This document shows, in pieces, positions 1-64,000 of a stretch of DNA of 64,000 nt. Both the position numbers and the translations under genes were made by a program. Position 1 is the stretch's first letter. Every line of letters starts with the position of its first letter. Location: positions 2,730,501-2,794,500 of the forward strand of contig CP113055.1 of the NCBI GenBank assembly GCA_026625625.1, written 5' to 3'. Below the pieces are notes generated by a model. The model did not search any database. It was not told the DNA's origin and was given only the letters and a program-made list of their open reading frames with translations. Source of the stretch: Blastomonas sp. SL216. GTDB taxonomy: Bacteria > Pseudomonadota > Alphaproteobacteria > Sphingomonadales > Sphingomonadaceae.

Positions 1-960
1 GCCACGCTGCTCAACGTGCCGCTGTTCCACGTCACCGCCGAAGTGCCGGTGCTGCTGCAGAGCTTCGTCATCGGCCGCAAGCTCGTCCTCATGCCCAAAT
101 GGGATGCCGAAGAGGCGATGCGGCTGATCGAGAAGGAGAAGATCAGCTATTTCGTCGGCGTGCCGCTGATGAGCTACGAGATCGCGCAGCACCCCAATCG
201 CGACAAATATGACCTCAGGAGCTGCGTCACCTTTGCTGCCGGCGGCGCGCCGCGCCCGGTCGAGCATGTCAAGCGGATCAAGGAGACGATGGACTGGGCC
301 TTCCCGATCCTGGGCTATGGCCTGACCGAGACCAACGGCGTCGGCTGCGGCAATTTCAACGAGAATTATATCGCCAAGCCCGACAGCACCGGCCAGGCTT
401 CGCGCCCGCTGGTCGACCTGGCTATCCTGGACGATAACGGCCATCCGCTGCCCCAGGGCCAGGTCGGCGAAGTGGCGATCCGGTCGGTCGCGAACTTCCT
501 GGGCTATTGGAACAACGAGGCCGCGACCCATGCGGCGATCATGCCCGATGGCTATTTCCGCACCGGCGACCTCGGCTATCTCGACGCCGACGGCTATCTG
601 TTCATCGTCGACCGCAAGAAGGACATCATCATCCGCGGCGGCGAGAATATCAGCTGTGTCGAGGTGGAATCGGCCATCTATGCGCATCCCGACATTGCCG
701 AAGCCAGCGTGTTCGGCATTCCCGACGAGCGCTTTGGCGAGATTGTCGGCGCGGTCTATGTGGTGCGCGAGGGCGCCAGCCTGAACGATGCCGAGCTGAC
801 CGAGTTCCTCTCCGGCCAGCTGGCCGCGTTCAAGGTGCCCGCGCGGCTGTGGCAGAGCGCCGATGCGCTGCCGCGCCTGGGCACCGCCAAGATCGACAAG
901 GTAAGCTTGCGCAAGTCCTATCAGGCCGCGGCCAAGGCCGAAGCGGGAGCAGGCACCTGA
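1..960 (+). CDS. Acyl-CoA synthetase (AMP-dependent ligase), C-terminal part
   Basis: The reading frame is already open at base 1, so the gene starts upstream and only about 319 C-terminal residues are seen. It belongs to the class I adenylate-forming enzymes, which activate a carboxylic acid with ATP and pass it to CoA. Visible core motifs are GYGLTETNG (bases about 313-339), the hinge region YFRTGDLGYLDADGY followed by DRKKDIIIRGGENIS, and the C-terminal catalytic-lysine segment GTAKIDK near base 890. The acid substrate cannot be told from this half; the overall look is that of a medium/long-chain fatty-acid or aromatic acid CoA ligase. It ends 31 bases before glnD. Confidence 0.9.
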   Translation, partial: ATLLNVPLFHVTAEVPVLLQSFVIGRKLVLMPKWDAEEAMRLIEKEKISYFVGVPLMSYEIAQHPNRDKYDLRSCVTFAAGGAPRPVEHVKRIKETMDWAFPILGYGLTETNGVGCGNFNENYIAKPDSTGQASRPLVDLAILDDNGHPLPQGQVGEVAIRSVANFLGYWNNEAATHAAIMPDGYFRTGDLGYLDADGYLFIVDRKKDIIIRGGENISCVEVESAIYAHPDIAEASVFGIPDERFGEIVGAVYVVREGASLNDAELTEFLSGQLAAFKVPARLWQSADALPRLGTAKIDKVSLRKSYQAAAKAEAGAGT

Positions 961-991
961 CCTTAACTTTGCGCCTGTATCGCCATTTGCC

Positions 992-3733
992 ATGAACCCT
1001 GTCGCCAACCAGCGCGCGATCATCGATCGCCGCGCGCTCGACGCGCGCATCTCCGAGTTCGCCACCGAACTGGGCGACAAGGCGCGCATGCCCGTCGTCA
1101 CCATCCTGCGCGAGGCGCTCGCGGCAGGCAGGGCAGAGATCGCCGCGCGGCTGCATGCCAATCCGGCAGCAGGGCATGATTGCGCGGCGGCCCAGTCGTT
1201 CCTGATCGACCAGATCGTGCGGCTGATCCACGATTATGTCGTGCGCTTCCAGTACCCGGTCGCCAATCACAGCGCGGGCGAGCATTTCTGCATTGCCGCG
1301 GTCGGCGGCTATGGCCGCGGCGAGATGGCACCGCATAGCGATGTCGACATCGCCTTCCTGACGCCCATGCGCAAGAACAGCTGGACCGAGCAGGCGATCG
1401 AGGCGATGCTCTACATGATGTGGGACCTGGGCCTGAAGGTCGGGCATTCCAGCCGCTCGATCGACGAGATGGTCCGCCAGGCGCGCGGCGACCTGACCAT
1501 CCGCACCGCGCTGCTCGAAGGCCGCTATGTCTGGGGCGACCAGGATATCTATCGCGAGGCATCGGTCCGCTTCTGGAAGGATGTCGTCACCGGCACCGCG
1601 CGCGATTTCGTCGCGCAGAAGCTGGAAGAGCGCGACGCCCGGCACAAGAAGATGGGCGACAGCCGCTATGTCGTCGAACCCAATGTGAAGGACGGCAAGG
1701 GCGGCCTGCGCGATCTGCACACGCTCTACTGGATCGGCAAATATATCCATCAGGTGCGCTCTGCCGCCGAACTGGTCGATGCAGGCCTGCTGACCATGAC
1801 CGAATATCGCGGATTTCGCCGCTCGGCCAATTTCCTCTGGGCGGTGCGCTGCCATTTGCACGACATTACCGGCCGCGCCGAGGACCGGCTGACCTTCGAC
1901 CTGCAGCGCGAAGTCGCGACGCGGATGCGCTTTGCCGACCGGCCGGGCAAATCGGCGGTCGAGCGGTTCATGCAGTATTTCTTCCTCAACGCCAAACGGG
2001 TGGGCGACCTGACCGGCGTGTTCCTGGCGCAGCTGGACGACCAGTTCGCCGCGCGCGACCGGCGCTTCATTCCGGCCATGCTGAGGCGCAGGCCGCGCAA
2101 GCTTTCCGGCTTCATCCTCGATCGCGGCCGCCTCGCGCTGCCCCGCCCCGATTTCTTCCGCGAAGACCCGATCCGGATGATCGAGATCTTCCAGCTTGCC
2201 GACAAGCACAAGGTGGAAATCCACCCCAGCGCGATGCGCCAGGCGAGCATGGACGCGCATCTGATCGACCGGCATGTCCGCGCCGACCGCCGCGCCAATG
2301 CACTGTTCATGGACGTGCTGTGCAGTCCGCGCGACCCCGAGCTGGTGCTGCGCTGGATGAACGAGGCAACGGTATTCGGCCGTTTCGTGCCCGATTTCGG
2401 CCGCGTCGTCGCGCAGATGCAGTTCGACATGTACCACCATTATACGGTGGACGAGCATTCGATCCGCGCCATCGGGCTGCTCGCCCGCATCGAATCGGGC
2501 GAGCTCAAGGACGATCACCCGCTCGCGTATGACGTGATGCAGAAGCTGATCAGCCGGCGGGTGCTGTTCGTCGCGACGCTGCTGCACGATATCGCCAAGG
2601 GTCGGCGCGGCGATCACAGCGTGCTGGGCGCGGAGGTGGCGATGAAGCTGTGCCCGCGCCTCGGCCTGACCGAAGCGGAAACCGAACAGGTCGCCTGGCT
2701 GGTGCGCTATCACCTGCTGATGTCGGCCACCGCGTTCAAGCGCGACCTGACCGACTACAAGACCATCGCCGATTTTGCCGCCATGGTGCAGAGCCCCGAG
2801 CGGCTGAAACTGCTGCTGGTGCTGACCGTTGTCGACATTCGCGCGGTCGGCCCCGGCATCTGGAACAGCTGGAAGCGGCAGCTGCTGGGCACATTGTTCG
2901 AATCGACCGAGGAGGTGCTGCGGCTTGGCCACAAGCAGCATGGCCGGCGCGAGCGCGTGATCGCCAAGCAGGATGCGGCCCGTGCCGCGCTGGGGCTGGA
3001 CGAGGCGCGGTTCGTGCAACTGGCGCGCAAGCTCGACGATGCCTATTGGATCGCCGAGCCTGAGGATATCATCGCGCAGAACCTGCGCCTGATCGACGCG
3101 CACGATACCGAGCCGCTGACCGTGTCGGCCGAATTCTACCCCGCGCGCGGTGCGACCCTGGTGACGGTGAGCGCCGCCGACCATCCGGGGCTGTTCTATC
3201 GCATCGCGGGCGGCATCCATCTGGCCGGCGGCAACATCATCGACGCGCGCATTCACACCCGGCGCGACGGCATGGCGCTCGACAATTTCCTGGTGCAGGA
3301 CCCGCTGGGCCGCCCGTTCATGGAAGAAAGCCAGATCGCGAGGCTCAAGACCGCGATTGCCGATGCGCTGGCCAACCGCGTCGCCTTGACCCCCAGGCTG
3401 ATTGCGCGCCCCGTCGCCCGTCCGCGCGCCGAAGCGTTCAGCATCGCCCCGAATGTGCTGGTCGACAACAAGGCGTCAAACCGGTTCACCGTGGTCGAGG
3501 TCAACGCGCTCGACCGGCCCGCTTTGCTCAACCGCCTGGCCTTTGCGCTGTTCGACCTCAAATGCATCGTCCATAGCGCGCATGTCGCGACCTATGGCGA
3601 GCGCGCGGTCGATACCTTCTATGTCACCGATCTGCTGGGCGACAAGATCGACAGCAAGTCGCGATTGAAGACGCTGGAAAAGCGGCTGCTGGCCGCAGCC
3701 TCGCAGGATGCCGAGCAGGCGGTCGCAGCCTGA
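992..3733 (+). CDS. glnD: GlnD, bifunctional PII uridylyltransferase/uridylyl-removing enzyme
   Basis: GlnD senses glutamine and adds or removes UMP on the PII T-loop tyrosine, setting the nitrogen-control state of the cell. At 913 aa it has normal length and full domain order: nucleotidyltransferase motif GGYGRGEMAPHSDVDI (about residues 104-119), the GlnD helical linker, an HD hydrolase domain with LLHDIAKGRRGDHS (about 530-543), and two C-terminal ACT domains beginning near residues 723 and 832 (ADHPGLF and LDRPALL segments), which bind glutamine. No good Shine-Dalgarno precedes the ATG; the start is chosen from family length. A likely PII substrate with Tyr51, plus amtB, lies at 27.2-29.1 kb of this window. 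Confidence 0.97.
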   Translation: MNPVANQRAIIDRRALDARISEFATELGDKARMPVVTILREALAAGRAEIAARLHANPAAGHDCAAAQSFLIDQIVRLIHDYVVRFQYPVANHSAGEHFCIAAVGGYGRGEMAPHSDVDIAFLTPMRKNSWTEQAIEAMLYMMWDLGLKVGHSSRSIDEMVRQARGDLTIRTALLEGRYVWGDQDIYREASVRFWKDVVTGTARDFVAQKLEERDARHKKMGDSRYVVEPNVKDGKGGLRDLHTLYWIGKYIHQVRSAAELVDAGLLTMTEYRGFRRSANFLWAVRCHLHDITGRAEDRLTFDLQREVATRMRFADRPGKSAVERFMQYFFLNAKRVGDLTGVFLAQLDDQFAARDRRFIPAMLRRRPRKLSGFILDRGRLALPRPDFFREDPIRMIEIFQLADKHKVEIHPSAMRQASMDAHLIDRHVRADRRANALFMDVLCSPRDPELVLRWMNEATVFGRFVPDFGRVVAQMQFDMYHHYTVDEHSIRAIGLLARIESGELKDDHPLAYDVMQKLISRRVLFVATLLHDIAKGRRGDHSVLGAEVAMKLCPRLGLTEAETEQVAWLVRYHLLMSATAFKRDLTDYKTIADFAAMVQSPERLKLLLVLTVVDIRAVGPGIWNSWKRQLLGTLFESTEEVLRLGHKQHGRRERVIAKQDAARAALGLDEARFVQLARKLDDAYWIAEPEDIIAQNLRLIDAHDTEPLTVSAEFYPARGATLVTVSAADHPGLFYRIAGGIHLAGGNIIDARIHTRRDGMALDNFLVQDPLGRPFMEESQIARLKTAIADALANRVALTPRLIARPVARPRAEAFSIAPNVLVDNKASNRFTVVEVNALDRPALLNRLAFALFDLKCIVHSAHVATYGERAVDTFYVTDLLGDKIDSKSRLKTLEKRLLAAASQDAEQAVAA

Positions 3734-3739
3734 GGGCCG

Positions 3740-4009
3740 TCAGATCTTGCCCGTAAGGATCGCCCAGCCGGCCACGCCGTTCATGCCGGTATAGACGATA
3801 TAGGCAGGCAGCGCGATCGTGTAGCCCAAGGCTGCAAAGCTGAGCGCGGAGAGCAGGATCAGATATTCCAGCATATAGCTGCCCCAGCCCCGCATGAAGC
3901 CCTGGAACAGCGCCCGCATCTGCGCCGCCATCGGGTGCGCCGATTCCATCGTCGCCCGGTGCAAGGCGAAGTTGATGATGCCACACAGGACGATGAGGAT
4001 GGTTGCCAT
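3740..4009 (-). CDS. Small conserved membrane protein, function unknown
   Basis: This 89-residue protein has an N-terminal hydrophobic stretch (residues 1-15) and two further membrane segments (about 45-63 and 65-80). I do not recognise a named family. It converges with glnD (6 bases between stop codons) and lies downstream of the adenylate cyclase on the same strand, 84 bases away. Its start codon directly abuts a perfect inverted repeat with no Shine-Dalgarno between them, so it may be translated from a leaderless or very short-leadered mRNA. Codon use resembles neighbours, so the frame looks real. Confidence 0.7.
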   Translation of the reverse strand: MATILIVLCGIINFALHRATMESAHPMAAQMRALFQGFMRGWGSYMLEYLILLSALSFAALGYTIALPAYIVYTGMNGVAGWAILTGKI

Positions 4010-4026
4010 GGCGTTAATGTAACGCC
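4010..4026. promoter_or_regulatory. Perfect inverted repeat abutting a start codon
   Basis: GGCGTT-AATGT-AACGCC forms six-base-pair arms around a five-base centre and touches the ATG (4007-4009) of the minus-strand 89-aa gene. It could be an operator or a 5'-end hairpin. No regulator family can be assigned from the sequence. Confidence 0.35.
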
Positions 4027-4093
4027 ATTCGGGCCGCGCTTGGAAGCCCCCAGTTGCACCTGGACGATTTCGGGACGCAAAACGCCGCGCGGG

Positions 4094-5404
4094 TTAACCG
4101 ACCAGGCGGACGATCTCTGCGCCCGGCGGCTGCTTGGCCAGGCGGAAGACCGGCATTTCGCCCACGCCCTTGAGCGTGATCTTTTCCGGCAGCTCGAAAT
4201 AGCGGTCGCCGCGTCCGCGCATCCAGGTGCTTTCGGAAACCGCGATGCCATCGGGATGCGCGGTGCCTTCGATGCGGCTGGCGATGTTCATCGTCTCGCC
4301 CCAGTAATCATAGGCCATGCGCGTCTCGCCGATCACGCCGCCGACCACCGGCCCGGTATGGATGCCGACGCGGATGTGCAGATCGATGCCGGTCAACGCA
4401 CGCAATTCGGGCAGCCCGGCAATCACCGCCTCGCCAAAGCGGATCGCGGCATCGGCGCTGTTGAGCGCGGGGTTGTTGCCGCCGCTGATCGCGAGATACG
4501 CATCGCCGATGGTCTTGACCTTTTCCACCCCGGTCTGCGCCGCGCATTTGTCGGCCAGCAGGAAGAAGCCGTTGAGCAGATCGACCAGATGCCCCGGCGA
4601 AATGCGCCGCGACAGGTCGGAAAAGCCGCAGATGTCGATAAACACCACCGAGACATCGGGATAGGCATCGGCAACCACCTGCCCCGCCTTCAGCCGCTCG
4701 GCCACTGCCGGCGGCAGCACGTTGAACAGGAGCTCTTCGGTCTTTTCCTTCTCTGCCGCGAGCGCGTCTGACAGCAGGAAGCTCTGCCGGTGCGCCTGGC
4801 CGACCGACCAGTTGAGCAGCACCATGACCGCTGCGCTGGTGAGATAGGCGAGCAGCGCATAGATCGCAGGCACCAGATCGCTGGCGGTCAGCGCCACCAC
4901 GGTGAAATAGACCGCGGCATGGGCCCCCAGCCACGTGGCAAACCAGCGCGTCTGCCCGGCAAAGGCGATCGCGGCAAAGGCCATAACGATCAGCCCGTTG
5001 ATTGCGATCGAGGCGTGCAGCTGGACATGCTCGCGCTGCATCTCTTCATAGAGCAGCGCATTTTCGGCCATGATGAGGAAGGCGACACCCAGCAGGCTGG
5101 TAAAGTCGATGATCGGCCTGGTCGCATAGCCCCGCCAGAAGGTGGCGCCGGCAAAACTCGCCAAGATCGCGAGGGTCGGCAGCAGCAGCACCGAGAATTT
5201 CAGTTCGTCCGCGCGCGAGAAATAGAGCGGGTTGACCAGCGCATAGCCGATCAGCATCGCGGCAAGAAAGCCTGCGAACAGGCGCATGTGCACCACGCGC
5301 GCCTGGCGCTCGCCCGTGACGAACCGCGTTTCCAGCGCCGTGTCGAGAAAGCGCCCGGTCGCCGACCGCGCGGTATCCAGCGTACTTGCATCCTGCTGCA
5401 TCAT
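4094..5404 (-). CDS. Adenylate cyclase, class III, with six-TM sensor domain
   Basis: A 436-residue membrane cyclase that should make cAMP from ATP at the inner face of the membrane. The N-terminal 220 residues hold about six hydrophobic segments, as in MASE-type integral sensor regions. The class III catalytic domain starts near residue 250: metal-binding Asp257 in VFIDICGFSDLS and Asp301 in KTIGDAYLAISGG, with Lys297 at the position that favours ATP over GTP, and WGETMNIASRIEG carrying the transition-state Asn and Arg. All catalytic residues are present, so it is probably active. No CRP-like regulator is adjacent. It is divergent from the acyl-CoA dehydrogenase gene, with 111 bases between. 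Confidence 0.92.
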   Translation of the reverse strand: MMQQDASTLDTARSATGRFLDTALETRFVTGERQARVVHMRLFAGFLAAMLIGYALVNPLYFSRADELKFSVLLLPTLAILASFAGATFWRGYATRPIIDFTSLLGVAFLIMAENALLYEEMQREHVQLHASIAINGLIVMAFAAIAFAGQTRWFATWLGAHAAVYFTVVALTASDLVPAIYALLAYLTSAAVMVLLNWSVGQAHRQSFLLSDALAAEKEKTEELLFNVLPPAVAERLKAGQVVADAYPDVSVVFIDICGFSDLSRRISPGHLVDLLNGFFLLADKCAAQTGVEKVKTIGDAYLAISGGNNPALNSADAAIRFGEAVIAGLPELRALTGIDLHIRVGIHTGPVVGGVIGETRMAYDYWGETMNIASRIEGTAHPDGIAVSESTWMRGRGDRYFELPEKITLKGVGEMPVFRLAKQPPGAEIVRLVG

Positions 5405-5515
5405 GCCCCCTCATAGGCCTGTTACGCCATCCGCATAGCCCAATAGCACGCGAGAATTGACAAACCGGTAATGTCGCCGCAGCCAAGACAGCAAAACAGG
5501 ACAGAGGATGGCTGA

Positions 5516-6688
5516 ATGACCGATTTCGACAGCTGGCGCGCGCGCTCGCCCTTTTACGACGAGAGCCATGAGGCGCTGGCGCAATCGGTCCGCCGCTTTG
5601 TCGCGCGGGAGATCGCGCCCTTTATCGACCAATGGGAGGCAGACGGCGAATTGCCGCGCGATCTGCACCGCAAGGCGGCCGAGGCCGGCATATTGGGCCT
5701 GCGTTACCCGGAAGAATATGGCGGCCATTCGGAAGGCTTCGACATCTTCCACGGCATGACCCAGACCGAAGAGCTGGCGGCGGTGGGCGCGGGCGGGCTT
5801 TCGGCCTCGCTGATGACGCACGGCATCGGGCTGCCGCCGGTGCTGGCACTGGGCAGCGAGGCGATGAAGCAGCGCGTCGCCCCGCCCGTGCTGGCGGGCG
5901 AGAAGATCATTGCGCTCGGCATTACCGAGCCTTCGGGCGGATCGGATGTCGCAAGCCTCAGGACCCGCGCCGAACGCCGCGGCGACCATTATGTCGTCAA
6001 CGGCTCCAAGATGTTCATCACATCGGGCATGCGCGCCGACTGGCTGACCTGCGCGGTGCGCACCGGCGGGCCGGGCGCTGCGGGGATATCGCTGCTGCTC
6101 ATCGACATGGACACGCCCGGCGTCACCCGCACCCGGCTGGACAAGATGGGCTGGCGCTGTTCGGACACCGCAGCAATCTATTTCGAGGACGTCCATGTCC
6201 CGGCCGAGAACCTGATCGGGCCCGAAAATGGCGGGTTCATCGGGATCATGCGCAATTTCAACGCCGAGCGGCTGGGCATGGCGATGGGCTGCTGCGCTTA
6301 TGCGCGGGTGTGCCTGAGAGAAGCGGTCGAATGGGCCCAGACCCGCGAGACCTTCGGCAAGGCGCTGGTCAAGCACCAGTCGATCCGCATCAAGCTGGCC
6401 GACATGGCGCGGCGCATCAACGCGACCCAGGCCTGGGTCGATCAATGCGCCTGGGCCGTGGAGAACGGGCGCGACCAGCCTGCCGACTTTGCGATGCTCA
6501 AGGTGCAGGCGACGCAGATGCTGGAGCATGTCGCGCGCGAGGCCGCGCAGATCCTGGGCGGGGCGAGCTATATCACCGGATCGAAGGTGGAGCGCATCTA
6601 TCGCGAAGTCCGCGTCAACGCGATCGGCGGCGGATCCGAGGAAATCATGCTCGACCTGGCGGGACGGCAGCTGTTCGGGGGGAAATGA
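5516..6688 (+). CDS. Acyl-CoA dehydrogenase (GGGSEE type, citronellyl/isovaleryl-like)
   Basis: This 390-aa FAD flavoprotein should introduce an alpha,beta double bond into an acyl-CoA, passing electrons to ETF. The FAD/substrate signature ITEPSGGSDVASLR and the C-terminal IGGGSEEIMLDLAGRQ are clear. In short- and medium-chain enzymes the C-terminal motif carries the catalytic Glu (YEGT); here that site is GGGS, so the base is probably Glu251 in FNAERLGMA, the position used in isovaleryl-CoA-type enzymes. That pattern is common in branched or terpenoid acyl-CoA dehydrogenases, but the substrate is not provable here. An AGAGG stands about ten bases before the ATG. Confidence 0.93.
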   Translation: MTDFDSWRARSPFYDESHEALAQSVRRFVAREIAPFIDQWEADGELPRDLHRKAAEAGILGLRYPEEYGGHSEGFDIFHGMTQTEELAAVGAGGLSASLMTHGIGLPPVLALGSEAMKQRVAPPVLAGEKIIALGITEPSGGSDVASLRTRAERRGDHYVVNGSKMFITSGMRADWLTCAVRTGGPGAAGISLLLIDMDTPGVTRTRLDKMGWRCSDTAAIYFEDVHVPAENLIGPENGGFIGIMRNFNAERLGMAMGCCAYARVCLREAVEWAQTRETFGKALVKHQSIRIKLADMARRINATQAWVDQCAWAVENGRDQPADFAMLKVQATQMLEHVAREAAQILGGASYITGSKVERIYREVRVNAIGGGSEEIMLDLAGRQLFGGK

Positions 6689-6797
6689 TCGGAAACGGAG
6701 GCGGTTGTTCCGCCTTCGCTCGATAATGGTCCGGCAAAGGCTGGCGAACGCACTACGATTTGCGCCCTTATGCACCCTTATCCGGGGAGGCTGCGCC

Positions 6798-7994
6798 ATG
6801 GCTGCATCATGCGACGAGAGTTTTATTGCCAGCACCTATTACGAATCAATGCGCGACAACTTTGAAGGCTATGCCTGGGAAACTGATCCGAACAACCCGA
6901 ATTCAAGCGAGATAAATAAGCAAAAGGCCGATCAGCTTCAAAAGCTCAAGGACGAGTTCGAAGAGCTTGATCCCGAAAAGGGCTACAAGCCAAAGCTTGG
7001 ACAGTTGTTCAAGATCGAACTGGCGCTGGTCTGGCTCATTCCTGATGTGGCGCTGCAGGCGCGATTCTGGACGATAGAGGACCGATTTCAGCGGGTTGTA
7101 CCCAAGTCCGTAGTCCAGTCTTACAAGAATACGCTGGCCAACCAATTGCCAGGACCAGTTCCGAATGCGGTATTGCGACAACGTGCGCGCAATCTGCTCG
7201 ACACGATCCACGCGAATTATCTTATCAATCTGGCCCGTGAACAGCTGATCAGACGGCTGATGACCATACTCACGGCGGTCGCTGCACTTGTCCTGGTGGT
7301 GTGTGTGACGATCATTGCTGCAACAGAGGCACCAACCTTGCGTAGCATCGTGACGGTCATGCTGATTGGCATGGCAGGGGCGATGATATCGATCATCCAG
7401 CGCCTGCAAAAGGCGACTTCACGCGATGCAATGGTCGATGACGGGATATTTGAACTGATCGGATTGCGCATTGGCTGGGTCAGCGTGCTGCTGTCCGTGG
7501 CCATAGGCGGGGTATTCGCATTGTTCATCTACGTACTGATTGCAGCAAATATACTCGATCAGGTACTCCCCAAGATGAGTGCAGGTTCGGCAGACACGGG
7601 GGGAGGATCGCCGCTCAATGGTTCCAACGGCATCAGGGTGGACAGTTTTTGGGCAGACCAAATGTATCGCGCGCTGGGGCTTCGCGATCAGAGCGACCTG
7701 TTCAAGCTGTTCGTGTTTGCTTTTGCATCGGGCTTTGCCGAGCGTTTCGTGCCAGACATCATCAACAAGCTGACAAAGGATGTGTTGCCTGGACCGCAAT
7801 CCCCCAATGGTCCGCCGGGAGGCACCAACATCGCTGACAACCGAGCGGGAATGAATTTGGATTGGGATTCGGCCACCCTGCCAGGCGAAAGCGCGACTAT
7901 AGCCAAGGACGGTACCGAGGTTGACAAGACACCGGATATCGACGGGCCCGATGCACCATCGGAAGCCAAAACGCCGAGCCCACCGGCCACATAA
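6798..7994 (+). CDS. Multi-pass membrane protein of unknown function, low GC
   Basis: A 398-residue protein I do not recognise. The start at 6798 is preceded by GGGGAGG seven bases away; another in-frame ATG at 6726 lacks this. Residues 1-150 are charged and soluble, with many Asn, Lys and Gln. Hydrophobic segments follow at about 153-177, 180-200 and 221-250, then a region with SGFAERFVPDIINKL (about residues 312-326), then an acidic, Pro-rich tail. Its base composition is clearly nearer 50-55% GC than the flanking genes, and codons rare in neighbours (ATA, AAA) appear. Both suggest acquisition by transfer. No partner gene or mobile-element gene is adjacent. Confidence 0.75.
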   Translation: MAASCDESFIASTYYESMRDNFEGYAWETDPNNPNSSEINKQKADQLQKLKDEFEELDPEKGYKPKLGQLFKIELALVWLIPDVALQARFWTIEDRFQRVVPKSVVQSYKNTLANQLPGPVPNAVLRQRARNLLDTIHANYLINLAREQLIRRLMTILTAVAALVLVVCVTIIAATEAPTLRSIVTVMLIGMAGAMISIIQRLQKATSRDAMVDDGIFELIGLRIGWVSVLLSVAIGGVFALFIYVLIAANILDQVLPKMSAGSADTGGGSPLNGSNGIRVDSFWADQMYRALGLRDQSDLFKLFVFAFASGFAERFVPDIINKLTKDVLPGPQSPNGPPGGTNIADNRAGMNLDWDSATLPGESATIAKDGTEVDKTPDIDGPDAPSEAKTPSPPAT

Positions 7995-8126
7995 TCCGCT
8001 GCGACGCACAGCAGCGCCACCTTCTGGCATATGACCCAGCGCACTACAGGCAGGACTCCCGGAACCTAAAGGACAATGCTATCAGGCGACTCGCCTGCAT
8101 GTCCTTGTTTTCCTGAGGAGCCTGCC

Positions 8127-9365
8127 ATGCCCCTGCGCGTACGTCGTTCTGCCGTTTTCAGCCTCTCTGCCGCAGCGATCGCGGTGCTCGTTGCCAGCCC
8201 CTTGAGCAGCCAGCAGGCAGCCTCGCCCATCGCCCGCTATGATATGGATGTCGGCACCGTTACCGGGCTTGCCGCGATGGGCAGCGGCATGGGCGCTGGG
8301 CTTTCGATGATGTTCGGCGGGGGCGGAAACAAGCAGGCGCACGAGCTGATCCTGCGCCTGGGCTCGGCCAGTGCCGCCGCCGACGGCAAGCCCAGGGCGG
8401 ATCACTTCATGCCCGCCGTCGCCAAGCTGGGCGCATCGGTCCCGCTGCTCACCCCCAAGCCCGGCACGCGCAGCGACGTGCCCGAAGATCTGCCCAAGGA
8501 CTTCCAGCGGCCCAAGGGGCGGTTGCTGATCTATTGGGGCTGCGGCGCCAAGGCCGGTCCCGGCCAGCCGGTGGTGATCGATTTCGCCAAGCTGAGCGCG
8601 GGCCAGGTACCGCCCGACCTGTTCGCAGGCGCGATGCCGGTCGACCGCAGCGTGACCGCCGGCAACAGCAAGACCTATGGCGAATGGCCCAATGCCGAAA
8701 CGCGCAAGCTGCTGAGCGGGGACAGCTCGCTGCTGGGTGAACACCGGATCGCCGGCAATTATTCGCCCGAGATCAAGTTTGCGCTGGCGCAGGACTTCAT
8801 GCCCGCGATCACCGGCAAATCCTCTCCGCTGGCGGGCGGTGCGACCCAGATCAACTGGAACAGCGTCGCTAATGCCACCGGCTATTATGCCTGGGTGATG
8901 ACCGCCAAGGCGAACAGCAAGGGCGAGTTCCAGGACATGGTCTGGTGGTCGTCCTCCGCCTCGCGCCAGTTCGGCGGGGCGCTGTGGGACTGGATTGCGC
9001 CGGCGCAGGTGGCCAGGCTCATCCAGCAGCAGGTCGTCATGCCGCCCAGCCAAACCAGCTGCACCGTGCCCGCTGAGGTGACCGCAGCCGGAGGCGAGTT
9101 CGCGCTGGGCAACCTTTATGCCTATGGGCCCGAGGCGAACTTTGCCTATCCGCCGCGCCCGGCCAACGCCAAGACGCCGTGGAAGCCGCAATGGACTGCG
9201 CGGGTGCGCTATCGTTCCAACTCGATGTGGCTGCTCAACGGCCCCGACATGGACGCGATGATGCGCGGTGACAGCAGCGAGGCCGAGCCGCCGAAGAAAA
9301 AGAAGAAGTGCAAGGGCGGGCTTGGCGGCCTGCTCGGCGCGGTGGTGACCGGCGAGGGCTGCTGA
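8127..9365 (+). CDS. Secreted protein of unknown function
   Basis: A 412-residue protein with a Sec signal peptide (two Arg near the start, hydrophobic stretch about residues 9-25, cleavage probably near SSQQA). The start is fixed by TGAGGAG six bases upstream. The mature part is rich in Gly, Ala, Trp and Pro; a glycine-rich stretch (GLAAMGSGMGAGLSMMFGGGG, broken by few other residues) and LLIYWGCGAKAG stand out. The C-terminus has five consecutive lysines followed by CKGGLGGLLGAVVTGEGC. I know of no assigned role for proteins of this kind. The gene is followed by a GST gene on the same strand after 81 bases. Confidence 0.75.
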   Translation: MPLRVRRSAVFSLSAAAIAVLVASPLSSQQAASPIARYDMDVGTVTGLAAMGSGMGAGLSMMFGGGGNKQAHELILRLGSASAAADGKPRADHFMPAVAKLGASVPLLTPKPGTRSDVPEDLPKDFQRPKGRLLIYWGCGAKAGPGQPVVIDFAKLSAGQVPPDLFAGAMPVDRSVTAGNSKTYGEWPNAETRKLLSGDSSLLGEHRIAGNYSPEIKFALAQDFMPAITGKSSPLAGGATQINWNSVANATGYYAWVMTAKANSKGEFQDMVWWSSSASRQFGGALWDWIAPAQVARLIQQQVVMPPSQTSCTVPAEVTAAGGEFALGNLYAYGPEANFAYPPRPANAKTPWKPQWTARVRYRSNSMWLLNGPDMDAMMRGDSSEAEPPKKKKKCKGGLGGLLGAVVTGEGC

Positions 9366-9392
9366 CGCGAACCGGGGTTGGACCGCCGCTTT

Positions 9393-9407
9393 GTTCCTGC
9401 TATGTTC
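9393..9407 (+). promoter_or_regulatory. LexA-like operator, GTTC-N7-GTTC
   Basis: GTTC-CTGCTAT-GTTC matches the alphaproteobacterial LexA box exactly and lies 40 bases before the GST start codon in an 81-base gap. One or two such matches are expected by chance in a 64-kb window, so the position inside a promoter region is the main support. Confidence 0.35.
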
Positions 9408-9446
9408 CAACTGCGATCTCGAGTCGGAACAAGAGGGGACAAAGCG

Positions 9447-10082
9447 ATGAGCAACGTGATTTTCTATACCAATCCCATGTCGCGCGGGCAGATAGCCCGC
9501 TGGATGCTCGAAGAGGTGGGCGCGGATTACGAACAGCGCCTGGTGCAGTACGGGCCCGAGATGAAGGCGCCCGACTATCGCGCGATCAACCCGATGGGCA
9601 AGGTCCCCGCAATTGTGCACGACGGCCAGGTGGTGACAGAGTGCGCCGCGATCTGCGCCTATCTTGCCGACGCCTTTCCCGATGCCGGACTGGCGCCGCA
9701 AGTCCATGAGCGGGCGGCCTATTATCGCTGGATGGCCTTTGGTGCAGGCCCGCTCGAACAGGCGATCACCAACCGGTCGATGGGCTGGGAAGGCCCCGAG
9801 GACAAGCAGGCGATGCTGGGCTATGGCAGCTATGACCTGGTCGTCGATGCGCTGGCAGGCTGGCTGGCCGGGCGCGACTATATCTGCGGCGACCGGTTCA
9901 CCGCTGCCGATGTCTATGTCGGTGCGCAGGTCGATTGGGGCCAGGCCTTCGGCACCCTGCCCGCCAACCCAGCCTTTACCGCCTATGCCGAACGGCTGCG
10001 CGCCCGCCCCGCCTATATGCGCGCCAAGGCCATCGACAATGACCTGATCGCTCAGGCCGAAACCGAGGGAGCCGGCGCATGA
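9447..10082 (+). CDS. Glutathione S-transferase family protein
   Basis: This 211-residue protein has the N-terminal thioredoxin-like fold of GSTs: strand VIFYTNPMSRGQIARWMLEE, then INPMGKVPAI with the cis-proline that contacts glutathione, then an all-helical C-terminal domain ending near RPAYMRAKA. The start at 9447 follows AAGAGGGG by eight bases. It overlaps the next gene by ATGA, so the two are translationally coupled; the partner belongs to the GFA (glutathione-dependent formaldehyde-activating) fold, and a shared role in handling glutathione adducts is plausible but inferred. The substrate is unknown. Confidence 0.9.
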   Translation: MSNVIFYTNPMSRGQIARWMLEEVGADYEQRLVQYGPEMKAPDYRAINPMGKVPAIVHDGQVVTECAAICAYLADAFPDAGLAPQVHERAAYYRWMAFGAGPLEQAITNRSMGWEGPEDKQAMLGYGSYDLVVDALAGWLAGRDYICGDRFTAADVYVGAQVDWGQAFGTLPANPAFTAYAERLRARPAYMRAKAIDNDLIAQAETEGAGA

Positions 10083-10498
10083 CCCGGCAGGAGGGCGGAT
10101 GCCATTGCGGCGCGGTGCGCTTTGCCGTCGACGCGCCAAGAAACGAGGACGAGGCCCCGCGCACGGCTTTGTGCCATTGCAGCGACTGTCGGCGCTGCGC
10201 CGGGGCACCCGCTGTCGGCTGGACGGCGGTGGCCGGCACGACCTTTCACCTGCTGAAGGGTGAGCCTGCGATCTATCGGTCATCCGAACATGCCGAGCGC
10301 AGCTTCTGCCCCCATTGCGGGACCGGGCTGTTCTATGTCAACGAGGCGGCGCTGCCCGGCCTGGTCGATATCCAGACCGCGACCTTCGACGATCCCGATG
10401 CCTTTCCCGCGATGGCGCATATCCAGACCGCCGATCGCATCGGCTGGATGAAAAGCGCCCATGAGCTGCCTGAGTTCGAGCGCTTTCCCGAAGGATAA
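10079..10498 (+). CDS. GFA/CENP-V family zinc protein
   Basis: A 139-residue protein of the glutathione-dependent formaldehyde-activating (GFA) family. Zinc-binding cysteines are in GGCHCGAVRF (residues about 6-14), CHCSDCRRCAG (about 31-41) and FCPHCGTGLFY (about 77-87). Family members range from proposed S-hydroxymethylglutathione formation to untested roles, so a catalytic activity should not be assumed. The ATGA overlap with the upstream GST gene indicates one transcript. Confidence 0.88.
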   Translation: MTRQEGGCHCGAVRFAVDAPRNEDEAPRTALCHCSDCRRCAGAPAVGWTAVAGTTFHLLKGEPAIYRSSEHAERSFCPHCGTGLFYVNEAALPGLVDIQTATFDDPDAFPAMAHIQTADRIGWMKSAHELPEFERFPEG

Positions 10499-10529
10499 AA
10501 TCCTCCCCGAGCTTGCTGGGGGAGGATTT
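10498..10529. terminator. Bidirectional terminator between convergent genes
   Basis: AAATCCTCCCC (10498-10508) pairs perfectly with GGGGAGGATTT (10519-10529) around a ten-base loop. With A-rich sequence on one flank and T on the other, it can end both the GST-GFA transcript and the converging ankyrin gene. Confidence 0.8.
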
Positions 10530-10541
10530 GGGTCTAGCCCA

Positions 10542-11165
10542 TCACCCCGTGGGTCCGAACACCTTGGGCGCGCCGGTACCGGCCTTGCGGTCCTTGTCGC
10601 TGGCGGTGATCGCTTCCATAATCTGCGGATTGCGGAAGTCGCCATCGGCATAGTCGCGCGCGGACTGGCCGGCGATGGTATCCTGCTTGTCCGGGTTTGC
10701 GCCGTTCTTCAGCAGCAGGCGCACCATGGCCAGATCGCGCAGCTGCACCGCGCGGATAAGCGCGGTTTCGCCCGAATTGTTGGTTGCATCGACCTGCGCC
10801 TTGCGTCCCAGCAGCGTTTCTGCGCCTTCGACAAAGCGCAGGTTGGTCGCCAGCATCAGCGGCGTGACCCCGTTCTTGTCGCGCGCATTGGGATTGGCAC
10901 CGCGCTGGAGCAGAAAGCCCATCCAGGTCAGGTCACGCCGCGCGGTGACGATGTGCAGCGCGGTCTCGCCGCTGGTCAGATCCTTGGTGTTGACGATGGT
11001 GCTGCCCGGCTCGTTCAGCATCTCCGTCGCCTTGTCGCCGTCGCGCTCGCGCACCGCCTTGAGGAAGTTGTAGCTGTCGGAAAACTGGGCCTGCGCGGCC
11101 ACCGGCAGCAGCAGCGCCAGCGCGGCGAGAAAGGCCAGCGAAAACCGGTTCAAAATGCGGGTCAT
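10542..11165 (-). CDS. Periplasmic ankyrin-repeat protein
   Basis: A 207-residue protein starting at MTRILNRF; another in-frame ATG lies four codons upstream. Residues 1-24 form a Sec signal peptide ending in AQA. The remainder consists of about four to five ankyrin repeats, recognisable from GETALHIVTARRD, NGVTPLMLATNL, GETALIRAVQLRD and the Asp/Asn-Gly turns between them. Ankyrin repeats bind partner proteins; no enzyme domain is present and no partner can be named. It diverges from the sco1-like gene, with 114 bases between. Confidence 0.88.
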   Translation of the reverse strand: MTRILNRFSLAFLAALALLLPVAAQAQFSDSYNFLKAVRERDGDKATEMLNEPGSTIVNTKDLTSGETALHIVTARRDLTWMGFLLQRGANPNARDKNGVTPLMLATNLRFVEGAETLLGRKAQVDATNNSGETALIRAVQLRDLAMVRLLLKNGANPDKQDTIAGQSARDYADGDFRNPQIMEAITASDKDRKAGTGAPKVFGPTG

Positions 11166-11279
11166 GCGATGATGCACGTGTGCAAAGTCCTCGTTCAGGG
11201 CGCGACCCGGTCAACGGATCGCGTTTGTGATCAAGCCCCCTTGAAAGCGGCTGCATAGCAGAGCATGGACGAAGCTGTC

Positions 11280-11885
11280 ATGAACAAATCCCTTTTCGCC
11301 GCCATCACCGCCCCCCTTCTGGTCGCCCTGTCGCTGACCGCGTGCAACAGCAGCACCGCCAAGCCCGAGGCCCCGCTGGAAGGCGCGCGGATCGGCGGTC
11401 CGTTCGCGCTGACCGACCAGAATGGCAAGACGGTGAAGGACACCGACTTTGCCGGCAAATTCCGCATCATCTATTTCGGCTACAGCTATTGCCCCGATGT
11501 CTGCCCGGTCGACCTGCAGAAGATCGCCGCGGGCTTTGCAAGGTTCGAGAAGCAGCAGCCCGAGCGGGCCAGCCAGATCCAGCCGATCTTCATCACCATC
11601 GATCCCGAGCGCGACACGCCGCAGGTGCTCAAGCAATATGTCGGTGCGTTCCACCCGCGCCTGATCGGCCTCACCGGCACGCCCGAGCAGATCAAGCAGG
11701 TCGCCGACGCCTATCTTGTCATGTACAAGGCGCAGAAGCCCGCAGGCGCAGACCCCAAGGCCTATCTGGTCGATCACAGCCGCCAGGCGTATCTGATGGG
11801 CAAGAAGGGTGAGCCGATCGCACTGCTGCCCTATGACGGTACGCCCGAAGCGATCGCCGCCGAAATCGACAAATGGACGGCGTAA
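11280..11885 (+). CDS. SCO1/SenC family copper chaperone lipoprotein
   Basis: This 201-residue protein (start at MNKSLFAA; another ATG lies five codons upstream) has a lipoprotein signal peptide with lipobox LTAC. The thioredoxin fold carries the copper-binding CPDVC at Cys71 and Cys75 and the third ligand His166 in VDHSRQ. Sco proteins deliver copper to, or keep reduced, the CuA site of cytochrome c oxidase, on the outer face of the inner membrane. No oxidase gene is nearby. Its end overlaps the next gene by 13 bases, the start of a tight three-gene run (11280-13068). Confidence 0.93.
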   Translation: MNKSLFAAITAPLLVALSLTACNSSTAKPEAPLEGARIGGPFALTDQNGKTVKDTDFAGKFRIIYFGYSYCPDVCPVDLQKIAAGFARFEKQQPERASQIQPIFITIDPERDTPQVLKQYVGAFHPRLIGLTGTPEQIKQVADAYLVMYKAQKPAGADPKAYLVDHSRQAYLMGKKGEPIALLPYDGTPEAIAAEIDKWTA

Positions 11886-12310
11886 ACCGCTTCTGGGAAC
11901 AGCCGCTCGCCGGCCTGGACCGGGCGCAATGGGAAGCGCTTTGCGATGGCTGCGGCAAATGCTGCCTGCACAAGGTCGAGGATGAAGACACCGGCCGCAT
12001 CTATCCCACCAATGTCGCCTGCCGCCTGCTCGACACGCGCACCGCGCGCTGCGCCGATTACCGCCACCGCCGCGCGCTGGTGCCCGATTGCCTGCGCCTG
12101 ACCCAAGGCAATGTCGGGTCGATCGGCTGGCTGCCTTCGACCTGCGCCTATAATCTGCGCGCCCAGGGCCTGCCGCTGCCCGATTGGCATCACCTGAACA
12201 CCGGAAGTGCCGCTGCCATGCATGCCGGCGGCCATTCGGTTGTCGGACGCGTGATCTCCGAAGTGCATGCCGGGCCGATCGAGCACCATATCATCGAGGC
12301 CGAATTGTGA
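11873..12310 (+). CDS. YcgN/UPF0260-type cysteine-cluster protein
   Basis: A 145-residue protein of the YcgN-like family. Cysteines in CDGCGKCC (about residues 24-31), CRLLDTRTARC (about 50-60) and PDCLRL (about 71) form the cluster typical of the broader Fe-S or zinc CxxCxxCC families. The biochemical role of this family is unknown. It overlaps the upstream sco1-like gene by 13 bases and the downstream hydrolase by GTGA, so it is embedded in an operon. Confidence 0.9.
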   Translation: MDGVNRFWEQPLAGLDRAQWEALCDGCGKCCLHKVEDEDTGRIYPTNVACRLLDTRTARCADYRHRRALVPDCLRLTQGNVGSIGWLPSTCAYNLRAQGLPLPDWHHLNTGSAAAMHAGGHSVVGRVISEVHAGPIEHHIIEAEL

Positions 12311-13068
12311 TCGGCAGCGGGTCCTCGCTCACCCGCCTTCTGCTGCGCAAGCCCGCGCCGTCCGGCAGCCCCGAGCGGCTGACCATCAACGGCCGCGATT
12401 ATGCGCTGGTCGTGCGCCGTCATCCGCGTGCGCGCGCCATCCGCCTGCGCACCGATCCGGCCAGGGGCGCGCTGCTGCTCACGCTGCCGCGCCATGCCCG
12501 GCTGGGCGAGGGGATCGCCTTTGCCCGCACCCAGGCCGACTGGATCGAGGCCAGCTTCGCCCGCGCCGGCAGCGGCACCCCGATCGCGCCGGGCGCACTG
12601 ATCCCGTATCGCGGCGCGGATCACCGCATCGACTGGGATGCGCGGCATGGCCGCACCGTCGTCGCCGCCGATGGCATCATCCGCCTGGGCGGGGCGCAGG
12701 ATCTGGTAGAAGCCCGCCTCACCCGCTGGCTCAAGGCCAAGGCCAAAAGGCTGTGCACGGCGGATCTGGCCGATTACTGCGCCCGCGCCGGCGTTCCCGC
12801 GCCCGCGCTGGCGCTCAGCAGTGCAGCGCGCCGCTGGGGCAGCTGCTCGGCCAATGGCACCATCCGCATTAACTGGCGGCTTGTGATGGCTCCCGACATG
12901 GTGCGCCGCTCGGTCGTCGCGCACGAGGTCGCACATCTGCGCCACATGAACCACAGCGCCGATTTCTACGCATGGCTCGACGCGCTGTTCGAAGGCGACC
13001 GCAAGTCCGCCGACCGCTGGCTGAAAGCGCATGGGCGGGGATTGTATCTGGTCGGCGGGGGCAGCTAG
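12307..13068 (+). CDS. YgjP-like M48-type metal-dependent hydrolase
   Basis: This 253-residue protein (GTG start overlapping the previous stop as GTGA) belongs to the DUF45/YgjP metallopeptidase-like group. It shows RRWGSCSANGTIRINWRL and the zinc motif HEVAH (His206, Glu207, His210) followed by HMNHSADFYAWLD, where the third ligand lies. All metal ligands are present. Physiological substrates of the family are not established. Coupling to the YcgN-like gene is common enough to suggest co-regulation but gives no function. Confidence 0.9.
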   Translation: MIGSGSSLTRLLLRKPAPSGSPERLTINGRDYALVVRRHPRARAIRLRTDPARGALLLTLPRHARLGEGIAFARTQADWIEASFARAGSGTPIAPGALIPYRGADHRIDWDARHGRTVVAADGIIRLGGAQDLVEARLTRWLKAKAKRLCTADLADYCARAGVPAPALALSSAARRWGSCSANGTIRINWRLVMAPDMVRRSVVAHEVAHLRHMNHSADFYAWLDALFEGDRKSADRWLKAHGRGLYLVGGGS

Positions 13069-13118
13069 GCGCTGCGCTAGCGCACAGGCAAAGGAGCCTC
13101 CCCCGCACGCGCTTCGCG

Positions 13119-16100
13119 CTACACCGTCATCGACGTGCCCCTGTAGATCCGTGCCCGATAGCGCGAATCCTGCGCGTCGGGCAGCGGTGCGCCGACCAGC
13201 AGGACGGCGCGGGCGAAGCGTTTCAGCTCTTCCTGATGCTCCACCGCGTTGCGCGGTTCTTCGGAGCGGATGCGGCGGGTGAGGTTGATCTGGTTGGTGG
13301 GCACATCGTGTACCAGCCGCTCGTTTTCCACCGCCAGCGTCGCGGTGAAGGCGTGCAGCGTCGTCTTGACGAAATTGGCGAGCGCAAAGGCCGGGCCGCT
13401 CTGGCCGAAGGGCACATCTGGCGAGACCAGCACCAGCTGGCAGCCATCATAAAGCGAGGCCTTGCGGCCGATACGGAAATGATGGGTGAGGTTTTCCTCA
13501 CACAGGTCGCGGAATTCCTCGGGTGCCAGCATCGCGCCGTCCTCGAACAACCGGTCGGGCAGGCCCGCCATCGGCGTCGAGACCACGGTGGTCGGCCGTC
13601 CGAATTCGGTCAGCGCCTGGTCCATCGCGCCTTCGATGTCCGCGCCGCACACGCGCACGGTCACCTTGTCGGCGACTTCCTGGTCCAGCATGGCGAGCAC
13701 GCCTGCGCCCCCCGCTTCGCTGCGGGTGAGCAGCACCATGCGCGCGACGCCCAGGCCGCCGATCAGATGGTTGGCGGTCTCCGCGATATAATCGGCCAGA
13801 TGCTCGCCGATCACCCAGACGATCTTGCCCTTCATCTGTTCGAGCCGTTCCTGCTTGGGGCTGCCGAACATTTCGCGCTCGGTATAGGAGCGCTCGACGC
13901 TGAGGCCGCCCGAAGGCATGAAGGTCTCGCCGCTCACCGCGCGGTCGGCGAGGTAGAAGACCGTGGCTTGCGCAACTTCGCTCTCCTTGGGCATCGCGCC
14001 CAGATGCAGCTGCGACAGCACGCCGCGCCCGACCTTGTCGGCCTCCTTGCCGATGCGTTCCTGCGGCAGGTACGGCATGTCATCGGGCGGAAGCGCCATC
14101 AGCCAGCCGGTCAGGCCCTCGTTGGTGCCGCTGCGCTCCTGCCATTCGGGATGGCCGAGCAGATAGCCCGCCGAGCGCAGCCGCGCGAGCAGGCGACCGG
14201 CGATATCGGCGGTGAGCAGATAGCGGTCCCAGGTGCAGATGCCGTCGCCCTCGCGCGCGAGCTCCAGGCAAAGCAGCCGCAAGGGATCGGGCGTCGAACG
14301 GTCATGGCTGAGATAGCCGGTATCGTTGCGCGCCAGCCGGCCGAGCACATGCGTGACCTCTGCCCCCTCGCGGATCGATTCGATCACCGCGGCATAGATG
14401 GCGTTCAGCCGCTTGTTCTCGAGGATCAGGCGCGCACGGCGCAGGAACAGTCCGGGCTTGCCGCCTGTGCCGGACAGGCGATCGCCGTCGACCGGGCCGG
14501 GGGCAATCGCGTTGACCTGGATTTCGGGGCCCAGGAAGCGCGAGAAGCTTTCCACCATCGCACGCTGTCCGGCCTTGGACACCGCATAATCGGCGCGGTT
14601 GGGATAGGCGACGGCCAGGAATTTCTCGCCGCCGAAATAGCTCGACACGTTGAGGATATAGCCCGATCCCTGGCGCTTCATGATCGGCACGACATAATGC
14701 ATCAGCAGGTAATTGCTGATCAGGTTGGCATCCAGCGTCCAGCGCCACATGTCGAGGCTCATGTCGATGACCATGTCCTCGGCGCCTGCGACCCCGGCAT
14801 TGTTGATCAGATAATCGATCCGCCCGAACTCGGCCATGGTGGCGTCCGCCGCGCGGCGCAGCGAATCGAAATCGCTGACATCGACATCGGCCATGATCTT
14901 GACCCGGCGTTCGACGCCCGAAAAGCCGACATCCTGCAGCTCGCCGACGATGCGTTCGCGCGCGGCTTCCAGCTCGCTGGCGCGGCGTGCGACCATCATC
15001 ACTTTCGCACCGGCGAGCGCGAGCAGCCGCGCCACCTGGCCGCCGATCCCGGCCGATCCGCCGGTGATCATCGCCACCTTGCCCAGATGCAGCCCGGTAA
15101 TGTTCTCGGCAAAGCCCAGCATCGCCCGGCGCGCACCCGTTTCCTCGCCGATATTGGCGGGCAGGTAGAGCGAGGTTTCGGTGATCTTCTGTTCCTTGAA
15201 GACGATGCGCGTCGCATGGCCCGCGGCAAAGCGCGTGTTCTCGTCCTCTGCATTGGTATAGCGCACGATCTGGTTGCCCCAGGCGGCGCGCTTCTGCCGG
15301 CCTTGCGCAAAATCGACGCGCGATTCATCGCGCCAGATGGTGATCAGCTGCGCGATCGCGGCGGTGAGGATGCGGCCCGCCTTGTTGCCCTTGCCATCGC
15401 TGGGTCCGGACATGAACACGAAGCGCGGGTCCTGCATCAGGTCGGTGCGTGTCTTCCAATAGCGGCGCAGCGTCCGCGCGACCGCGATCGTGCCGGTCAG
15501 CTCGACATCGATCAGCGCATCGACCTCGGCATCGGACGCCGCGACCAGGCTGTCGCCGAAATGGCCGGCGGGCTTGACCGGCAGCACGATGGCGCTGTGG
15601 ATCGCGCCATGCGCGTCCGAATAGGCGCGGATCGCCGCCTCCATGCCCTCGGGCTCGGCGCGGTTGAAGCGCATGATAGTGAGGCCTTCCTCGGCCCCTT
15701 GCGCTTTGACGCGTGCCTCGGCCTGCGCGACATCGACCTGCCGCGTCATGCCCAGCAGCACGCGCGCACCGCATGCCGCCTGGATCTTCGCCATTTCCAG
15801 CGCGTCTTCCCAAGCCTCGCCCGCCGCGATCAGCACGGTCAGGCCCGCGCCGTCGAGCGAGCGCATCGACGGGCGCGTCATATAGGTGGAGCGCGAATCC
15901 TTGCGCACCTGCATGCCGTGGGTGACGTCGATCTCGTTGCCGTTCAGCGCCGCGGATTCATCGCTGGCGAGGAACAGGCACGCATCGGCAATGTCACCGG
16001 GCACCGGCAGCGTCTTCTGCTTGGGCGCATCGCCGACCGCGCGCTCGAGCGTCATCCGGCCCATGAAATGACTGGCGGTGGTGTTCTCCGGCTCGCCCTG

Positions 16101-16808
16101 CAGCTTGTCCATCGCGGCAAACACCGTGCGAATACGCTCGCTCTCGATAGGGCCGGGAAAGACCGTGTTGACGCGGATGCCGTTCGCGCCCAGCTCCTTG
16201 GCGAGCTCCTGGCTCAGCGCGTTCAGCGCCGCCTTGGGCACGACATAGGCGGTGCGTCCATAATAGCGGGTGTGCGAGAAGATCGTCGAGATGTTCACCA
16301 CCGATGCGCCCACCGGCATGATCGGCGCAGCGGCGCGGGTGAGGTTCCAGCTGACGCCCAGCAGGTTGCGCATCGCATCGGCGACCGTTTCGGTATCGCC
16401 ATTGGCTTCCATCTCGGCGCGGGTCAGCGGCACGTTTTCCAGCGTCTGGCGGGGGCCGGCAGAGCCTGCATTGTTGACCAGCACATCGATGCGGCCGAGC
16501 GCCGCCTTGACCTGATCGATCCCGGCGCGGACCGAGTCCGGATCGGCTCCGTCGAGGATCACGGTGAAGACGCGCGCATCCTCCACCCCGGTTTCGTCGA
16601 GCAGCGCCTGCTTGGCCGCGGCCAGCCGCTCCTCGGTGCGTCCGGTCATCACCAGGGTGGCCCCTTCGGCGATGAAGCGGCGGATGATCGCGCCGCCCAG
16701 ATTGCCGGCGGCACCGGTGACCAGCGCCACCTTGCCCGCCAGCCTGCCCGTTGCCGCCTTGCCGCCCGCCGGATCGACCTTCGCGCCCTTGCCTTTGCCT
16801 GCCGTCAT
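13119..16808 (-). CDS. mcr: Malonyl-CoA reductase, bifunctional (two SDR halves)
   Basis: A 1229-residue enzyme close in length to Chloroflexus Mcr (about 1220 aa), which reduces malonyl-CoA to malonate semialdehyde and then to 3-hydroxypropionate with two NADPH. Two short-chain dehydrogenase units are visible. The first has TGAAGNLG at residues 31-38 and catalytic Tyr188/Lys192 in YVVPK; the second has TGGSAGIG at 582-589 and Tyr741/Lys745 in YAVSK. Each is followed by extra degenerate Rossmann sequence. By analogy with characterised Mcr, the N-terminal half should perform the semialdehyde step and the C-terminal half the CoA-ester step. The start is set by AGGAG eight bases upstream; the open frame runs further only as an overlap of the next gene. 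Second gene of an operon with pcs, 44 bases downstream of it. Confidence 0.93.
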   Translation of the reverse strand: MTAGKGKGAKVDPAGGKAATGRLAGKVALVTGAAGNLGGAIIRRFIAEGATLVMTGRTEERLAAAKQALLDETGVEDARVFTVILDGADPDSVRAGIDQVKAALGRIDVLVNNAGSAGPRQTLENVPLTRAEMEANGDTETVADAMRNLLGVSWNLTRAAAPIMPVGASVVNISTIFSHTRYYGRTAYVVPKAALNALSQELAKELGANGIRVNTVFPGPIESERIRTVFAAMDKLQGEPENTTASHFMGRMTLERAVGDAPKQKTLPVPGDIADACLFLASDESAALNGNEIDVTHGMQVRKDSRSTYMTRPSMRSLDGAGLTVLIAAGEAWEDALEMAKIQAACGARVLLGMTRQVDVAQAEARVKAQGAEEGLTIMRFNRAEPEGMEAAIRAYSDAHGAIHSAIVLPVKPAGHFGDSLVAASDAEVDALIDVELTGTIAVARTLRRYWKTRTDLMQDPRFVFMSGPSDGKGNKAGRILTAAIAQLITIWRDESRVDFAQGRQKRAAWGNQIVRYTNAEDENTRFAAGHATRIVFKEQKITETSLYLPANIGEETGARRAMLGFAENITGLHLGKVAMITGGSAGIGGQVARLLALAGAKVMMVARRASELEAARERIVGELQDVGFSGVERRVKIMADVDVSDFDSLRRAADATMAEFGRIDYLINNAGVAGAEDMVIDMSLDMWRWTLDANLISNYLLMHYVVPIMKRQGSGYILNVSSYFGGEKFLAVAYPNRADYAVSKAGQRAMVESFSRFLGPEIQVNAIAPGPVDGDRLSGTGGKPGLFLRRARLILENKRLNAIYAAVIESIREGAEVTHVLGRLARNDTGYLSHDRSTPDPLRLLCLELAREGDGICTWDRYLLTADIAGRLLARLRSAGYLLGHPEWQERSGTNEGLTGWLMALPPDDMPYLPQERIGKEADKVGRGVLSQLHLGAMPKESEVAQATVFYLADRAVSGETFMPSGGLSVERSYTEREMFGSPKQERLEQMKGKIVWVIGEHLADYIAETANHLIGGLGVARMVLLTRSEAGGAGVLAMLDQEVADKVTVRVCGADIEGAMDQALTEFGRPTTVVSTPMAGLPDRLFEDGAMLAPEEFRDLCEENLTHHFRIGRKASLYDGCQLVLVSPDVPFGQSGPAFALANFVKTTLHAFTATLAVENERLVHDVPTNQINLTRRIRSEEPRNAVEHQEELKRFARAVLLVGAPLPDAQDSRYRARIYRGTSMTV

Positions 16809-16852
16809 GTCTTTATCTCCTGCCTGCCCGCACCGGGGCGGCTTGTGTGCGT

Positions 16853-19800
16853 TCAATCCTGGATGCGGGCCGCTGCGCTTGCCCAATATTCGAGCAGCTC
16901 GTCGCGGCTGCGCAGGCCCAGAGCGGGCAGCGCATGGTTGACGACATAGGTCGCGCCGGTATGCCGGTTGTCCCACATCGCCTGATGCGCCTCCGGCAGG
17001 CCGTCCCAATCGACGACCAGGGGCTCGGTGACCGAGAGCAGCCCGCCTGCAATCATGTTGTTCATCACCGTCACCTCGTGTGCGTTGCACAGGTGGGTGC
17101 CGTAGATATTGGCGGTGGGCATGATGATCCGGCGCTGCCGGGTCCAGACCTGCGGCGCGTAGAAGGTGTAGCGGCGACCCGCCATCTCCTCGGCATAGAC
17201 CACGCGGCCGCCGAACGGCTTGACCAGCGAGGTCGACACGCCGAGCGAATCCTGCCCGGCGCGCTCGATCACCAGATCGGGCACCCCGCGCGGATTGCCG
17301 GGCGAGCCCAGGATCTTGCCGACCGCGGTGCCAAAGGGCTTCAACGTGTGCTGCTGATAGCGGCGCACGCCCTCCTTGAACCGCTCGATATCGGCCCGGG
17401 CATCGGGAAGCCTGGGCAGGGTCTCGGGCCATTCGAACTCACTGTCACGGCGCTTCAGCCCTTCCAGGCTGATGATGCCTTCGACCGACTCCTCCAGCCC
17501 CAGCGATTGCAGGAATTCGCGCTGCCCGTCGGTGGTGGTGACGATCACGGTGCGCGCCTTGTACAGCCGCGCCGCCTCGATCATTTCCAGACCCAGCGGA
17601 TCGGCGAGATCGCGGCTGCCCGGACCATAATAGAGCAGCACCGATTCCCCGCCGCGCAGCTGCGCGCGGGCCAGCATGTCCGATGGCGCGGCACTGCCGG
17701 TCTTGCCCATGAAGCTGAAATGATAGCCCGATGACGCCCCGTAAAAGGCGAGCGTGCCATGCTCTTCCAGCAGCTGGAAGCTGCGTGGAAAGGCGCTTTC
17801 ACCCGCGTGGCTGACGACGAAATCGGCGAGCCTGCCGCCGTTCATCCGGCGATATTCCTCCAGCAGTCCTTCGCCTTCGCGCTCCCAGGCTCTGGCCGCA
17901 TCGGGATCGTCCGGCACCGGGGTGAAGGCGGCGATGAAGCGCGGGTCCTTGCGGTTCAAGGCCCCGACCGCGCCCTGATCCTTGACGAATGCGGCACGGT
18001 CGCTGCTCGACACCAGACCCGTCGCCTTGAGCCCCGACTTGATGCTGCTCTTCAGCGCATCGAGCCCGGTCCCGGTGGCAGAGCCTTCGACGAAGATCGT
18101 CTTGCCCGGCACGATTTGCAGCGTCGTGAACAGGCACCGGGTGATCGTGCCCAGGTTGAGCACATAGCTGCCCGCCTGCTCGAGCGTCAGATCGGGCGGC
18201 ACGCGGTGCAGCTGCGGTCCCTGGACGTTGAGGAACTGCGCGTGGCTTCCGGTCTTGGTCTCATAGCCCTGGATCGCAAAGCCCGCGAACATCGGGTCGT
18301 TGCCCGCTTGGGGGGAGAGCAGGTCCGAGGTGCCCGAGTACACGACCACCATGTCGCCGACGCGCAACCGCCCTTCGGCCTTCACCTCGCTGCCCAGCGA
18401 GGCGACCAGCGCGAGCCCGCCCGATCCGGTGATCTGGACATCCTCGTCATGCCCATCAAAGGGGGAGACGGGGATGCCGGTGAGCGCCCAGATATCGTTG
18501 AAATTGACCTCGCTGGTCAGCATGTAGACCAGAGCCTCATTGGGCTCGGGCGCGACCACGGGCACGATATGCTCCCGCTCATGGCTAGCAGGTGGCCCGA
18601 AACGGGGCGCGCCGGTATCGGGATCGCGGCTGATGCCGAAGGCGAGCTGCCTGGGCGGGATCGCGGTGACGCCCGGATAGAAAGGCGCGCCGACGGGCAG
18701 CAATTGGCCCGAGGCAATCATCGCCGCCTTGTTGCCCTCATGCTCGTCGTCGATCCACACGCCGTTGCGGCGGACGGGGAGCGGCGGCGACTGCTTGTCC
18801 ATGAACTGGCGGATGCCGGTCTTGCCGCCTTCGGGATCGATGATCGCTTCGGCAAAATGCTCGCCCTCGCGCTTCAATCCGGCGGCCATGCCTTGCGTCC
18901 AGCCGGTGCGCACCGCATCGAGCGCGCGCCGCCCTGCCGGCCCACGCCCCGCCCAGTCGAGCTGTTTCAGGATGCGCTGAAGGAACGCGTCTTCCAGCAC
19001 CGAATCCAGGTCGATATGCGCCGCATTGGCCCAGCGCTTGGTCATCGCCTTGCGATCGGCAAAGGCCTTGCCCAGCGGGCTTTCCGGCCCGTGCCGCGCA
19101 AACTCGCGCACCATCGCATGCGCCATGCTCAGCACATCGTCGCTGCCATCGGCGACCTGTTCGATCGCGCCCAGATCCAGCGCTTCGGCAGCGCTGATCG
19201 CGCGCCCGCCCAGGATCAGATCGAGCGCATCGCGCAGCCCTTCGGCAGCGCGCCGTTCGGCGAGCAGGCGCGGCAGCCGCTGCGTTCCACCATAGCCGGG
19301 CAGCAACCTCAGGTTGATCTCCGGCTGGCCGAAACGCGCCATCGGCTCTGCAATGCGGTAATGGCAGGCGAGTGCGAATTCCATGCCGCCACCCAGCGCC
19401 ACGCCCTGGATCGCGGCGATGCAGGGCTTGCCCATCGTCTCGATCTTGGCAAAGGCCAGCTGCGCATTGTTGGGCAGCACGCCGGCTTCCTCGACGCTGT
19501 TCACTTCCTCGAGCATCTGGCGGATATCCGCGCCCGCGACGAACGAGGCGGTGCCTTGCCCAGTAAACACCACCGCGATCACATCATCCTTGCGCGCAAG
19601 ATGCTCGACCACGATCACCAGCTCGTCGATCGCGCGTTCGTTGAGCGCGTTGACTGGCGGGTTGGTGACGGTGACCGTCGCGACGCGCTTGCCGTCGCCC
19701 AGATCATTGTACTGGATCAGGAAATAGCGGTAGCGCTCGAACAGCGCCTGGTCCTCGGCCAGCTGCTGCTTGCGCTGCCAGGCGGCAACGGCAAGCTTGA

Positions 19801-22345
19801 GCGCATCGATGCTCTCCGGATTGCGCAGCGTCGAGGTGTCGCCGATATCGCCGCCCTCGACGATCGCGCGGACCATGCGGCGCATGTACTTGCCCGAACG
19901 CGTTTCGGGAAACTCTGCGACCTCCAGAAAATCCTGCGGCACCGCGACCGCGCCCTTTTCGGTGCGGACAAGGTCGGTCAGACGGCGGCGGTCGTCCTGG
20001 GTGAGCCTGCGTCCGGCAATCGTCGTGACAAAGGCAATCGGCGTCGCCCCCTTTTCGCGGTGCGGCGCGCCGACGACCAGCACATTGCCCACCGGCGATC
20101 CGGGATCGAGCGTCTTGTCGCGCAGGATCGCGCCTTCGATCTCTTCGGTGCCGATGCGATGGCCCGAGACGTTGATGACATCGTCCGAGCGGCCATGCAG
20201 CGAGAACGAGCCATCCTCGTGCCGGATCGCGAAATCGCCCTGGGTATAGGCCCAGGTGCCCTTCCAGCGCCCCCAATAGGTTGACGCGTAACGGGCGGCA
20301 TCCCCGCGCCAGAGCGGGTTGACGCGGATGCCGCCCGACACGGGTTCCAGCGTGAATTCGTCGGTATCACCCCAGATGGTGCGGGTGAGATAGGGATAGG
20401 GAAGCGCGATGACGATCTCGCCCTTCTCGCCGTTCTTCGCGCGCCGCCACGGCACGCCGCCGGGCTCGTCGCGCTCCAGCCCGAATTCCAGATCGGGCGC
20501 ATCAGGGTCTTCCACCCAGACATCGCCGACAATCCAGGGCAGCGGATAGGTGTGCGCATCGGGGCGAAGCGGAAAGTCGGTATTGCCGTAGAAATGCGTC
20601 CAGGCGATGCCGCCATGCTCGGTCGCCCAATAGCTGTTGATATACCAGGGCGTGACATGCTCCATCGCGAACGCCTGGACCGAGGGCGAGGTCGGCTCCG
20701 CGCAGAACGTCGCGACCTTGAGCGACGACATGTCGTAATTCTGGATGTCCTTGAGGTTCTCCGGATCCTGCATCACGCTTTTCAGGAAGGTGACGCCGGC
20801 CTTGAAGATCTGCACCTTGTGCCGCTCGATGATCGAGGCGAAGCGGCCTGCATGCGGGAAGACGGGCGAGCCTTCGGTGATGATCGTCGTCACCCGGCAC
20901 AGCAAGGACCCTGCGATCAGATAGCTCTGCCCGGTGATCCAGCCCGGATCGGCGACGACGAACATGACATCGCCGGGCGCGGCATCGAAGGCCACCGGCA
21001 TGGTCGCGGCGACACCGGCGCAATAGCCGCCATGCACATGCACGACGCCCTTGGGCTTTCCGGTCGAACCCGAAGTATAGATGATGAAATTGGGATATTC
21101 GGAATCGACTGGCAGCGGCTTCGACACGGCCCAGATCGCAGCCACGAAATCCGCATCGGGCAGCGCGAGCAGCGCGGCCTCGTCGGCGACATCCAGCCCG
21201 GACGCGCGCGCGGCATCCAGGATCGCGGCGCTCGCCTGGCCGGTAAGGTCATGGCTCCAATGGTCGCGGCCTGCATTCCATACCAGGTCGGGCTGCGCGG
21301 TGTGGCGCACCACGACCACCGCCTCGACACGCGGCGGAGAATCGACCAGCGCAGAGGCAATCGCCATGCGCAGGTTCGCGGCCTGGGCGGCGTTGAGGGC
21401 CGAGCCCTGCGCCAGATCGTCGAGCGCGCGACCGACACCGCGCATCACGTCCGATCGCTCGACCGTCACCTCGCCATCGAGCAATTCGGTGACCGCCCCG
21501 GTGATCGCATCGCGCACCCTGGCGTCCGCTGCGTTGGCGGGATCATCGAGCGCGCCTGCCAGCCGCTCCATCGCCGTGCCGACGCCGATGAAATTGTCGA
21601 GCGCAGGATCGGTATAGCTCGTCTTGAACGGCACCATCTGCGCGTTGCGATAGCTGCCATCGGCGGTGATCACGATCCGCGCACCGGCATCGGCAATGCG
21701 GTCGGACAGGGTCTTGTCGCTGAACCCGCCGAATACCGGCGTATAGATGATGCCGGCGCGCTTGGCGCCTTCGGTCCAGTAGATCTGCGCCGGGATCGAC
21801 GGCATGTTGAGCGCGATGCGATCGCCGGCCTTGAGCCCCAGCGCTGTCAGTGCCAGCGAGCATTTCGCCGCTTCCAGCATCAGCGCCTTGCGGCTGACCG
21901 GATAGCAATCGACCGGGCCGCCGCGGCCGTTGTCGCTGGACATGTTCCAGCGGTCGCCCTCGAAGATCAGCGCGGTCTCGGCGCCATGGCCTGCGACCAC
22001 ATGCCGGTCGACCTCGTTGAAGCCGCTATTGGTATAGGCACCCTCGAACCAGCGCCAGTTGGGCGGATCATCGGCATTGAGCCCGCGTGCCCAGGGCATA
22101 TAGTCCTGCGCCAGATCAAGGCTGCGCGGTGCGCCGGTGGCGGCATCCCAGCCGGTCCAGCCGCCGGCATCTCGATCGTAAAAGCCCCAGGCCTGATGCT
22201 CGGGCAGATACCAGCAGATGGCGCTGCGCGCCTGATCGCCATGAAAGGCGCCGGGATCGGCGATGCAGGCATTGCGCATGGCGGTCCAGCTGGCCGAATC
22301 GGTCAGCGGGTTGGCGCGCGGCGGAACAGCGGGGGACGCCACCAT
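16853..22345 (-). CDS. pcs: Propionyl-CoA synthase, trifunctional fusion
   Basis: An 1830-residue fusion that converts 3-hydroxypropionate to propionyl-CoA using ATP, CoA and NADPH while keeping acrylyl-CoA inside. Domain order fits known Pcs (Chloroflexus, Erythrobacter). The acyl-CoA synthetase half (about 1-860) has YTSGSTGKPKG at 423-433 and the catalytic-lysine segment TRSGKYMRR with Lys819. The enoyl-CoA hydratase (about 870-1180) has FVAGADIRQM and VALGGGMEFALACHYR near 982-997. The enoyl reductase (about 1190-1830) is an MDR/Ccr-like domain with GSATGTGLDA near 1420. The ATG at 22345 has only a weak ribosome site; no better in-frame start is seen. It is first in the operon with mcr and has no adjacent regulator. 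Confidence 0.95.
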   Translation of the reverse strand: MVASPAVPPRANPLTDSASWTAMRNACIADPGAFHGDQARSAICWYLPEHQAWGFYDRDAGGWTGWDAATGAPRSLDLAQDYMPWARGLNADDPPNWRWFEGAYTNSGFNEVDRHVVAGHGAETALIFEGDRWNMSSDNGRGGPVDCYPVSRKALMLEAAKCSLALTALGLKAGDRIALNMPSIPAQIYWTEGAKRAGIIYTPVFGGFSDKTLSDRIADAGARIVITADGSYRNAQMVPFKTSYTDPALDNFIGVGTAMERLAGALDDPANAADARVRDAITGAVTELLDGEVTVERSDVMRGVGRALDDLAQGSALNAAQAANLRMAIASALVDSPPRVEAVVVVRHTAQPDLVWNAGRDHWSHDLTGQASAAILDAARASGLDVADEAALLALPDADFVAAIWAVSKPLPVDSEYPNFIIYTSGSTGKPKGVVHVHGGYCAGVAATMPVAFDAAPGDVMFVVADPGWITGQSYLIAGSLLCRVTTIITEGSPVFPHAGRFASIIERHKVQIFKAGVTFLKSVMQDPENLKDIQNYDMSSLKVATFCAEPTSPSVQAFAMEHVTPWYINSYWATEHGGIAWTHFYGNTDFPLRPDAHTYPLPWIVGDVWVEDPDAPDLEFGLERDEPGGVPWRRAKNGEKGEIVIALPYPYLTRTIWGDTDEFTLEPVSGGIRVNPLWRGDAARYASTYWGRWKGTWAYTQGDFAIRHEDGSFSLHGRSDDVINVSGHRIGTEEIEGAILRDKTLDPGSPVGNVLVVGAPHREKGATPIAFVTTIAGRRLTQDDRRRLTDLVRTEKGAVAVPQDFLEVAEFPETRSGKYMRRMVRAIVEGGDIGDTSTLRNPESIDALKLAVAAWQRKQQLAEDQALFERYRYFLIQYNDLGDGKRVATVTVTNPPVNALNERAIDELVIVVEHLARKDDVIAVVFTGQGTASFVAGADIRQMLEEVNSVEEAGVLPNNAQLAFAKIETMGKPCIAAIQGVALGGGMEFALACHYRIAEPMARFGQPEINLRLLPGYGGTQRLPRLLAERRAAEGLRDALDLILGGRAISAAEALDLGAIEQVADGSDDVLSMAHAMVREFARHGPESPLGKAFADRKAMTKRWANAAHIDLDSVLEDAFLQRILKQLDWAGRGPAGRRALDAVRTGWTQGMAAGLKREGEHFAEAIIDPEGGKTGIRQFMDKQSPPLPVRRNGVWIDDEHEGNKAAMIASGQLLPVGAPFYPGVTAIPPRQLAFGISRDPDTGAPRFGPPASHEREHIVPVVAPEPNEALVYMLTSEVNFNDIWALTGIPVSPFDGHDEDVQITGSGGLALVASLGSEVKAEGRLRVGDMVVVYSGTSDLLSPQAGNDPMFAGFAIQGYETKTGSHAQFLNVQGPQLHRVPPDLTLEQAGSYVLNLGTITRCLFTTLQIVPGKTIFVEGSATGTGLDALKSSIKSGLKATGLVSSSDRAAFVKDQGAVGALNRKDPRFIAAFTPVPDDPDAARAWEREGEGLLEEYRRMNGGRLADFVVSHAGESAFPRSFQLLEEHGTLAFYGASSGYHFSFMGKTGSAAPSDMLARAQLRGGESVLLYYGPGSRDLADPLGLEMIEAARLYKARTVIVTTTDGQREFLQSLGLEESVEGIISLEGLKRRDSEFEWPETLPRLPDARADIERFKEGVRRYQQHTLKPFGTAVGKILGSPGNPRGVPDLVIERAGQDSLGVSTSLVKPFGGRVVYAEEMAGRRYTFYAPQVWTRQRRIIMPTANIYGTHLCNAHEVTVMNNMIAGGLLSVTEPLVVDWDGLPEAHQAMWDNRHTGATYVVNHALPALGLRSRDELLEYWASAAARIQD

Positions 22346-22470
22346 CTCGGGGGCAGTCAGAGGACGGGCCCGAGAATTCGGGCGTGAAGGGGGACCGACA
22401 TGAGTTCGCAGCTCTCCTGCCGCTCCGGCCGATTACGATTCCCAAATCGCAAAGGCCGGTTACAGCGAAC

Positions 22471-22510
22471 GAAACAAATGTCTCCCGCCCCGCAGATAAC
22501 ACATTGTTTC
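22471..22510. promoter_or_regulatory. Inverted repeat upstream of pcs
   Basis: GAAACAAATGT (22471-22481) and ACATTGTTTC (22501-22510) are inverted copies of one motif 19 bases apart, each flanked outside by CGAAC or AACGAACG. They lie 126-165 bases before the pcs start and 34 bases upstream of the start-distal end of the beta-lactamase gene. A dimeric regulator site for the pcs-mcr promoter is possible but unproven. Confidence 0.3.
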
Positions 22511-22543
22511 AACGAACGGTAGGGTTGTTCGCGCCCCGCCCGC

Positions 22544-23626
22544 TCAGCGCTGGTGCCAGCGCCCCACCGCGCGCGACACCGCCTGCATCAGCTGCATCCG
22601 CGCCGGGATGCCGGCCGTGGTCTCGGCCAGCATGACCGCTACGGCATAGCGGGTTCCATCGGGCGCGGTCATGATGCCGACATCGTTGTAGCCGGTCGAA
22701 ACCGGGGGCAGATCCTGGCCGGTTCCGGTCTTGTGGAGGAACTGCCAGCCCATAGGAACACCCGCTTTCAGCCGGTTGGGGCCGCTGCGCGTGCGCCCAA
22801 GCGTGTCGAGCATCAGCCGGGTGGAGGCCTGGCTGAGCAGTTCGCCGCGCGCCAGCCGCGCCAGCGCATCGACAATCCCCTCAGGACTCGCCCCGTCGAT
22901 CGGGTCGGCGACATAGGCCGAGAGCAGGTTGCGGCGCCTGTCGAGCGGCACCCGGTCGCGCGCCGCCTGAAAGGCGCGCCCGGCCGAGAGTTCCTGCCGC
23001 CACTCGACCCCTGCAATGCTGCTCTGGAGCAGGCGCTCGCCCGGGCCGAAGCGGATTTGCGACAGGCCCTTGCGCCGCAGGAAATCGGTCACGGCCGCAG
23101 GACCTCCAGCGGTCCGCAGCAACGCGTCATTGGCGCTGTTGTCGCTGGCGGTCAGCGCCTCGTTGATCAGCGAGCGCACGGTTTCACGCACGACGCCCTC
23201 GCGCGACACCCGCGCGGCAAGCGGCTGGTGGAACAGGGTCAGGTCATTGGCGGTGATCGTCACCTCCTGGTCGAGCGAGACCTCGCCGCGATCGACCTTT
23301 TCCAGCACGGTCATGGTCACCCACAGCTTGGAAACGCTCTGTTGCGGGAACAGCTCTCCGCCGCGCTGGCCGACCACCCAATCGCCATCAATGCGGCGCA
23401 CCGCAATGCCGGTCTTGCCGGGAAAGCTGCGCCACAGCGCCTGCAGTTCGTCGCGCAGCCCTTGAGGAACCTCATTGGCGGCGCGCGGCGCCAGCGGCGG
23501 CGGCACCGGCTGGACGCGCGCGGGCGGCGGCGGCGCAGGACGCGGCTGCGCGACCTGTTTCGGCGTCGACACACAGGCCGAGAGCGCGGCAGTGGCAAGG
23601 ATCAGGACCAGCGGGCGGGCGACCAT
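22544..23626 (-). CDS. Class A beta-lactamase-type serine hydrolase, lipoprotein
   Basis: A 360-residue protein with a lipoprotein signal (MVARPLVLILATAALSAC, lipobox LSAC), then a Pro-rich linker (about 25-50), then a class A beta-lactamase fold. Ser97-Val-Ser-Lys100 is the nucleophile motif, Ser161-Asp-Asn the second, and Lys299-Thr-Gly the third. Exactly 36 residues after Ser161, as from Ambler 130 to 166, lies Glu197 in GERLLQ, so the deacylating Glu is kept while the usual Asn170 is Gln. The SxxK-SDN distance is a few residues longer than in classic enzymes. Hydrolysis of beta-lactams is likely but its spectrum cannot be read. Confidence 0.88.
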   Translation of the reverse strand: MVARPLVLILATAALSACVSTPKQVAQPRPAPPPPARVQPVPPPLAPRAANEVPQGLRDELQALWRSFPGKTGIAVRRIDGDWVVGQRGGELFPQQSVSKLWVTMTVLEKVDRGEVSLDQEVTITANDLTLFHQPLAARVSREGVVRETVRSLINEALTASDNSANDALLRTAGGPAAVTDFLRRKGLSQIRFGPGERLLQSSIAGVEWRQELSAGRAFQAARDRVPLDRRRNLLSAYVADPIDGASPEGIVDALARLARGELLSQASTRLMLDTLGRTRSGPNRLKAGVPMGWQFLHKTGTGQDLPPVSTGYNDVGIMTAPDGTRYAVAVMLAETTAGIPARMQLMQAVSRAVGRWHQR

Positions 23627-23783
23627 GTCGGGCTTTCTAGCGGCTTGAAGGTTGGCGACCATGCGGCACGGCAAGTGTATCCGCGCTGAAGCGGTCTTGC
23701 CACGGGTTCCGGGCCGGTGGCCGCTTTTGCGGCGAACAAGGCGCTGGGCGCGATGAGCAGTGCATTCCTGGTGGTGCGACAGT

Positions 23784-23901
23784 CTCCCCTCCCCTTGGGG
23801 AGGGGTGCCCGCAGGGTGGGGTGGGGAGGCGCCGATGGCCGCATTCTGGCCCCCACCCCGGTTCAGCAAGCTGAACCTGCCCCTCCCGCAAGCGGGAGGG
23901 G
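23784..23901. repeat. Cluster of REP-like palindromes
   Basis: The 281-base gap between the beta-lactamase gene and nadB holds no gene. It contains CCCCTCCCC-TT-GGGGAGGGG (about 23786-23805), GTTCAG-CAAG-CTGAAC (about 23861-23876) and CCCCTCCCG-CAAG-CGGGAGGGG (about 23880-23901). The last is a good hairpin with an A-run on the plus side, so it may terminate nadB transcripts. Similar GC-rich pairs recur at 31.2, 49.1 and 60.6 kb. Confidence 0.7.
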
Positions 23902-23907
23902 AAAAGG

Positions 23908-25500
23908 CTAGGGCACCAGCACCGTGTCTTCGGCGACCGGCAGTAGATCGGGATAGTCGCTGTTATAATGCAGCCCCCGGCTTTCCTTGCGCTCGAGTGC
24001 TGAGCGGACGATCAGATCGGCAACCTCGATCAGGTTGCGCAGCTCGACCAGATCGGGGGTGACGCGGAAATTGCCGTAATATTCCTCGACCTCGCTGCGG
24101 AGCAGTTCGATGCGGTGGCGCGCGCGCTCCAGCCTTTTGGTGGTGCGCACGATGCCGACATAGTCCCACATGAACCGGCGGATCTCGCGCCAGTTGTGCT
24201 GCACGATCACCTCTTCATCCGAATCGGTAACCCGGCTTTCATCCCAGGGCAGGATGGCGGGCGGCGGCCCCAGCTCGTCCCAATGTTCGATAATGTCACG
24301 CGCGGCGGCATCGCCGAAGACGAAACATTCGAGCAGGCTGTTCGACGCCAGCCGGTTCGCCCCGTGCAGGCCCGACTGGCTGACCTCGCCCGCTGCATAG
24401 AGCCCGGGAAGATCGGTGCGGCCGTTCAGGTCGATCAGCACCCCGCCGCAGGTATAATGCTGCGCGGGGACGACCGGAATCGGATCGCGCGTGATGTCGA
24501 TCCCGAGCCCCAGCAGCTTTTCATGGATCGTCGGGAAATGGCCCTTCACGAACTCGGGCGGCTGATGGCTGATGTCGAGATGGACATAGTCCAGGCCCAG
24601 TCGCTTGATCTCGTGGTCGATCGCGCGGGCGACGACATCGCGCGGCGCCAGTTCCATCCGCTCGTCGAAATCGCCCATGAAGCGATAGCCGGTCTCAGGG
24701 ATCAGCAGATGCCCGCCCTCGCCGCGCACCGCCTCGGTGATCAGGAAATTCTTGACGTTGAGGTTGAACAGGCAGGTCGGATGGAACTGCATGAATTCCA
24801 TGTTCGAGACCCGCGCGCCTGCGCGCCACGCCATCGCGATGCCGTCGCCGGTCGCCCCGCGGGGCGCGGTGGAGAACAGGTAGGTGCGCCCCGCACCGCC
24901 GCTGGCGAGCAGCGTTGCGCGCGCCGTCAGCGCCTCGACATGACCGGTGGCACGATTGAGCGCATAAGCCCCCCAGATGCGCCTGTCGCCCGAGGGCTGG
25001 GCGCGGTGCCGGTCGGCAATCAGGTCGATCGCGACCATATCGGGCAGCAGCGTGATATTGGGATTGGCCAGCGCCGCGCGTTCCAGCGCCTGCTGCACCG
25101 CCCAGCCGGTGGCATCGTCGACATGCACGATGCGCCGGTGGCTGTGCCCGCCTTCGCGCGTCAGGTGCAGGTCGTCGGCATGGTCGCCGCTGCCGCCGTT
25201 GCGGTTGAACGGCACGCCCAGGTCCACCAGATGCTGGATCGCCGCGGGCGCGTTTTCGACGACGAACTCGACCGTCTCGCGCCGGTTGAGCCCGGCACCC
25301 GCGACCATCGTGTCCTCGATATGGCTGTCGAAGGTATCGCCGTCTTCGAGCACCGCCGCGATGCCGCCCTGCGCCCAGGCGGTCGACCCGCCCGAGATAT
25401 CGCCCTTGGCGAGCACCAGCACCCGGCAATGCCGCGCGAGGCTGAGCGCTGCGGTCAACCCTGCCGCGCCCGATCCGATGATCAGGACATCATGTTGCAT
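23908..25500 (-). CDS. nadB: L-aspartate oxidase NadB
   Basis: NadB oxidises L-aspartate to iminoaspartate with FAD, the first step of de novo NAD synthesis. The 530 residues show the FAD dinucleotide motif DVLIIGSGAAGLTAAL at the N-terminus, STAWAQGGIAAV (about 43-54), the succinate dehydrogenase/fumarate reductase flavoprotein fold with the YTCGGVLIDLNGRT segment, and GLHGANRLASNSLLE. Length and motifs suit NadB rather than SdhA. Neither nadA nor nadC is adjacent. Its ATG overlaps the stop of the upstream lipoprotein gene by one base, placing it last in a three-gene operon. Confidence 0.93.
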   Translation of the reverse strand: MQHDVLIIGSGAAGLTAALSLARHCRVLVLAKGDISGGSTAWAQGGIAAVLEDGDTFDSHIEDTMVAGAGLNRRETVEFVVENAPAAIQHLVDLGVPFNRNGGSGDHADDLHLTREGGHSHRRIVHVDDATGWAVQQALERAALANPNITLLPDMVAIDLIADRHRAQPSGDRRIWGAYALNRATGHVEALTARATLLASGGAGRTYLFSTAPRGATGDGIAMAWRAGARVSNMEFMQFHPTCLFNLNVKNFLITEAVRGEGGHLLIPETGYRFMGDFDERMELAPRDVVARAIDHEIKRLGLDYVHLDISHQPPEFVKGHFPTIHEKLLGLGIDITRDPIPVVPAQHYTCGGVLIDLNGRTDLPGLYAAGEVSQSGLHGANRLASNSLLECFVFGDAAARDIIEHWDELGPPPAILPWDESRVTDSDEEVIVQHNWREIRRFMWDYVGIVRTTKRLERARHRIELLRSEVEEYYGNFRVTPDLVELRNLIEVADLIVRSALERKESRGLHYNSDYPDLLPVAEDTVLVP

Positions 25501-26057
25501 CAGCGGTAGCCACAGGTGAGCAAGGAGCGTTGAGGGGCATCGGGACTTTCCTGAAGACTGACAATCCGTTCGTAACCATCGGGCTCTCCCAGTGACACAT
25601 CCTTGTCAATCTCGACGGGAAAGCCGTTCTTGCGCAGCGTCGAGAACACGGCAGCCACAGGAGCGGCAAACTCGAAGCTGAACTCGCCTGGGTCGCCGCC
25701 TTCCGGGTACGTCTGGTGAATGGCGTACAAAGGCAGACCTAGCATCGTCCCTGACGTGCGGACGGCGAACGATGTCCAGCCATCATGCCGGGTCATCTCA
25801 ACCTTATCAAATACCTGCATGAGCGGAGCCGGTGCGGCAATCTGGCCAACACGCAGGTGGCGGTCAGGATCGACCACGGCATTCGGATCGATCTTAACCA
25901 TGGCCAGCAGAAAGCGGGCTGTTTCGGGGGACAAATTGCACAGTGCGGGGTCTTCGAAGGATAGCAATGCGTCCAGTGCGACCGGACCGCTCGACGGGCG
26001 GGATATGCAGCCGGAAACGAGGGCAGCGATTGCAACTGTTGCAAAAACGGCTCTCAC
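25500..26057 (-). CDS. Putative lipoprotein of unknown function
   Basis: A 185-residue protein with a lipoprotein signal peptide (MRAVFATVAIAALVSGC, lipobox VSGC). The mature part has no domain I recognise; it is mixed alpha/beta in appearance with a C-terminal Cys in LLTCGYR. It is coupled to both neighbours: ATGA overlap with the ABC ATPase gene upstream and TGATG overlap with nadB downstream. GC content is somewhat lower than in nadB. Confidence 0.75.
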   Translation of the reverse strand: MRAVFATVAIAALVSGCISRPSSGPVALDALLSFEDPALCNLSPETARFLLAMVKIDPNAVVDPDRHLRVGQIAAPAPLMQVFDKVEMTRHDGWTSFAVRTSGTMLGLPLYAIHQTYPEGGDPGEFSFEFAAPVAAVFSTLRKNGFPVEIDKDVSLGEPDGYERIVSLQESPDAPQRSLLTCGYR

Positions 26058-26989
26058 GCCACCGCCTTGGTGAGGTTCAGGAAAACATCCTCCAGATCGG
26101 GCTCGCGGGTCGAGACATCGACGATGTCATAGCCCGCCGCGCGCACGCGGGTCATCACCTGGCCGGCGTTCAGCTTGTCCTTGCTGTAACCGATCTCGAC
26201 GATGCGATCGGTGAGCTTGCTGACCTTGTCGAAATCCGGGTCGGCAGGCAGCGTGGCGATATCCTGGTCGAGCGTCAGCACGATCAGCTTTTCGCGCGCC
26301 ATGCCGACCATCTCGGCGGTGGGCTTGTTGGCGATGAGCTTGCCGTGGTTGATGATCGCGATGCGGTCGCACAGCTCTTCGGCTTCCTCGAGATAATGCG
26401 TGGTCAGCACGATGGTGACGCCTGCGCGGTTCAGTTCGCGCACATAATCCCACAATTGCTGGCGCAGATCGATATCGACGCCTGCGGTCGGCTCGTCGAG
26501 CACCAGGATCGGCGGCGAGTGCACCATGGCTTTTGCGACGAGCAGCCGCCGCTTCATGCCGCCCGACAGCGTCCGCGCATAGGCATCGGCCTTGTCCTCC
26601 AGCCGCACCGCGCGCAGCAGCTCTGCGGTGCGCCGATGCGCCTTGGGCACGCCGAACAGCCCTGCCTGCAATTCCAGCGCCTCGGCCGGGGTAAAGAACG
26701 GATCGAACACGATCTCCTGCGGCACGATGCCGATCGAGGCCTTGGCGTTGCGCGGATCGGCGTCGATGTCGAAGCCCCAGATACGCGCCGAGCCCGAGGT
26801 CTTGCGCACCATGCCCGACAATATGTTGATCAGCGTCGACTTGCCCGCACCATTGGGGCCGAGCAGCCCGAATATCTGTCCGCGCGGAACGTCGAAGCTC
26901 ACGCCGTCCAGCGCCAGCTTGTCGGGGGCCTTGCCTGCACCAGCGTAAACCTTGCGCAGCGTGTCGATCGATATGGCAGCCTCAGTCAC
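26054..26989 (-). CDS. ABC transporter ATP-binding protein
   Basis: A 311-residue ATPase starting at a GTG (TEAAISIDTLRKVY follows); a TTG 12 codons upstream is an alternative. Walker A LLGPNGAGKSTLIN, signature LSGGMKRRLL, Walker B ILVLDEPTAGVD and the H-loop TTHYLEEAEELCD are complete. The C-terminal extension of about 90 residues is that of the YadG/NodI/DrrA type, used in ABC-2 export. The expected membrane permease is not next to it: the coupled genes are a lipoprotein and nadB. What it exports is therefore unknown. Confidence 0.92.
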   Translation of the reverse strand: MTEAAISIDTLRKVYAGAGKAPDKLALDGVSFDVPRGQIFGLLGPNGAGKSTLINILSGMVRKTSGSARIWGFDIDADPRNAKASIGIVPQEIVFDPFFTPAEALELQAGLFGVPKAHRRTAELLRAVRLEDKADAYARTLSGGMKRRLLVAKAMVHSPPILVLDEPTAGVDIDLRQQLWDYVRELNRAGVTIVLTTHYLEEAEELCDRIAIINHGKLIANKPTAEMVGMAREKLIVLTLDQDIATLPADPDFDKVSKLTDRIVEIGYSKDKLNAGQVMTRVRAAGYDIVDVSTREPDLEDVFLNLTKAVA

Positions 26990-27059
26990 GCGATGCGGAT
27001 TAGCCCGATGGCTGGCCAAGCGCAAAGGGAAAGGTGGCGCGCCCGTGCTGTGTGCAGGT

Positions 27060-27075
27060 GCAGCACGAATGCTGC
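27060..27075. promoter_or_regulatory. Inverted repeat, possible second activator site
   Basis: GCAGCA-CGAA-TGCTGC is a perfect inverted repeat centred about 42 bases, four helical turns, upstream of the stronger NtrC-like site. It resembles that site only loosely. Confidence 0.3.
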
Positions 27076-27101
27076 CTAAATTTTACGCAACCGTTCGCAT
27101 C

Positions 27102-27118
27102 TGCACAAAAAATGTGCG
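27102..27118 (+). promoter_or_regulatory. NtrC-like enhancer site for glnK-amtB
   Basis: TGCACA-AAAAA-TGTGCG follows the 17-base layout of the NtrC consensus (TGCACC-N5-GGTGCA), with GCACA and TGTGC as perfect inverted arms. It lies about 70 bases upstream of the sigma-54 promoter, the normal place for an NtrC enhancer. Confidence 0.65.
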
Positions 27119-27171
27119 CCTGACCGCAGGGCGGATTAGCAATTCGTTAGGATTCACGGCTTCTGCGCATT

Positions 27172-27186
27172 TGGCACGTGCTTTGC
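27172..27186 (+). promoter_or_regulatory. Sigma-54 promoter of glnK-amtB
   Basis: TGGCAC-GTGCT-TTGC is a full match to the -24/-12 consensus of RpoN promoters (TGGCAC-N5-TTGC). It is 58 bases before the glnK start codon, so transcription should begin near 27198. Expression is expected when nitrogen is short. Confidence 0.88.
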
Positions 27187-27243
27187 GTAGCTTTCCTGCG
27201 GTGACGGGGCCAACCCCGCAAGAATATTACCAAAGGGGGCGTA

Positions 27244-27582
27244 ATGAAATTCATCATTGCCATCATCAAGCCCTTCAGGCTGGACGAAGTGCGCGAGGCG
27301 CTGACCAGCCTGGGCATCGCGGGCATGACTGTGACCGAAGTGAAGGGCTTTGGCCGCCAGAAAGGCCAGACCGAGATTTATCGCGGCGCGGAATATACCA
27401 CCAACATGGTCCCCAAGCTGAAGCTGGAGATCGCGGTGAGCGACGACATCGCCCCGCAGGTGGTCGAAACCATCCAGGCAGCCGCCAACACGGATTCCAT
27501 CGGTGACGGCAAGATCTTCGTTTTCGACCTGGCGGCCGCGACGCGCATCCGCACCGGCGAGACCGGCGACACGGCACTGTAA
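27244..27582 (+). CDS. glnK: PII signal protein GlnK/GlnB family
   Basis: A 112-residue PII protein, the full family length, forming trimers that bind ATP/ADP and 2-oxoglutarate. The T-loop is intact: GQTEIYRGAEYTT with Tyr46 and the uridylylation site Tyr51. The C-terminal signature RIRTGETGDTAL is present. Adjacency to amtB, 12 bases downstream, marks it as the GlnK type that plugs the ammonium channel when not uridylylated. GGGGGCG stands just before the ATG. The modifying enzyme is probably the GlnD at 992-3733. Confidence 0.96.
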   Translation: MKFIIAIIKPFRLDEVREALTSLGIAGMTVTEVKGFGRQKGQTEIYRGAEYTTNMVPKLKLEIAVSDDIAPQVVETIQAAANTDSIGDGKIFVFDLAAATRIRTGETGDTAL

Positions 27583-27594
27583 GGGGAAAGGGGA

Positions 27595-29070
27595 ATGATG
27601 AAACCTTTGCACACAATTGGCGCTGTGGTCGGAACGACAGCGCTCAGCGTATTCACTGCGGCCCAGGCCTGGGCTGCCACGACCGCACCGGCGGTCGCCG
27701 AAGTGACCGAAGAGGTGGTGGAAGCCGCCGTTGCCGGGCCGATCAAGGCCCCCACCGTCGAACAGATGGCAGGCATGGTCGACAAGGGCGACACCACCTG
27801 GATGCTGATTTCCTCGGTGCTGGTGCTGATGATGTCGATCCCCGGCCTGGCCCTGTTCTATGGCGGCCTGGTGCGCACCAAGAACATGCTCTCGGTGCTG
27901 ATGCAGGTGCTGACCATCGTGTCGGTGGCCGCTCTGGTCTGGGTCAGCTGGGGCTATACCCTCGCCTTCACCAGCGGATCGCCCTATATCGGCGGCCTGT
28001 CCAAGGCGTTCCTGGCAGGCGTTGACGGCACCACCTTTGCCGCAACCTTCTCGAACAACGTGTATATTCCGGAACTCGCGTTCGTGGTGTTCCAAATGAC
28101 CTTCGCCTGCATCACGCCGGCGCTGATCGTCGGCGCGTTCGCTGAGCGCATCAAGTTCACCCCGCTGATCATCTTCACGGTGCTGTGGCTGACGCTGGCC
28201 TATTTCCCGATCGCACACATGGTGTGGTACTGGGCGGGCCCGGACTTCCTGCCCGATGCCCCCACCGATACCGGCCTGCTCTGGGGCATGGGTGCGCTCG
28301 ACTTCGCCGGCGGTACCGTGGTGCACATCAACGCTGGTATCGCTGGTCTGGTCGGCTGCCTCGTGATCGGCAAGCGCCTGGGTTACAAGACCGAGAACAT
28401 GCCGCCGCACTCGCTGGTGATGACGATGATCGGTGCCTCGCTGCTGTGGGTGGGCTGGTTCGGCTTCAACGCCGGCTCCAACCTGGAAGCCAATGGCGTC
28501 ACCGCCGTCGCCTTCATCAACACCTTCGTCGCCACTGCCGCTGCCACCGTTGCCTGGGCCGTGATCGAACAGATCGTCCACAAGAAGCCCTCGCTGCTGG
28601 GTGCTGCCACCGGTGCCGTCGCTGGCCTGGTCGCCATCACCCCGGCTTCGGGTCTGGCCGCTCCGATGACCTCGATTCTGCTCGGCTTTGCAGCTTCGAT
28701 CGTTTGCTTCTTCTTCGTCACCACGGTGAAGAACAAGCTGGGTTATGACGACTCGCTCGATGTGTTCGGCGTCCACTGCGTCGGCGGCATCATCGGCGCG
28801 ATCGGCACCGGCATCGTCGCCGACCCGGCGCTCGGCGGACAGGGCTTCTTCGACTACACCGTCTTCCCGGCGGGCGTGGGCGAGTATGACATGGCCGCAC
28901 AGGTCATCACCCAGATCAAGGCAGTGGGCATCACCGTCATCTGGTCGGGTCTGGTCTCCGCCGTGCTCTTCTACGCGCTCAAGTTCACCATTGGTCTGCG
29001 TCCCTCCGAAGAGGTCGAGCAGGCTGGGCTCGACATCTCCGAACATGGAGAGCGCGCCTATAACTACTGA
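27595..29070 (+). CDS. amtB: Ammonium transporter AmtB
   Basis: A 491-residue Amt/Rh channel with an N-terminal signal peptide (cleavage near AQAWA), a roughly 50-residue periplasmic stretch rich in Val and Glu, and eleven membrane segments starting with SSVLVLMMSIPGLALFYGG. The pore twin histidines are His244 in GGTVVHINAG and His394 in VFGVHCVGGIIG. The cytoplasmic end contacts GlnK. It shares the sigma-54 transcript with glnK. Two hairpins follow the stop codon. Confidence 0.96.
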   Translation: MMKPLHTIGAVVGTTALSVFTAAQAWAATTAPAVAEVTEEVVEAAVAGPIKAPTVEQMAGMVDKGDTTWMLISSVLVLMMSIPGLALFYGGLVRTKNMLSVLMQVLTIVSVAALVWVSWGYTLAFTSGSPYIGGLSKAFLAGVDGTTFAATFSNNVYIPELAFVVFQMTFACITPALIVGAFAERIKFTPLIIFTVLWLTLAYFPIAHMVWYWAGPDFLPDAPTDTGLLWGMGALDFAGGTVVHINAGIAGLVGCLVIGKRLGYKTENMPPHSLVMTMIGASLLWVGWFGFNAGSNLEANGVTAVAFINTFVATAAATVAWAVIEQIVHKKPSLLGAATGAVAGLVAITPASGLAAPMTSILLGFAASIVCFFFVTTVKNKLGYDDSLDVFGVHCVGGIIGAIGTGIVADPALGGQGFFDYTVFPAGVGEYDMAAQVITQIKAVGITVIWSGLVSAVLFYALKFTIGLRPSEEVEQAGLDISEHGERAYNY

Positions 29071-29082
29071 GTTCACGAGTTT

Positions 29083-29116
29083 GGTCTGCGGCGGAAGGCT
29101 AGCACCGCCGCAGACC
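29083..29116 (+). other. 12-bp perfect hairpin after amtB
   Basis: GGTCTGCGGCGG (29083-29094) pairs fully with CCGCCGCAGACC (29105-29116) across a ten-base loop. There is no T-run, so it may protect the 3' end or pause polymerase ahead of the real terminator at 29150. Confidence 0.6.
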
Positions 29117-29149
29117 TCCAGAGGTTCCTCCTGCGAACTGACAACTCAA

Positions 29150-29181
29150 GGCCGGGATGGCGACATCCCGGCCATTTTTTT
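29150..29181 (+). terminator. Intrinsic terminator of glnK-amtB
   Basis: GGCCGGGATG-GCGA-CATCCCGGCC followed by ATTTTTTT is a textbook Rho-independent terminator, 80 bases after the amtB stop codon. Confidence 0.95.
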
Positions 29182-29245
29182 GCGTTCACGCCCGGCGCTT
29201 GTCGAAGCCCGGCAGCGGCCTATCGGTTTCAGATCGAAACTGTAT

Positions 29246-29259
29246 TGACAAAACTGTCA
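29246..29259. promoter_or_regulatory. Possible operator upstream of the P450 gene
   Basis: TGACA-AAAC-TGTCA is a perfect inverted repeat that overlaps a TTGACA -35-like hexamer, 116 bases before the P450 start. The rest of the 304-base gap between amtB and this gene (29071-29374) shows only the two amtB hairpins. A regulator binding here would block the -35 box; its identity is unknown. Confidence 0.4.
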
Positions 29260-29374
29260 GTAAGGTGAGACTTTCTCTCCATAGACCGCCCCAGGCGGCA
29301 CCCCAGTGGGACATCGCAACCCCCGGATACGGATCGCACGCACCCAGTCCCGGATTGCACGCAAGGAGAGAGCC

Positions 29375-30613
29375 ATGGCCACCGTTTTGAAAGATACCGG
29401 CGCCGACATGAACTACGACATGAGCGATTCGAGCTGGTATGTCGAAGATCGCTGGCAGGAGCCGTTCCGCCAGATGCGATCGCGCGATCCCATCCACTGG
29501 ACCGAGAACGGCGCGTTCGGCAGCTTCTGGAACGTGACCAGCCACAAGGCGATCCAGCATGTCGAGGCGCTGCCCGAGATCTTCTCCTCCTCCTATGAAT
29601 TCGGCGGCATCACGCTGGCCGACCGGGTCGATGACGGCACCGAGCTGGTGATGCCGATGTTCATCGCGATGGACCGGCCCAAGCATACCGGCCAGCGCCG
29701 CACCGTTGCGCCCGCGTTCACGCCGACCGAAATGAAGCGCATGTCGGACGACATCCGTCGCCGCACCGCAGAGATTCTCGATGGCCTGCCCTGGGACCAG
29801 CCGTTCGACTGGGTCGACAAGGTCTCGATCGAGCTCACCACCCAGATGCTCGCCATCCTGTTCGACTTCCCGTGGGAAGATCGCCGCAAGCTCACCGAAT
29901 GGTCCGACTGGGCGGGCGATATCGAGCTCGTGCACAGCGAGGAGCTGCGTCAGGAGCGCCTGAAGCACCTGTATGAGATGGGTGCCTATTTCAAGAAGCT
30001 GTGGGATGCGAAAATCAACGCCGAGCCCACGCCCGACCTCATCTCGATGATGATCCATTCCGACGCGATGGGCGAGATGGACGAGTTCGAGTTCATGGGA
30101 AACCTCATCCTGCTGATCGTCGGCGGCAATGACACCACCCGCAACTCGATGTCGGGCCTGGCCTATGGCCTGCACCAGTTCCCCGACCAGCGCGAGAAGC
30201 TGGAGCAGAACCCTGCGCTGATCCCCAATGCGGTGCAGGAAATCATCCGCTGGCAGACGCCGCTCGCGCATATGCGCCGCACTGCGCTCGCCGATTACGA
30301 CCTGTTCGGCAAGCCGATCAAGAAGGGCGACAAGATCGCGCTCTGGTATATTTCGGGCAACCGCGACGAGAGCGTGTTCGAGGATGCCGACAAGATCATC
30401 GTCGACCGCGAAAATGCGCGCCGTCACCTGGCCTTTGGCTATGGCATCCACCGCTGCGTCGGCGCGCGGCTGGCCGAACTGCAAATTTCGATCCTGCTCG
30501 AGGAAATGGCCAAGCGCCGCATGCGCGTGAATGTGCTGGAAGAGCCGGTGCGCGTGCGCGCCTGCTTCGTCCATGGCTATCGTTCGATGCAGGTGAGCTT
30601 GAGCAAATATTGA
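29375..30613 (+). CDS. Cytochrome P450, CYP153-like
   Basis: A 412-residue soluble P450. The I-helix oxygen-activation motif GGNDTT is at 250-255, the ExxR pair is Glu289/Arg292 in QEIIRWQTPLAHMRR, and the haem ligand is Cys361 in FGYGIHRCVGARLAE. The runs FDWVDKVSIELTTQML, WQTPLAHMRRTAL and SGNRDESV are, from memory, typical of the CYP153 family, whose members hydroxylate terminal carbons of alkanes, fatty acids or alicyclics. The start is fixed by AAGGAGAG five bases before the ATG. CYP153 needs a ferredoxin and reductase; neither is adjacent, so they must be elsewhere. Confidence 0.9.
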   Translation: MATVLKDTGADMNYDMSDSSWYVEDRWQEPFRQMRSRDPIHWTENGAFGSFWNVTSHKAIQHVEALPEIFSSSYEFGGITLADRVDDGTELVMPMFIAMDRPKHTGQRRTVAPAFTPTEMKRMSDDIRRRTAEILDGLPWDQPFDWVDKVSIELTTQMLAILFDFPWEDRRKLTEWSDWAGDIELVHSEELRQERLKHLYEMGAYFKKLWDAKINAEPTPDLISMMIHSDAMGEMDEFEFMGNLILLIVGGNDTTRNSMSGLAYGLHQFPDQREKLEQNPALIPNAVQEIIRWQTPLAHMRRTALADYDLFGKPIKKGDKIALWYISGNRDESVFEDADKIIVDRENARRHLAFGYGIHRCVGARLAELQISILLEEMAKRRMRVNVLEEPVRVRACFVHGYRSMQVSLSKY

Positions 30614-30690
30614 AGCTGCGTTGGCAGCGCCTGCGTAACTGTGGCATCGTGCCCGGCGAACCGGCCGGGACGATGACACGGGAAGTGACG

Positions 30691-31194
30691 ATGCAAAGAC
30701 GCGATTTTCTGCAGGCCGGGCTGTTTGGTGCAGCGGGCCTTGGCGTTCTGGGGATGGCAGGCTTTTCGTTCGGCGGCGCAAGCGCGCGGCCCAAGGGCAA
30801 GTTCGAGATCACCAAGAGCGATGCCGAGTGGAAGAAGCAGCTGAGCGCCGACCAATATTATGTGTTGCGCCAGGAAGGGACCGAGCGCCCCTATACCAGC
30901 CCGCTGAACAAGGAAAAGCGCGCCGGCACCTTCATCTGCGCAGGCTGCCAGCTGCCTTTGTTCTCATCGAAGACGAAATTCGAAAGCGGCACCGGCTGGC
31001 CCAGCTTCTATGCGCCGCTGCCCAAGGCGGTCGGCACCAGCACCGACACGCTGCTCGGCTATCCGCGCACCGAAGTGCATTGCAGGCGGTGCGGCGGGCA
31101 TCTGGGCCATGTGTTCGAGGACGGCCCCAAGCCCACGGGCCTGCGCTATTGCATGAACGGCGACGCGATGCTGTTCCGGGCGGGTGCGGCATGA
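30691..31194 (+). CDS. msrB: Exported methionine-R-sulfoxide reductase MsrB
   Basis: This 167-residue protein starts with a Tat signal peptide (MQRRDFLQAGLFGAAG), placing it in the periplasm. The MsrB domain is complete: zinc cysteines in CAGC (Cys83, Cys86) and CRRC (Cys131, Cys134), WPSFYAPL near 105, and the catalytic Cys154 in RYCMNGD. It repairs the R-form of methionine sulfoxide in exported proteins. The start is chosen for GGGAAG five bases upstream; an ATG six codons earlier is less well placed. It lies 77 bases after the P450 gene. Confidence 0.92.
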   Translation: MQRRDFLQAGLFGAAGLGVLGMAGFSFGGASARPKGKFEITKSDAEWKKQLSADQYYVLRQEGTERPYTSPLNKEKRAGTFICAGCQLPLFSSKTKFESGTGWPSFYAPLPKAVGTSTDTLLGYPRTEVHCRRCGGHLGHVFEDGPKPTGLRYCMNGDAMLFRAGAA

Positions 31195-31206
31195 ATTCAT
31201 TATGCT

Positions 31207-31323
31207 CTCTCCCCTTCAGGGGAGAGACGCGGAGCCTTATCAGCTTGCTGATTAGGCGAAGCTGAGAGGGGCACAGCGCATCGCAGGCCCCTCTCCCAAC
31301 CCTCTCCCCTCAAGGGGAGAGGG
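31207..31323. repeat. Three GC-rich hairpins between convergent genes
   Basis: The 140-base gap between msrB and the helicase gene holds CTCTCCCC-TTCA-GGGGAGAG (31207-31226), GAGAGGGGC (31264-31272) pairing with GCCCCTCTC (31287-31295), and CCCTCTCCCCT-CA-AGGGGAGAGGG (31300-31323). The mutual similarity marks it as a REP-type dispersed repeat; it may also terminate both genes. Confidence 0.75.
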
Positions 31324-31334
31324 CTTCATGGGAC

Positions 31335-32726
31335 TTAACCCACCCGCTTGACGCTGTCCTTGTGCGCGCCGACGCCGCCGACACGCGAGCCGCCACCGCC
31401 GCCGCCGGGACGGCCGCCGCCACCCGAGCGGCCACCGCCGCCACCGGGACGTCCACCGCCGCCCGAGCGACGACGATCGCCGTCGCGCTTGGGCCCGTAA
31501 TTGCGTCCGCCCGAACCGCCACGTTCACCACCGCGACCCTGGGCGGGGCGCTCGGGTGCCTTGGCCGGGGGCGGCAACTGGGCTGCGGCCTCGGTAAAGC
31601 CCTTGGGCAGCGGCATCGGAACCGGCTTGACCTTGGTCAGCTTCTCGATGTCCTTGAGCAGCGGCCGCTCGTCATTGCTGACGAACGCGATGGCAATGCC
31701 ATCCGCGCCGTTGCGCGCGGTGCGGCCGATGCGGTGCACATACTGCTCGGGCACGTTCGGCAGGTCATAGTTGAACACATGGCTGACGCCATTGATGTCG
31801 ATACCGCGCGCGGCGATGTCGGTCGCGATCAGCACCTTGATCTCGCCATCCTTGAACGCGGCGAGCGCAGCGGTGCGCTGCGACTGGCTCTTGTTGCCAT
31901 GGATGGCGGCAGAACGGATGCCCGCACCGGCCAGCACGCGCACCACCTTGTCCGCGCCATGCTTGGTGCGGGTGAAGACAAGCGCCCGCTCGGGCTTGAT
32001 CTCGCGCAGCTTCAGCGTCAGCAGCGCCTGCTTTTCGCTCTGGCTGACAAAGGTCACATACTGTTCGACCCGTTCGGCGGTGGTCGATTGCGGCGCGACC
32101 TCAACCCGCACGGGGTTGTTGAGGAAACGCGCGCCCAGCTCGGCAATTGCCTTGGGCATGGTCGCCGAGAAGAAAAGGCTCTGGCGCTGCTTGGGCAGCA
32201 TCGATGCGATGCGCTTCAAGGGCACGATGAAGCCCAGGTCCATCATCTGGTCGGCCTCGTCGAGCACGAAGATCTCGACATTTTCCAGCGTGATCGCGCG
32301 CTGTTCGATGAGGTCGAGCAGACGGCCGGGCGTGGCAACGAGCACATCGGTGCCAGCCTGCAGCTTGCGCTTCTGCTGGTTGATCGGCACGCCGCCGAAC
32401 ACGCAATTGACCGAAAGGTTCAGATAGCGCGCATAGACGCGCATGTTTTCGGCAATCTGTGCGGCCAGCTCGCGCGTCGGCGACAGGACCAGCATGCGGA
32501 CGCCGCGATGGCTGCGGCCCTTGGCTTCCTTGGCCAGGTGATGCAGCGAGGGCAGCGAGAACGCGGCGGTCTTGCCAGTACCGGTCTGGGCGATGCCCAG
32601 CAGGTCGCGGCCTTCAAGCAATGCGGGGATCGCATCGCGCTGGATCGGCGTCGGGGTATCGTAACCCTTGGAATCGAGCGCGCGCAAAATGGGGTCAGCA
32701 AGACCCAGTTCGTGGAAATAGGACAT
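31335..32726 (-). CDS. rhlE: DEAD-box RNA helicase, RhlE type
   Basis: A 463-residue ATP-dependent RNA helicase. Q motif GYDTPTPIQ, Walker A AQTGTGKT, motif II VLDEADQM, SAT motif FFSATMP, ARGIDI and HRIGRTAR are all present. The last 80 residues are rich in Gly and Arg (RGGERGG, GGGGRPGGGG repeats), an RNA-binding tail. Such helicases remodel rRNA and mRNA structure, often in the cold. The ribosome site AAGAG lies in the 3' arm of a small hairpin immediately before the start codon, which suggests translational control. It converges on msrB. Confidence 0.93.
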   Translation of the reverse strand: MSYFHELGLADPILRALDSKGYDTPTPIQRDAIPALLEGRDLLGIAQTGTGKTAAFSLPSLHHLAKEAKGRSHRGVRMLVLSPTRELAAQIAENMRVYARYLNLSVNCVFGGVPINQQKRKLQAGTDVLVATPGRLLDLIEQRAITLENVEIFVLDEADQMMDLGFIVPLKRIASMLPKQRQSLFFSATMPKAIAELGARFLNNPVRVEVAPQSTTAERVEQYVTFVSQSEKQALLTLKLREIKPERALVFTRTKHGADKVVRVLAGAGIRSAAIHGNKSQSQRTAALAAFKDGEIKVLIATDIAARGIDINGVSHVFNYDLPNVPEQYVHRIGRTARNGADGIAIAFVSNDERPLLKDIEKLTKVKPVPMPLPKGFTEAAAQLPPPAKAPERPAQGRGGERGGSGGRNYGPKRDGDRRRSGGGGRPGGGGGRSGGGGRPGGGGGGSRVGGVGAHKDSVKRVG

Positions 32727-32731
32727 AAATA

Positions 32732-32745
32732 CTCTTCAAAAAGAG
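32732..32745 (-). promoter_or_regulatory. Hairpin covering the rhlE ribosome-binding site
   Basis: On the transcript strand CTCTT-TTTG-AAGAG folds into a five-pair hairpin whose 3' arm AAGAG is the Shine-Dalgarno, five bases before the ATG. The stem is AU-rich and weak, so it could act as a temperature- or helicase-sensitive switch. Confidence 0.45.
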
Positions 32746-33059
32746 CAACGCGCGAACCTCGCCCATTTCGGGCGGCGCGCGCATTGCGGGGTTCAGAAGC
32801 CGCCGGATGGTTGTCCGGAAACTTCAGGAAAACGCCCCGCGTGAATTGGGATGTTCGAAAATCAAGCAGCGGGGTTTCAGGACCCGGCCTATCGCGTCAG
32901 CCTGCCCTTGGGGCGAGGCCGGAACGAAGTTCACGCTGCCGGTTCATAAGGGGCATTGGGAAGGATTCCCGTGCCTAGGCGCGCTGCTTGGAGCGGCATA
33001 TGATGCCAAAGCGCCAGAAATGCAAGGTAAATCGCAGGAAGCCCGCGATACCGCCGCAA
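32746..33059. other. Gene-free leader region of rhlE
   Basis: No credible gene is visible between the helicase and the zinc-finger gene (333 bases in all). The stretch holds GCCC-ATTTC-GGGC (32761-32773) and a CCCCGC/GCGGGG inverted pair further upstream, consistent with a structured 5' leader of rhlE. No tRNA or known riboswitch pattern was found. Confidence 0.4.
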
Positions 33060-33260
33060 TCAGGCGGCTTCGGGAACGTCCGCCGGACCGCCGATCAGCA
33101 CATAGCGGCGGTCGCAATAGCCGCATTCGACATAGCCCTTTTCGTCGATCTGCAGCCAGACGCGCGGATGGCCGAGCGCTGCACCACCGCGAATATCGCT
33201 GGCGCCATCACAGGCGACGCGGGGGCTGTTGGTGCGAACGGTTTCAGGAGGCGTGATCAT
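33060..33260 (-). CDS. Small zinc-finger protein (zf-CHCC, NDUFS6-like)
   Basis: A 66-residue protein starting at [11 protein letters not shown]. The sequence [24 protein letters not shown] shows the C-x-H-x-C-x2-C pattern of the zf-CHCC family, which in mitochondria is the complex I accessory subunit NDUFS6. In Alphaproteobacteria the free-standing gene is common and is probably a complex I-associated or assembly protein. No nuo genes are nearby. It is followed upstream on the same strand by two other small genes. Confidence 0.85.
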
Positions 33261-33316
33261 GGGGTTGCGATTATCAAAAGCTGCGGCCCCGCGCAATCGG
33301 GCTTTGCGCCACAAGA

Positions 33317-33526
33317 TCAGGCATCGCCCAGCTTTTCCAGCACCACCCGCGCCCGGGCCGCGTCCTCGGGCAGCACCATGATTCGCGCCGGTGTCATGAA
33401 GCCCAGGCCAAGGCCCGCCATGCCGCCATCAAAGATATGCGCGTCGATGCCTTCAGCGCCCAGCGCAAGCCGCGCCATCTCCGCCTCGATGCGGTCGGCA
33501 TATTCGGCAATGGCTTTCAGGCTCAC
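33317..33526 (-). CDS. DUF2007-like small protein
   Basis: A 69-residue protein: helix [22 protein letters not shown], then [11 protein letters not shown] and [19 protein letters not shown]. This beta-alpha-beta pattern of about 70 residues fits the DUF2007 group of putative signal-transducing small proteins related to PII-like folds. The function is unknown. It is 6 bases from the PPOX-type gene upstream, so they are likely co-transcribed. Confidence 0.75.
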
Positions 33527-33532
33527 GCGTGA

Positions 33533-34096
33533 TCAGCCCTCAACATCGGTGAAATAGCGCGTGCTGGGCGTGGTCGGCAGCCCGTCGATCGACCGGGTGC
33601 GCCCGGCGGTCCTGGCGAGCCAGGCATCGGGATCGCTCTGCCGATGCGCCTTTTTGAGCGTCTCGCGCTCGCGCTGCATCTGCATCACCGGAACGCCCCA
33701 GCCGCAGCTGGTCTGCACGCTGTCGACCGTGATGTCGAAAATCTGGCGGGTGCCGGGCAGCATCGTGAAATGCGCGGCCAGCGCGTCCCATTCGGCATCC
33801 TGCGGCAGGACCGGGCGACCGCGCCCATAGATGCGCAGGATCAGCGCCGGCTGTTCGAACGCGCAAAACATGATGGTGATGCGGCCATCGGCGACCAGAT
33901 GCGCGTGCGTCTCGTTGCCCGAACCGCCCAGGTCCAGATAGGCAACGCGGGTATCGCCCAGCACGCGAAACGCATCATAACCCTTGGGGCTGAGGTTGAT
34001 CCGCGCCTCATCCGCCGCGGTGGCGACAAAGAAGATCGGCTGGCGCGCGATGAAGGCGCGGTGCTTGTCGTCAAGCGCATCGGAAAAGTCTGCCAT
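33533..34096 (-). CDS. Pyridoxamine 5'-phosphate oxidase-fold protein
   Basis: A 187-residue flavin-binding split-barrel protein. FIARQPIFFVATAADEARINLSPKG is the typical N-terminal strand pair, followed by YLDLGGSGNETHAHL and RIYGRGRPVL. It lacks the C-terminal part of true PdxH, so it is one of the many FMN- or F420-type split-barrel proteins with unknown substrate. It diverges from the yhhQ gene, with 80 bases between. Confidence 0.82.
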   Translation of the reverse strand: MADFSDALDDKHRAFIARQPIFFVATAADEARINLSPKGYDAFRVLGDTRVAYLDLGGSGNETHAHLVADGRITIMFCAFEQPALILRIYGRGRPVLPQDAEWDALAAHFTMLPGTRQIFDITVDSVQTSCGWGVPVMQMQRERETLKKAHRQSDPDAWLARTAGRTRSIDGLPTTPSTRYFTDVEG

Positions 34097-34176
34097 CGCG
34101 GCATAGTGCGGGATGCCGGGGGACGGCGCAAGAGCACCCCTTCCCCCAGGCCCAAAAAGCCGTTACCGCAGGCCCC

Positions 34177-34821
34177 ATGACGACCTCTTCCACTGCCGCA
34201 ACACCCGGCATTCCGCGCTCTCTTTACGTGCTCTCCGTCTTTTATGGCGGCATGGTGTGCCTGGCGGGCGTGCTGGGCAACAAACAGGTGGCCATCGGCC
34301 CGCTGGCGGTAGAGGCGGGGATCTTTGCCTTTCTGCTGCTGGTCGTGGTGTCGAGCGCGATTGCCGAGCTGCACGGGCGCGACACCGCCAACAGCCTGGT
34401 CAAGTTCGGCTTCGTGCCGCTGCTGTTTTCGATGCTGCTGTCGTGGATCGTCTGGTCGCTGCCGCCCTCGCCCGACATGGCGCCGGAAAATGCCGATGCC
34501 ATCCAGCTGATCCTGGGCGCGACGGGCCGCATCTGGGCGGCGGGCGTGTGCGCCTATGGCGTGTCGCAATTCCTCAATGTCTATATCTTCTCCAAGCTCC
34601 AGAACATGCCGGGCCGCTTCCTGGCGGTCCGCGGGGTCATCGCCTCTGCGCTGTCGCAGATCGTCGACACGCTGATCTTCGTCACCATCGCCTTTTACGG
34701 CGTCTTCCCGATCGGTCAGCTGCTGGTCGGCCAGATGGTCGCCAAGGTCGCGCTTTCGGTCGTATTGGTGCCGTTCCTGATTGTGTTCTTCGTGCGGCTG
34801 GGCAAAAGGCTCGACGCATGA
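34177..34821 (+). CDS. yhhQ: Queuosine precursor transporter, YhhQ/VUT family
   Basis: A 214-residue inner-membrane protein with about six membrane segments ([47 protein letters not shown], and a C-terminal set ending [13 protein letters not shown]). The order and the motifs [13 protein letters not shown] and [11 protein letters not shown] match YhhQ, which imports preQ0/preQ1 for tRNA queuosine. It overlaps argB by ATGA, which is translational coupling without an obvious metabolic link. Confidence 0.9.
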
Positions 34822-35714
34822 GCGACCATATTCACGATCCCGCGCTGCTCGCCAAGGCAGAGACACTGACCGAGGCGCTGCCCTTCATGCAGCGCTATGC
34901 CGGCAAGAGCTTCGTCGTCAAATATGGAGGCCATGCGATGGGCGACCCCGAGCTGGCGCGCGATTTTGCCGAGGACATCGTGCTGCTGAAGGCGGTCGGC
35001 ATCAACCCCGTGGTCGTGCACGGCGGCGGCCCGCAGATCGGCGCGATGCTGAAGCGGCTGGGCGTCCAGTCCGAATTCATCGACGGCCTGCGCGTCACCG
35101 ACAGCGAGACCGCCAATGTCGCCGAGATGGTGCTGGGCGCAATCAACAAGGAGCTGGTGACCTGGATCGCGGCCGCTGGCGGCAAGGCGATCGGCATCAG
35201 CGGCAAGGACGCAGGGTTCGTCCGCGCCAGCAAGGTCGAGCGGACGATGCGCGACCCGGACAGCAATATCGAACGCGCGATCGACTTGGGCTTTGTCGGC
35301 GAACCCGAATCGATCGACTGCACGGTGCTCAAGACCATATCGGACGCAGGCATGATCCCCGTGGTCTCGCCGATCGGCGTCGGGCCGGACGGACAGACCT
35401 ATAATATCAACGCCGATACCATGGCGGGCGCTGTTGCCGCCGCGCTGGGGGCATCGCGCCTGTTCCTGCTCACCGATGTCGCAGGCGTGCTCGACAAGGC
35501 GAAACAGCTCCTGTCCGACCTGACGCCGGCCGACATCGCCGCGCTGCGCGCCGATGGCACCATCACCGGCGGGATGATCCCCAAGCTTGAGACCTGCGTG
35601 CACGCGGTCGAACAGGGCGTCGATGCTGCCGTCGTGCTCGATGGGCGGGTGCCGCATGCGATGCTGCTGGAAATCTTCACCTCGCGCGGGGCGGGCACGC
35701 TGATCCGCGCCTGA
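34818..35714 (+). CDS. argB: Acetylglutamate kinase ArgB
   Basis: A 298-residue amino-acid kinase that phosphorylates N-acetylglutamate in arginine synthesis. KYGGHAMGD (about residues 35-43) carries the catalytic lysine, [12 protein letters not shown] binds the phosphates, and [16 protein letters not shown] and the Lys in [10 protein letters not shown] complete the active site. The start is the ATG overlapping the yhhQ stop; the frame extends upstream but only as an overlap. In many bacteria ArgB is feedback-controlled by arginine and by PII, and a PII gene is present in this window. Confidence 0.96.
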
Positions 35715-35757
35715 GCCCAAGCCGTTTTACTCTTGTAATACACCCCGGATCGTCCTA

Positions 35758-35777
35758 GATATCCGGCCCTGGATATC
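35758..35777. promoter_or_regulatory. Inverted repeat upstream of yggT
   Basis: GATATCC-GGCCCT-GGATATC has perfect seven-base arms, 25 bases before the yggT start, in the argB-yggT gap. It may be an operator or a leader hairpin. Confidence 0.35.
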
Positions 35778-35801
35778 CGAAAAGGCCATATTGAGAGACC
35801 T

Positions 35802-36092
35802 ATGCAGATCCTGCTCGAAATCCTGGATATCATCCTCCAGGTGGTGACCTGGTTCATCATCATCCAGATCGTGCTGTCCTGGCTGATCGCTTTCAATGTC
35901 ATCAGCATGCAGAACGACCTGGTGCGCCAGATCGTCGAATCGCTGCACCGGATCACCGAACCGATCTATCGCCCCGTCCGCAAGATCATGCCCGATCTCG
36001 GCATGATCGACCTGGCACCGATGATCGTGCTGCTGCTGATCATGATCCTGCGCAATTCGATTATTCCGCGTCTGTGGGTCCAGTTCGCCTAA
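35802..36092 (+). CDS. YggT family membrane protein
   Basis: A 96-residue protein with two membrane helices (ILEILDIILQVVTWFIIIQIVLSW at 2-27 in two short blocks, and MIDLAPMIVLLLIMIL at 68-84) separated by the family motif EPIYRPVRKIMPDLG. YggT proteins are linked to osmotic response and cell division in various bacteria, with no set mechanism. GAGAG precedes the ATG. Confidence 0.92.
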   Translation: MQILLEILDIILQVVTWFIIIQIVLSWLIAFNVISMQNDLVRQIVESLHRITEPIYRPVRKIMPDLGMIDLAPMIVLLLIMILRNSIIPRLWVQFA

Positions 36093-36154
36093 AGCCTGTC
36101 CAGCCCCGCGCTCTGCTGTGGCAATGACGCGCATTTGTCGATAGAGCGGCGGGC

Positions 36155-37045
36155 ATGACAGCCCGGATCATAGATGGAAAGGCCTTTGCGGCCGGTTTGC
36201 GCGAGCGTCTCGCCGCGCGCGTTCCCAGCTTTGTTGCACAGGTCGGCCGCGCGCCGGGGCTGGCGGTGGTGCTGGTGGGCGAAGACCCGGCAAGCCAGGT
36301 CTATGTCCGCTCCAAGCACAAGGCGACGGTGGAAGCCGGGATGCAGAGCTTCGAGCACCGGCTGCCCGCCGATACCAGCCAGCAGGCGCTGCTCGATCTG
36401 GTCGCCGCGCTCAATGCCGATGATGCGGTCGACGGCATTCTCGTCCAGCTGCCGCTGCCCGGCCATATCGACGACAAGGCGGTGCTCGCCGCAATCGATC
36501 CCGCCAAGGATGTCGACGGCTTCCATGTCGTCAATGCCGGCAAGCTCGCGGTCGGGGAAGACGCGCTCGTTCCCTGCACGCCGCTGGGCTCGCTGATGCT
36601 TCTCCAGGACACGCTGGGCGATCTCTCCGGCCTGCACGCGGTCGTTATCGGCCGCTCGAACATCGTCGGCAAGCCGATGGCGCAGCTGTTGCTGCAGCAG
36701 AGCTGTACCGTGACCATCGCGCACAGCCGGACGAAGGATCTGCCCGCGATCGTCCGCCTGGCCGATATCGTCGTGGCGGCGGTGGGCCGGGCGGAGATGG
36801 TGCGGGGCGACTGGATCAAGCCGGGGGCTTGCGTGATCGATGTCGGCATCAACCGCGTTCCCGGAACCGAGCCCGGCAAGACCAGGCTGGTCGGCGATTG
36901 CGCCTATGATGAATGCGCTGCGGTGGCAGGCGCGATTACCCCGGTGCCCGGCGGCGTCGGTCCGATGACGATTGCCTGCCTGTTGCGCAACACGCTGGTC
37001 GCGGCGCACCGGCGCGCGGGTCTCGCCGATCCGGAGGGGATGTGA
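36155..37045 (+). CDS. folD: FolD, methylenetetrahydrofolate dehydrogenase/cyclohydrolase
   Basis: A 296-residue bifunctional enzyme interconverting 5,10-methylene-, methenyl- and 10-formyl-THF with [17 protein letters not shown] (about 50-62) contains the catalytic Tyr and Lys; QLPLPGHID and PAKDVDGFH line the folate site; [14 protein letters not shown] binds the NADP phosphate; [18 protein letters not shown] closes the C-terminus. It works with the Fhs at 58951-60621. Its stop codon shares one base with the next start. Confidence 0.97.
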
Positions 37046-37806
37046 TGCGCGCTTCGCGGCTGGTCGCAGCGCTGCTGCTCGGCATCGTGCCGCTGACCGT
37101 TCAGGCCCAGTCCGGCCCGCCGAGAGGCGGCGATGATCGGCGTGGCCCGCCGCCGGGACCGCCCGGCCAATCCTATGCCAATTCGAGCGCGGTGCTGGTC
37201 GCCGAGATCGCCTTTGCCCGGGCCGCGCAGGACAAGGGCCAGTGGACCGCGTTTCGCGCCACCGCAACGCCCGATGCGCTGATGTTCGTGCCCCAGCCGG
37301 TGCTGGCCCAGGCCTGGCTGAAGGGTCGCGCCGATCCGGCCCAGGCGGTCAAATGGCAGCCGCAAAAGCTGTTCATGGCCTGCGATGGCCGCACCGGCGC
37401 ATCGACCGGTGCATCGCAATTCCCCGGCGGCGCGACCGGGTATTACACCACCGTCTGGCAGAATCTGGAAAAGCCGCGCGCCAAGAAGGCAGACTGGAAA
37501 TGGGTGCTGGACCATGGCGCGATGCTGCAACAGCCGCGCGCGGGCGATGAGATGATTTCCTCGCGCACCGCGGTGTGCACCGGCAACCCCAAGGCAGCGC
37601 TGGGCGCTATCCCGTTCGGCCCCGCTGCGAAGGGCGAAAAGCCCGCCGCCCCCGGCACCAGCGGCGCGCGCGCGTCGGCCGATGGCACGATGGTATGGCG
37701 CTGGGAAGTGCGCGCCGACGGCAGCCGGACCATCAGCATAGACTTGTGGAACGGCACCGGGTTCGACACCGTGGTGCGTGACGACGTTCCGGCGGAGGCC
37801 GCATGA
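37045..37806 (+). CDS. Secreted protein of unknown function
   Basis: A 253-residue protein with a signal peptide ([22 protein letters not shown], cleavage after QAQ), a Pro/Gly/Arg-rich segment (PPRGGDDRRGPPPGPP), then a domain with FARAAQDKGQWTAFRATATPDALMF and a C-terminal WRWEVRADGSRTISIDLWNG. The FARAAQDKGQWTAFR stretch looks like a nuclear-transport-factor-2-like fold, but I do not recognise a family with a known role. It sits between folD and marC with one- and four-base overlaps, a clear operon. Confidence 0.75.
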   Translation: MRASRLVAALLLGIVPLTVQAQSGPPRGGDDRRGPPPGPPGQSYANSSAVLVAEIAFARAAQDKGQWTAFRATATPDALMFVPQPVLAQAWLKGRADPAQAVKWQPQKLFMACDGRTGASTGASQFPGGATGYYTTVWQNLEKPRAKKADWKWVLDHGAMLQQPRAGDEMISSRTAVCTGNPKAALGAIPFGPAAKGEKPAAPGTSGARASADGTMVWRWEVRADGSRTISIDLWNGTGFDTVVRDDVPAEAA

Positions 37807-38423
37807 TCGAACTGTTTGTCTCAGCCTTCGTCACGCTGTTCGTGGTGATCGATCCGCCCGGCTGCGCGCCGATCTATGCCAGCATGACCACCGGGGCCAA
37901 TGCCCAGCAGCGGCGCAGTATGGCGATCCGCGCGGTCATCGTGGCGGGCGGCATTCTGCTCGTCTTTGCGCTGTTCGGCGAGGTGCTGCTTTCCGCGCTG
38001 CATATCGAGCTCAACAGCTTCCGCATCGCAGGCGGCATCATGCTGTTCCTGATCGCGCTCGACATGGTGTTCGAAAAACGCACCGAACGCCGCGAGCAGC
38101 GCGCGCAGAAGGTGATCGAGACGCCCGAGATCGAGGATGTCTCGATCTTCCCGATGGCCATGCCGATGATCGCTGGCCCTGGATCCATCGCGTCGGTGAT
38201 GCTGCTGGTCTCGCAGAACGAAGGCCTGGATCGCGCGCTGACGATCCTGGCCGCGCTGCTGACCGTGCTGCTACTGACCCTGGTCGCGCTGCTCGCTGCC
38301 GGACCGCTGATGAAGCTGCTCGGCGCGAAGGCCGAGGCGGTGATCACCCGCCTGCTGGGCGTGCTGCTTGCAGCGCTGGCGGCGCAATTCGTGATCGATG
38401 GGTTGAGGGCGAGTTTTCAATAG
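37803..38423 (+). CDS. MarC family integral membrane protein
   Basis: A 206-residue protein with six hydrophobic segments: FVSAFVTLFVVIDPPGCAPIY, IVAGGILLVFALFGE, FRIAGGIMLFLIALDMVF, then IFPMAMPMIAGPGSIASVMLL, ILAALLTVLLLTLVALLAAGP and a last helix ending AALAAQFVIDGLRASFQ. DPPG and MAGPG-type repeats are characteristic of the MarC/UPF0056 family, whose transport substrate is unknown. ATGA overlap with the upstream gene. A remnant of a second copy lies 190 bases downstream. Confidence 0.92.
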   Translation: MIELFVSAFVTLFVVIDPPGCAPIYASMTTGANAQQRRSMAIRAVIVAGGILLVFALFGEVLLSALHIELNSFRIAGGIMLFLIALDMVFEKRTERREQRAQKVIETPEIEDVSIFPMAMPMIAGPGSIASVMLLVSQNEGLDRALTILAALLTVLLLTLVALLAAGPLMKLLGAKAEAVITRLLGVLLAALAAQFVIDGLRASFQ

Positions 38424-38509
38424 GGTGATCGGCTGGGAACTGCGCGCATTCGGCCGTGGTAGGCATGCACCCGGCTTTCTACACACGGCCACTGCGCTGG
38501 GCCAGCCCG

Positions 38510-38604
38510 CCCACCCCCGCTCATCCTGAGCCGCGGGCTTTAGACCCGCGCCCATACAGGCCGTATAGCGGGGCCTTCGACAGGCTCAGGCTGAGCGGAG
38601 TGGG
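38510..38604 (+). repeat. Dispersed palindromic repeat, copy A
   Basis: A roughly 95-base element bracketed by GCTCA-TCC-TGAGC (38519-38531) and GCTCA-GGC-TGAGC (38584-38596), with CGCGGG/CCCGCG arms inside and CCTTCGACAGGCTC near the right end. Copy B at 48969-49066 is the same element in inverse orientation, with an internal insertion. It fills the 370-base gap after marC together with a decayed gene tail. No transposase is near, so it is a REP/BIME- or MITE-like element. Confidence 0.8.
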
Positions 38605-38611
38605 AGTGGGA

Positions 38612-38665
38612 GCGGCCCAGTTCGTAATCGATGGGTTACGCGCGTGTCCTCGGTTTGGTCATTGA
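38612..38665 (+). pseudogene. Remnant of a second marC gene (C-terminal tail)
   Basis: Codons at 38612-38644 read AAQFVIDGLRA, identical to the last residues of the intact marC product at 37803-38423, and a stop follows after CPRFGH. Over these 11 codons six bases differ and every change is synonymous (for example CAA/CAG, GTG/GTA, TTG/TTA, AGG/CGC). This is the mark of a divergent paralogue that was once under selection, not of a fresh duplication. Everything upstream of the tail has been lost and palindromic repeat copy A directly abuts it. Confidence 0.65.
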
Positions 38666-38793
38666 TACTGCCACAGCCGGCAATTCAATTAAGCGCACCA
38701 CCCCCGAAATCCGTAAATCTGGAGCTTGAAGCTGATTTTGGGAAACCGTAAGATCTGGCCATAGTTGAACGGGTGTAGGACACCTTTTAGACC

Positions 38794-39156
38794 ATGAGTA
38801 TCGGCCAATTCCTCGATCTGTACCGCCAGATAGGACCATTGCGTTTTTCGGTTTTCATAACTGGGCTTCTCGGGATTACCTTAATCTTGGTTCTGCTTGG
38901 TTGGTGGCTGGGGGAGCAGGTGGGGTGGCCAGAGCGCTATGGCTTTGCGTGCCATGGGCGGGGGTGCCTGATTGAGAGTCTTGCCCATTCGCCCAAGCTG
39001 TTGATACGTGGCAGCAAAGACGAGCTGGCTTTGTTCGCATACCTTTGGTCATTCCCAGCAATAGGCATTGTCGCGCTGATGGCAGCGCTCTTTATCTTGG
39101 CCAGACGACGGCATCGGGCATGGCGAAATCGCATTCGGCCGTGGCGGCCAGATTAA
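38794..39156 (+). CDS. Small two-TM membrane protein, function unknown
   Basis: A 120-residue protein with membrane segments at about 18-40 (FSVFITGLLGITLILVLLGWWLG) and 83-103 (LWSFPAIGIVALMAALFILA), a central soluble loop with two cysteines (FACHGRGCLIES), and an Arg-rich tail. No family is recognised. GC content is lower than in neighbours and no clear ribosome site precedes the ATG. The palindromic repeat and marC remnant upstream suggest a rearranged, recently gained stretch. Confidence 0.55.
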   Translation: MSIGQFLDLYRQIGPLRFSVFITGLLGITLILVLLGWWLGEQVGWPERYGFACHGRGCLIESLAHSPKLLIRGSKDELALFAYLWSFPAIGIVALMAALFILARRRHRAWRNRIRPWRPD

Positions 39157-39188
39157 TCGGCCCGAGTACAATCCACGTCATGCAAAAA

Positions 39189-39217
39189 GCCCGCCAGCCT
39201 CACGGCTGACGGGCCTT
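39189..39217. terminator. Terminator between convergent genes
   Basis: GCCCGCCAGCC (39189-39199) pairs with GGCTGACGGGC (39204-39214) with one mismatch, followed by CTTTCG and preceded by AAAAA. It can end both the small membrane-protein gene and the autotransporter gene. Confidence 0.75.
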
Positions 39218-39245
39218 TCGTTGAGGCTGGCGCCCGGGCTGTCGC

Positions 39246-42200
39246 TTAGAAGCGGAACAGTGCCGAGAGCGAGTATTGCTGTGCCTGGAAGTCCTGGCGA
39301 CCCACCGTGGTGTCGATCGACGCGGTGAAGTCGAAGGTCGGCTGCGAGATCGTCAGACCAACGCCCGCCTCTGCCCAGTTCCGGTCGTCCGAACGATAGG
39401 CGAAGTTGAAGCGGCCCGTGGTGCTTCCGGCGAAATTGGCACCGAAGAAGCTATCGCCGTTCATCACGTCATAGACGTAATCGGCATAGATGTACGGACG
39501 GAACACCGCAGTCTTCTTGGCGCTGGCCGATGCACCGACGCGCACCTGCAGGCTGTCGAACTTGTTGCGGTCGATATCCAGAGCCGGACCACCGCCCACT
39601 TCGCGCACATCGTCAAAGCCGATATACTGATACTGGGCCGCAATGCGCGGAGTGAACACGATCGTCTTGGTCTCGAACGGACGCGACAGACCCAGTTCGG
39701 CAGTGATCGACAGGCTGTCGTCATTGGTCGCCAGGTTGAACGTCGCGGTGTTGCCGATGACAACCGTGCGAGCGGTGTCCGCCGTGAAGCGGCCCGCGCT
39801 GACGCGGCCATCGACGATCAGGCCGCCCGGCGTGGTGACCGCACCGTAGATGCTGCCCTCGATCAGCTCGCCCGAAGCTGCCTGGCCGCGCACGACATTG
39901 GCATCGACGTCCGAATAGCTGCCCGAGATGCCGAGCACCACGCCATCACGCGGCAGATATTCGAAGCCGGCGGTGATGAAATAGCCATCGAAGAAGTCCC
40001 GGCGGCCATTGGTCAGCGCGGTCGGCATCGGAGCGGCCTTGCCGTTCAGATAGCCACCGCCCAGGTACACCGCAAAGCGGCTGTCGAGCGAGGTCGAGTC
40101 GGTGACGGTTTCGCCGCTGTCCTGTGCTGCAACGGCAGCCATTGCACCGGGAAGCACTGCACCGCTGGTGGCGGTGGCAGCGATGCCGAGCGGCTGGCCG
40201 ATCATCGCGATCGTGCCGCCCATGTCGCCGGATAGGGCCGACTGCATGCGGGTGCGGTGGAAGCGCGAGGTGGCCGAGAGCATCGCTTCGCCGAGGTTGA
40301 GGCGAGTCGATTCAGCGAACGGTGCCAGAGCTTCGAACTGCGCCTGGATCTGGGCGGCCGACATCAGGTCGGTGCGCAGATAGACGTCAGCGAAGGTGCG
40401 CTCTGCACCGCGGTTGCTGTCGAAGATGCCCGCATAGGACGACTGGGTCAGCGAGCCTGCCGCGATCACGTTGCGATACAGGCCTGCGTTGATGCGCAGG
40501 TCCACGGCATTGACGCTGGTGGAGAGCACCGGCGTCAGGATGGCGCTGATCGGGGCGGCAGAGTTGAACGCTGCCGAAATCGTGCCGCCGGTGGTGACGA
40601 TGCGATAGACGTCGCCATTCTTGATCGTGTAGCCGGCCACCGGCGAGACGATCACGCGGCCACCCAGGCTTGCCGATCCGGTGATCGCCAGGCGATCCGC
40701 AGTGCCGTTGCCGACATCCACCAGGAACTGGGTTGCAGACGAAAGCACCGCGCTGCCGTCAATGGTCAGCGTACCGATGCTGCCCACACCGCCAGGCGCC
40801 ACGGTGCCCAGGATGCTGGTGACGAACGGTGCCTGGATGGTACCGGTGCCGGTCAGCAGACCTGCGGCCAGCGTGTAATCGCCAACCGAGCGCAGACGAC
40901 CCGCCACGTTCACGGTGCCGCCGGTCTGGGTGATATCGATCAGGCTGGTGAGGTTGCCGGTCGATGCCACATTGAGGCCGGCGGTCCCGGCGACCGTCAG
41001 ACGGTCGATGGTGACGACGCTCGACAGCGTGGTGGTGCCGGCAGCGCCCAGCGTCACGTCGAAGTAACGGCCAGCAACGCCCGTGCGGTTGTTGGGGTTG
41101 ATGTTGTTGGGCACGAAGTTGGTCGCGCCCGGCAGGCCGTTGGCCAGCGTGGCGGTGGGCAGCGGGCCGGTGCGGAAGATGCCGCTACCGTTGCGCTGGG
41201 CCTCTTCGGCCAGCTTCTGCAGCGCAGCGGCGGTGTCGGCGCTGGCTGCAGGGCTCAGCGGCGTACCGATATCGGCAGTGGCCAGCTGGGTCTGCAGACC
41301 GGCAACGGCATTGTCGCCGGTGCTCAGCGAGTTGATCATGTCCGCGCGGGTCAGCGTCGTGGCAGCAGCAGCAGCCGGAGCAGCCTCGGTCGACGATGCG
41401 ACAGCGGTTGCGGCAGTTGCAGCAGCAGCGGTTTCAACGCCGGTGGCAGCGTTCAGCGCAACCTGCTCTGCGCCGCCGTTCAGCTGACCGTTAAGGTCGG
41501 CGCGGCCGATGCCCGAGACGACCGTCGTACCGTCCGTGGTGCGAGCAGCCGGGGTAAAGTTGGTGCGGGTGGCAAGATCGCGGCACTCGTTGAGGCCCAG
41601 ACCCTGGATACACACCTGGCCGAAGTCCGGATCGCCACCGGCAATGCCGAGGCCGAGACCGGTCGGCACGCCGTTGACCACCTGGCCGCTGGCATTGATG
41701 ATGTTGTAGTTGGGATCGAGCGTCGTCACCCAGCGGCTGGCGTCTTCCCAGTTGCCGCTGCCGGCATTCGCGGTGACATAGCGATAGGGGTTGGTCGCCG
41801 CGATATAATCCCAATACAGGTAAAGCGGCTGATAGAAGCTGGTGGTGCCATAGCTGCTGAACGCCTGCGGGCCAAAGAAGCGGCTGCCGCCCGACAGGAC
41901 GCCGATCTGCAGGTTCTTGGTCGACAGCGTGTTGCGCGAGGCCGTCAGGATCAGCGGACCGCCCGAGTCGCCACCGGCCGTCGTGCCTTCGCCAGCCAGC
42001 GCATCGTCGCGGTGGATGTTGATGTCGAACTGGTTGGCACCCGCCGTTCCGCGGCGCGGATCGTCAAAGTCGAGATTGTAGAGGTTCTGGCCGAGCGGCG
42101 GCGTGCCGGGCGCGGCAGGACCGAACAGGAATTCGTTTCGATCGTCGAGCGAAGCGAGCGCGCCGAGCATGTTTTCAGCAGCGCGCCGACGGAAGTCGAC

Positions 42201-42827
42201 ACCCTGGGTCGCACCGGAGGTGCCATTGCCCGAACGGCCATAGCCGGTGATCGTGACATGATAGCCGGTGCCGCGGACCGGATCGATGCTGGTCGGCGTC
42301 GGCAGCGGCGAGAACAGCAGTGCCCAGGTCGGGATGCGGGCCGCCGGGGTGTCCAGCGTTGCCAGCGCGATATCGGCCTCCAGGAAGCCCAGGCCCTGCG
42401 GGTTCAGCAGCGAGCGGGGATCATACTGGATCTGGTTGATGTTGAAGACGTTCAGCGAGGTGTTCGAACGGAAGCCGTTGGCGGACCAGTTCTGGAAGCC
42501 GGGACGCGCGTCGACGTTGAACGAGAAGGCAGCCGGGACGGTGCCATCGATGCTGCTGTAGTCGGTCTGGCGACGGTCGTTGACGCAGTGCGCGGCGAAC
42601 AACACGGTGCGCGGGTTGATCAGCGTGCCGGTGCAGACGAAGCCGTCGTTGCGGAAGAACATGCCGACGCCATTCACGCCGCCCGCATTGTCGATGATCT
42701 GGGTGGGCGTCTGGTTGTTGTTCGGAACGATCGCGAGCGCCGGCGCAGAGGCCAGCGCGACGGCCAGTGCCGTTGCCGCGGATCCGCCCAGGATCGCCTT
42801 GTGAAGGTGAGAGGTCTTGAAGGTCAT
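39246..42827 (-). CDS. Autotransporter with trypsin-like serine protease passenger
   Basis: A 1193-residue type V secreted protein. Residues 1-32 are a signal peptide (cleavage near APALA). An S1-type protease domain follows with the full triad: His80 in FAAHCVND, Asp152 in EADIALATL and Ser288 in GGDSGGPL. Then come an Ala-rich linker (about 455-500), a Gly/Thr-rich beta-helix passenger with repeated VAGTAGLNVA- and GGTVNVAGRL-like strands (about 620-800), and a C-terminal beta-barrel of about 270 residues ending in YSLSALFRF with terminal Phe. The protease is therefore exposed at the surface or released. The start is the ATG at MTFKTSHLHK. A perfect 20-base palindrome lies about 90 bases upstream. 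Confidence 0.93.
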   Translation of the reverse strand: MTFKTSHLHKAILGGSAATALAVALASAPALAIVPNNNQTPTQIIDNAGGVNGVGMFFRNDGFVCTGTLINPRTVLFAAHCVNDRRQTDYSSIDGTVPAAFSFNVDARPGFQNWSANGFRSNTSLNVFNINQIQYDPRSLLNPQGLGFLEADIALATLDTPAARIPTWALLFSPLPTPTSIDPVRGTGYHVTITGYGRSGNGTSGATQGVDFRRRAAENMLGALASLDDRNEFLFGPAAPGTPPLGQNLYNLDFDDPRRGTAGANQFDINIHRDDALAGEGTTAGGDSGGPLILTASRNTLSTKNLQIGVLSGGSRFFGPQAFSSYGTTSFYQPLYLYWDYIAATNPYRYVTANAGSGNWEDASRWVTTLDPNYNIINASGQVVNGVPTGLGLGIAGGDPDFGQVCIQGLGLNECRDLATRTNFTPAARTTDGTTVVSGIGRADLNGQLNGGAEQVALNAATGVETAAAATAATAVASSTEAAPAAAAATTLTRADMINSLSTGDNAVAGLQTQLATADIGTPLSPAASADTAAALQKLAEEAQRNGSGIFRTGPLPTATLANGLPGATNFVPNNINPNNRTGVAGRYFDVTLGAAGTTTLSSVVTIDRLTVAGTAGLNVASTGNLTSLIDITQTGGTVNVAGRLRSVGDYTLAAGLLTGTGTIQAPFVTSILGTVAPGGVGSIGTLTIDGSAVLSSATQFLVDVGNGTADRLAITGSASLGGRVIVSPVAGYTIKNGDVYRIVTTGGTISAAFNSAAPISAILTPVLSTSVNAVDLRINAGLYRNVIAAGSLTQSSYAGIFDSNRGAERTFADVYLRTDLMSAAQIQAQFEALAPFAESTRLNLGEAMLSATSRFHRTRMQSALSGDMGGTIAMIGQPLGIAATATSGAVLPGAMAAVAAQDSGETVTDSTSLDSRFAVYLGGGYLNGKAAPMPTALTNGRRDFFDGYFITAGFEYLPRDGVVLGISGSYSDVDANVVRGQAASGELIEGSIYGAVTTPGGLIVDGRVSAGRFTADTARTVVIGNTATFNLATNDDSLSITAELGLSRPFETKTIVFTPRIAAQYQYIGFDDVREVGGGPALDIDRNKFDSLQVRVGASASAKKTAVFRPYIYADYVYDVMNGDSFFGANFAGSTTGRFNFAYRSDDRNWAEAGVGLTISQPTFDFTASIDTTVGRQDFQAQQYSLSALFRF

Positions 42828-42916
42828 GAAAATCCCCTGCTCAACGTGTTTGTTGACCGGGGAAATTAGCCAGCGCGAAGCGAAAGGCAACGCAGCCGAT
42901 CCGCTTTGGTTCCGAT

Positions 42917-42936
42917 TGTGGCAACCTGTTGCCACA
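42917..42936. promoter_or_regulatory. Perfect 20-bp palindrome upstream of the autotransporter
   Basis: TGTGGCAAC-CT-GTTGCCACA has nine-base perfect arms, 90-109 bases before the autotransporter start and inside the dps-autotransporter gap. The size and symmetry suit an operator for a dimeric regulator. No regulator gene is adjacent. Confidence 0.5.
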
Positions 42937-42969
42937 TTGACACATTTTGTTACAGAAACGGCGTCGGAC

Positions 42970-43007
42970 TATGCCCAATCCCCCCAAAAGAGGGGGGATT
43001 GGGCATA
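42970..43007. terminator. 16-bp perfect hairpin downstream of dps
   Basis: TATGCCCAATCCCCCC (42970-42985) pairs without mismatch to GGGGGGATTGGGCATA (42992-43007) around a six-base loop. It lies 17 bases after the dps stop codon, so it probably ends that minus-strand transcript, although a T-run is missing. Confidence 0.65.
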
Positions 43008-43023
43008 AAATAACGCGGCGAGA

Positions 43024-43491
43024 TTACTTTCCGAGCGTCTCGGTAAGGAACCAGGCGCGCTCCTGCGCCTGGTCGGTCCAGTCGTCGACAATTCCATCGG
43101 TGGCGTTGTCGCCTGCCTGGCCGGCGAGCTCCTTGACCTCGCGCAGCTTGGCGACAAAGGCCAGATTATCGTCGCGCAGTTCCTTGAGCATCGCCTCTGC
43201 CGCAACGCCCGACTTGTCGTTGTCCGAGATCGAGCTGCGCCGCGCGATATCGCCGATCGAGGTCAGCGTGCGGAAGCCGTTCTTGCGCACCCGCTCGGCA
43301 ATCGCATCGGTAATGGCCAGGATCTGGGTGGCCTGATCGTCGAGCAGCAGATGATATTCGCGGAAATGCGGGCCCGCGACGTGCCAGTGGAAATTCTTGG
43401 TCTTGAGGTACAGCGCGAAGCCATCGGCCAGCAGGCCGTTCATCGCCTCGGCCAGCGCCTTGCCGGCATTGTCACCCTTTTTGCTTCCCAT
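43024..43491 (-). CDS. dps: Dps family ferritin-like protein
   Basis: A 155-residue member of the Dps family, which forms 12-subunit cages that store iron and shield DNA from peroxide. The ferroxidase signature KNFHWHVAGPHFREYHLLLDDQ is clear (about residues 31-52), with the conserved His and Asp ligands; the N-terminal 12 residues carry several lysines (MGSKKGDNAGK), which may bind DNA. An AGGAGAACG precedes the ATG. Peroxide or iron control is likely by family, but no OxyR or Fur site was identified. Confidence 0.93.
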   Translation of the reverse strand: MGSKKGDNAGKALAEAMNGLLADGFALYLKTKNFHWHVAGPHFREYHLLLDDQATQILAITDAIAERVRKNGFRTLTSIGDIARRSSISDNDKSGVAAEAMLKELRDDNLAFVAKLREVKELAGQAGDNATDGIVDDWTDQAQERAWFLTETLGK

Positions 43492-43592
43492 GACGTTCTC
43501 CTGTCATTGCTGCGAATGCGTTTAACATAGGTTGGCTTTGCGCGATTCCTATGACGATTTATCCGCCCTGCCTGATCGATCGGGCCGATTCG

Positions 43593-44156
43593 TCAGACCA
43601 GACCGAAGGCCGAAAGGGCAAGCCCGCTGGCCAGCAGGGTGATCGCCAGCCCGGCGCCCAGGCGCACCACGCGCAGCGGCCAGTTGGCGAGCTCTGCCTG
43701 CCAGATGACCGCCGGTGCCAGCCCCAGCACGGTCCCGGCCCAGCCGCCGATCAGCGGCCAGATCCAGTCATGGCTGCGCGCGGCGGTGGCAGCGATGATG
43801 AACTGGCCCTTGTCCCCGAACTGGAAGATCGCAAGGCCGATCATGCCTGTAAGCAAAGGTCCGGTGCGCCATCCCGGCAGCGTATCGACCGGCCTGCGGG
43901 GGGCAAGCATGCCAAGCCCCGCAAACAGCAGCGACAGCGCATAGAACAGGCGCAGCGCGTCCAGGCTTATATACAGGCCGATCAGCTCCCCGCCCAGCGC
44001 GCCGATCAGCGCCATCAACCCGCTTGCGAACACAACGCCGGTCATCAGCGGCACAGGCCGATCGAAGCGCTGGCCAAGCGCCGCGCACAGCAGCTGCGCG
44101 CGGTCGCCGGCCTGGACGATCGCGGTCAGCAACAGGGTGGTGAAAAAGGCTTCCAT
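43593..44156 (-). CDS. GDT1/TMEM165 (UPF0016)-like membrane protein with altered motifs
   Basis: A 187-residue six-TM protein with internal two-fold repeat. The family signature E-x-G-D-K/R-T/S occurs in both halves of canonical members, which export Mn2+ or Ca2+. Here the sites read QAGDRAQ (about residues 15-21) and QFGDKGQ (about 112-118): Gly-Asp is kept but both Glu are Gln and both Ser/Thr are lost. Metal transport may therefore be changed or absent. It is followed downstream by no gene on its strand for over 90 bases and is close to the next minus-strand gene upstream (21 bases). Confidence 0.82.
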   Translation of the reverse strand: MEAFFTTLLLTAIVQAGDRAQLLCAALGQRFDRPVPLMTGVVFASGLMALIGALGGELIGLYISLDALRLFYALSLLFAGLGMLAPRRPVDTLPGWRTGPLLTGMIGLAIFQFGDKGQFIIAATAARSHDWIWPLIGGWAGTVLGLAPAVIWQAELANWPLRVVRLGAGLAITLLASGLALSAFGLV

Positions 44157-44177
44157 CAGCGCACGTGATAGCGCGGA

Positions 44178-44519
44178 TCAGCGCACTCCGCGCACCGCAA
44201 TCGACGCCAGTACCGCAGCGCGCATGTCGCCATCGCCGTGATCGCAGGCAATCGCCTCATCCATGGCATCCAGATATTGCGCGGCCATGGTCCGGCTCCA
44301 GCCCTGGGCGAGCAGATGCTCGAGGCCATAGGCGAGGTCGCTGACGCAGGGCAGGCTGTGCGCCTCGGCCATGTGGCGCATCTTGCCGATCTCGCGCTGC
44401 AGATCGTTGCGTGCGACCCGGCGGGCGAGCGAACGGATATGCCCGGCCTGCATGCGCAGTTGCTGGCGCGCCAGCTTCAGCCGGTCCTGGGCGGGGTCTG
44501 ATGCCGAATGATGCTGCAT
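44178..44519 (-). CDS. Small helical protein of unknown function
   Basis: A 113-residue, mainly alpha-helical protein ([51 protein letters not shown]). No membrane segment, signal peptide or known motif is seen. It is His- and Met-rich. It lies 21 bases upstream of the GDT1-like gene on the same strand, so they may share a transcript. Confidence 0.65.
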
Positions 44520-44777
44520 GGGTCGCGCTCCTGCGTTATGCCGGTACCGCTGAACGCTCGCACAAACCGGTTAAAATTTGGGCAAGCCTGTTTGCGCGTT
44601 CGCACGGCAGGGCCCGCCATGGCGGCGGCGCAGCTTGACAAGCCGATGGGCATGCGGCATGGGCCGCCTTCGCGTTTGAAGGGCGGCCAATGCGCCGCTC
44701 TTTGTGTTTGTGATTCTCACGGGTGGCGGCCTCAAGCCTTCATCCGGACCCGAATATCTAACCCAAAGGAACAGGTC

Positions 44778-44945
44778 ATGGCCAAGCCAGCCACTGTCAA
44801 GATCCGCCTGGTCAGCACCGAAGGCACCGGATTCTTCTATGTTACCAAGAAGAACCCGCGCAACATCACCGAGAAGATGACCTTCCGCAAATATGACCCC
44901 GTCGCGCGCAAGCACGTCGAGTTCAAGGAAGCCAAGATCAAGTGA
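44778..44945 (+). CDS. rpmG: 50S ribosomal protein L33
   Basis: A 55-residue basic protein: [39 protein letters not shown] and EFKEAKIK match bacterial L33 in full. It lacks the zinc CxxC pairs, so it is the zinc-independent (C-minus) form that keeps function in zinc shortage. AAAGGA stands eight bases before the ATG; the frame extends upstream but without gene-like sequence. The 258-base gap before it holds no other gene. Confidence 0.97.
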
Positions 44946-44966
44946 TCTTGTCGGGTCTGTCGCGAT

Positions 44967-44990
44967 GAACCGGCGATTCAGCGCCGGTTC
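44967..44990 (+). terminator. Hairpin after rpmG
   Basis: GAACCGGCG-ATTCAG-CGCCGGTTC forms nine pairs, extended by CGAT/ATCG with one bulge, 22 bases after the rpmG stop. No T-run follows. Confidence 0.55.
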
Positions 44991-45047
44991 AATCGCAACG
45001 GACCAGGGATTTCAGCGTATTTTCCTTTTGATGGAAGCCTGATCCCG

Positions 45048-45701
45048 ATGCTGAAGACCCCGATGAAATCCGTTGCCGCCGTGCTGCTTGCCAGCGCGGC
45101 TGTTGCCATGCCTGCCGCCCTGCCCAGTGCAGCGATCGGCCAGCAGGTGGGCCAGGGCGGCGAACTCGCGCAGGTCTCGCGCCATCTCAAGGCCATGCAG
45201 TCGCTGCGCGCCAGCTTCACCCAGACCGACCGCAGCGGCCAGACACTGACCGGCACGCTGACGCTCAAGCAGCCCGGCCGCATCCGCTTCGAATATCAGA
45301 AGGACGCGCAGCTGCTGATCGTCAGCGATGGCCGCGCGCTCACCATGATCGACTATCAGGTCAAGCAGGTCCAGCGTTGGCCGATTCGCAACTCGCCGCT
45401 CGGCGCGCTGCTTGATCCCAATCGCGATCTCACCCGCTATGGCAAGGTCGTCCCCACCGGCGATCCCGCTGTGGTCAGCATCGAGGTGCGCGACCCCAAG
45501 CGCCCCGAATATGGCGTGATCACCCTGATCTTCACCCGCAGCGCCTCGGCCCCCGGCGGGCTGTCGCTGGTCGGCTGGGTCGCGCTCGATTCGCAGAACA
45601 AGCGGACCACGATTCGCCTTTCGGGCCAGCAATATAATGTCGCAGTCGCGGACAGCGCCTTTGCCTGGACCGATCCGCGCGGCAAGGGCCCGCGGCGGTA
45701 A
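45048..45701 (+). CDS. lolA: LolA-family outer-membrane lipoprotein carrier
   Basis: A 217-residue periplasmic chaperone that carries lipoproteins from LolCDE to the outer membrane. A signal peptide (about residues 1-33) is followed by the LolA fold: LKAMQSLRASFTQTDRSGQTLTGTLTLKQPGRIRFEY and DPRGKGPRR at the end. The SxxASFTQ and GxLxLxxPGxxRFEY patterns are diagnostic. A terminator follows at 45889. No lolB is nearby. Confidence 0.92.
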   Translation: MLKTPMKSVAAVLLASAAVAMPAALPSAAIGQQVGQGGELAQVSRHLKAMQSLRASFTQTDRSGQTLTGTLTLKQPGRIRFEYQKDAQLLIVSDGRALTMIDYQVKQVQRWPIRNSPLGALLDPNRDLTRYGKVVPTGDPAVVSIEVRDPKRPEYGVITLIFTRSASAPGGLSLVGWVALDSQNKRTTIRLSGQQYNVAVADSAFAWTDPRGKGPRR

Positions 45702-45888
45702 GGCATCCGCGTACCCTCGCCCTGACGAACCGACCCACGGTATCGATGAGCTGCGAAAGATTCTCAAATCCGTTCACATGGCAGACAGGGTTGGCGCATT
45801 AAAACCAATCTCGAAGACGGCGATGAGGTTTCCCCCTGTTACCTGATCGAACCACCGGCTTCACCCAAGCGTGACGAACGCAACAAAG

Positions 45889-45925
45889 AACCCTCGTTCC
45901 AATGCCCCCGGGACGAGGGTTTTTT
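45889..45925 (+). terminator. Intrinsic terminator after lolA
   Basis: AACCCTCGT (45889-45897) pairs with ACGAGGGTT (45913-45921) and is followed by six T. It lies 188 bases after the lolA stop and 60 before xth. The rest of this 283-base gap contains no gene that I can see. Confidence 0.9.
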
Positions 45926-45984
45926 GCGCCCTGTCCCACGTTTAGGGCTTGGGTTTGGGGGAATCGCTGGTTAGAGCCTCTGCC

Positions 45985-46791
45985 ATGGCTGCCCCTATCA
46001 AGATCGCTTCGTGGAACATCAACTCGGTCCGTTTCCGGCTGGCCTCGGTCCAGCGGTTCCTGGCCGAAGAGCAGCCCGACATCCTGTGCCTTCAGGAAAC
46101 CAAGGTGATCAACAACGACTTCCCCGAAGGCCCTTTTCGCCAGCTCGGCTATAATTTCCAGAAGCTGCACGGACAGCCGATGCACCACGGCGTGGCGATC
46201 ATCAGCAAGATGCGGCTGAGCGAGGATAACCGGCTCGACTGGCAGGCCAATGGCGAGGCGCGGCATATCGGCGTCAGCATCACCGGCCCGCTGGGCGGCA
46301 CGGTGCGGCTGGAAAATGTCTATGTTCCCGCAGGCGGCGAAGTGCCCGATCGCGACGTGAACCCCAAATTCGGCCAGAAGCTCGACTTTCTCGAGCGCAT
46401 GACCCAATGGTCGCGCGGGCTCGATGGACGCACGATCATCCTGGGCGATTTCAACATCGCCCCGCTCGAATCAGATGTGTGGAGCCACAAGCAGCTCATC
46501 AACACCGTCAGCCACACCGCGATCGAGATCGAGCGGCTGAAGGCGATGCAGGACGCCCATAACTGGGTCGATATCGGCCGCAAATTCTACCCCGCGCCCG
46601 AACGGCTCTACACCTGGTGGAGCTATCGCGCGCGTGACTGGTCGGTATCCGACAAGGGCCGCCGCCTCGACCATATCTGGGTCTCGCCTGACATCGTCGA
46701 CACGGTGAAGAGCCATCGCGTGGTTGAACCGTGCCGCGGCTGGGCACAGCCCTCCGACCACGCACCGCTGATCAGCGAGTTCCTGTTCTGA
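45985..46791 (+). CDS. xth: Exodeoxyribonuclease III
   Basis: A 268-residue AP endonuclease/3'-exonuclease for base-excision repair. Signature motifs in order: IASWNINSVRFRL (about 6-18), LCLQETKV with the metal Glu (about 37-44), ILGDFNIAP (catalytic Asp and Asn near 152-160), LDHIWVSPDI and SDHAPLISE at the C-terminus. The start at MAAPIKIA is preferred; an ATG 12 codons upstream gives a less typical N-terminus. 28 bases before ribA on the same strand. Confidence 0.95.
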   Translation: MAAPIKIASWNINSVRFRLASVQRFLAEEQPDILCLQETKVINNDFPEGPFRQLGYNFQKLHGQPMHHGVAIISKMRLSEDNRLDWQANGEARHIGVSITGPLGGTVRLENVYVPAGGEVPDRDVNPKFGQKLDFLERMTQWSRGLDGRTIILGDFNIAPLESDVWSHKQLINTVSHTAIEIERLKAMQDAHNWVDIGRKFYPAPERLYTWWSYRARDWSVSDKGRRLDHIWVSPDIVDTVKSHRVVEPCRGWAQPSDHAPLISEFLF

Positions 46792-46819
46792 TGGGACGCG
46801 CCTGCCGGTATCCGGTGCC

Positions 46820-47869
46820 ATGAACGCGCGCGCTGCGGCCCGGGCGCTCGATGCGCTGGCCCGGGGCTGGGACATTATCGTCGAGAGCGAGAGCGGCAGG
46901 CTTGCGCTGCGCCCGGTCGAAACCGGCGGCGCGCCATTGGGACACAACCGGCAGCTGCTGATCTCCGCCGCACGCGCGATTACCTTGAAGCTCGCCAACC
47001 AGAAAGAGGCCGCACGCCCCGATGCGCCGGTGCTGATCGCGGTGCCCGGAGAGCTCGACAGCGCCCGTGCGGTTGCGATTGCCGATCCCTCGCTCGATCT
47101 CGCGCAGCCGATGAAGGGGCCGTTTGCAGCCCAGCCGCTGCCCGCGCCAGAGGCCGCCGAAGCCGCGATGCAGCTCGCGCGGCTCGCCGGATTGCTGCCC
47201 GCCTATCATCTGCTTGGGGCCAGCGAGGCCGATTTCGACGCGCCGGTCGTCACCCCCGGCGATGTCGCCGCTTATGCCGACCCGGCGCAGCTGCGCATCG
47301 CGGCGCGCGCGCGGCTGCCGGTGAGCGCGAGCGAGAGCGCCGAGATCGTCGCCTTCCGCTCGGATGCCGATTTTCACGAGCATGTTGCGCTGATCGTCGG
47401 CACGCCCGATGACAGCATTCCCGTCGTGCGGCTGCACAGCGAGTGCCTGACTGGCGATGTGTTCGGCAGCCTGAAATGCGATTGCGGGCCGCAGCTGAAC
47501 GGCGCGCTGCACGCGATGGCGCATGCGCGCTGGGGCATATTGCTGTACCTGCGCCAGGAAGGGCGCGGCATCGGCCTGATCAACAAGCTGCGCGCCTATC
47601 AGCTGCAGGACCAGGGGCATGACACGGTCGATGCCAACAATCGGCTCGGCTTCCCCACCGACGCGCGCGATTTCGCGGTGGCGGCGCAGATGCTGAAGGC
47701 GTTGCGCGTCCCCGCGATCCGGCTGATGACCAACAATCCGGAGAAGCAGGCGGTGCTGGCCAGCCTGGGCGTCGAGATTGCCGAGCGGCTGCCGCTGCAA
47801 ATCGAGGCCAATCCGCATAACGCGCGCTATCTGGTCACCAAGCGCGACCGCACCGGCCACCAGCTGTGA
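46820..47869 (+). CDS. ribA: GTP cyclohydrolase II RibA with N-terminal extension
   Basis: A 349-residue protein whose C-terminal 200 residues are GTP cyclohydrolase II, the first step of riboflavin synthesis. RLHSECLTGDVFGSLKCDCG carries the three zinc Cys, LRQEGRGIGLINKLRAYQLQ binds GTP phosphates, and DANNRLGFPTDARDF and MTNNPEKQ complete the site. The N-terminal 145 residues are not a 3,4-dihydroxy-2-butanone-4-phosphate synthase; they resemble the extension seen in alphaproteobacterial RibA and have no known activity. No FMN riboswitch lies upstream. Overlaps the next gene by GTGA. Confidence 0.93.
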   Translation: MNARAAARALDALARGWDIIVESESGRLALRPVETGGAPLGHNRQLLISAARAITLKLANQKEAARPDAPVLIAVPGELDSARAVAIADPSLDLAQPMKGPFAAQPLPAPEAAEAAMQLARLAGLLPAYHLLGASEADFDAPVVTPGDVAAYADPAQLRIAARARLPVSASESAEIVAFRSDADFHEHVALIVGTPDDSIPVVRLHSECLTGDVFGSLKCDCGPQLNGALHAMAHARWGILLYLRQEGRGIGLINKLRAYQLQDQGHDTVDANNRLGFPTDARDFAVAAQMLKALRVPAIRLMTNNPEKQAVLASLGVEIAERLPLQIEANPHNARYLVTKRDRTGHQL

Positions 47870-48390
47870 GCGACACAGTGTTCGTCGATACGGCGGCACT
47901 AACCGTTACGCTGGGCGACTGGACCATCCCCTGCACCATCGGTCGCAGCGGCGCGTGTGCCGCCGATGCCAAGCGCGAGGGCGACGGCTGCACCCCGATG
48001 GGCATCTGGCCGATCCGCGCCGCGCTCTTCCGCCCCGGCCGCAGCAGCCCTCCGCCGGGTCTCGCGCTGCCCTGGCGCTGGACGAACGCACAAGACGGCT
48101 GGTCCGACGACCCCGCCGACCCCGCGTATAACCGCCCCGTCCGCCTGCCGCATCCCTTCAGCGCCGAGACGCTGCAACGCGAGGACATGCTCTACGACAT
48201 GGTGCTGGTGCTGGGCCATAACGATGCGCCCCCGGTCCCGGGCGCAGGCAGCGCGATCTTCTTCCACCTGTGGAACGAGGCCAAGCTGGCGGCGGAGCGC
48301 AGCACAGAGGGCTGCGTGGCGATTGCGCGGGCAGATATGGAGACACTGCTGCCGATGCTCAGGCCGGGAATGGTGCTGGAGATCGGGTGA
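47866..48390 (+). CDS. L,D-transpeptidase (YkuD) family protein
   Basis: A 174-residue protein (GTG start overlapping the ribA stop) with the YkuD catalytic signature: His134 in FFHLWNEA and Cys150 in STEGCVAI, followed by the conserved segment ending near RADMETLL. L,D-transpeptidases cross-link peptidoglycan or attach proteins to it, but there is no signal peptide or membrane helix here, so export is unclear. The motif CTPMGIWPIR is also typical of small YkuD proteins. Coupling to ribA is likely only transcriptional. Confidence 0.88.
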   Translation: MSDTVFVDTAALTVTLGDWTIPCTIGRSGACAADAKREGDGCTPMGIWPIRAALFRPGRSSPPPGLALPWRWTNAQDGWSDDPADPAYNRPVRLPHPFSAETLQREDMLYDMVLVLGHNDAPPVPGAGSAIFFHLWNEAKLAAERSTEGCVAIARADMETLLPMLRPGMVLEIG

Positions 48391-48450
48391 GCGAAACTAG
48401 CGGATCAATGCGTCTTTCCGCATCGGCTTGCACCATGTTAGTCCTACTGC

Positions 48451-48906
48451 ATGAGTATGGACCGCTTTATTTCCCTATGGACACATCCGGGCTATCCGCC
48501 CGAGGCGGTTTCTGAAGAGGAGCTGAAACAAACTGAAGCTCGCCTTCATACGCATCTGCCGTCCGACTATCGAAGTGCGGTGTGTCAGTATGGCCTCCCG
48601 AACCCAGTTGGTGCCCTTCTGGACGCGATCGTCGACCGAGAGCTCGATCAGAAAGATGTGAGCGAATTTCTCACGCCATCTGATATCATTGACGTCACCC
48701 TAGAATGGCGCGATCTGGGTTTGTCCGAGGAACTCGTCGCCTTTGCTACCGACTGCATCGGTAACCTGTTCTGCTTTCCAACAGCCCCAGACATCCGTGA
48801 TTGCCTCCCGGTAATTTGGTTCAACCATGACGACGCCACGATAGATATTGTCGCTCCTTCATTTTCCGAATGGATTGATGCGTTCTGCAGGATTTTGCAG
48901 CATTGA
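48451..48906 (+). CDS. SMI1/KNR4-like protein
   Basis: A 151-residue protein with SMI1/KNR4 (SUKH) hallmarks: SEEELKQTEARLHTHLPSDYRSAVCQYG (family pattern I..aE..L...LP..Y..fl...nG) and later DCIGNLFCFPTAP and PVIWFNHDDATIDIVAPSFSEWI. SUKH proteins are often immunity proteins for polymorphic toxins. No toxin gene lies beside it. Codon use and GC are much lower than in flanking genes, and palindromic repeat copy B starts 60 bases downstream; both suggest transfer. Confidence 0.82.
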   Translation: MSMDRFISLWTHPGYPPEAVSEEELKQTEARLHTHLPSDYRSAVCQYGLPNPVGALLDAIVDRELDQKDVSEFLTPSDIIDVTLEWRDLGLSEELVAFATDCIGNLFCFPTAPDIRDCLPVIWFNHDDATIDIVAPSFSEWIDAFCRILQH

Positions 48907-48968
48907 GCGAAACGTTCCGGTCCAGAACCGCCTGAGGCGAAGCTCGTTTGAGGATTCGAGCCCCTACC

Positions 48969-49066
48969 CCGCTCAGCCTGAGCCTGTCGAAGGCCCCGCT
49001 ATACGGCCAGCGTGGGCGCGGGTCCTTCGACTTCGCGGGCTCAAGCCCGCAGCTCAGGATGAGCGG
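48969..49066 (-). repeat. Dispersed palindromic repeat, copy B
   Basis: Read on the minus strand this matches copy A (38510-38604). It is bracketed by GCTCA-GCC-TGAGC (48971-48983) and GCTCA-GGA-TGAGC (49052-49064), with CCTGTCGAAGGCCCCGCTAT and GCGGGC/GCCCGC segments inside. It carries about 25 extra bases in the middle, including a second TCCTTCGAC motif. It lies in the 275-base gap between the SUKH gene and the LytTR regulator. Confidence 0.8.
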
Positions 49067-49134
49067 AGGTGGGTAAGATGTGCCTTTCGCGAGGCGGATT
49101 GAAGGCCAGCCAGGAGTGGTAAGAGCAAGCGCGT

Positions 49135-49157
49135 TCCCCTCCCTTGCAGGGAGGGGA
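49135..49157. terminator. Hairpin downstream of the LytTR regulator
   Basis: TCCCCTCCC-TTGCA-GGGAGGGGA lies 25 bases beyond the stop of the minus-strand regulator gene. It belongs to the same GC-rich hairpin family as those at 23.8, 31.2 and 60.6 kb. No T-run is present. Confidence 0.5.
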
Positions 49158-49181
49158 GCTCATCGCGCGAGGGGCCGCCCC

Positions 49182-49943
49182 CTAGCGCCCCGCCATTTCC
49201 TTCACCCGCGCCAGATACGTCCGCCCCACCCTGAGCTCGCTGCCATCGGCAAGGCACGCGAACCAGACGCCGCCGCCATTGTGGCGCAAGCTGGTGATAT
49301 AATCGTTGCGCACGATGTGCGAGCGGTGGAGGCGGACGAAGCGCGCCGGGTCTAGCCGTTCCTCGAGCGTCTTGATCGTCTCGTGCATCAGATAGCTTCG
49401 CGTGCCGACATGCAGCCGCATGTAATCGCGCTCGGCATCGATGCGTTCGATCAGGTCGGCGTCGATGCGCTTCAATTCGGAGCGATGCGGCACCCAGAAT
49501 TCGCGCACCCAGTCGCCTTGCGCCGCTGCCGGTGGCTCGGGATTGGCGAGCACCGCGCTGCGGCGTTCGAGGACGCGGGCGACCGCGCGTTCGAGCCGGT
49601 CGGTGGCGACGGGCTTGAGCAGATAGTCGATCGCGGCGAGGTCGAACGCCTCGACCGCGAACGCCTGATAGGCGGTGACGAAGATGATCGCGGGCGACTG
49701 CCCGGTCTTGCCGAGCGCGCGGGCGACGCCCATGCCATCGAGGCGCGGCATGTTGATGTCGAGAAACACCAGTTCGGGCTTCAATTGTTCGGCCAGGCGC
49801 AGCGCGGATTCGCCATCGCTCGCGGTGCCGACCAGGCTGATCCGCGGCAGCCGCGCGCACAGCAGTTGCAGCCGCTCGACCGCCAGCGGCTCGTCATCGA
49901 CGATCATGGTGCGCAGCGGCGCGGTCTCGGTCTCAACAGTCAT
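49182..49943 (-). CDS. LytTR-family response regulator
   Basis: A 253-residue two-component regulator. The receiver has DDEPLAVERL (about 17-26), phosphorylation site Asp62 in LVFLDINMPRLDG and the conserved Lys in LLKPVATDRL. After a linker, the LytTR DNA-binding domain occupies about 155-250 (ERDYMRLHVGTRSYLMHETIKTLEE is split by ordinary variation; RLHRSHIVRNDYI is diagnostic). Its start overlaps the sensor kinase gene by 11 bases, so the pair is one unit. Confidence 0.94.
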   Translation of the reverse strand: MTVETETAPLRTMIVDDEPLAVERLQLLCARLPRISLVGTASDGESALRLAEQLKPELVFLDINMPRLDGMGVARALGKTGQSPAIIFVTAYQAFAVEAFDLAAIDYLLKPVATDRLERAVARVLERRSAVLANPEPPAAAQGDWVREFWVPHRSELKRIDADLIERIDAERDYMRLHVGTRSYLMHETIKTLEERLDPARFVRLHRSHIVRNDYITSLRHNGGGVWFACLADGSELRVGRTYLARVKEMAGR

Positions 49944-51057
49944 GGCGCACCGCCGGCAGGGTCAGTTCCACCACAAAGCCTCCTTCAAAGGGAACATGCC
50001 ATTCGATCCGCGCCGCGCTGCCATAGCGCGCGTCGAGCCGGTCGCGGACATTGGCAAGCCCGATGCCGCTGCCCTTGTCCGAATCGGTCGGGATGACATC
50101 GCCGTCATCGCTCACCATCAGGTGCAGCACGCCATCGGCCTCGCGCGCGCCGATGCGGATGGTGACGGGGCGCGTCGCGCGGGCAACGCCATATTTGATC
50201 GCGTTCTCGACCAGCGGCTGCAGGATCAGCCCGGGCACGCAGCAGCCCATCAGCGCATCGGGCACATCGATCTCGATCTTCAGCCGGTCGGGAAAGCGCA
50301 CCTCCTCGATTGCGAGATACAGTTGCTGCAACTGCACCTCGTCCTCCAGCGGCACATCGTCGAGCGGATCGCCGGTCAGGCTGGTGCGGTAGAAGGTCGA
50401 CAGGTTCAGGATCATCGATTCGGCCTCTTCGGGCCGGTTGCGCAGCACCAGCGTGGAGAGCGAGTTCAGCGTGTTGAACAGGAAATGCGGGTTCACCTGA
50501 TAGCGCAAGCTGCGCAGCTCGGCCTGCTGCGCGGCCTGGGCAAAGCGCGCGGCCTTGCGCTCGGCGGTGCGGACCTCGGCGGCATAGCTGAGCGCGAGAT
50601 AGAGCATCGCCCAGGACATCAGGAAATAATAGCTGGAGATCGCGAATTCGAGCACGTTGGCGACCGGATCGAGCGTGACGATATTCTCGGCCAGCTCGTT
50701 ATCCTGAAACACGCTCATCGGATCATAGATGTTGAACGCGAAATAGTTGAACACCGAGATCGCCAGCGCAGCGGGCACCGCGCCGACACAGGCGGCGATG
50801 ATACGCGGGGTGAGCGGCTTGTCCTCGAACCAGCGCAGCCCGAAATACATCGCGACATTGACCAGCACGCCGAACAGCGTGACCGCGACGCGGCGCACCA
50901 CCAGCTCTTCCTGGGCGGGAAAATCCAGCACCGCCGCGCGCAGCGTGACGATGATCATGTAGAACAGCCAGAATCCCAGGATCGAGAGCAGGGCCACCTG
51001 CTGGTCGACACGGGGGCGGGCTTGGCGGGGAACGGGCAAGGTCATCACAAGCATCAT
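49933..51057 (-). CDS. Sensor histidine kinase, LytS/YehU type
   Basis: A 374-residue membrane kinase with four predicted TM helices in the first 160 residues, a short coiled region rich in Ala, Glu and Arg (ERKAARFAQAAQQAEL), the HisKA_7TM-like phosphoacceptor segment NPHFLFNTLNSLSTLV with His191, and an HATPase domain with GSGIGLANVRDRLDARYG. The signal is unknown. Two adjacent ATG codons (51057 and 51054) are possible starts. It is co-transcribed with the LytTR regulator. Confidence 0.93.
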   Translation of the reverse strand: MMLVMTLPVPRQARPRVDQQVALLSILGFWLFYMIIVTLRAAVLDFPAQEELVVRRVAVTLFGVLVNVAMYFGLRWFEDKPLTPRIIAACVGAVPAALAISVFNYFAFNIYDPMSVFQDNELAENIVTLDPVANVLEFAISSYYFLMSWAMLYLALSYAAEVRTAERKAARFAQAAQQAELRSLRYQVNPHFLFNTLNSLSTLVLRNRPEEAESMILNLSTFYRTSLTGDPLDDVPLEDEVQLQQLYLAIEEVRFPDRLKIEIDVPDALMGCCVPGLILQPLVENAIKYGVARATRPVTIRIGAREADGVLHLMVSDDGDVIPTDSDKGSGIGLANVRDRLDARYGSAARIEWHVPFEGGFVVELTLPAVRHDC

Positions 51058-51150
51058 TAACCTGCGATGACCCGCCTGTCTGCCCCATGGCCTTATGCTG
51101 GTCGAAGCCCGCGTCTCTTTGGTCGAAAGCGCGACGGCCCCTGGCCCCGG

Positions 51151-52878
51151 TTATTCGGCGAGCGCGATGCCCGGGCTGCGCGGGTCGGCATAGCCGGTCC
51201 AGCCCTTGCCGTTGAACTGCGCGGCGTTGAGCTTCGATCCCAGATCATCGACCACCACCGGCTGGCCAAAGGCGGCGAGCGCCTCGTTCATGCCGCCGAG
51301 CGGCGTCTTGCCCTCGACGATCAGCGAGCCGCCGCCGAAATAGATATTGGGTAGCGCCAGCGCCTCGCCTGCGGGAAGCTTGAAGTCGATCACGCCGATC
51401 AGCGCCTTGGTGACGTGCATGATGATGCGCTTGCCGCCCGCCGAGCCGACCGCGAGCACCGGTCGGTCCTGCGCATCATAGACGATATGCGGCGACATCG
51501 ACGACAGCGGCCGCTTGCCCGGCTGCACCCGGTTGGCGACCTTCTTGCCGTTCTTCTCCGGCGCGAAGGTGAAATCGGTCAGCTCGTTGTTGAGGAAATA
51601 GCCATTGGCGATCAGCTGGCTGCCAAAGGGGCCCTCGACCGTCGAGGTCATGCTGACGATATTGCCGGCACCATCGACCGCAACGAAATGCGTCGTGCCC
51701 GCAACCTCGCTCGAGGCGGCGGTGGTGCGCAGCTCTGCCCCCGGCGGGGTTCCCGCCTCGTAGCTGTTGAGCGCCCTGGCCGGATCGATCAGCGCAGCAC
51801 GGCTCTTGACATAGGCCGGGTCCAGCAGGCCGTTGACCGGCACCGAAACGAAATCGGCGTCGCCCAGATAGGTTTCGCGATCGGCATAGGCGAGTTGCAT
51901 AGCCTCGCCGATCAGGTGCCAGGTCCCGGGATTGTCCTGCCCCATCGCGCCGATATCGTGCGGTTCGAGCATGCCCAGGATCTGCTGCACCGTGGTCGCG
52001 CCCGAAGACGGCGGGCCCATGCCGCAGATCTTGTAGCCGCGATAGCGCGAGCAGACCGGTGGGCGCTCCTTGGCCTTGTAGGCGGCCAGGTCCGCCAGCG
52101 TCATCGGCACCGGGTTGACGCTCGCCTTGCTGACCGCATCGGCCAGCGCCTGGCCATGCTTGCCCGCATAAAAGGCGTCGGGGCCGTTGCTGGCCACCGC
52201 GCGCAGCAGCTCGGCTAGCGCAGGATTGGTGACGCGATCGCCGACCGTCTTGGGGCCGGTCGCGTTCCAGTAGATCGCGCGCGCATCGGGGAAACGCGCC
52301 CAGATCGGTGCCAATCGCGCCAGCGCCTTGGCCAGCGCATCGTTGACGACAAAGCCCTCGTCCGCCAGCCGGATCGCCGGGGCGAACAGCTCGGCCCAGG
52401 GCAGCTTGCCCCATTTCTGGTGCGCCAGCGCCATCAGCCGGATATTGCCGGGCACGCCGACGCTGCGCCCGCCCTGGAACGCCTCGATAAAGGGCAGCGG
52501 CTTGCCGTCCGCGCCCAGCAACAGGCTTTCGCTCGCGGATGCAGGCGCCATTTCACGCCCGTCGATCGTGGCCAGCGTCCCCGTCGCTGAATCATGGTGC
52601 AGCATCAGCCCGCCGCCACCGATGCCCGAACTTTGCGGCTCGACCACGGTCAGCGCCAGCATCATCGCCATTGCGGCATCGGCAGCCGAACCACCCTTGC
52701 GCAGCATCTCCTGCCCGGCTGCGGTCGCGCGCGGGTCGGCCGAGGAGACCACGCCCTTGCCCAGCGGCGCGGTGGCAGAGCTGTCCTGCGGCGCGCCGGT
52801 CTGCGCATGACAGGCGATGGAGAGCGAAGACAGCGCCAGAGCAGCTGCGGCGAGGACGGTGCGGGGAATGAAACTCAT
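51151..52878 (-). CDS. ggt: Gamma-glutamyltranspeptidase
   Basis: A 575-residue periplasmic N-terminal-nucleophile hydrolase that splits gamma-glutamyl bonds of glutathione. A signal peptide (about 1-26, ending IACHA) is followed by the large subunit (GIGGGGLMLHHDSATG, the gamma-glutamyl pocket). Autocleavage should occur before Thr395 in AGTTHFVAVD, giving the small subunit, which keeps the Gly-Gly segment as SAGGKR. A complete and probably active enzyme. It is flanked by the LytTR pair and a small DUF2061 gene on the same strand, with no overlap. Confidence 0.93.
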   Translation of the reverse strand: MSFIPRTVLAAAALALSSLSIACHAQTGAPQDSSATAPLGKGVVSSADPRATAAGQEMLRKGGSAADAAMAMMLALTVVEPQSSGIGGGGLMLHHDSATGTLATIDGREMAPASASESLLLGADGKPLPFIEAFQGGRSVGVPGNIRLMALAHQKWGKLPWAELFAPAIRLADEGFVVNDALAKALARLAPIWARFPDARAIYWNATGPKTVGDRVTNPALAELLRAVASNGPDAFYAGKHGQALADAVSKASVNPVPMTLADLAAYKAKERPPVCSRYRGYKICGMGPPSSGATTVQQILGMLEPHDIGAMGQDNPGTWHLIGEAMQLAYADRETYLGDADFVSVPVNGLLDPAYVKSRAALIDPARALNSYEAGTPPGAELRTTAASSEVAGTTHFVAVDGAGNIVSMTSTVEGPFGSQLIANGYFLNNELTDFTFAPEKNGKKVANRVQPGKRPLSSMSPHIVYDAQDRPVLAVGSAGGKRIIMHVTKALIGVIDFKLPAGEALALPNIYFGGGSLIVEGKTPLGGMNEALAAFGQPVVVDDLGSKLNAAQFNGKGWTGYADPRSPGIALAE

Positions 52879-52920
52879 CGCCGCGTTATAGCGCGAGAGG
52901 CGGGTGCGACAAGGCTTGGC

Positions 52921-53127
52921 TCAGGTCGCCGCGAGCGCCATCGTGGCGGGGGGCTTGGCAGCCCAGAGCTTCTCGTGAAAGAAGAAGGCGACGGCGTTGA
53001 CCACCGGCTCGATAATGGCGAGGCCGCCCGCGATCTCGATCGATCCGGTAAAGGCATAAGCGACCGAGAAGCCGATGGTGAGGTGCACCGCCAGATAGCT
53101 CAGGGTCTTGGCAAGGTCGCGCGGCAT
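52921..53127 (-). CDS. DUF2061 small membrane protein
   Basis: A 68-residue protein with the DUF2061 pattern: AKTLSYLAVHLTIGFSVAYAFTGSIE, then a second helix IAGGLAIIEPVVNAVAFFFHEKLW. Two membrane segments. AGGAG stands seven bases before the ATG at 53127, which decides the start. The function of the family is unknown. Confidence 0.88.
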   Translation of the reverse strand: MPRDLAKTLSYLAVHLTIGFSVAYAFTGSIEIAGGLAIIEPVVNAVAFFFHEKLWAAKPPATMALAAT

Positions 53128-53278
53128 TTCGATACTCCTGTACGGCAAGACAGGAGGTATTGATAATCATTTGCATTTAAATCCGCAAATGAGCGTTTTG
53201 CGCGAACGTGATCGACGGGTTCGATCAATTCAGGCGGCTCTTGGTTGGTTTCACGCGAAGACGCGAACCCCACACCCC

Positions 53279-54310
53279 TCAGTCTGCGCCGACCGCCTCG
53301 CTCAGCGTCGCAAAGCCATCGCGCTGCAGCAGCGCCTTCAGCCCGCGATTGATGCGCGCGGCCAGGCCCGGCCCTTCGTACACCAAAGCCGAATAAAGCT
53401 GCACCAGCGAGGCCCCGGCGCGGATGCGGGCATAGGCATCCTCTGCGCTGGCGATGCCGCCCACCCCGATCAGCGGAATGGCGCCACCGCTGGCTTGCCG
53501 GAAATCCCTGAGCCGCTGCTGCGCCAGATCGCGAAGCGGTGCGCCCGACAGCCCGCCTGCCTCGCCCGCATGGCGTGACCGGAGCGCCGGGCGCGAAATC
53601 GTGGTGTTCGACACGATCAGCGCATCGAGCCGCTTGTCCATCGCGATGCGGGTAATGTCGTCGATATCCGCCGGTTCCAGATCTGGCGCGAGCTTGAGGA
53701 AGACCGGGCAGCTGTGCGCGCCCCGCGCCTCCTGCACGGCATCGAGCAAGGCCGCCAGCGCGCCGGCATCCTGCAGCGCGCGCAGGCCCGGCGTGTTGGG
53801 CGAGGAGATGTTGACCGTGAGGTACCGCGCGAGCGGCGCCATGGTCTGCGTCATTACCGCATAATCGGCAATGCGATCGGCAGAATCCTTGTTCGCGCCG
53901 ATATTGACGCCGATGATCCCGGCGCGGCCCTGCCCCGCTTGCAGCCGGGCGACGACAGCATCCGCGCCGTCATTGTTGAAGCCCATGCGGTTGATCACCG
54001 CCTTGTCCTCGACCAGCCGGAACAGCCGCGGGCGCGGATTGCCCGCCTGGGGCAACGGCGTCACCGTGCCGATCTCGACAAAGCCGAAGCCGAAACCGAA
54101 CATCGCGTGCGGCGCTTCGGCATTCTTGTCGAAGCCGGGGGCAAGCCCGACCGGGGCCGGGAAATCAAGCCCCGCCACCTGCATGGCCAGCACCGGATCG
54201 GGCGCAGGCGGCGCGGAGGCAGGCGCAAGGCGGAGCGCGGCGATGGTCAGCCGATGCGCGGCCTCGCCATCGAGCAGATACAAGGCGGGCCGGGCGATCG
54301 AGAACAGCAT
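53279..54310 (-). CDS. pyrD: Dihydroorotate dehydrogenase, class 2
   Basis: A 343-residue membrane-associated FMN enzyme of pyrimidine synthesis that passes electrons to quinone. The N-terminal amphipathic region (MLFSIARPALYLLDGEAAHRLTI) is the class 2 quinone-tunnel helix pair. VGLAPGFDKNAEAP, FVEIGTVTPLPQAGNPRPRLFR, NISSPNTPGLR with catalytic Ser170 and IPLIGVGGIASAEDAYARIRAGA bind FMN and substrate. The start is the ATG at 54310; a TTG two codons earlier is less likely. Confidence 0.96.
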   Translation of the reverse strand: MLFSIARPALYLLDGEAAHRLTIAALRLAPASAPPAPDPVLAMQVAGLDFPAPVGLAPGFDKNAEAPHAMFGFGFGFVEIGTVTPLPQAGNPRPRLFRLVEDKAVINRMGFNNDGADAVVARLQAGQGRAGIIGVNIGANKDSADRIADYAVMTQTMAPLARYLTVNISSPNTPGLRALQDAGALAALLDAVQEARGAHSCPVFLKLAPDLEPADIDDITRIAMDKRLDALIVSNTTISRPALRSRHAGEAGGLSGAPLRDLAQQRLRDFRQASGGAIPLIGVGGIASAEDAYARIRAGASLVQLYSALVYEGPGLAARINRGLKALLQRDGFATLSEAVGAD

Positions 54311-54429
54311 GGCCAAGCCTATGGCTTTGCGACGGGCCGATGGTCAAGCGGCGGTGGCACGGTTTACCCATCGGGCCTGTCTGTATACGTTCGGGCCCAA
54401 CCCTCTTCGAAACAAAGGAAAGCCGCCTG

Positions 54430-56238
54430 ATGCTGCTGCGCCCGATTGCCCTTGCCCTTTGCCTTGCCGCCAGCCCGATGGCGCTTGCCATGCCCGCCAG
54501 CGCGCAGGATGCGCCTGCCCAGGCGCAGGCACAGAATGCTGAACTCGCTGCCTTTTTCGACCAGGTCGATGCCGACAATCTCGCTGCCTCGCCGCAGGGC
54601 AAGGCCTATCGCGGCGTGCGCGACGGCGATTACGGCAAGTGGAACGACCCCTCCGACGCAGCGGAGATCGCCGATTTCGAACGCGGCCAGAAGGCGCTGG
54701 CGACGATGAAGGCACGGTTCGACCCGGCACAGCTCTCGCCCGAGGATCGTCTGAGCTACCGCCTGTTCGAATATCAGGCCGAACGCGCCGCACGCGTGCA
54801 TCCGTATCGTAAGAACGAGTATATCTTCGATCAGATGAACGGCGCGCAGAGCCAGATGCCCGCCTTTCTCATCAACATCCACCGCGTGGCCAGCAAGAGC
54901 GATGCGGAAAGCTATGTGCAGCGGCTGCAGGCCATGGGCCCGCAGATGGACGGGCTGATCGCCGAAGCGCGGAGCCGGGCCGATGCGGGGGTGATGCCGC
55001 CCAAATGGGTCTATCCCTTCGTCCTCGACGATGCGCGCAACGTCATCAAGGGCGCGCCGTTCGATGAGGGGGCGCCCTCCACGCTGCTCGCCGACCTTGC
55101 CAAGAAGGTCGAGGCGCTCGACATTGCTGCGCCTGAAAAGGCCGCGCTGATCGAGGCCGGACGGCAGGCGCTGCTGAGCAGCGTCAAGCCGGCCTATCAG
55201 CGGCTGATCGCCGAGATGGAGCGGCAACAGGCGATCGCGCCTGCCGATGACGGCATCTGGCGGCTCAAGGACGGCGCGGCTTATTACGCGCAGCTGCTCG
55301 CCAACTACACCACCACCGATCTCAGCGCCGACCAGATCCACCAGATCGGCCTCGACAATGTCGCGCGCATCCATGGCGAAATGCGCGTCATCATGGACAA
55401 GGTTGGCTTCAAGGGCAGCCTGCAGGACTTTTTCGCCTTTGTCCGCACCGACGACCGCTTCTATTTCAAGACGCGCGAGGACTATCTCACCACGGTCGAT
55501 GCCAGGCTGAAGGCGATGCAGGCAAAGCTGCCCGAATATTTCGGCACGCTGCCCAAGGCGCCGCTGACGGTAAAGGCGGTGGAAGCGTTTCGCGAGAAAT
55601 CGGCGGGCAAGGCCTTTTACCAGAGCCCCGCGCCCGATGGCTCACGCCCCGGCACCTATTATGTGAACCTCTACAACCTCAAGGACATGGCCTCGACCGA
55701 GCTTGAGGCACTGGCCTATCATGAAGGCGTGCCCGGCCATCACCTGCAGCGCGCGGTGCAGACCGAGCTGGGCGATCTGCCCCCGTTCCGCCGCTTTGGC
55801 GGGGTGACCGCCTATACCGAAGGCTGGGGCCTTTATTCCGAGGAACTGGGCAAGGACATGGGCTTTTACCAAGACCCCTATTCCGATTTCGGGCGGCTGG
55901 GCATGGAGCTGTGGCGCGCCTGCCGCCTGGTCGTCGATACCGGTATCCACCACAAGCGCTGGAGCCGCGAGCAGGCGATCCAGTATCTCACCGACAACAC
56001 CCCCAACCCGCCGGGCGATATCTCCAAGGCGATCGAACGCTATGTCGTCTATCCGGGCCAGGCGACGGCGTACATGATCGGCAAGCTCAAGATCATGGAA
56101 CTGCGCGAGAAGGCGCAAAAGGCGCTCGGCGCGAAGTTCAGCTTTGCCCGGTTCCACGATGCCGTCCTGCAAAGCGGGCCGGTGCCGCTGACGGTGCTGG
56201 AGGAGCGGATCGACAGCTGGATCGGGACGGGCGGCTGA
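54430..56238 (+). CDS. DUF885 family putative metalloprotease, secreted
   Basis: A 602-residue protein with a signal peptide (about 1-24, ending ASAQDA). The DUF885 hallmark YHEGVPGHHLQ sits at His431, Glu432, His437 and His438, a modified zinc motif related to the M32/M3-like gluzincins, with ERYVVYPGQATAYMIGKLKI near the C-terminus. Members are annotated as peptidases or hydrolases but few have a proven substrate. A terminator follows directly. Confidence 0.9.
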   Translation: MLLRPIALALCLAASPMALAMPASAQDAPAQAQAQNAELAAFFDQVDADNLAASPQGKAYRGVRDGDYGKWNDPSDAAEIADFERGQKALATMKARFDPAQLSPEDRLSYRLFEYQAERAARVHPYRKNEYIFDQMNGAQSQMPAFLINIHRVASKSDAESYVQRLQAMGPQMDGLIAEARSRADAGVMPPKWVYPFVLDDARNVIKGAPFDEGAPSTLLADLAKKVEALDIAAPEKAALIEAGRQALLSSVKPAYQRLIAEMERQQAIAPADDGIWRLKDGAAYYAQLLANYTTTDLSADQIHQIGLDNVARIHGEMRVIMDKVGFKGSLQDFFAFVRTDDRFYFKTREDYLTTVDARLKAMQAKLPEYFGTLPKAPLTVKAVEAFREKSAGKAFYQSPAPDGSRPGTYYVNLYNLKDMASTELEALAYHEGVPGHHLQRAVQTELGDLPPFRRFGGVTAYTEGWGLYSEELGKDMGFYQDPYSDFGRLGMELWRACRLVVDTGIHHKRWSREQAIQYLTDNTPNPPGDISKAIERYVVYPGQATAYMIGKLKIMELREKAQKALGAKFSFARFHDAVLQSGPVPLTVLEERIDSWIGTGG

Positions 56239-56239
56239 A

Positions 56240-56262
56240 TCCCCCGTATTTGGGGGAGTTTT
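56240..56262 (+). terminator. Short terminator after the DUF885 gene
   Basis: TCCCCC-GTATTT-GGGGGA followed by GTTTT lies immediately after the stop codon. Confidence 0.75.
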
Positions 56263-56339
56263 GGGCAGCCCTTCGATTTTGCACGATTTTTCAAGATGTC
56301 GAATCTGTCCAATCGTCCGAATTTGCAACCGACTATATA

Positions 56340-56431
56340 CCGCCTTGCGACCCGAAGGGCTCAAGGCGGAGACGCCAAGAGTTCTTTTCCTAAGAGGCGA
56401 TCCTGCTTTTTTGCGGGGTCGCCTTTTTTTT
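56340..56431 (+). ncRNA. Candidate structured small RNA with its own terminator
   Basis: The 254-base gap between the DUF885 and AraC genes holds CCGCCTTG (56340-56347) pairing perfectly with CAAGGCGG (56362-56369), with CCC-GAA-GGG nested inside. A linker with TTCTTTTCC follows, then GGCGATCC/GGGTCGCC (56396-56423) and eight T: a strong terminator. It stands 61 bases before the AraC start and so cannot end either flanking coding region directly. TATATA at 56334-56339 may be a -10 box, though it lies too close for the first stem to be wholly transcribed. No known RNA family is recognised; an attenuator is an alternative. Confidence 0.4.
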
Positions 56432-56492
56432 GGTCCGAAATGGAGCTATACCCCAATCCGGGTCGACATAAGGATAAACCGGCGAGGGGACG

Positions 56493-57377
56493 ATGGCGCA
56501 GACGCTACGCCCGTCGAACCGGTATTTGGGGTCGCCAATGCCACATCTCGAATACGCCCTGCCGGGCGAATCGCTACGAGAGTTTGTTTCCGTCTATTAC
56601 CGCTTCAACTGCCCCGAGCCTTTCGTGGCAGATGGAGAGCGAGCGGCGATTGCACAGCTGCGGCTGGGCACGTGCGGGCGGGTGACGATGCATTTCCCCG
56701 ATGGCAGCTCCACCACCTGCACCGGCGCGGTCGTTTGCGGCCCCACCACGGCTGCCGTGCGATTCGAGATCGAGGGGCCGTTCCACATGTTCGGCATGGG
56801 GATCACCGCTGCCGGATGGGGCGCGCTGACCCAGGCGAGCGCAGCCGATTTCGTCGACAGGATCGTGCCCGCATCGACCATCTTCCCCAATATCGACCAG
56901 CGGCTCGAGCTGTTGCGTACGCTCGATTCGCTACCGCAGATGTGCGCTGCGGCCGACGAGGTGCTGCAGGGGTTCATCGAACAGGCATCGCCTGAGATGG
57001 TGGCCTTTACCCGCATGGTCGATGCCTGGCTGGCCTCCTCGGTCTCGCCGATGGTGACCGACCTGCATGCGCAGAGCAAACTGTCCGAACGCCAGCTGAC
57101 CCGCCGGGTGAAGCAGCTCTACGGCATGCCGCCCAAATATCTGTCGCGCAAATATCGCGCGCTGCGCGCCGCGCGATCGCTGATCGATGCCGAGCCCGAC
57201 GAGGCGGATTTCCTGCGCGATGCGTTTTACGACCAGTCGCACATGATCCGCGAGCTCAAGCTGTTTGCCGGAACCACGCCGACCCGGCTGCGATCGGGCG
57301 AGGGTGAGCTGGCGCGGATGATCGACCAGCGCAGCCAGCTGAAAGGTGCGATCAACCCGCTGGTGGCCGAAACCTGA
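56493..57377 (+). CDS. AraC-family transcriptional regulator
   Basis: A 294-residue regulator. The N-terminal 170 residues look like a ligand-sensing beta-sandwich (LEYALPGESLREFVSVYYRF, TTAAVRFEIEGPFHMFGMGI), and the C-terminal part has two helix-turn-helix units: TDLHAQSKLSERQLTRRVKQ (split by normal variation) and DFLRDAFYDQSHMIRELKLFAGTTPTRLR, the second with the typical AraC signature. The ligand and targets are unknown. GAGGGG precedes the ATG. A terminator lies upstream, so it has its own promoter. Confidence 0.9.
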   Translation: MAQTLRPSNRYLGSPMPHLEYALPGESLREFVSVYYRFNCPEPFVADGERAAIAQLRLGTCGRVTMHFPDGSSTTCTGAVVCGPTTAAVRFEIEGPFHMFGMGITAAGWGALTQASAADFVDRIVPASTIFPNIDQRLELLRTLDSLPQMCAAADEVLQGFIEQASPEMVAFTRMVDAWLASSVSPMVTDLHAQSKLSERQLTRRVKQLYGMPPKYLSRKYRALRAARSLIDAEPDEADFLRDAFYDQSHMIRELKLFAGTTPTRLRSGEGELARMIDQRSQLKGAINPLVAET

Positions 57378-57386
57378 AAGCAGCGC

Positions 57387-57803
57387 TCAGCCGAGCAGCA
57401 CCAGCTCGAGCAGGTTGAAACCCTCTTCGCGGCGGTAATCGGCAATCTCGGCCCAGGCGCGGATCATGGCGAGGCCCGCGCCGCCGCCGCGCTCCATGTT
57501 CGGCATGTCGGACATTTCGGCCGCGCGCGGATCGAACGGACAGCCATTATCGGCGAGCAGGATGCACACGCCCGCCGGGTCACGCTCCAGCGCCAGCCAG
57601 CCGCACAGACCGCGTTCTGCCCCGCCATGCTCGTAAACATTGGTCACGGCTTCCTCGACCAGCACCGCAAGCTTTGCACCCTGGACCGGGGCAAGGCTAT
57701 GCTCGGCGCTGAAGGCCTGTGCCAATGCCACCGCGCGATGTACCGATTCGGGACCATTGGCATCCAGATCGCAGCGATACGGTTTGAAATTGCGCGCAGT
57801 CAT
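57387..57803 (-). CDS. GHKL ATPase-domain protein, RsbW-like
   Basis: A 138-residue free-standing HATPase domain, as in anti-sigma serine kinases. The N box EEAVTNVYEHG (about 71-81), G1 LADNGCPFDP (about 99-108) and G2 GGGAGLAMIRAW (about 120-131) are intact. Such proteins phosphorylate or sequester anti-anti-sigma factors, but no STAS partner or sigma gene is adjacent, so its target is open. It diverges from the FecR-like gene with 44 bases between, and its 3' end nearly meets the AraC gene. Confidence 0.88.
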   Translation of the reverse strand: MTARNFKPYRCDLDANGPESVHRAVALAQAFSAEHSLAPVQGAKLAVLVEEAVTNVYEHGGAERGLCGWLALERDPAGVCILLADNGCPFDPRAAEMSDMPNMERGGGAGLAMIRAWAEIADYRREEGFNLLELVLLG

Positions 57804-57847
57804 GGTGCAGGTTATGCCATGCTGGCGGGCAAGAGGGGATGCATATT

Positions 57848-58282
57848 ATGAAATGCGCACTGCTTGTTACATTTTCGCTGCTGGCCATGACGGCTCAGCC
57901 GGCCTGGGCCGATATCGGCCGGGTCAAGAAAAGCGCCGGCATCGCCTCGATCGAGCGCAAGGGCGCGCGCGTCAACCCTGCTGTCGGCACGGCATTGCTG
58001 CCGGGTGACGTGCTGGTCACCGGCAAGGGCGGCCAGATTGCGGTATCCTTTGCCGACAACACCCGCTTTTCGGTCGGCCCCAACAGCCGCATCGCGGTCG
58101 ACAAGTTCGATTTCGACCGCACCACGCGCAGCGGCACCTTCGAGACCCGGGTCGAGCGCGGATCGCTCGGCGTCGTTTCGGGCCAGATCGCCAAATCGCG
58201 CCGCGACGCGATGAAGGTGCGCACGCCGACATCGCTGCTCGGGGTGCGCGGCACCCGCTTCATCATCAACGTGCCCGAATGA
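57848..58282 (+). CDS. Secreted FecR-domain protein
   Basis: A 144-residue protein with a signal peptide (MKCALLVTFSLLAMTAQPAWA) and a FecR domain: GTALLPGDVLVTGKGGQIAVSFADNTRFSVGP followed by TPTSLLGVRGTRFIINVPE. No transmembrane anchor or regulatory tail is seen, so this is a stand-alone periplasmic FecR domain rather than a FecR signal transducer. The start is chosen for AGAGGGG nine bases before the ATG at 57848. Overlaps the OmpA-like gene by ATGA. Confidence 0.87.
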   Translation: MKCALLVTFSLLAMTAQPAWADIGRVKKSAGIASIERKGARVNPAVGTALLPGDVLVTGKGGQIAVSFADNTRFSVGPNSRIAVDKFDFDRTTRSGTFETRVERGSLGVVSGQIAKSRRDAMKVRTPTSLLGVRGTRFIINVPE

Positions 58283-58881
58283 TGCGCGCGGGGGGTATTT
58301 CGATCGCGCTGCTGCCGCTGATGCTGGCGGGCTGCGCGGGACCATCGCTGCTGCTGCTCGACAATGAGGACGGATCGACCGAAGGCGCGCTGGCCGTGAT
58401 CGACGAGGGCTGCGGCAATCCCGACGGATCGACCATTGCCGGATCGTTCACCCGCACCAAGCTTTCCGGCTGCGCGCCGCGGCCCAAGGGCGTGGGACAG
58501 GCCGGGTTGAAGCCCGACGAACGCAGCCTGATCAACGATCTGCCGCCGCCGCCTGCACGCTTCATCATGTATTTCGTCCCCGATACCACCGATCTGGCAC
58601 CCGGGTCGGAGGGAATGATCGATGCGCTCGCCGAGCATTTCAAGGCGCGTCCGGGAGCGGAGATCGAGATCATCGGCTATACCGATACCGTCGGCAAGGA
58701 AGGGTATAATCTCACCCTCTCGCAAAAGCGCGCCGACGAGATCAAGGTGCGGCTGGTAGAGCTGGGCTTCCCGCCCGAGGTGATCACCACCACGGGTCGC
58801 GGCGAAACCGAGTTGCGCTTTCCCACCCCTGACGAAACCGAAAATGGCGGCAACCGCCGGGTGGAAATCATCGTCCGCTGA
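58279..58881 (+). CDS. OmpA-family peptidoglycan-binding lipoprotein
   Basis: A 200-residue lipoprotein (MMRAGGISIALLPLMLAGC, lipobox LAGC) with an OmpA C-terminal domain: FIMYFVPDTTDLAPGSEGMIDALAEHF, IEIIGYTDTVGKEGYNLTLSQKRADEIK and ENGGNRRVEIIVR. The TDTxGxxxYNxxLSxxRA pattern binds diaminopimelate of peptidoglycan. It is coupled to the FecR-like gene, suggesting the two act together at the envelope. No beta-barrel is present. Confidence 0.9.
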   Translation: MMRAGGISIALLPLMLAGCAGPSLLLLDNEDGSTEGALAVIDEGCGNPDGSTIAGSFTRTKLSGCAPRPKGVGQAGLKPDERSLINDLPPPPARFIMYFVPDTTDLAPGSEGMIDALAEHFKARPGAEIEIIGYTDTVGKEGYNLTLSQKRADEIKVRLVELGFPPEVITTTGRGETELRFPTPDETENGGNRRVEIIVR

Positions 58882-58950
58882 CCATCGGTGCTTGCCTGTC
58901 CGGGCATGACCGTTACCAACGATGCCTCACGCTCGTTTTGCAGAGGCCCG

Positions 58951-60621
58951 ATGCTCACCGATATCCAGATTTCGCGCGCCGCCAGTCTGAAGCCCATTGC
59001 CGGCATTGCCGATTCGCTGGGGCTCGATCCGCAGGCGGTCGAACCTTATGGCCATTACAAGGCCAAGATCGACCTCAAGACCGCCGGGCTCGATAGCGCC
59101 GGCCCGCGCGGACGGCTGATCCTGGTCACGGCGATCAACCCCACGCCTGCGGGCGAAGGCAAGACGACGACATCGGTCGGGCTGGCCGATGCGCTAAACC
59201 GGATCGGCCACAAGACCGTGCTCGCCCTGCGCGAACCCTCGCTTGGCCCGTGCTTCGGCACCAAGGGCGGCGCGACCGGAGGCGGCTATGCGCAGGTCGG
59301 GCCGATGGAAGACATCAACCTGCACTTTACCGGCGATTTTCACGCGATCACCTCTGCGCACAATCTGCTTTCGGCGATGATCGACAACCATATCCATTGG
59401 GGGAATGCGCTCGATATCGACGTGCGCCGCGTGGTGTGGCGGCGCGTGCTCGACATCAACGACCGGGCGCTGCGCTCGATCACCCAGTCGCTGGGCGGGG
59501 TCGGCAACGGCTTCCCGCGCGAAAGCGGGTTCGACATCACCGTCGCGTCCGAAGTCATGGCCATCCTGTGTCTGGCGCGCGATCTGGAAGATCTGGAAGA
59601 GCGGCTGGGCCGCATCGTCATCGGCTATACCCGCGCCCGCCAGCCGGTGACAGCCAGCGACCTCAAGGCCGCAGGGGCAATGGCGGTGCTGCTGGCCCAG
59701 GCGATCAAGCCCAATCTCGTCCAGACGCTCGAGGGCAATCCGGCGCTGCTGCATGGCGGGCCGTTCGCCAATATCGCGCATGGCTGCAATTCGGTGATCG
59801 CGACACGCGCCGCCCTGGCGCTGGGCGATTTCGTGGTGACCGAAGCCGGGTTCGGCGCGGATCTGGGGGCGGAGAAATTCTTCGACATCAAGTGCCGCCA
59901 GGCCGGGCTTAAGCCTGCCGCTGCGGTGATCGTCGCCACGGTGCGCGCGCTCAAGATGAACGGCGGCGTCGCCAAGGCCGATCTGGCCGGCGAGGATGTC
60001 GAGGCCGTCCGCCGGGGCAGCGTCAATCTGGTCCGCCATATCGAGAATGTCCGCCAGTTCGGCGTGCCCGTGCTGGTCGCGATCAACCATTTCCACAGCG
60101 ACAGCGATGCCGAGATTGCAGTGCTGCACGAGGTTGCAGAGGCGCAGGGGTGCGAGGCGCATCTGTGCCGCCACTGGGCCGAGGGTGGCGCGGGCGCGGA
60201 AGGCCTGGCGCATGCCGTCGCCCGGGTCACCGCCAGCGACGAGGCTCGCTTCCAGCCGCTCTATGCTGATGACCTGCCGCTGATCGCCAAGATCGAGACG
60301 GTTGCCAAGCGCATCTACCGCGCCGAATCGGTCTCTGCCACCTCGGCGGTGCTGGCACAGCTCCAGCGCTGGGAAGAGGCAGGCTATGGCCATCTGCCGG
60401 TGTGCATGGCCAAGACGCAGTACAGCTTTTCCGCCGACCCCGCGCTGCTGGGCGCGCCGACGGGCCATGTCCTGCCGGTGCGCGAGGTGCGGCTGAGCGC
60501 GGGTGCGGGTTTTGTCGTCGCGATCTGCGGCGAGATCATGACCATGCCCGGCCTGCCCCGTGTCCCGGCAGCCGAAAGCATCCGCTTCGATGCCGAAGGC
60601 GAGATCGAAGGCCTGTTCTGA
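58951..60621 (+). CDS. fhs: Formate-tetrahydrofolate ligase
   Basis: A 556-residue enzyme that makes 10-formyl-THF from formate and ATP. The P-loop [13 protein letters not shown] (about 65-77), [30 protein letters not shown] and the folate region with [10 protein letters not shown] are all present; the length equals the usual 556-557. The start at MLTDIQIS is chosen from family length and AGAGG four bases before it. It feeds the same one-carbon pool as FolD at 36155. A terminator follows. Confidence 0.97.
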
Positions 60622-60629
60622 CGAGCTTC

Positions 60630-60651
60630 CCCCTCCCGCGAACGGGAGGGG
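60630..60651. terminator. Bidirectional terminator, REP-like
   Basis: CCCCTCCCG-CGAA-CGGGAGGGG between the convergent fhs and OmpA-lipoprotein genes, followed by AAAAACC on the plus strand, giving a T-run for the minus-strand transcript. Confidence 0.85.
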
Positions 60652-60663
60652 AAAAACCTGGTA

Positions 60664-61347
60664 TCAGCCGTTCACGTCGGCCTGAGTCACCGGCACGATG
60701 CGGATTTCGACGCGGCGGTTCTGCGCCCGGCCGTCTTCGGTGGTGTTCGACGCCACCGGCTGCGATTCACCGAAGCCGCGCGTCGCCAGACGCGCCGACT
60801 GCACGCCGCGGCTCGAAAGATAGCTCGACACCGACTGCGCGCGGCGCTCGGACAGCGTCTGGTTATACGCATCGCTGCCCGTCGAATCGGTATGGCCGTA
60901 CACGTCGATATAGGTGCTTTCATACTGGACCAGCGTCGAGGCGACGTCGTTCAGCGTGTTGCGGAACTCGGGCTTCACCGCCGAGCTGTCGACATCAAAG
61001 GTCACCTGGCTGGGCATGTTGAGCAGCAGGCTGTCGCCATCGCGGACGACATCGATGCCGGTTCCGGCGGTCTTCTGGCGCAGCTCGCGCTCCTGCTGGT
61101 CGAGATAATAGCCGATGCCTGCACCGGCGACTGCGCCGATGCCTGCACCGACGATCTTCTCGGTGCGATCGCGGCGACCGCCGACGATATCGCCCAGCAG
61201 ATAGCCGCCCAGCGCGCCGCCGATGCCGCCGATCGCCGTGCGGCTGATGCGCTGCTGGCCGGTCTCCGGATCGGTCACGCAGGCGCCGAGCGCCAGGCTG
61301 GCCAGGCCGGCAAAGGCTGCGATACGGATGGTCTTGCTGTTCATCAT
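60664..61347 (-). CDS. OmpA-family lipoprotein with glycine-zipper, YiaD-like
   Basis: A 227-residue lipoprotein (SLALGAC lipobox). Residues about 38-75 form a glycine-zipper (IGGIGGALGGYLLGD and IVGAGIGAVAGAGIGYYL), which can insert in membranes. The C-terminal 130 residues are an OmpA domain: VTFDVDSSAVKPEFRNTL, YGHTDSTGSDAYNQTLSERRAQ and GRAQNRRVEIRI. This architecture is common in alphaproteobacterial peptidoglycan-associated envelope proteins. Upstream is a 213-base gap with no other gene. Confidence 0.92.
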   Translation of the reverse strand: MMNSKTIRIAAFAGLASLALGACVTDPETGQQRISRTAIGGIGGALGGYLLGDIVGGRRDRTEKIVGAGIGAVAGAGIGYYLDQQERELRQKTAGTGIDVVRDGDSLLLNMPSQVTFDVDSSAVKPEFRNTLNDVASTLVQYESTYIDVYGHTDSTGSDAYNQTLSERRAQSVSSYLSSRGVQSARLATRGFGESQPVASNTTEDGRAQNRRVEIRIVPVTQADVNG

Positions 61348-61560
61348 GTGCTCCCGCGATAGGTCATTGGTCTCACGGACGCGTCGCTGCGTCTCATCCG
61401 CTTATTCGGTTTGGCGGCTGAATGGTTCCCGAACCCAAATGTAACTTCGTTTAATTTCCGCGCCGGGCGCGAGCGGCCAATGGCTTCATTGCAGGTGCGA
61501 AAGCACGTGACACACCGCGCGCCTGCGATATAGGGTGTCAGCTTAACCCCATAAGGCCCG

Positions 61561-62874
61561 ATGGACCCTCTTCCCCCCTTTCCCTGGCTTGATGTCGTCA
61601 TCATTCTGGCGCTGATCGTGCTCAACGGCGTGTTCGCGATGTCGGAACTGGCGATCGTTTCCGCGCGCAACGCGAAGCTGGAGGCGATGGCCCGCGATGG
61701 CAGCAACGGTGCGCGCACCGCGCTGCGGCTAGGGTCTGACCCGGGCAAGTTCCTCTCCACCGTCCAGATCGGCATCACGCTGATCGGCATTCTCGCCGGT
61801 GCATATTCGGGCGCAAGCCTGGGCGCCCCGGTGGGTGAACGGCTGGCGCTGGTCGGCGTGCCGGCCGATGTCGCCGATAGCGCTGGCTTTGCGCTGGTCA
61901 TCGGCGTGACCACCTATCTGTCGCTGGTCATCGGTGAACTCGTCCCCAAGCAGTTTGCGTTGCGCAAGGCCGAGGAACTGGCGGTGATCATGGCGATCCC
62001 GATGGACCTGATGGCGCGTGGCGCCGCGCCCCTGGTGTGGCTGCTCGACCGGTCGAGCGCGCTGATCTTCCGGCTGCTCGGCCTCAACCGCGAATCGGAA
62101 AACATCGTCACCGCCGAAGAGCTGCAGATGATCTTTGCCGAGGCGACCAAATCGGGCGTGATCGAGGAATCCGAACGCGCGATCATCTCGGGCGTCGTCC
62201 GCCTCGCCGACCGCCCGGTGCGCGAGGTGATGACGCCGCGGACCGAGGTCGACTGGCTGCCTGCCGAGGCGGGGCTGGACGATCTTCGCCGGATCATGAC
62301 CGAATCCCCGCACAGCCGGCTGCCCGTCGCCAATGGCTCGGTCGATGCGATCATCGGCATCGTCACCGTCCGCGACCTGCTGACCGCGATCATCGAAGGT
62401 GCGCCGCTGGATCTGGCCGCGCTTGCCCGCACCGCGCCGATCGTGCCCGACCGGCTCGATGCGATGGATGCGCTCAAGGCGCTGCAAAAGGGCGAAGTGC
62501 CGATGGCGCTGGTGCATGACGAATATGGCCATTTCGAAGGCCTGGTCACCCCCGCGGACCTGTTGCAGGCTCTGGTCGGCGATTTCGCGTCGGACCAGGG
62601 CGAAGGCGATTCGCCGATGGTGGTCGTCCGCGCCGATGGCAGCCTGCTGATATCGGGCGCGCTGCCCGCCGATGCCATGGCCGAGCGGCTGGGCATGACG
62701 CTGTCCGAGGATCGCGATTATGCGACGGCGGCAGGCCATGTGCTGCACTGCCTGCGCCACCTGCCCAAGGAGGGCGAGGTGTTCAACGATCAGGGGTGGC
62801 GGTTCGAGATTGTCGACATGGACAATCGCAAGGTCGACAAGCTGCTGGTCAGCCGGATCGACGAGACCGACTGA
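61561..62874 (+). CDS. CNNM/CorC (HlyC-CorC) family transporter-like protein
   Basis: A 437-residue protein with an N-terminal CNNM (DUF21) domain of about four membrane segments (VVIILALIVLNGVFAMSELAIVSARN; TVQIGITLIGILAGAYSG; VIGELVPKQFAL), then a pair of CBS domains (VREVMTPRTEVDWLP, LPVANGSVDAIIGIVTVRDLL, MALVHDEYGHFEGLVTPADLL) and a CorC_HlyC C-terminal domain (GHVLHCLRHLPKEGEVF, WRFEIVDMDNRKVDKLLV). Relatives are linked to Mg2+/Co2+ efflux and resistance. There is no clear ribosome site at the ATG. Confidence 0.92.
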   Translation: MDPLPPFPWLDVVIILALIVLNGVFAMSELAIVSARNAKLEAMARDGSNGARTALRLGSDPGKFLSTVQIGITLIGILAGAYSGASLGAPVGERLALVGVPADVADSAGFALVIGVTTYLSLVIGELVPKQFALRKAEELAVIMAIPMDLMARGAAPLVWLLDRSSALIFRLLGLNRESENIVTAEELQMIFAEATKSGVIEESERAIISGVVRLADRPVREVMTPRTEVDWLPAEAGLDDLRRIMTESPHSRLPVANGSVDAIIGIVTVRDLLTAIIEGAPLDLAALARTAPIVPDRLDAMDALKALQKGEVPMALVHDEYGHFEGLVTPADLLQALVGDFASDQGEGDSPMVVVRADGSLLISGALPADAMAERLGMTLSEDRDYATAAGHVLHCLRHLPKEGEVFNDQGWRFEIVDMDNRKVDKLLVSRIDETD

Positions 62875-62889
62875 CCGGTTGACGCTCGC

Positions 62890-63390
62890 TTATTGCGGAG
62901 CGCCGCCTGCGCCCGCACCCGGCGCGCCGACCGCGCCGATATTGCCGAACAGATCCTGGAAGAAGGTGCGGTTGCGGCCCAGCGTCGGCGTCTTGTCGCC
63001 ATCGGGATCGACCTTCGCGACCTGGTCCAGCCCGGTGAAATCGACCGCCGCGACATTGCCGGTCTGGTCGAACTTCACCCGCATCACCTGCTGCGCGGTC
63101 GGGCGCGGATTGGCAAAGGCGAGCTGGCGCGTATCGCGCGCGAAATAATACCATTCGCTGTCGCCGAACTGGCCGGTAAAGGTCGGACGGCCCAGCGTGC
63201 GCTCCACCGACTGGCGGTTGTCCACGCCCGGCAGGATCTGGCTTGCCAGCGTCTGGTCATAGATAAAGCCCTGATGTCCGCGCAGCTGGCCGCAGCCTGC
63301 GAGAAGCGGCAGGCAGGCCACCATCAGCCCCAGGGCAGCGCGTGATCGCAGGCGACGGGGCGCGCGGAGGGTCTGGGCTTTGCTGGTCAT
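62890..63390 (-). CDS. bamE: BamE (SmpA/OmlA) lipoprotein
   Basis: A 166-residue lipoprotein of the beta-barrel assembly machine. Signal and lipobox LPLLAGC are followed by the BamE domain: LPGVDNRQSVERTLGRPTFTGQFGDSEWYYFAR, then a Gly/Ala-rich tail (GAPGAGAGGAPQ). AAGGAAG four bases before the ATG at 63390 decides the start; an adjacent ATG lies one codon upstream. It is divergent from the ubiquinol-cytochrome c chaperone gene, an order common in Alphaproteobacteria. Confidence 0.93.
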   Translation of the reverse strand: MTSKAQTLRAPRRLRSRAALGLMVACLPLLAGCGQLRGHQGFIYDQTLASQILPGVDNRQSVERTLGRPTFTGQFGDSEWYYFARDTRQLAFANPRPTAQQVMRVKFDQTGNVAAVDFTGLDQVAKVDPDGDKTPTLGRNRTFFQDLFGNIGAVGAPGAGAGGAPQ

Positions 63391-63598
63391 CATTCTTCCT
63401 TGGCGGTCAATCCGCTGTTCCTGCGGCGGTCTGGCGACGGGGCCCGGCCCTGTTCCCAAGCCCATTACCATCTCTTGCAACTTGCCGTTGCCGCCTCAAT
63501 ATGCACTAAGCCGCTGCATCACAAGTAGCCAATGAATTGTGGCTTAACGCCGCATTCCTCTCCTGCATCACGCCAGACCCCTGAAGAGGCTAGACCCG

Positions 63599-64000
63599 AT
63601 GTCCGTCCTTTCCCGATTGTTCAGCCGCAAGGACCCGCGCGAGATCGCGCGCAGCGCCTATGACCGCATCGTCGCGCTGGGGCGCGACCCTTATTGGTAT
63701 CTCGATGGCCAGGTGGAAGACAGCGTCGATGGCCGGTTCGAGGCGGTGACGATGGTGCTGGCCGCTGTCCTGCTGCGCCTGGAAAATGACGACGCCGATC
63801 CGAAGGTACGCCAGTTTTCGGTGTTCCTCGCCGAACTGTTCGTCGACGACATGGACGGACAGCTGCGCCAGAACGGCGTCGGCGATCTGATTGTCGGCAA
63901 GCATATCGGCAAGATGATGAGCGCGCTGGGCGGGCGGCTGGGGGCCTTTCGCGAGGCGCTGGCAAGCGGCGACGGGGCACAGCTTGGCCAGGCGCTGCGC
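63599..64000 (+). CDS. Ubiquinol-cytochrome c chaperone family protein (partial)
   Basis: The frame is open to the end of the window, giving 134 residues: MSVLSRLFSRKDPREIARSA, DPYWYLDGQVEDSVDGRFE, ENDDADPKVRQFSVFLAEL and LFVDDMDGQLRQNGVGDL. These match the CBP3/UQCC-like family, which in mitochondria helps assemble cytochrome bc1; bacterial members are often paired with a DUF177 gene. GAAGAGG about ten bases before the ATG supports the start. The stop codon lies outside the window. Confidence 0.88.
   Translation, partial: MSVLSRLFSRKDPREIARSAYDRIVALGRDPYWYLDGQVEDSVDGRFEAVTMVLAAVLLRLENDDADPKVRQFSVFLAELFVDDMDGQLRQNGVGDLIVGKHIGKMMSALGGRLGAFREALASGDGAQLGQALR

Follow-up and report, generated by a model that had tools for sequence, protein, structure and literature searches.

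A pcs-mcr operon in Blastomonas sp. SL216 encodes part of an open 3-hydroxypropionate segment and is co-distributed with type-II reaction-centre genes

What do propionyl-CoA synthase (Pcs) and malonyl-CoA reductase (Mcr), two enzymes of the 3-hydroxypropionate bi-cycle, do in an organism other than Chloroflexus? The question is raised by a gene pair of Blastomonas sp. SL216, located in the window analysed here (64,000 nucleotides, C1:2730501-2794500 of a genome consisting of the single contig C1 of 3.86 Mb). The physiological purpose of the pair outside Chloroflexus, which the original prediction regarded as unsettled, is still so, and the distribution of the genes described below links it to type-II reaction-centre phototrophy. 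The two long minus-strand genes on which the prediction was built were both confirmed as reading frames, with the short gap between them (Table 1).

Table 1. Features of the pcs-mcr locus (positions are those of the window).
Feature	Position	Strand	Description
pcs	16853..22345	(-)	predicted trifunctional propionyl-CoA synthase; CoA ligase, crotonase-type hydratase and reductase domains; 1830 aa; start codon uncertain
mcr	13119..16808	(-)	predicted bifunctional malonyl-CoA reductase; tandem SDR modules; 1229 aa; 44 bp after pcs
pcs-mcr gap	16809..16852	(-)	44 bp intergenic; AGGAG precedes the mcr ATG
pcs leader	22346..22530	(-)	kept in six Blastomonas-clade genomes; inverted repeat CGATT-N4-AATCG and GGGAGACATTTGTTTCGTT

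Residues 15-1825 of the 1830-residue Pcs match PDB 6eqo (3165 bits), which we take to be the Pcs of Erythrobacter sp. NAP1, and the ligase, hydratase and reductase domains are found in one chain. Among 20 family members, no Pcs position whose role we assume varies, whether in the AMP-binding loop (423-433), at K819 or at E989 and E1009, the two crotonase glutamates. Similarly, Mcr matches 8hi4 over residues 20-1229 (1192 bits), 8hjw over residues 19-1229 (1150 bits) and 6k8s over residues 551-1229 (1075 bits), and its tandem SDR architecture spans the whole chain. The near full-length matches to 6eqo, 8hi4 and 8hjw bear out the identities first proposed for both proteins. The active-site residues given for RfxMCR in the available text of PMC10470521 were transferred to the window's Mcr through its alignment to 8hi4, which is probably RfxMCR, as the agreeing residue letters bear out. 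They are all present, as T175, Y182, R185, Y188 and K192 for the first set, and as S723, Y735, R738, Y741, K745, R777, L787 and R791 for the second set, both sets being invariant in 22 family members. Thus, the catalytic motifs that had been read as intact are intact, in that every mappable active-site residue is kept. Furthermore, both genes are under purifying selection (dN/dS of 0.06-0.13 against two close relatives), the values being 0.088 for pcs and 0.057 for mcr against L082, and 0.097 for pcs and 0.134 for mcr against L077. Pcs is predicted to convert 3-hydroxypropionate into propionyl-CoA, and Mcr is predicted to reduce malonyl-CoA to 3-hydroxypropionate with NADPH. The closest Pcs relatives, in the records of Sphingomonas ursincola KR-99 and Blastomonas natatoria, are 95% identical to the window's protein, which groups with both of them in the Pcs tree.

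The gene starts required attention. The mcr open frame extends to 17432 (first start after the stop), and the ATG at 16808 agrees with the homologues. Upstream of the called pcs start, an ARPL[TS]A stretch lies in the pcs frame, suggesting that the true N-terminus of Pcs may sit further upstream. In the host, no in-frame ATG, GTG or TTG occurs from the stop located 90 nt upstream to the called ATG, and a codon-position comparison of the leader revealed no bias but carries no weight, two of its six rows (L078 and L095) being one codon out of register. A search for known RNA elements upstream of pcs returned none at the gathering score, and one chance-level match. On its upstream side, pcs adjoins the gene of a class A beta-lactamase-like protein (22544-23869, minus strand), which scores 139 bits with the Pfam Beta-lactamase2 model and 189 bits with the NCBIfam class A model, under the cut-off of 200; nadB (L-aspartate oxidase, 23908-25500) comes upstream of it.

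The original prediction held that the host, with carboxylases encoded elsewhere, could turn acetyl-CoA into succinyl-CoA, and this holds at the level of genes. First, accA and accD are present in the host genome, above their cut-offs, with accA lying away from the pcs-mcr operon. Second, a PCC-beta-type carboxyltransferase (C1:852809-854248), for which the best NCBIfam model is the methylmalonyl-CoA decarboxylase alpha subunit, under its cut-off, and a biotin-carboxylase subunit lie in the same 20 kb stretch as the methylmalonyl-CoA mutase gene (1222 bits against a cut-off of 876); they are named PccB and PccA, respectively, by this context. Hence, the whole first half of the 3-hydroxypropionate bi-cycle, i.e. 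acetyl-CoA carboxylase, Mcr, Pcs, propionyl-CoA carboxylase (PCC, by context) and methylmalonyl-CoA mutase, is encoded by the host genome and, given a biotin carrier and an epimerase, this gene set suffices to lead from acetyl-CoA to succinyl-CoA through two carboxylations. Third, pufLM occur at C1:2668482-2670146, so that its genes mark the host as a phototroph. PCC, the mutase and pufLM, for which a genome check had been advised, are therefore present (PCC by context), and the mesaconyl-CoA transferase (Mct) named in the same check is not found, the best match in the host genome reaching 84.5 bits against a cut-off of 725. Nor did the host genome reveal a close malyl-CoA lyase of the bi-cycle (Mcl), its three HpcH/HpaI proteins being only 24-34% identical to bi-cycle Mcl (the best 27-30% over about 310 aa). 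Since no Mct match rises above background and no protein comes close to Mcl, the host pathway is a linear segment, not a cycle. The claim that the window holds no other bi-cycle gene stands for the nine tblastn queries used (two Mct, Mcl, mesaconyl-CoA hydratase, Smt, AccA, PCC beta, biotin carboxylase and the mutase), none of which was found in it. Altogether, the enzymes and the segment of the first interpretation are retained, and the picture is sharpened to that of a phototrophic host with a segment devoid of Mct and of a close Mcl.

Across the host family (249 genomes), Pcs was found in 23 genomes and Mcr in the same 23, and the two genes are neighbours in 22 of them (they are on broken contigs in G231). 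The reaction-centre family PF00124, i.e. pufLM, is above cut-off in 44 of the 249 genomes (a 45th match, in G118, is below cut-off and was left out of the count). It occurs in 21 of the 23 genomes with pcs, as compared to 23 of the 226 genomes without pcs, and the two exceptions, G022 and G190, are 67% and 88% complete. The association has a Fisher p value of 2.4e-16 by genome and of 4.2e-5 by genus (8 of 9 genera with pcs against 16 of 87 others), relatedness being only partly removed. It is also visible within genera: in genus g74, pcs and puf are both present in one genome of four (G236), where about 2 Mb of a single contig separates them, and both absent from the other three; in genus g63, G134 and G231 carry both, and G063 (97% complete) has neither. 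Since pcs is absent from about half of the puf-bearing genomes (23 of 44), the tie goes from pcs to phototrophy, not the reverse. In a phylum-wide survey at E 1e-200, Pcs appeared in only two of 398 genomes, the host and G001. Four genomes of genus g6 that lack pcs (G006, G100, G162 and G211) have four PF00124 matches each, as two pufLM-like pairs at separate sites.

The same tie was observed beyond the family. Pcs was used to scan 84,980 species genomes, and the best 80 of the 401 relatives were retained, which makes the set a similarity ranking rather than a census; six of its genomes also belong to the family set (L078, L082, L105, L130, L131 and L143 are G095, G001, G072, G167, G207 and G113, respectively). 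By record title, these best 80 of 401 comprise Sphingomonadales, a few other Alphaproteobacteria, Burkholderiales and other betaproteobacterial records, gammaproteobacterial MAGs, Gemmatimonadota, Chloroflexota and Aneurinibacillus danicus, that is, three phyla and one Bacillota. PF00124 occurs in 75 of these best 80 of 401 (46/50 plus 29/30), the misses being four MAGs that have both pcs and mcr (L088, L096, L136 and L138) and A. danicus (L154), the sole isolate among them. In the same best 80 of 401, mcr directly follows pcs in 70 loci and lies elsewhere in the genome in eight of the remaining ten; no mcr match was obtained for A. danicus or for the lichen MAG L109, and PF00124 is found in 74 of the 78 genomes having both genes.

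A further partner was noticed downstream of mcr. Among the 63 testable loci, i.e. those in which the end of mcr is complete and followed by no less than 900 nt of sequence, 31 have accA on the strand of mcr and no more than 150 nt downstream of it. The record titles place all 31 in Alphaproteobacteria; the one accA copy that was scanned (L083) is above the NCBIfam AccA cut-offs. This position of accA next to mcr ties the operon to acetyl-CoA carboxylation.

From the observed gene content, integrity, constraint and co-distribution, we infer both the activity of the segment and the direction of its flux, and we propose that the open segment probably serves the light-powered carboxylation of acetyl-CoA, with CO2 being co-assimilated in the light. 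The operon would yield Pcs and Mcr, the acetyl-CoA carboxylase, propionyl-CoA carboxylase and methylmalonyl-CoA mutase being encoded elsewhere, and carbon would pass from acetyl-CoA to malonyl-CoA, 3-hydroxypropionate, propionyl-CoA, methylmalonyl-CoA and succinyl-CoA, in that order. The host would thus add CO2 to substrates that yield acetyl-CoA in the light. By textbook stoichiometry, the segment would fix two bicarbonates for each acetyl-CoA, at the expense of three NADPH and of three ATP, one of which goes to AMP, and we propose that the pair is kept almost only with a type-II reaction centre because light energy makes this costly carboxylation affordable. The co-distribution ties the segment to type-II reaction-centre phototrophy, with the proviso that co-distribution is not function, that relatedness is only partly removed and that the genome sets overlap. 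Several observations speak against this reading, among them the puf-bearing family genomes devoid of pcs, which tell that phototrophy does not need pcs, the family genome G219, which has pcs and puf but no methylmalonyl-CoA mutase match, and the four MAGs with both genes and no puf match. All 23 family genomes with pcs also have an isocitrate-lyase-family match above the Pfam cut-off, which indicates that the segment is not the sole acetate route and rules out that it replaces the glyoxylate shunt.

The co-distribution with pufLM would equally be expected if the segment mainly burned a surplus of light-derived NADPH and ATP under growth limitation, the carbon gain being incidental, and the textbook cost of three NADPH per acetyl-CoA suits such a valve; however, the presence of accA in the operon at about half of the testable loci suits a carbon route equally well or better, and we regard the valve as rather unlikely. 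Less probable again is a role in the supply or use of propionyl-CoA or 3-hydroxypropionate, whether for odd-chain acyl units, for polyhydroxyalkanoate or for the consumption of external 3-hydroxypropionate, which Pcs alone could take. In A. danicus, Pcs (L154:2225-7669) is matched over residues 10-1822 at 57% identity with neither an Mcr nor a reaction-centre match, and it may use external 3-hydroxypropionate; in addition, the family genome G219 (99% complete, with pcs, mcr and puf) has no match to methylmalonyl-CoA mutase. Yet mcr, which external 3-hydroxypropionate would not require, accompanies pcs in all 23 family genomes and in 78 of the best 80 of 401, and this role does not predict the tie to pufLM. 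In A. danicus, pcs has a uracil-DNA-glycosylase-like gene on either side.

Gene clusters for the bi-cycle do occur among the relatives of the locus. The arrangement smt-smt-mct-mcl-hydratase-pcs-mcr, in which two family-III CoA-transferases (smt), Mct, Mcl and a mesaconyl-CoA-hydratase-like gene stand directly upstream of pcs-mcr, was found in one locus (about 3.8-19.3 kb of each) in L103, L119, L134 and L152, which are Burkholderiales or betaproteobacterial records, and in L146, from Gemmatimonadota, where mcr is cut by the contig end; L106, at a contig start, has Mcl and the hydratase-like gene upstream of pcs-mcr. Mct was searched in 71 genomes with pcs (the 23 family genomes plus 48 from the set of 80), and HpcH/HpaI proteins in 43 of these. 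Only two Chloroflexota exceeded the strict Mct cut-off of 725 bits; the five cluster-bearing genomes (G636, G642, G648, G656 and G660) score 656-680 bits (656-692 with L106 added), two other Gemmatimonadota 674 and 710, a middle group of Mct-like proteins in some Sphingomonadales 290-390, and ordinary paralogues about 75-130. Although these Burkholderiales and Gemmatimonadota loci lend some colour to a complete bi-cycle with autotrophy in the host itself, such a cycle is contradicted by the searches of the host genome and is very improbable, since its best Mct match falls far below those of the cluster-bearing genomes and its HpcH/HpaI proteins are far from Mcl, whereas the Piscinibacter and Gemmatimonadota cluster copies are 79-81% identical to Chloroflexus Mcl. 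In Acetobacteraceae, a Rhodopila-labelled MAG (L122, G643:C124) combines pcs-mcr and pufLM with an Mct scoring 528 bits and an Mcl that shares 74% identity with that of Piscinibacter, which makes an alphaproteobacterial bi-cycle likely in this MAG on the basis of its genes.

Returning to the proposal of light-powered carboxylation by an open segment, we looked at regulation and linkage. The motif TGT-N12-ACA, which we take to be a PpsR-type site, is absent upstream of the host pcs, and its frequency at the loci (3 of 77) shows no enrichment over random stretches (134 of 4000), which rejects PpsR control. No regulatory motif common to all loci emerged, the top palindromes and k-mers being confined to a minority of them. 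Physical linkage to photosynthesis genes was likewise rejected: none of 67 host ORFs (at least 150 aa) from C1:2640000-2732000, around puf, was found in the pcs flanks of the 80 loci at 38% identity and 60% coverage, and in a rerun at E 1e-5 the best matches were 24-30% identical, the positive control nadB matching five Blastomonas-clade loci. With neither PpsR-type enrichment nor puf linkage, the reaction centre stands as energy source by correlation only, and the tie of pcs-mcr to light is one that we infer.

The Pcs tree (FastTree, no outgroup) comprises the window and 73 of the 80 loci, L097, L099, L119, L126, L127, L143 and L153 being omitted. Alphaproteobacteria, except Rhodopila, are separate from the rest; Chloroflexus and A. 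danicus are flagged as a long-branch join. The three rows of class Gemmatimonadia require three changes, suggesting that pcs may have been transferred between lineages, with the unrooted tree giving no polarity. We tentatively regard pcs-mcr(-accA) as a portable module that is accessory to type-II reaction-centre phototrophy in three phyla, a view that is quite possible and still doubtful. The module would occur either as an open segment (many Sphingomonadales, and Steroidobacteraceae and Nevskiaceae MAGs) or as the end of a one-locus bi-cycle (Burkholderiales and one Gemmatimonadota), and it would move independently of the photosynthesis genes.

These findings can be compared to known systems. 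Erythrobacter sp. NAP1 (L081), in which homologues had been anticipated, has the same gene order and pufLM, and its Pcs and Mcr are 76% and 67% identical to the window's; unlike the host, it has a distant Mct-like CoA-transferase of 296 bits, itself below the Mct cut-off. The accessible part of PMC10176485 presents the structure of the NAP1 Pcs, with its multienzyme compartment. Porphyrobacter sp. ULC335 is also a phototroph of the Sphingomonadales with the key 3-hydroxypropionate (3HP) enzymes, as NAP1, and the available text of PMC10674011 proposes CO2 co-assimilation, regards autotrophic growth as unlikely and reports that 3HP-bicycle genes rise by day, its main text, as far as available, not naming Pcs or Mcr; such expression data exist on the ULC335 side only. 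Chloroflexus has orthologues of both proteins (58% identity for Pcs and 49% for Mcr in C. islandicus) but, unlike the host, it has Mct and Mcl, and its mcr does not adjoin pcs (L156). The clusters of Burkholderiales and Gemmatimonadota share with the host the pcs-mcr order and, by PF00124, phototrophy, and differ from its window by the five genes directly upstream; PMC9802188, in its accessible part, describes the bi-cycle from Gemmatimonadota and from Burkholderiales for which photosynthesis is predicted, the genes for glyoxylate salvage lying together, and mentions 3HP enzymes in Alphaproteobacteria. According to the available portion of PMC11089705, the 3HP bicycle is apparently used by the aerobic anoxygenic phototrophs from Microcystis aggregates, but it was found incomplete; the main text of PMC10581226, in the part available, does not mention 3-hydroxypropionate. 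The enzymes, the NAP1 precedent, the daytime induction in Porphyrobacter and the bi-cycles of Burkholderiales and Gemmatimonadota are thus already in print. Our literature search, whose coverage left out most subscription papers, found no genome-wide test of pcs-mcr against puf, though one may exist. What is added here is the co-distribution of pcs-mcr with pufLM and the link to accA.

Aerobic anoxygenic phototrophs are generally regarded as heterotrophs that merely save carbon with light. If the proposal of light-powered carboxylation is true, two CO2 would be added per acetyl-CoA in the light, many of these organisms would be mixotrophic in a defined way, and the combination of pcs-mcr and puf would be a marker for such mixotrophy. 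The question of the role of the 3HP enzymes outside Chloroflexus would then gain a direct genetic test in culturable lineages.
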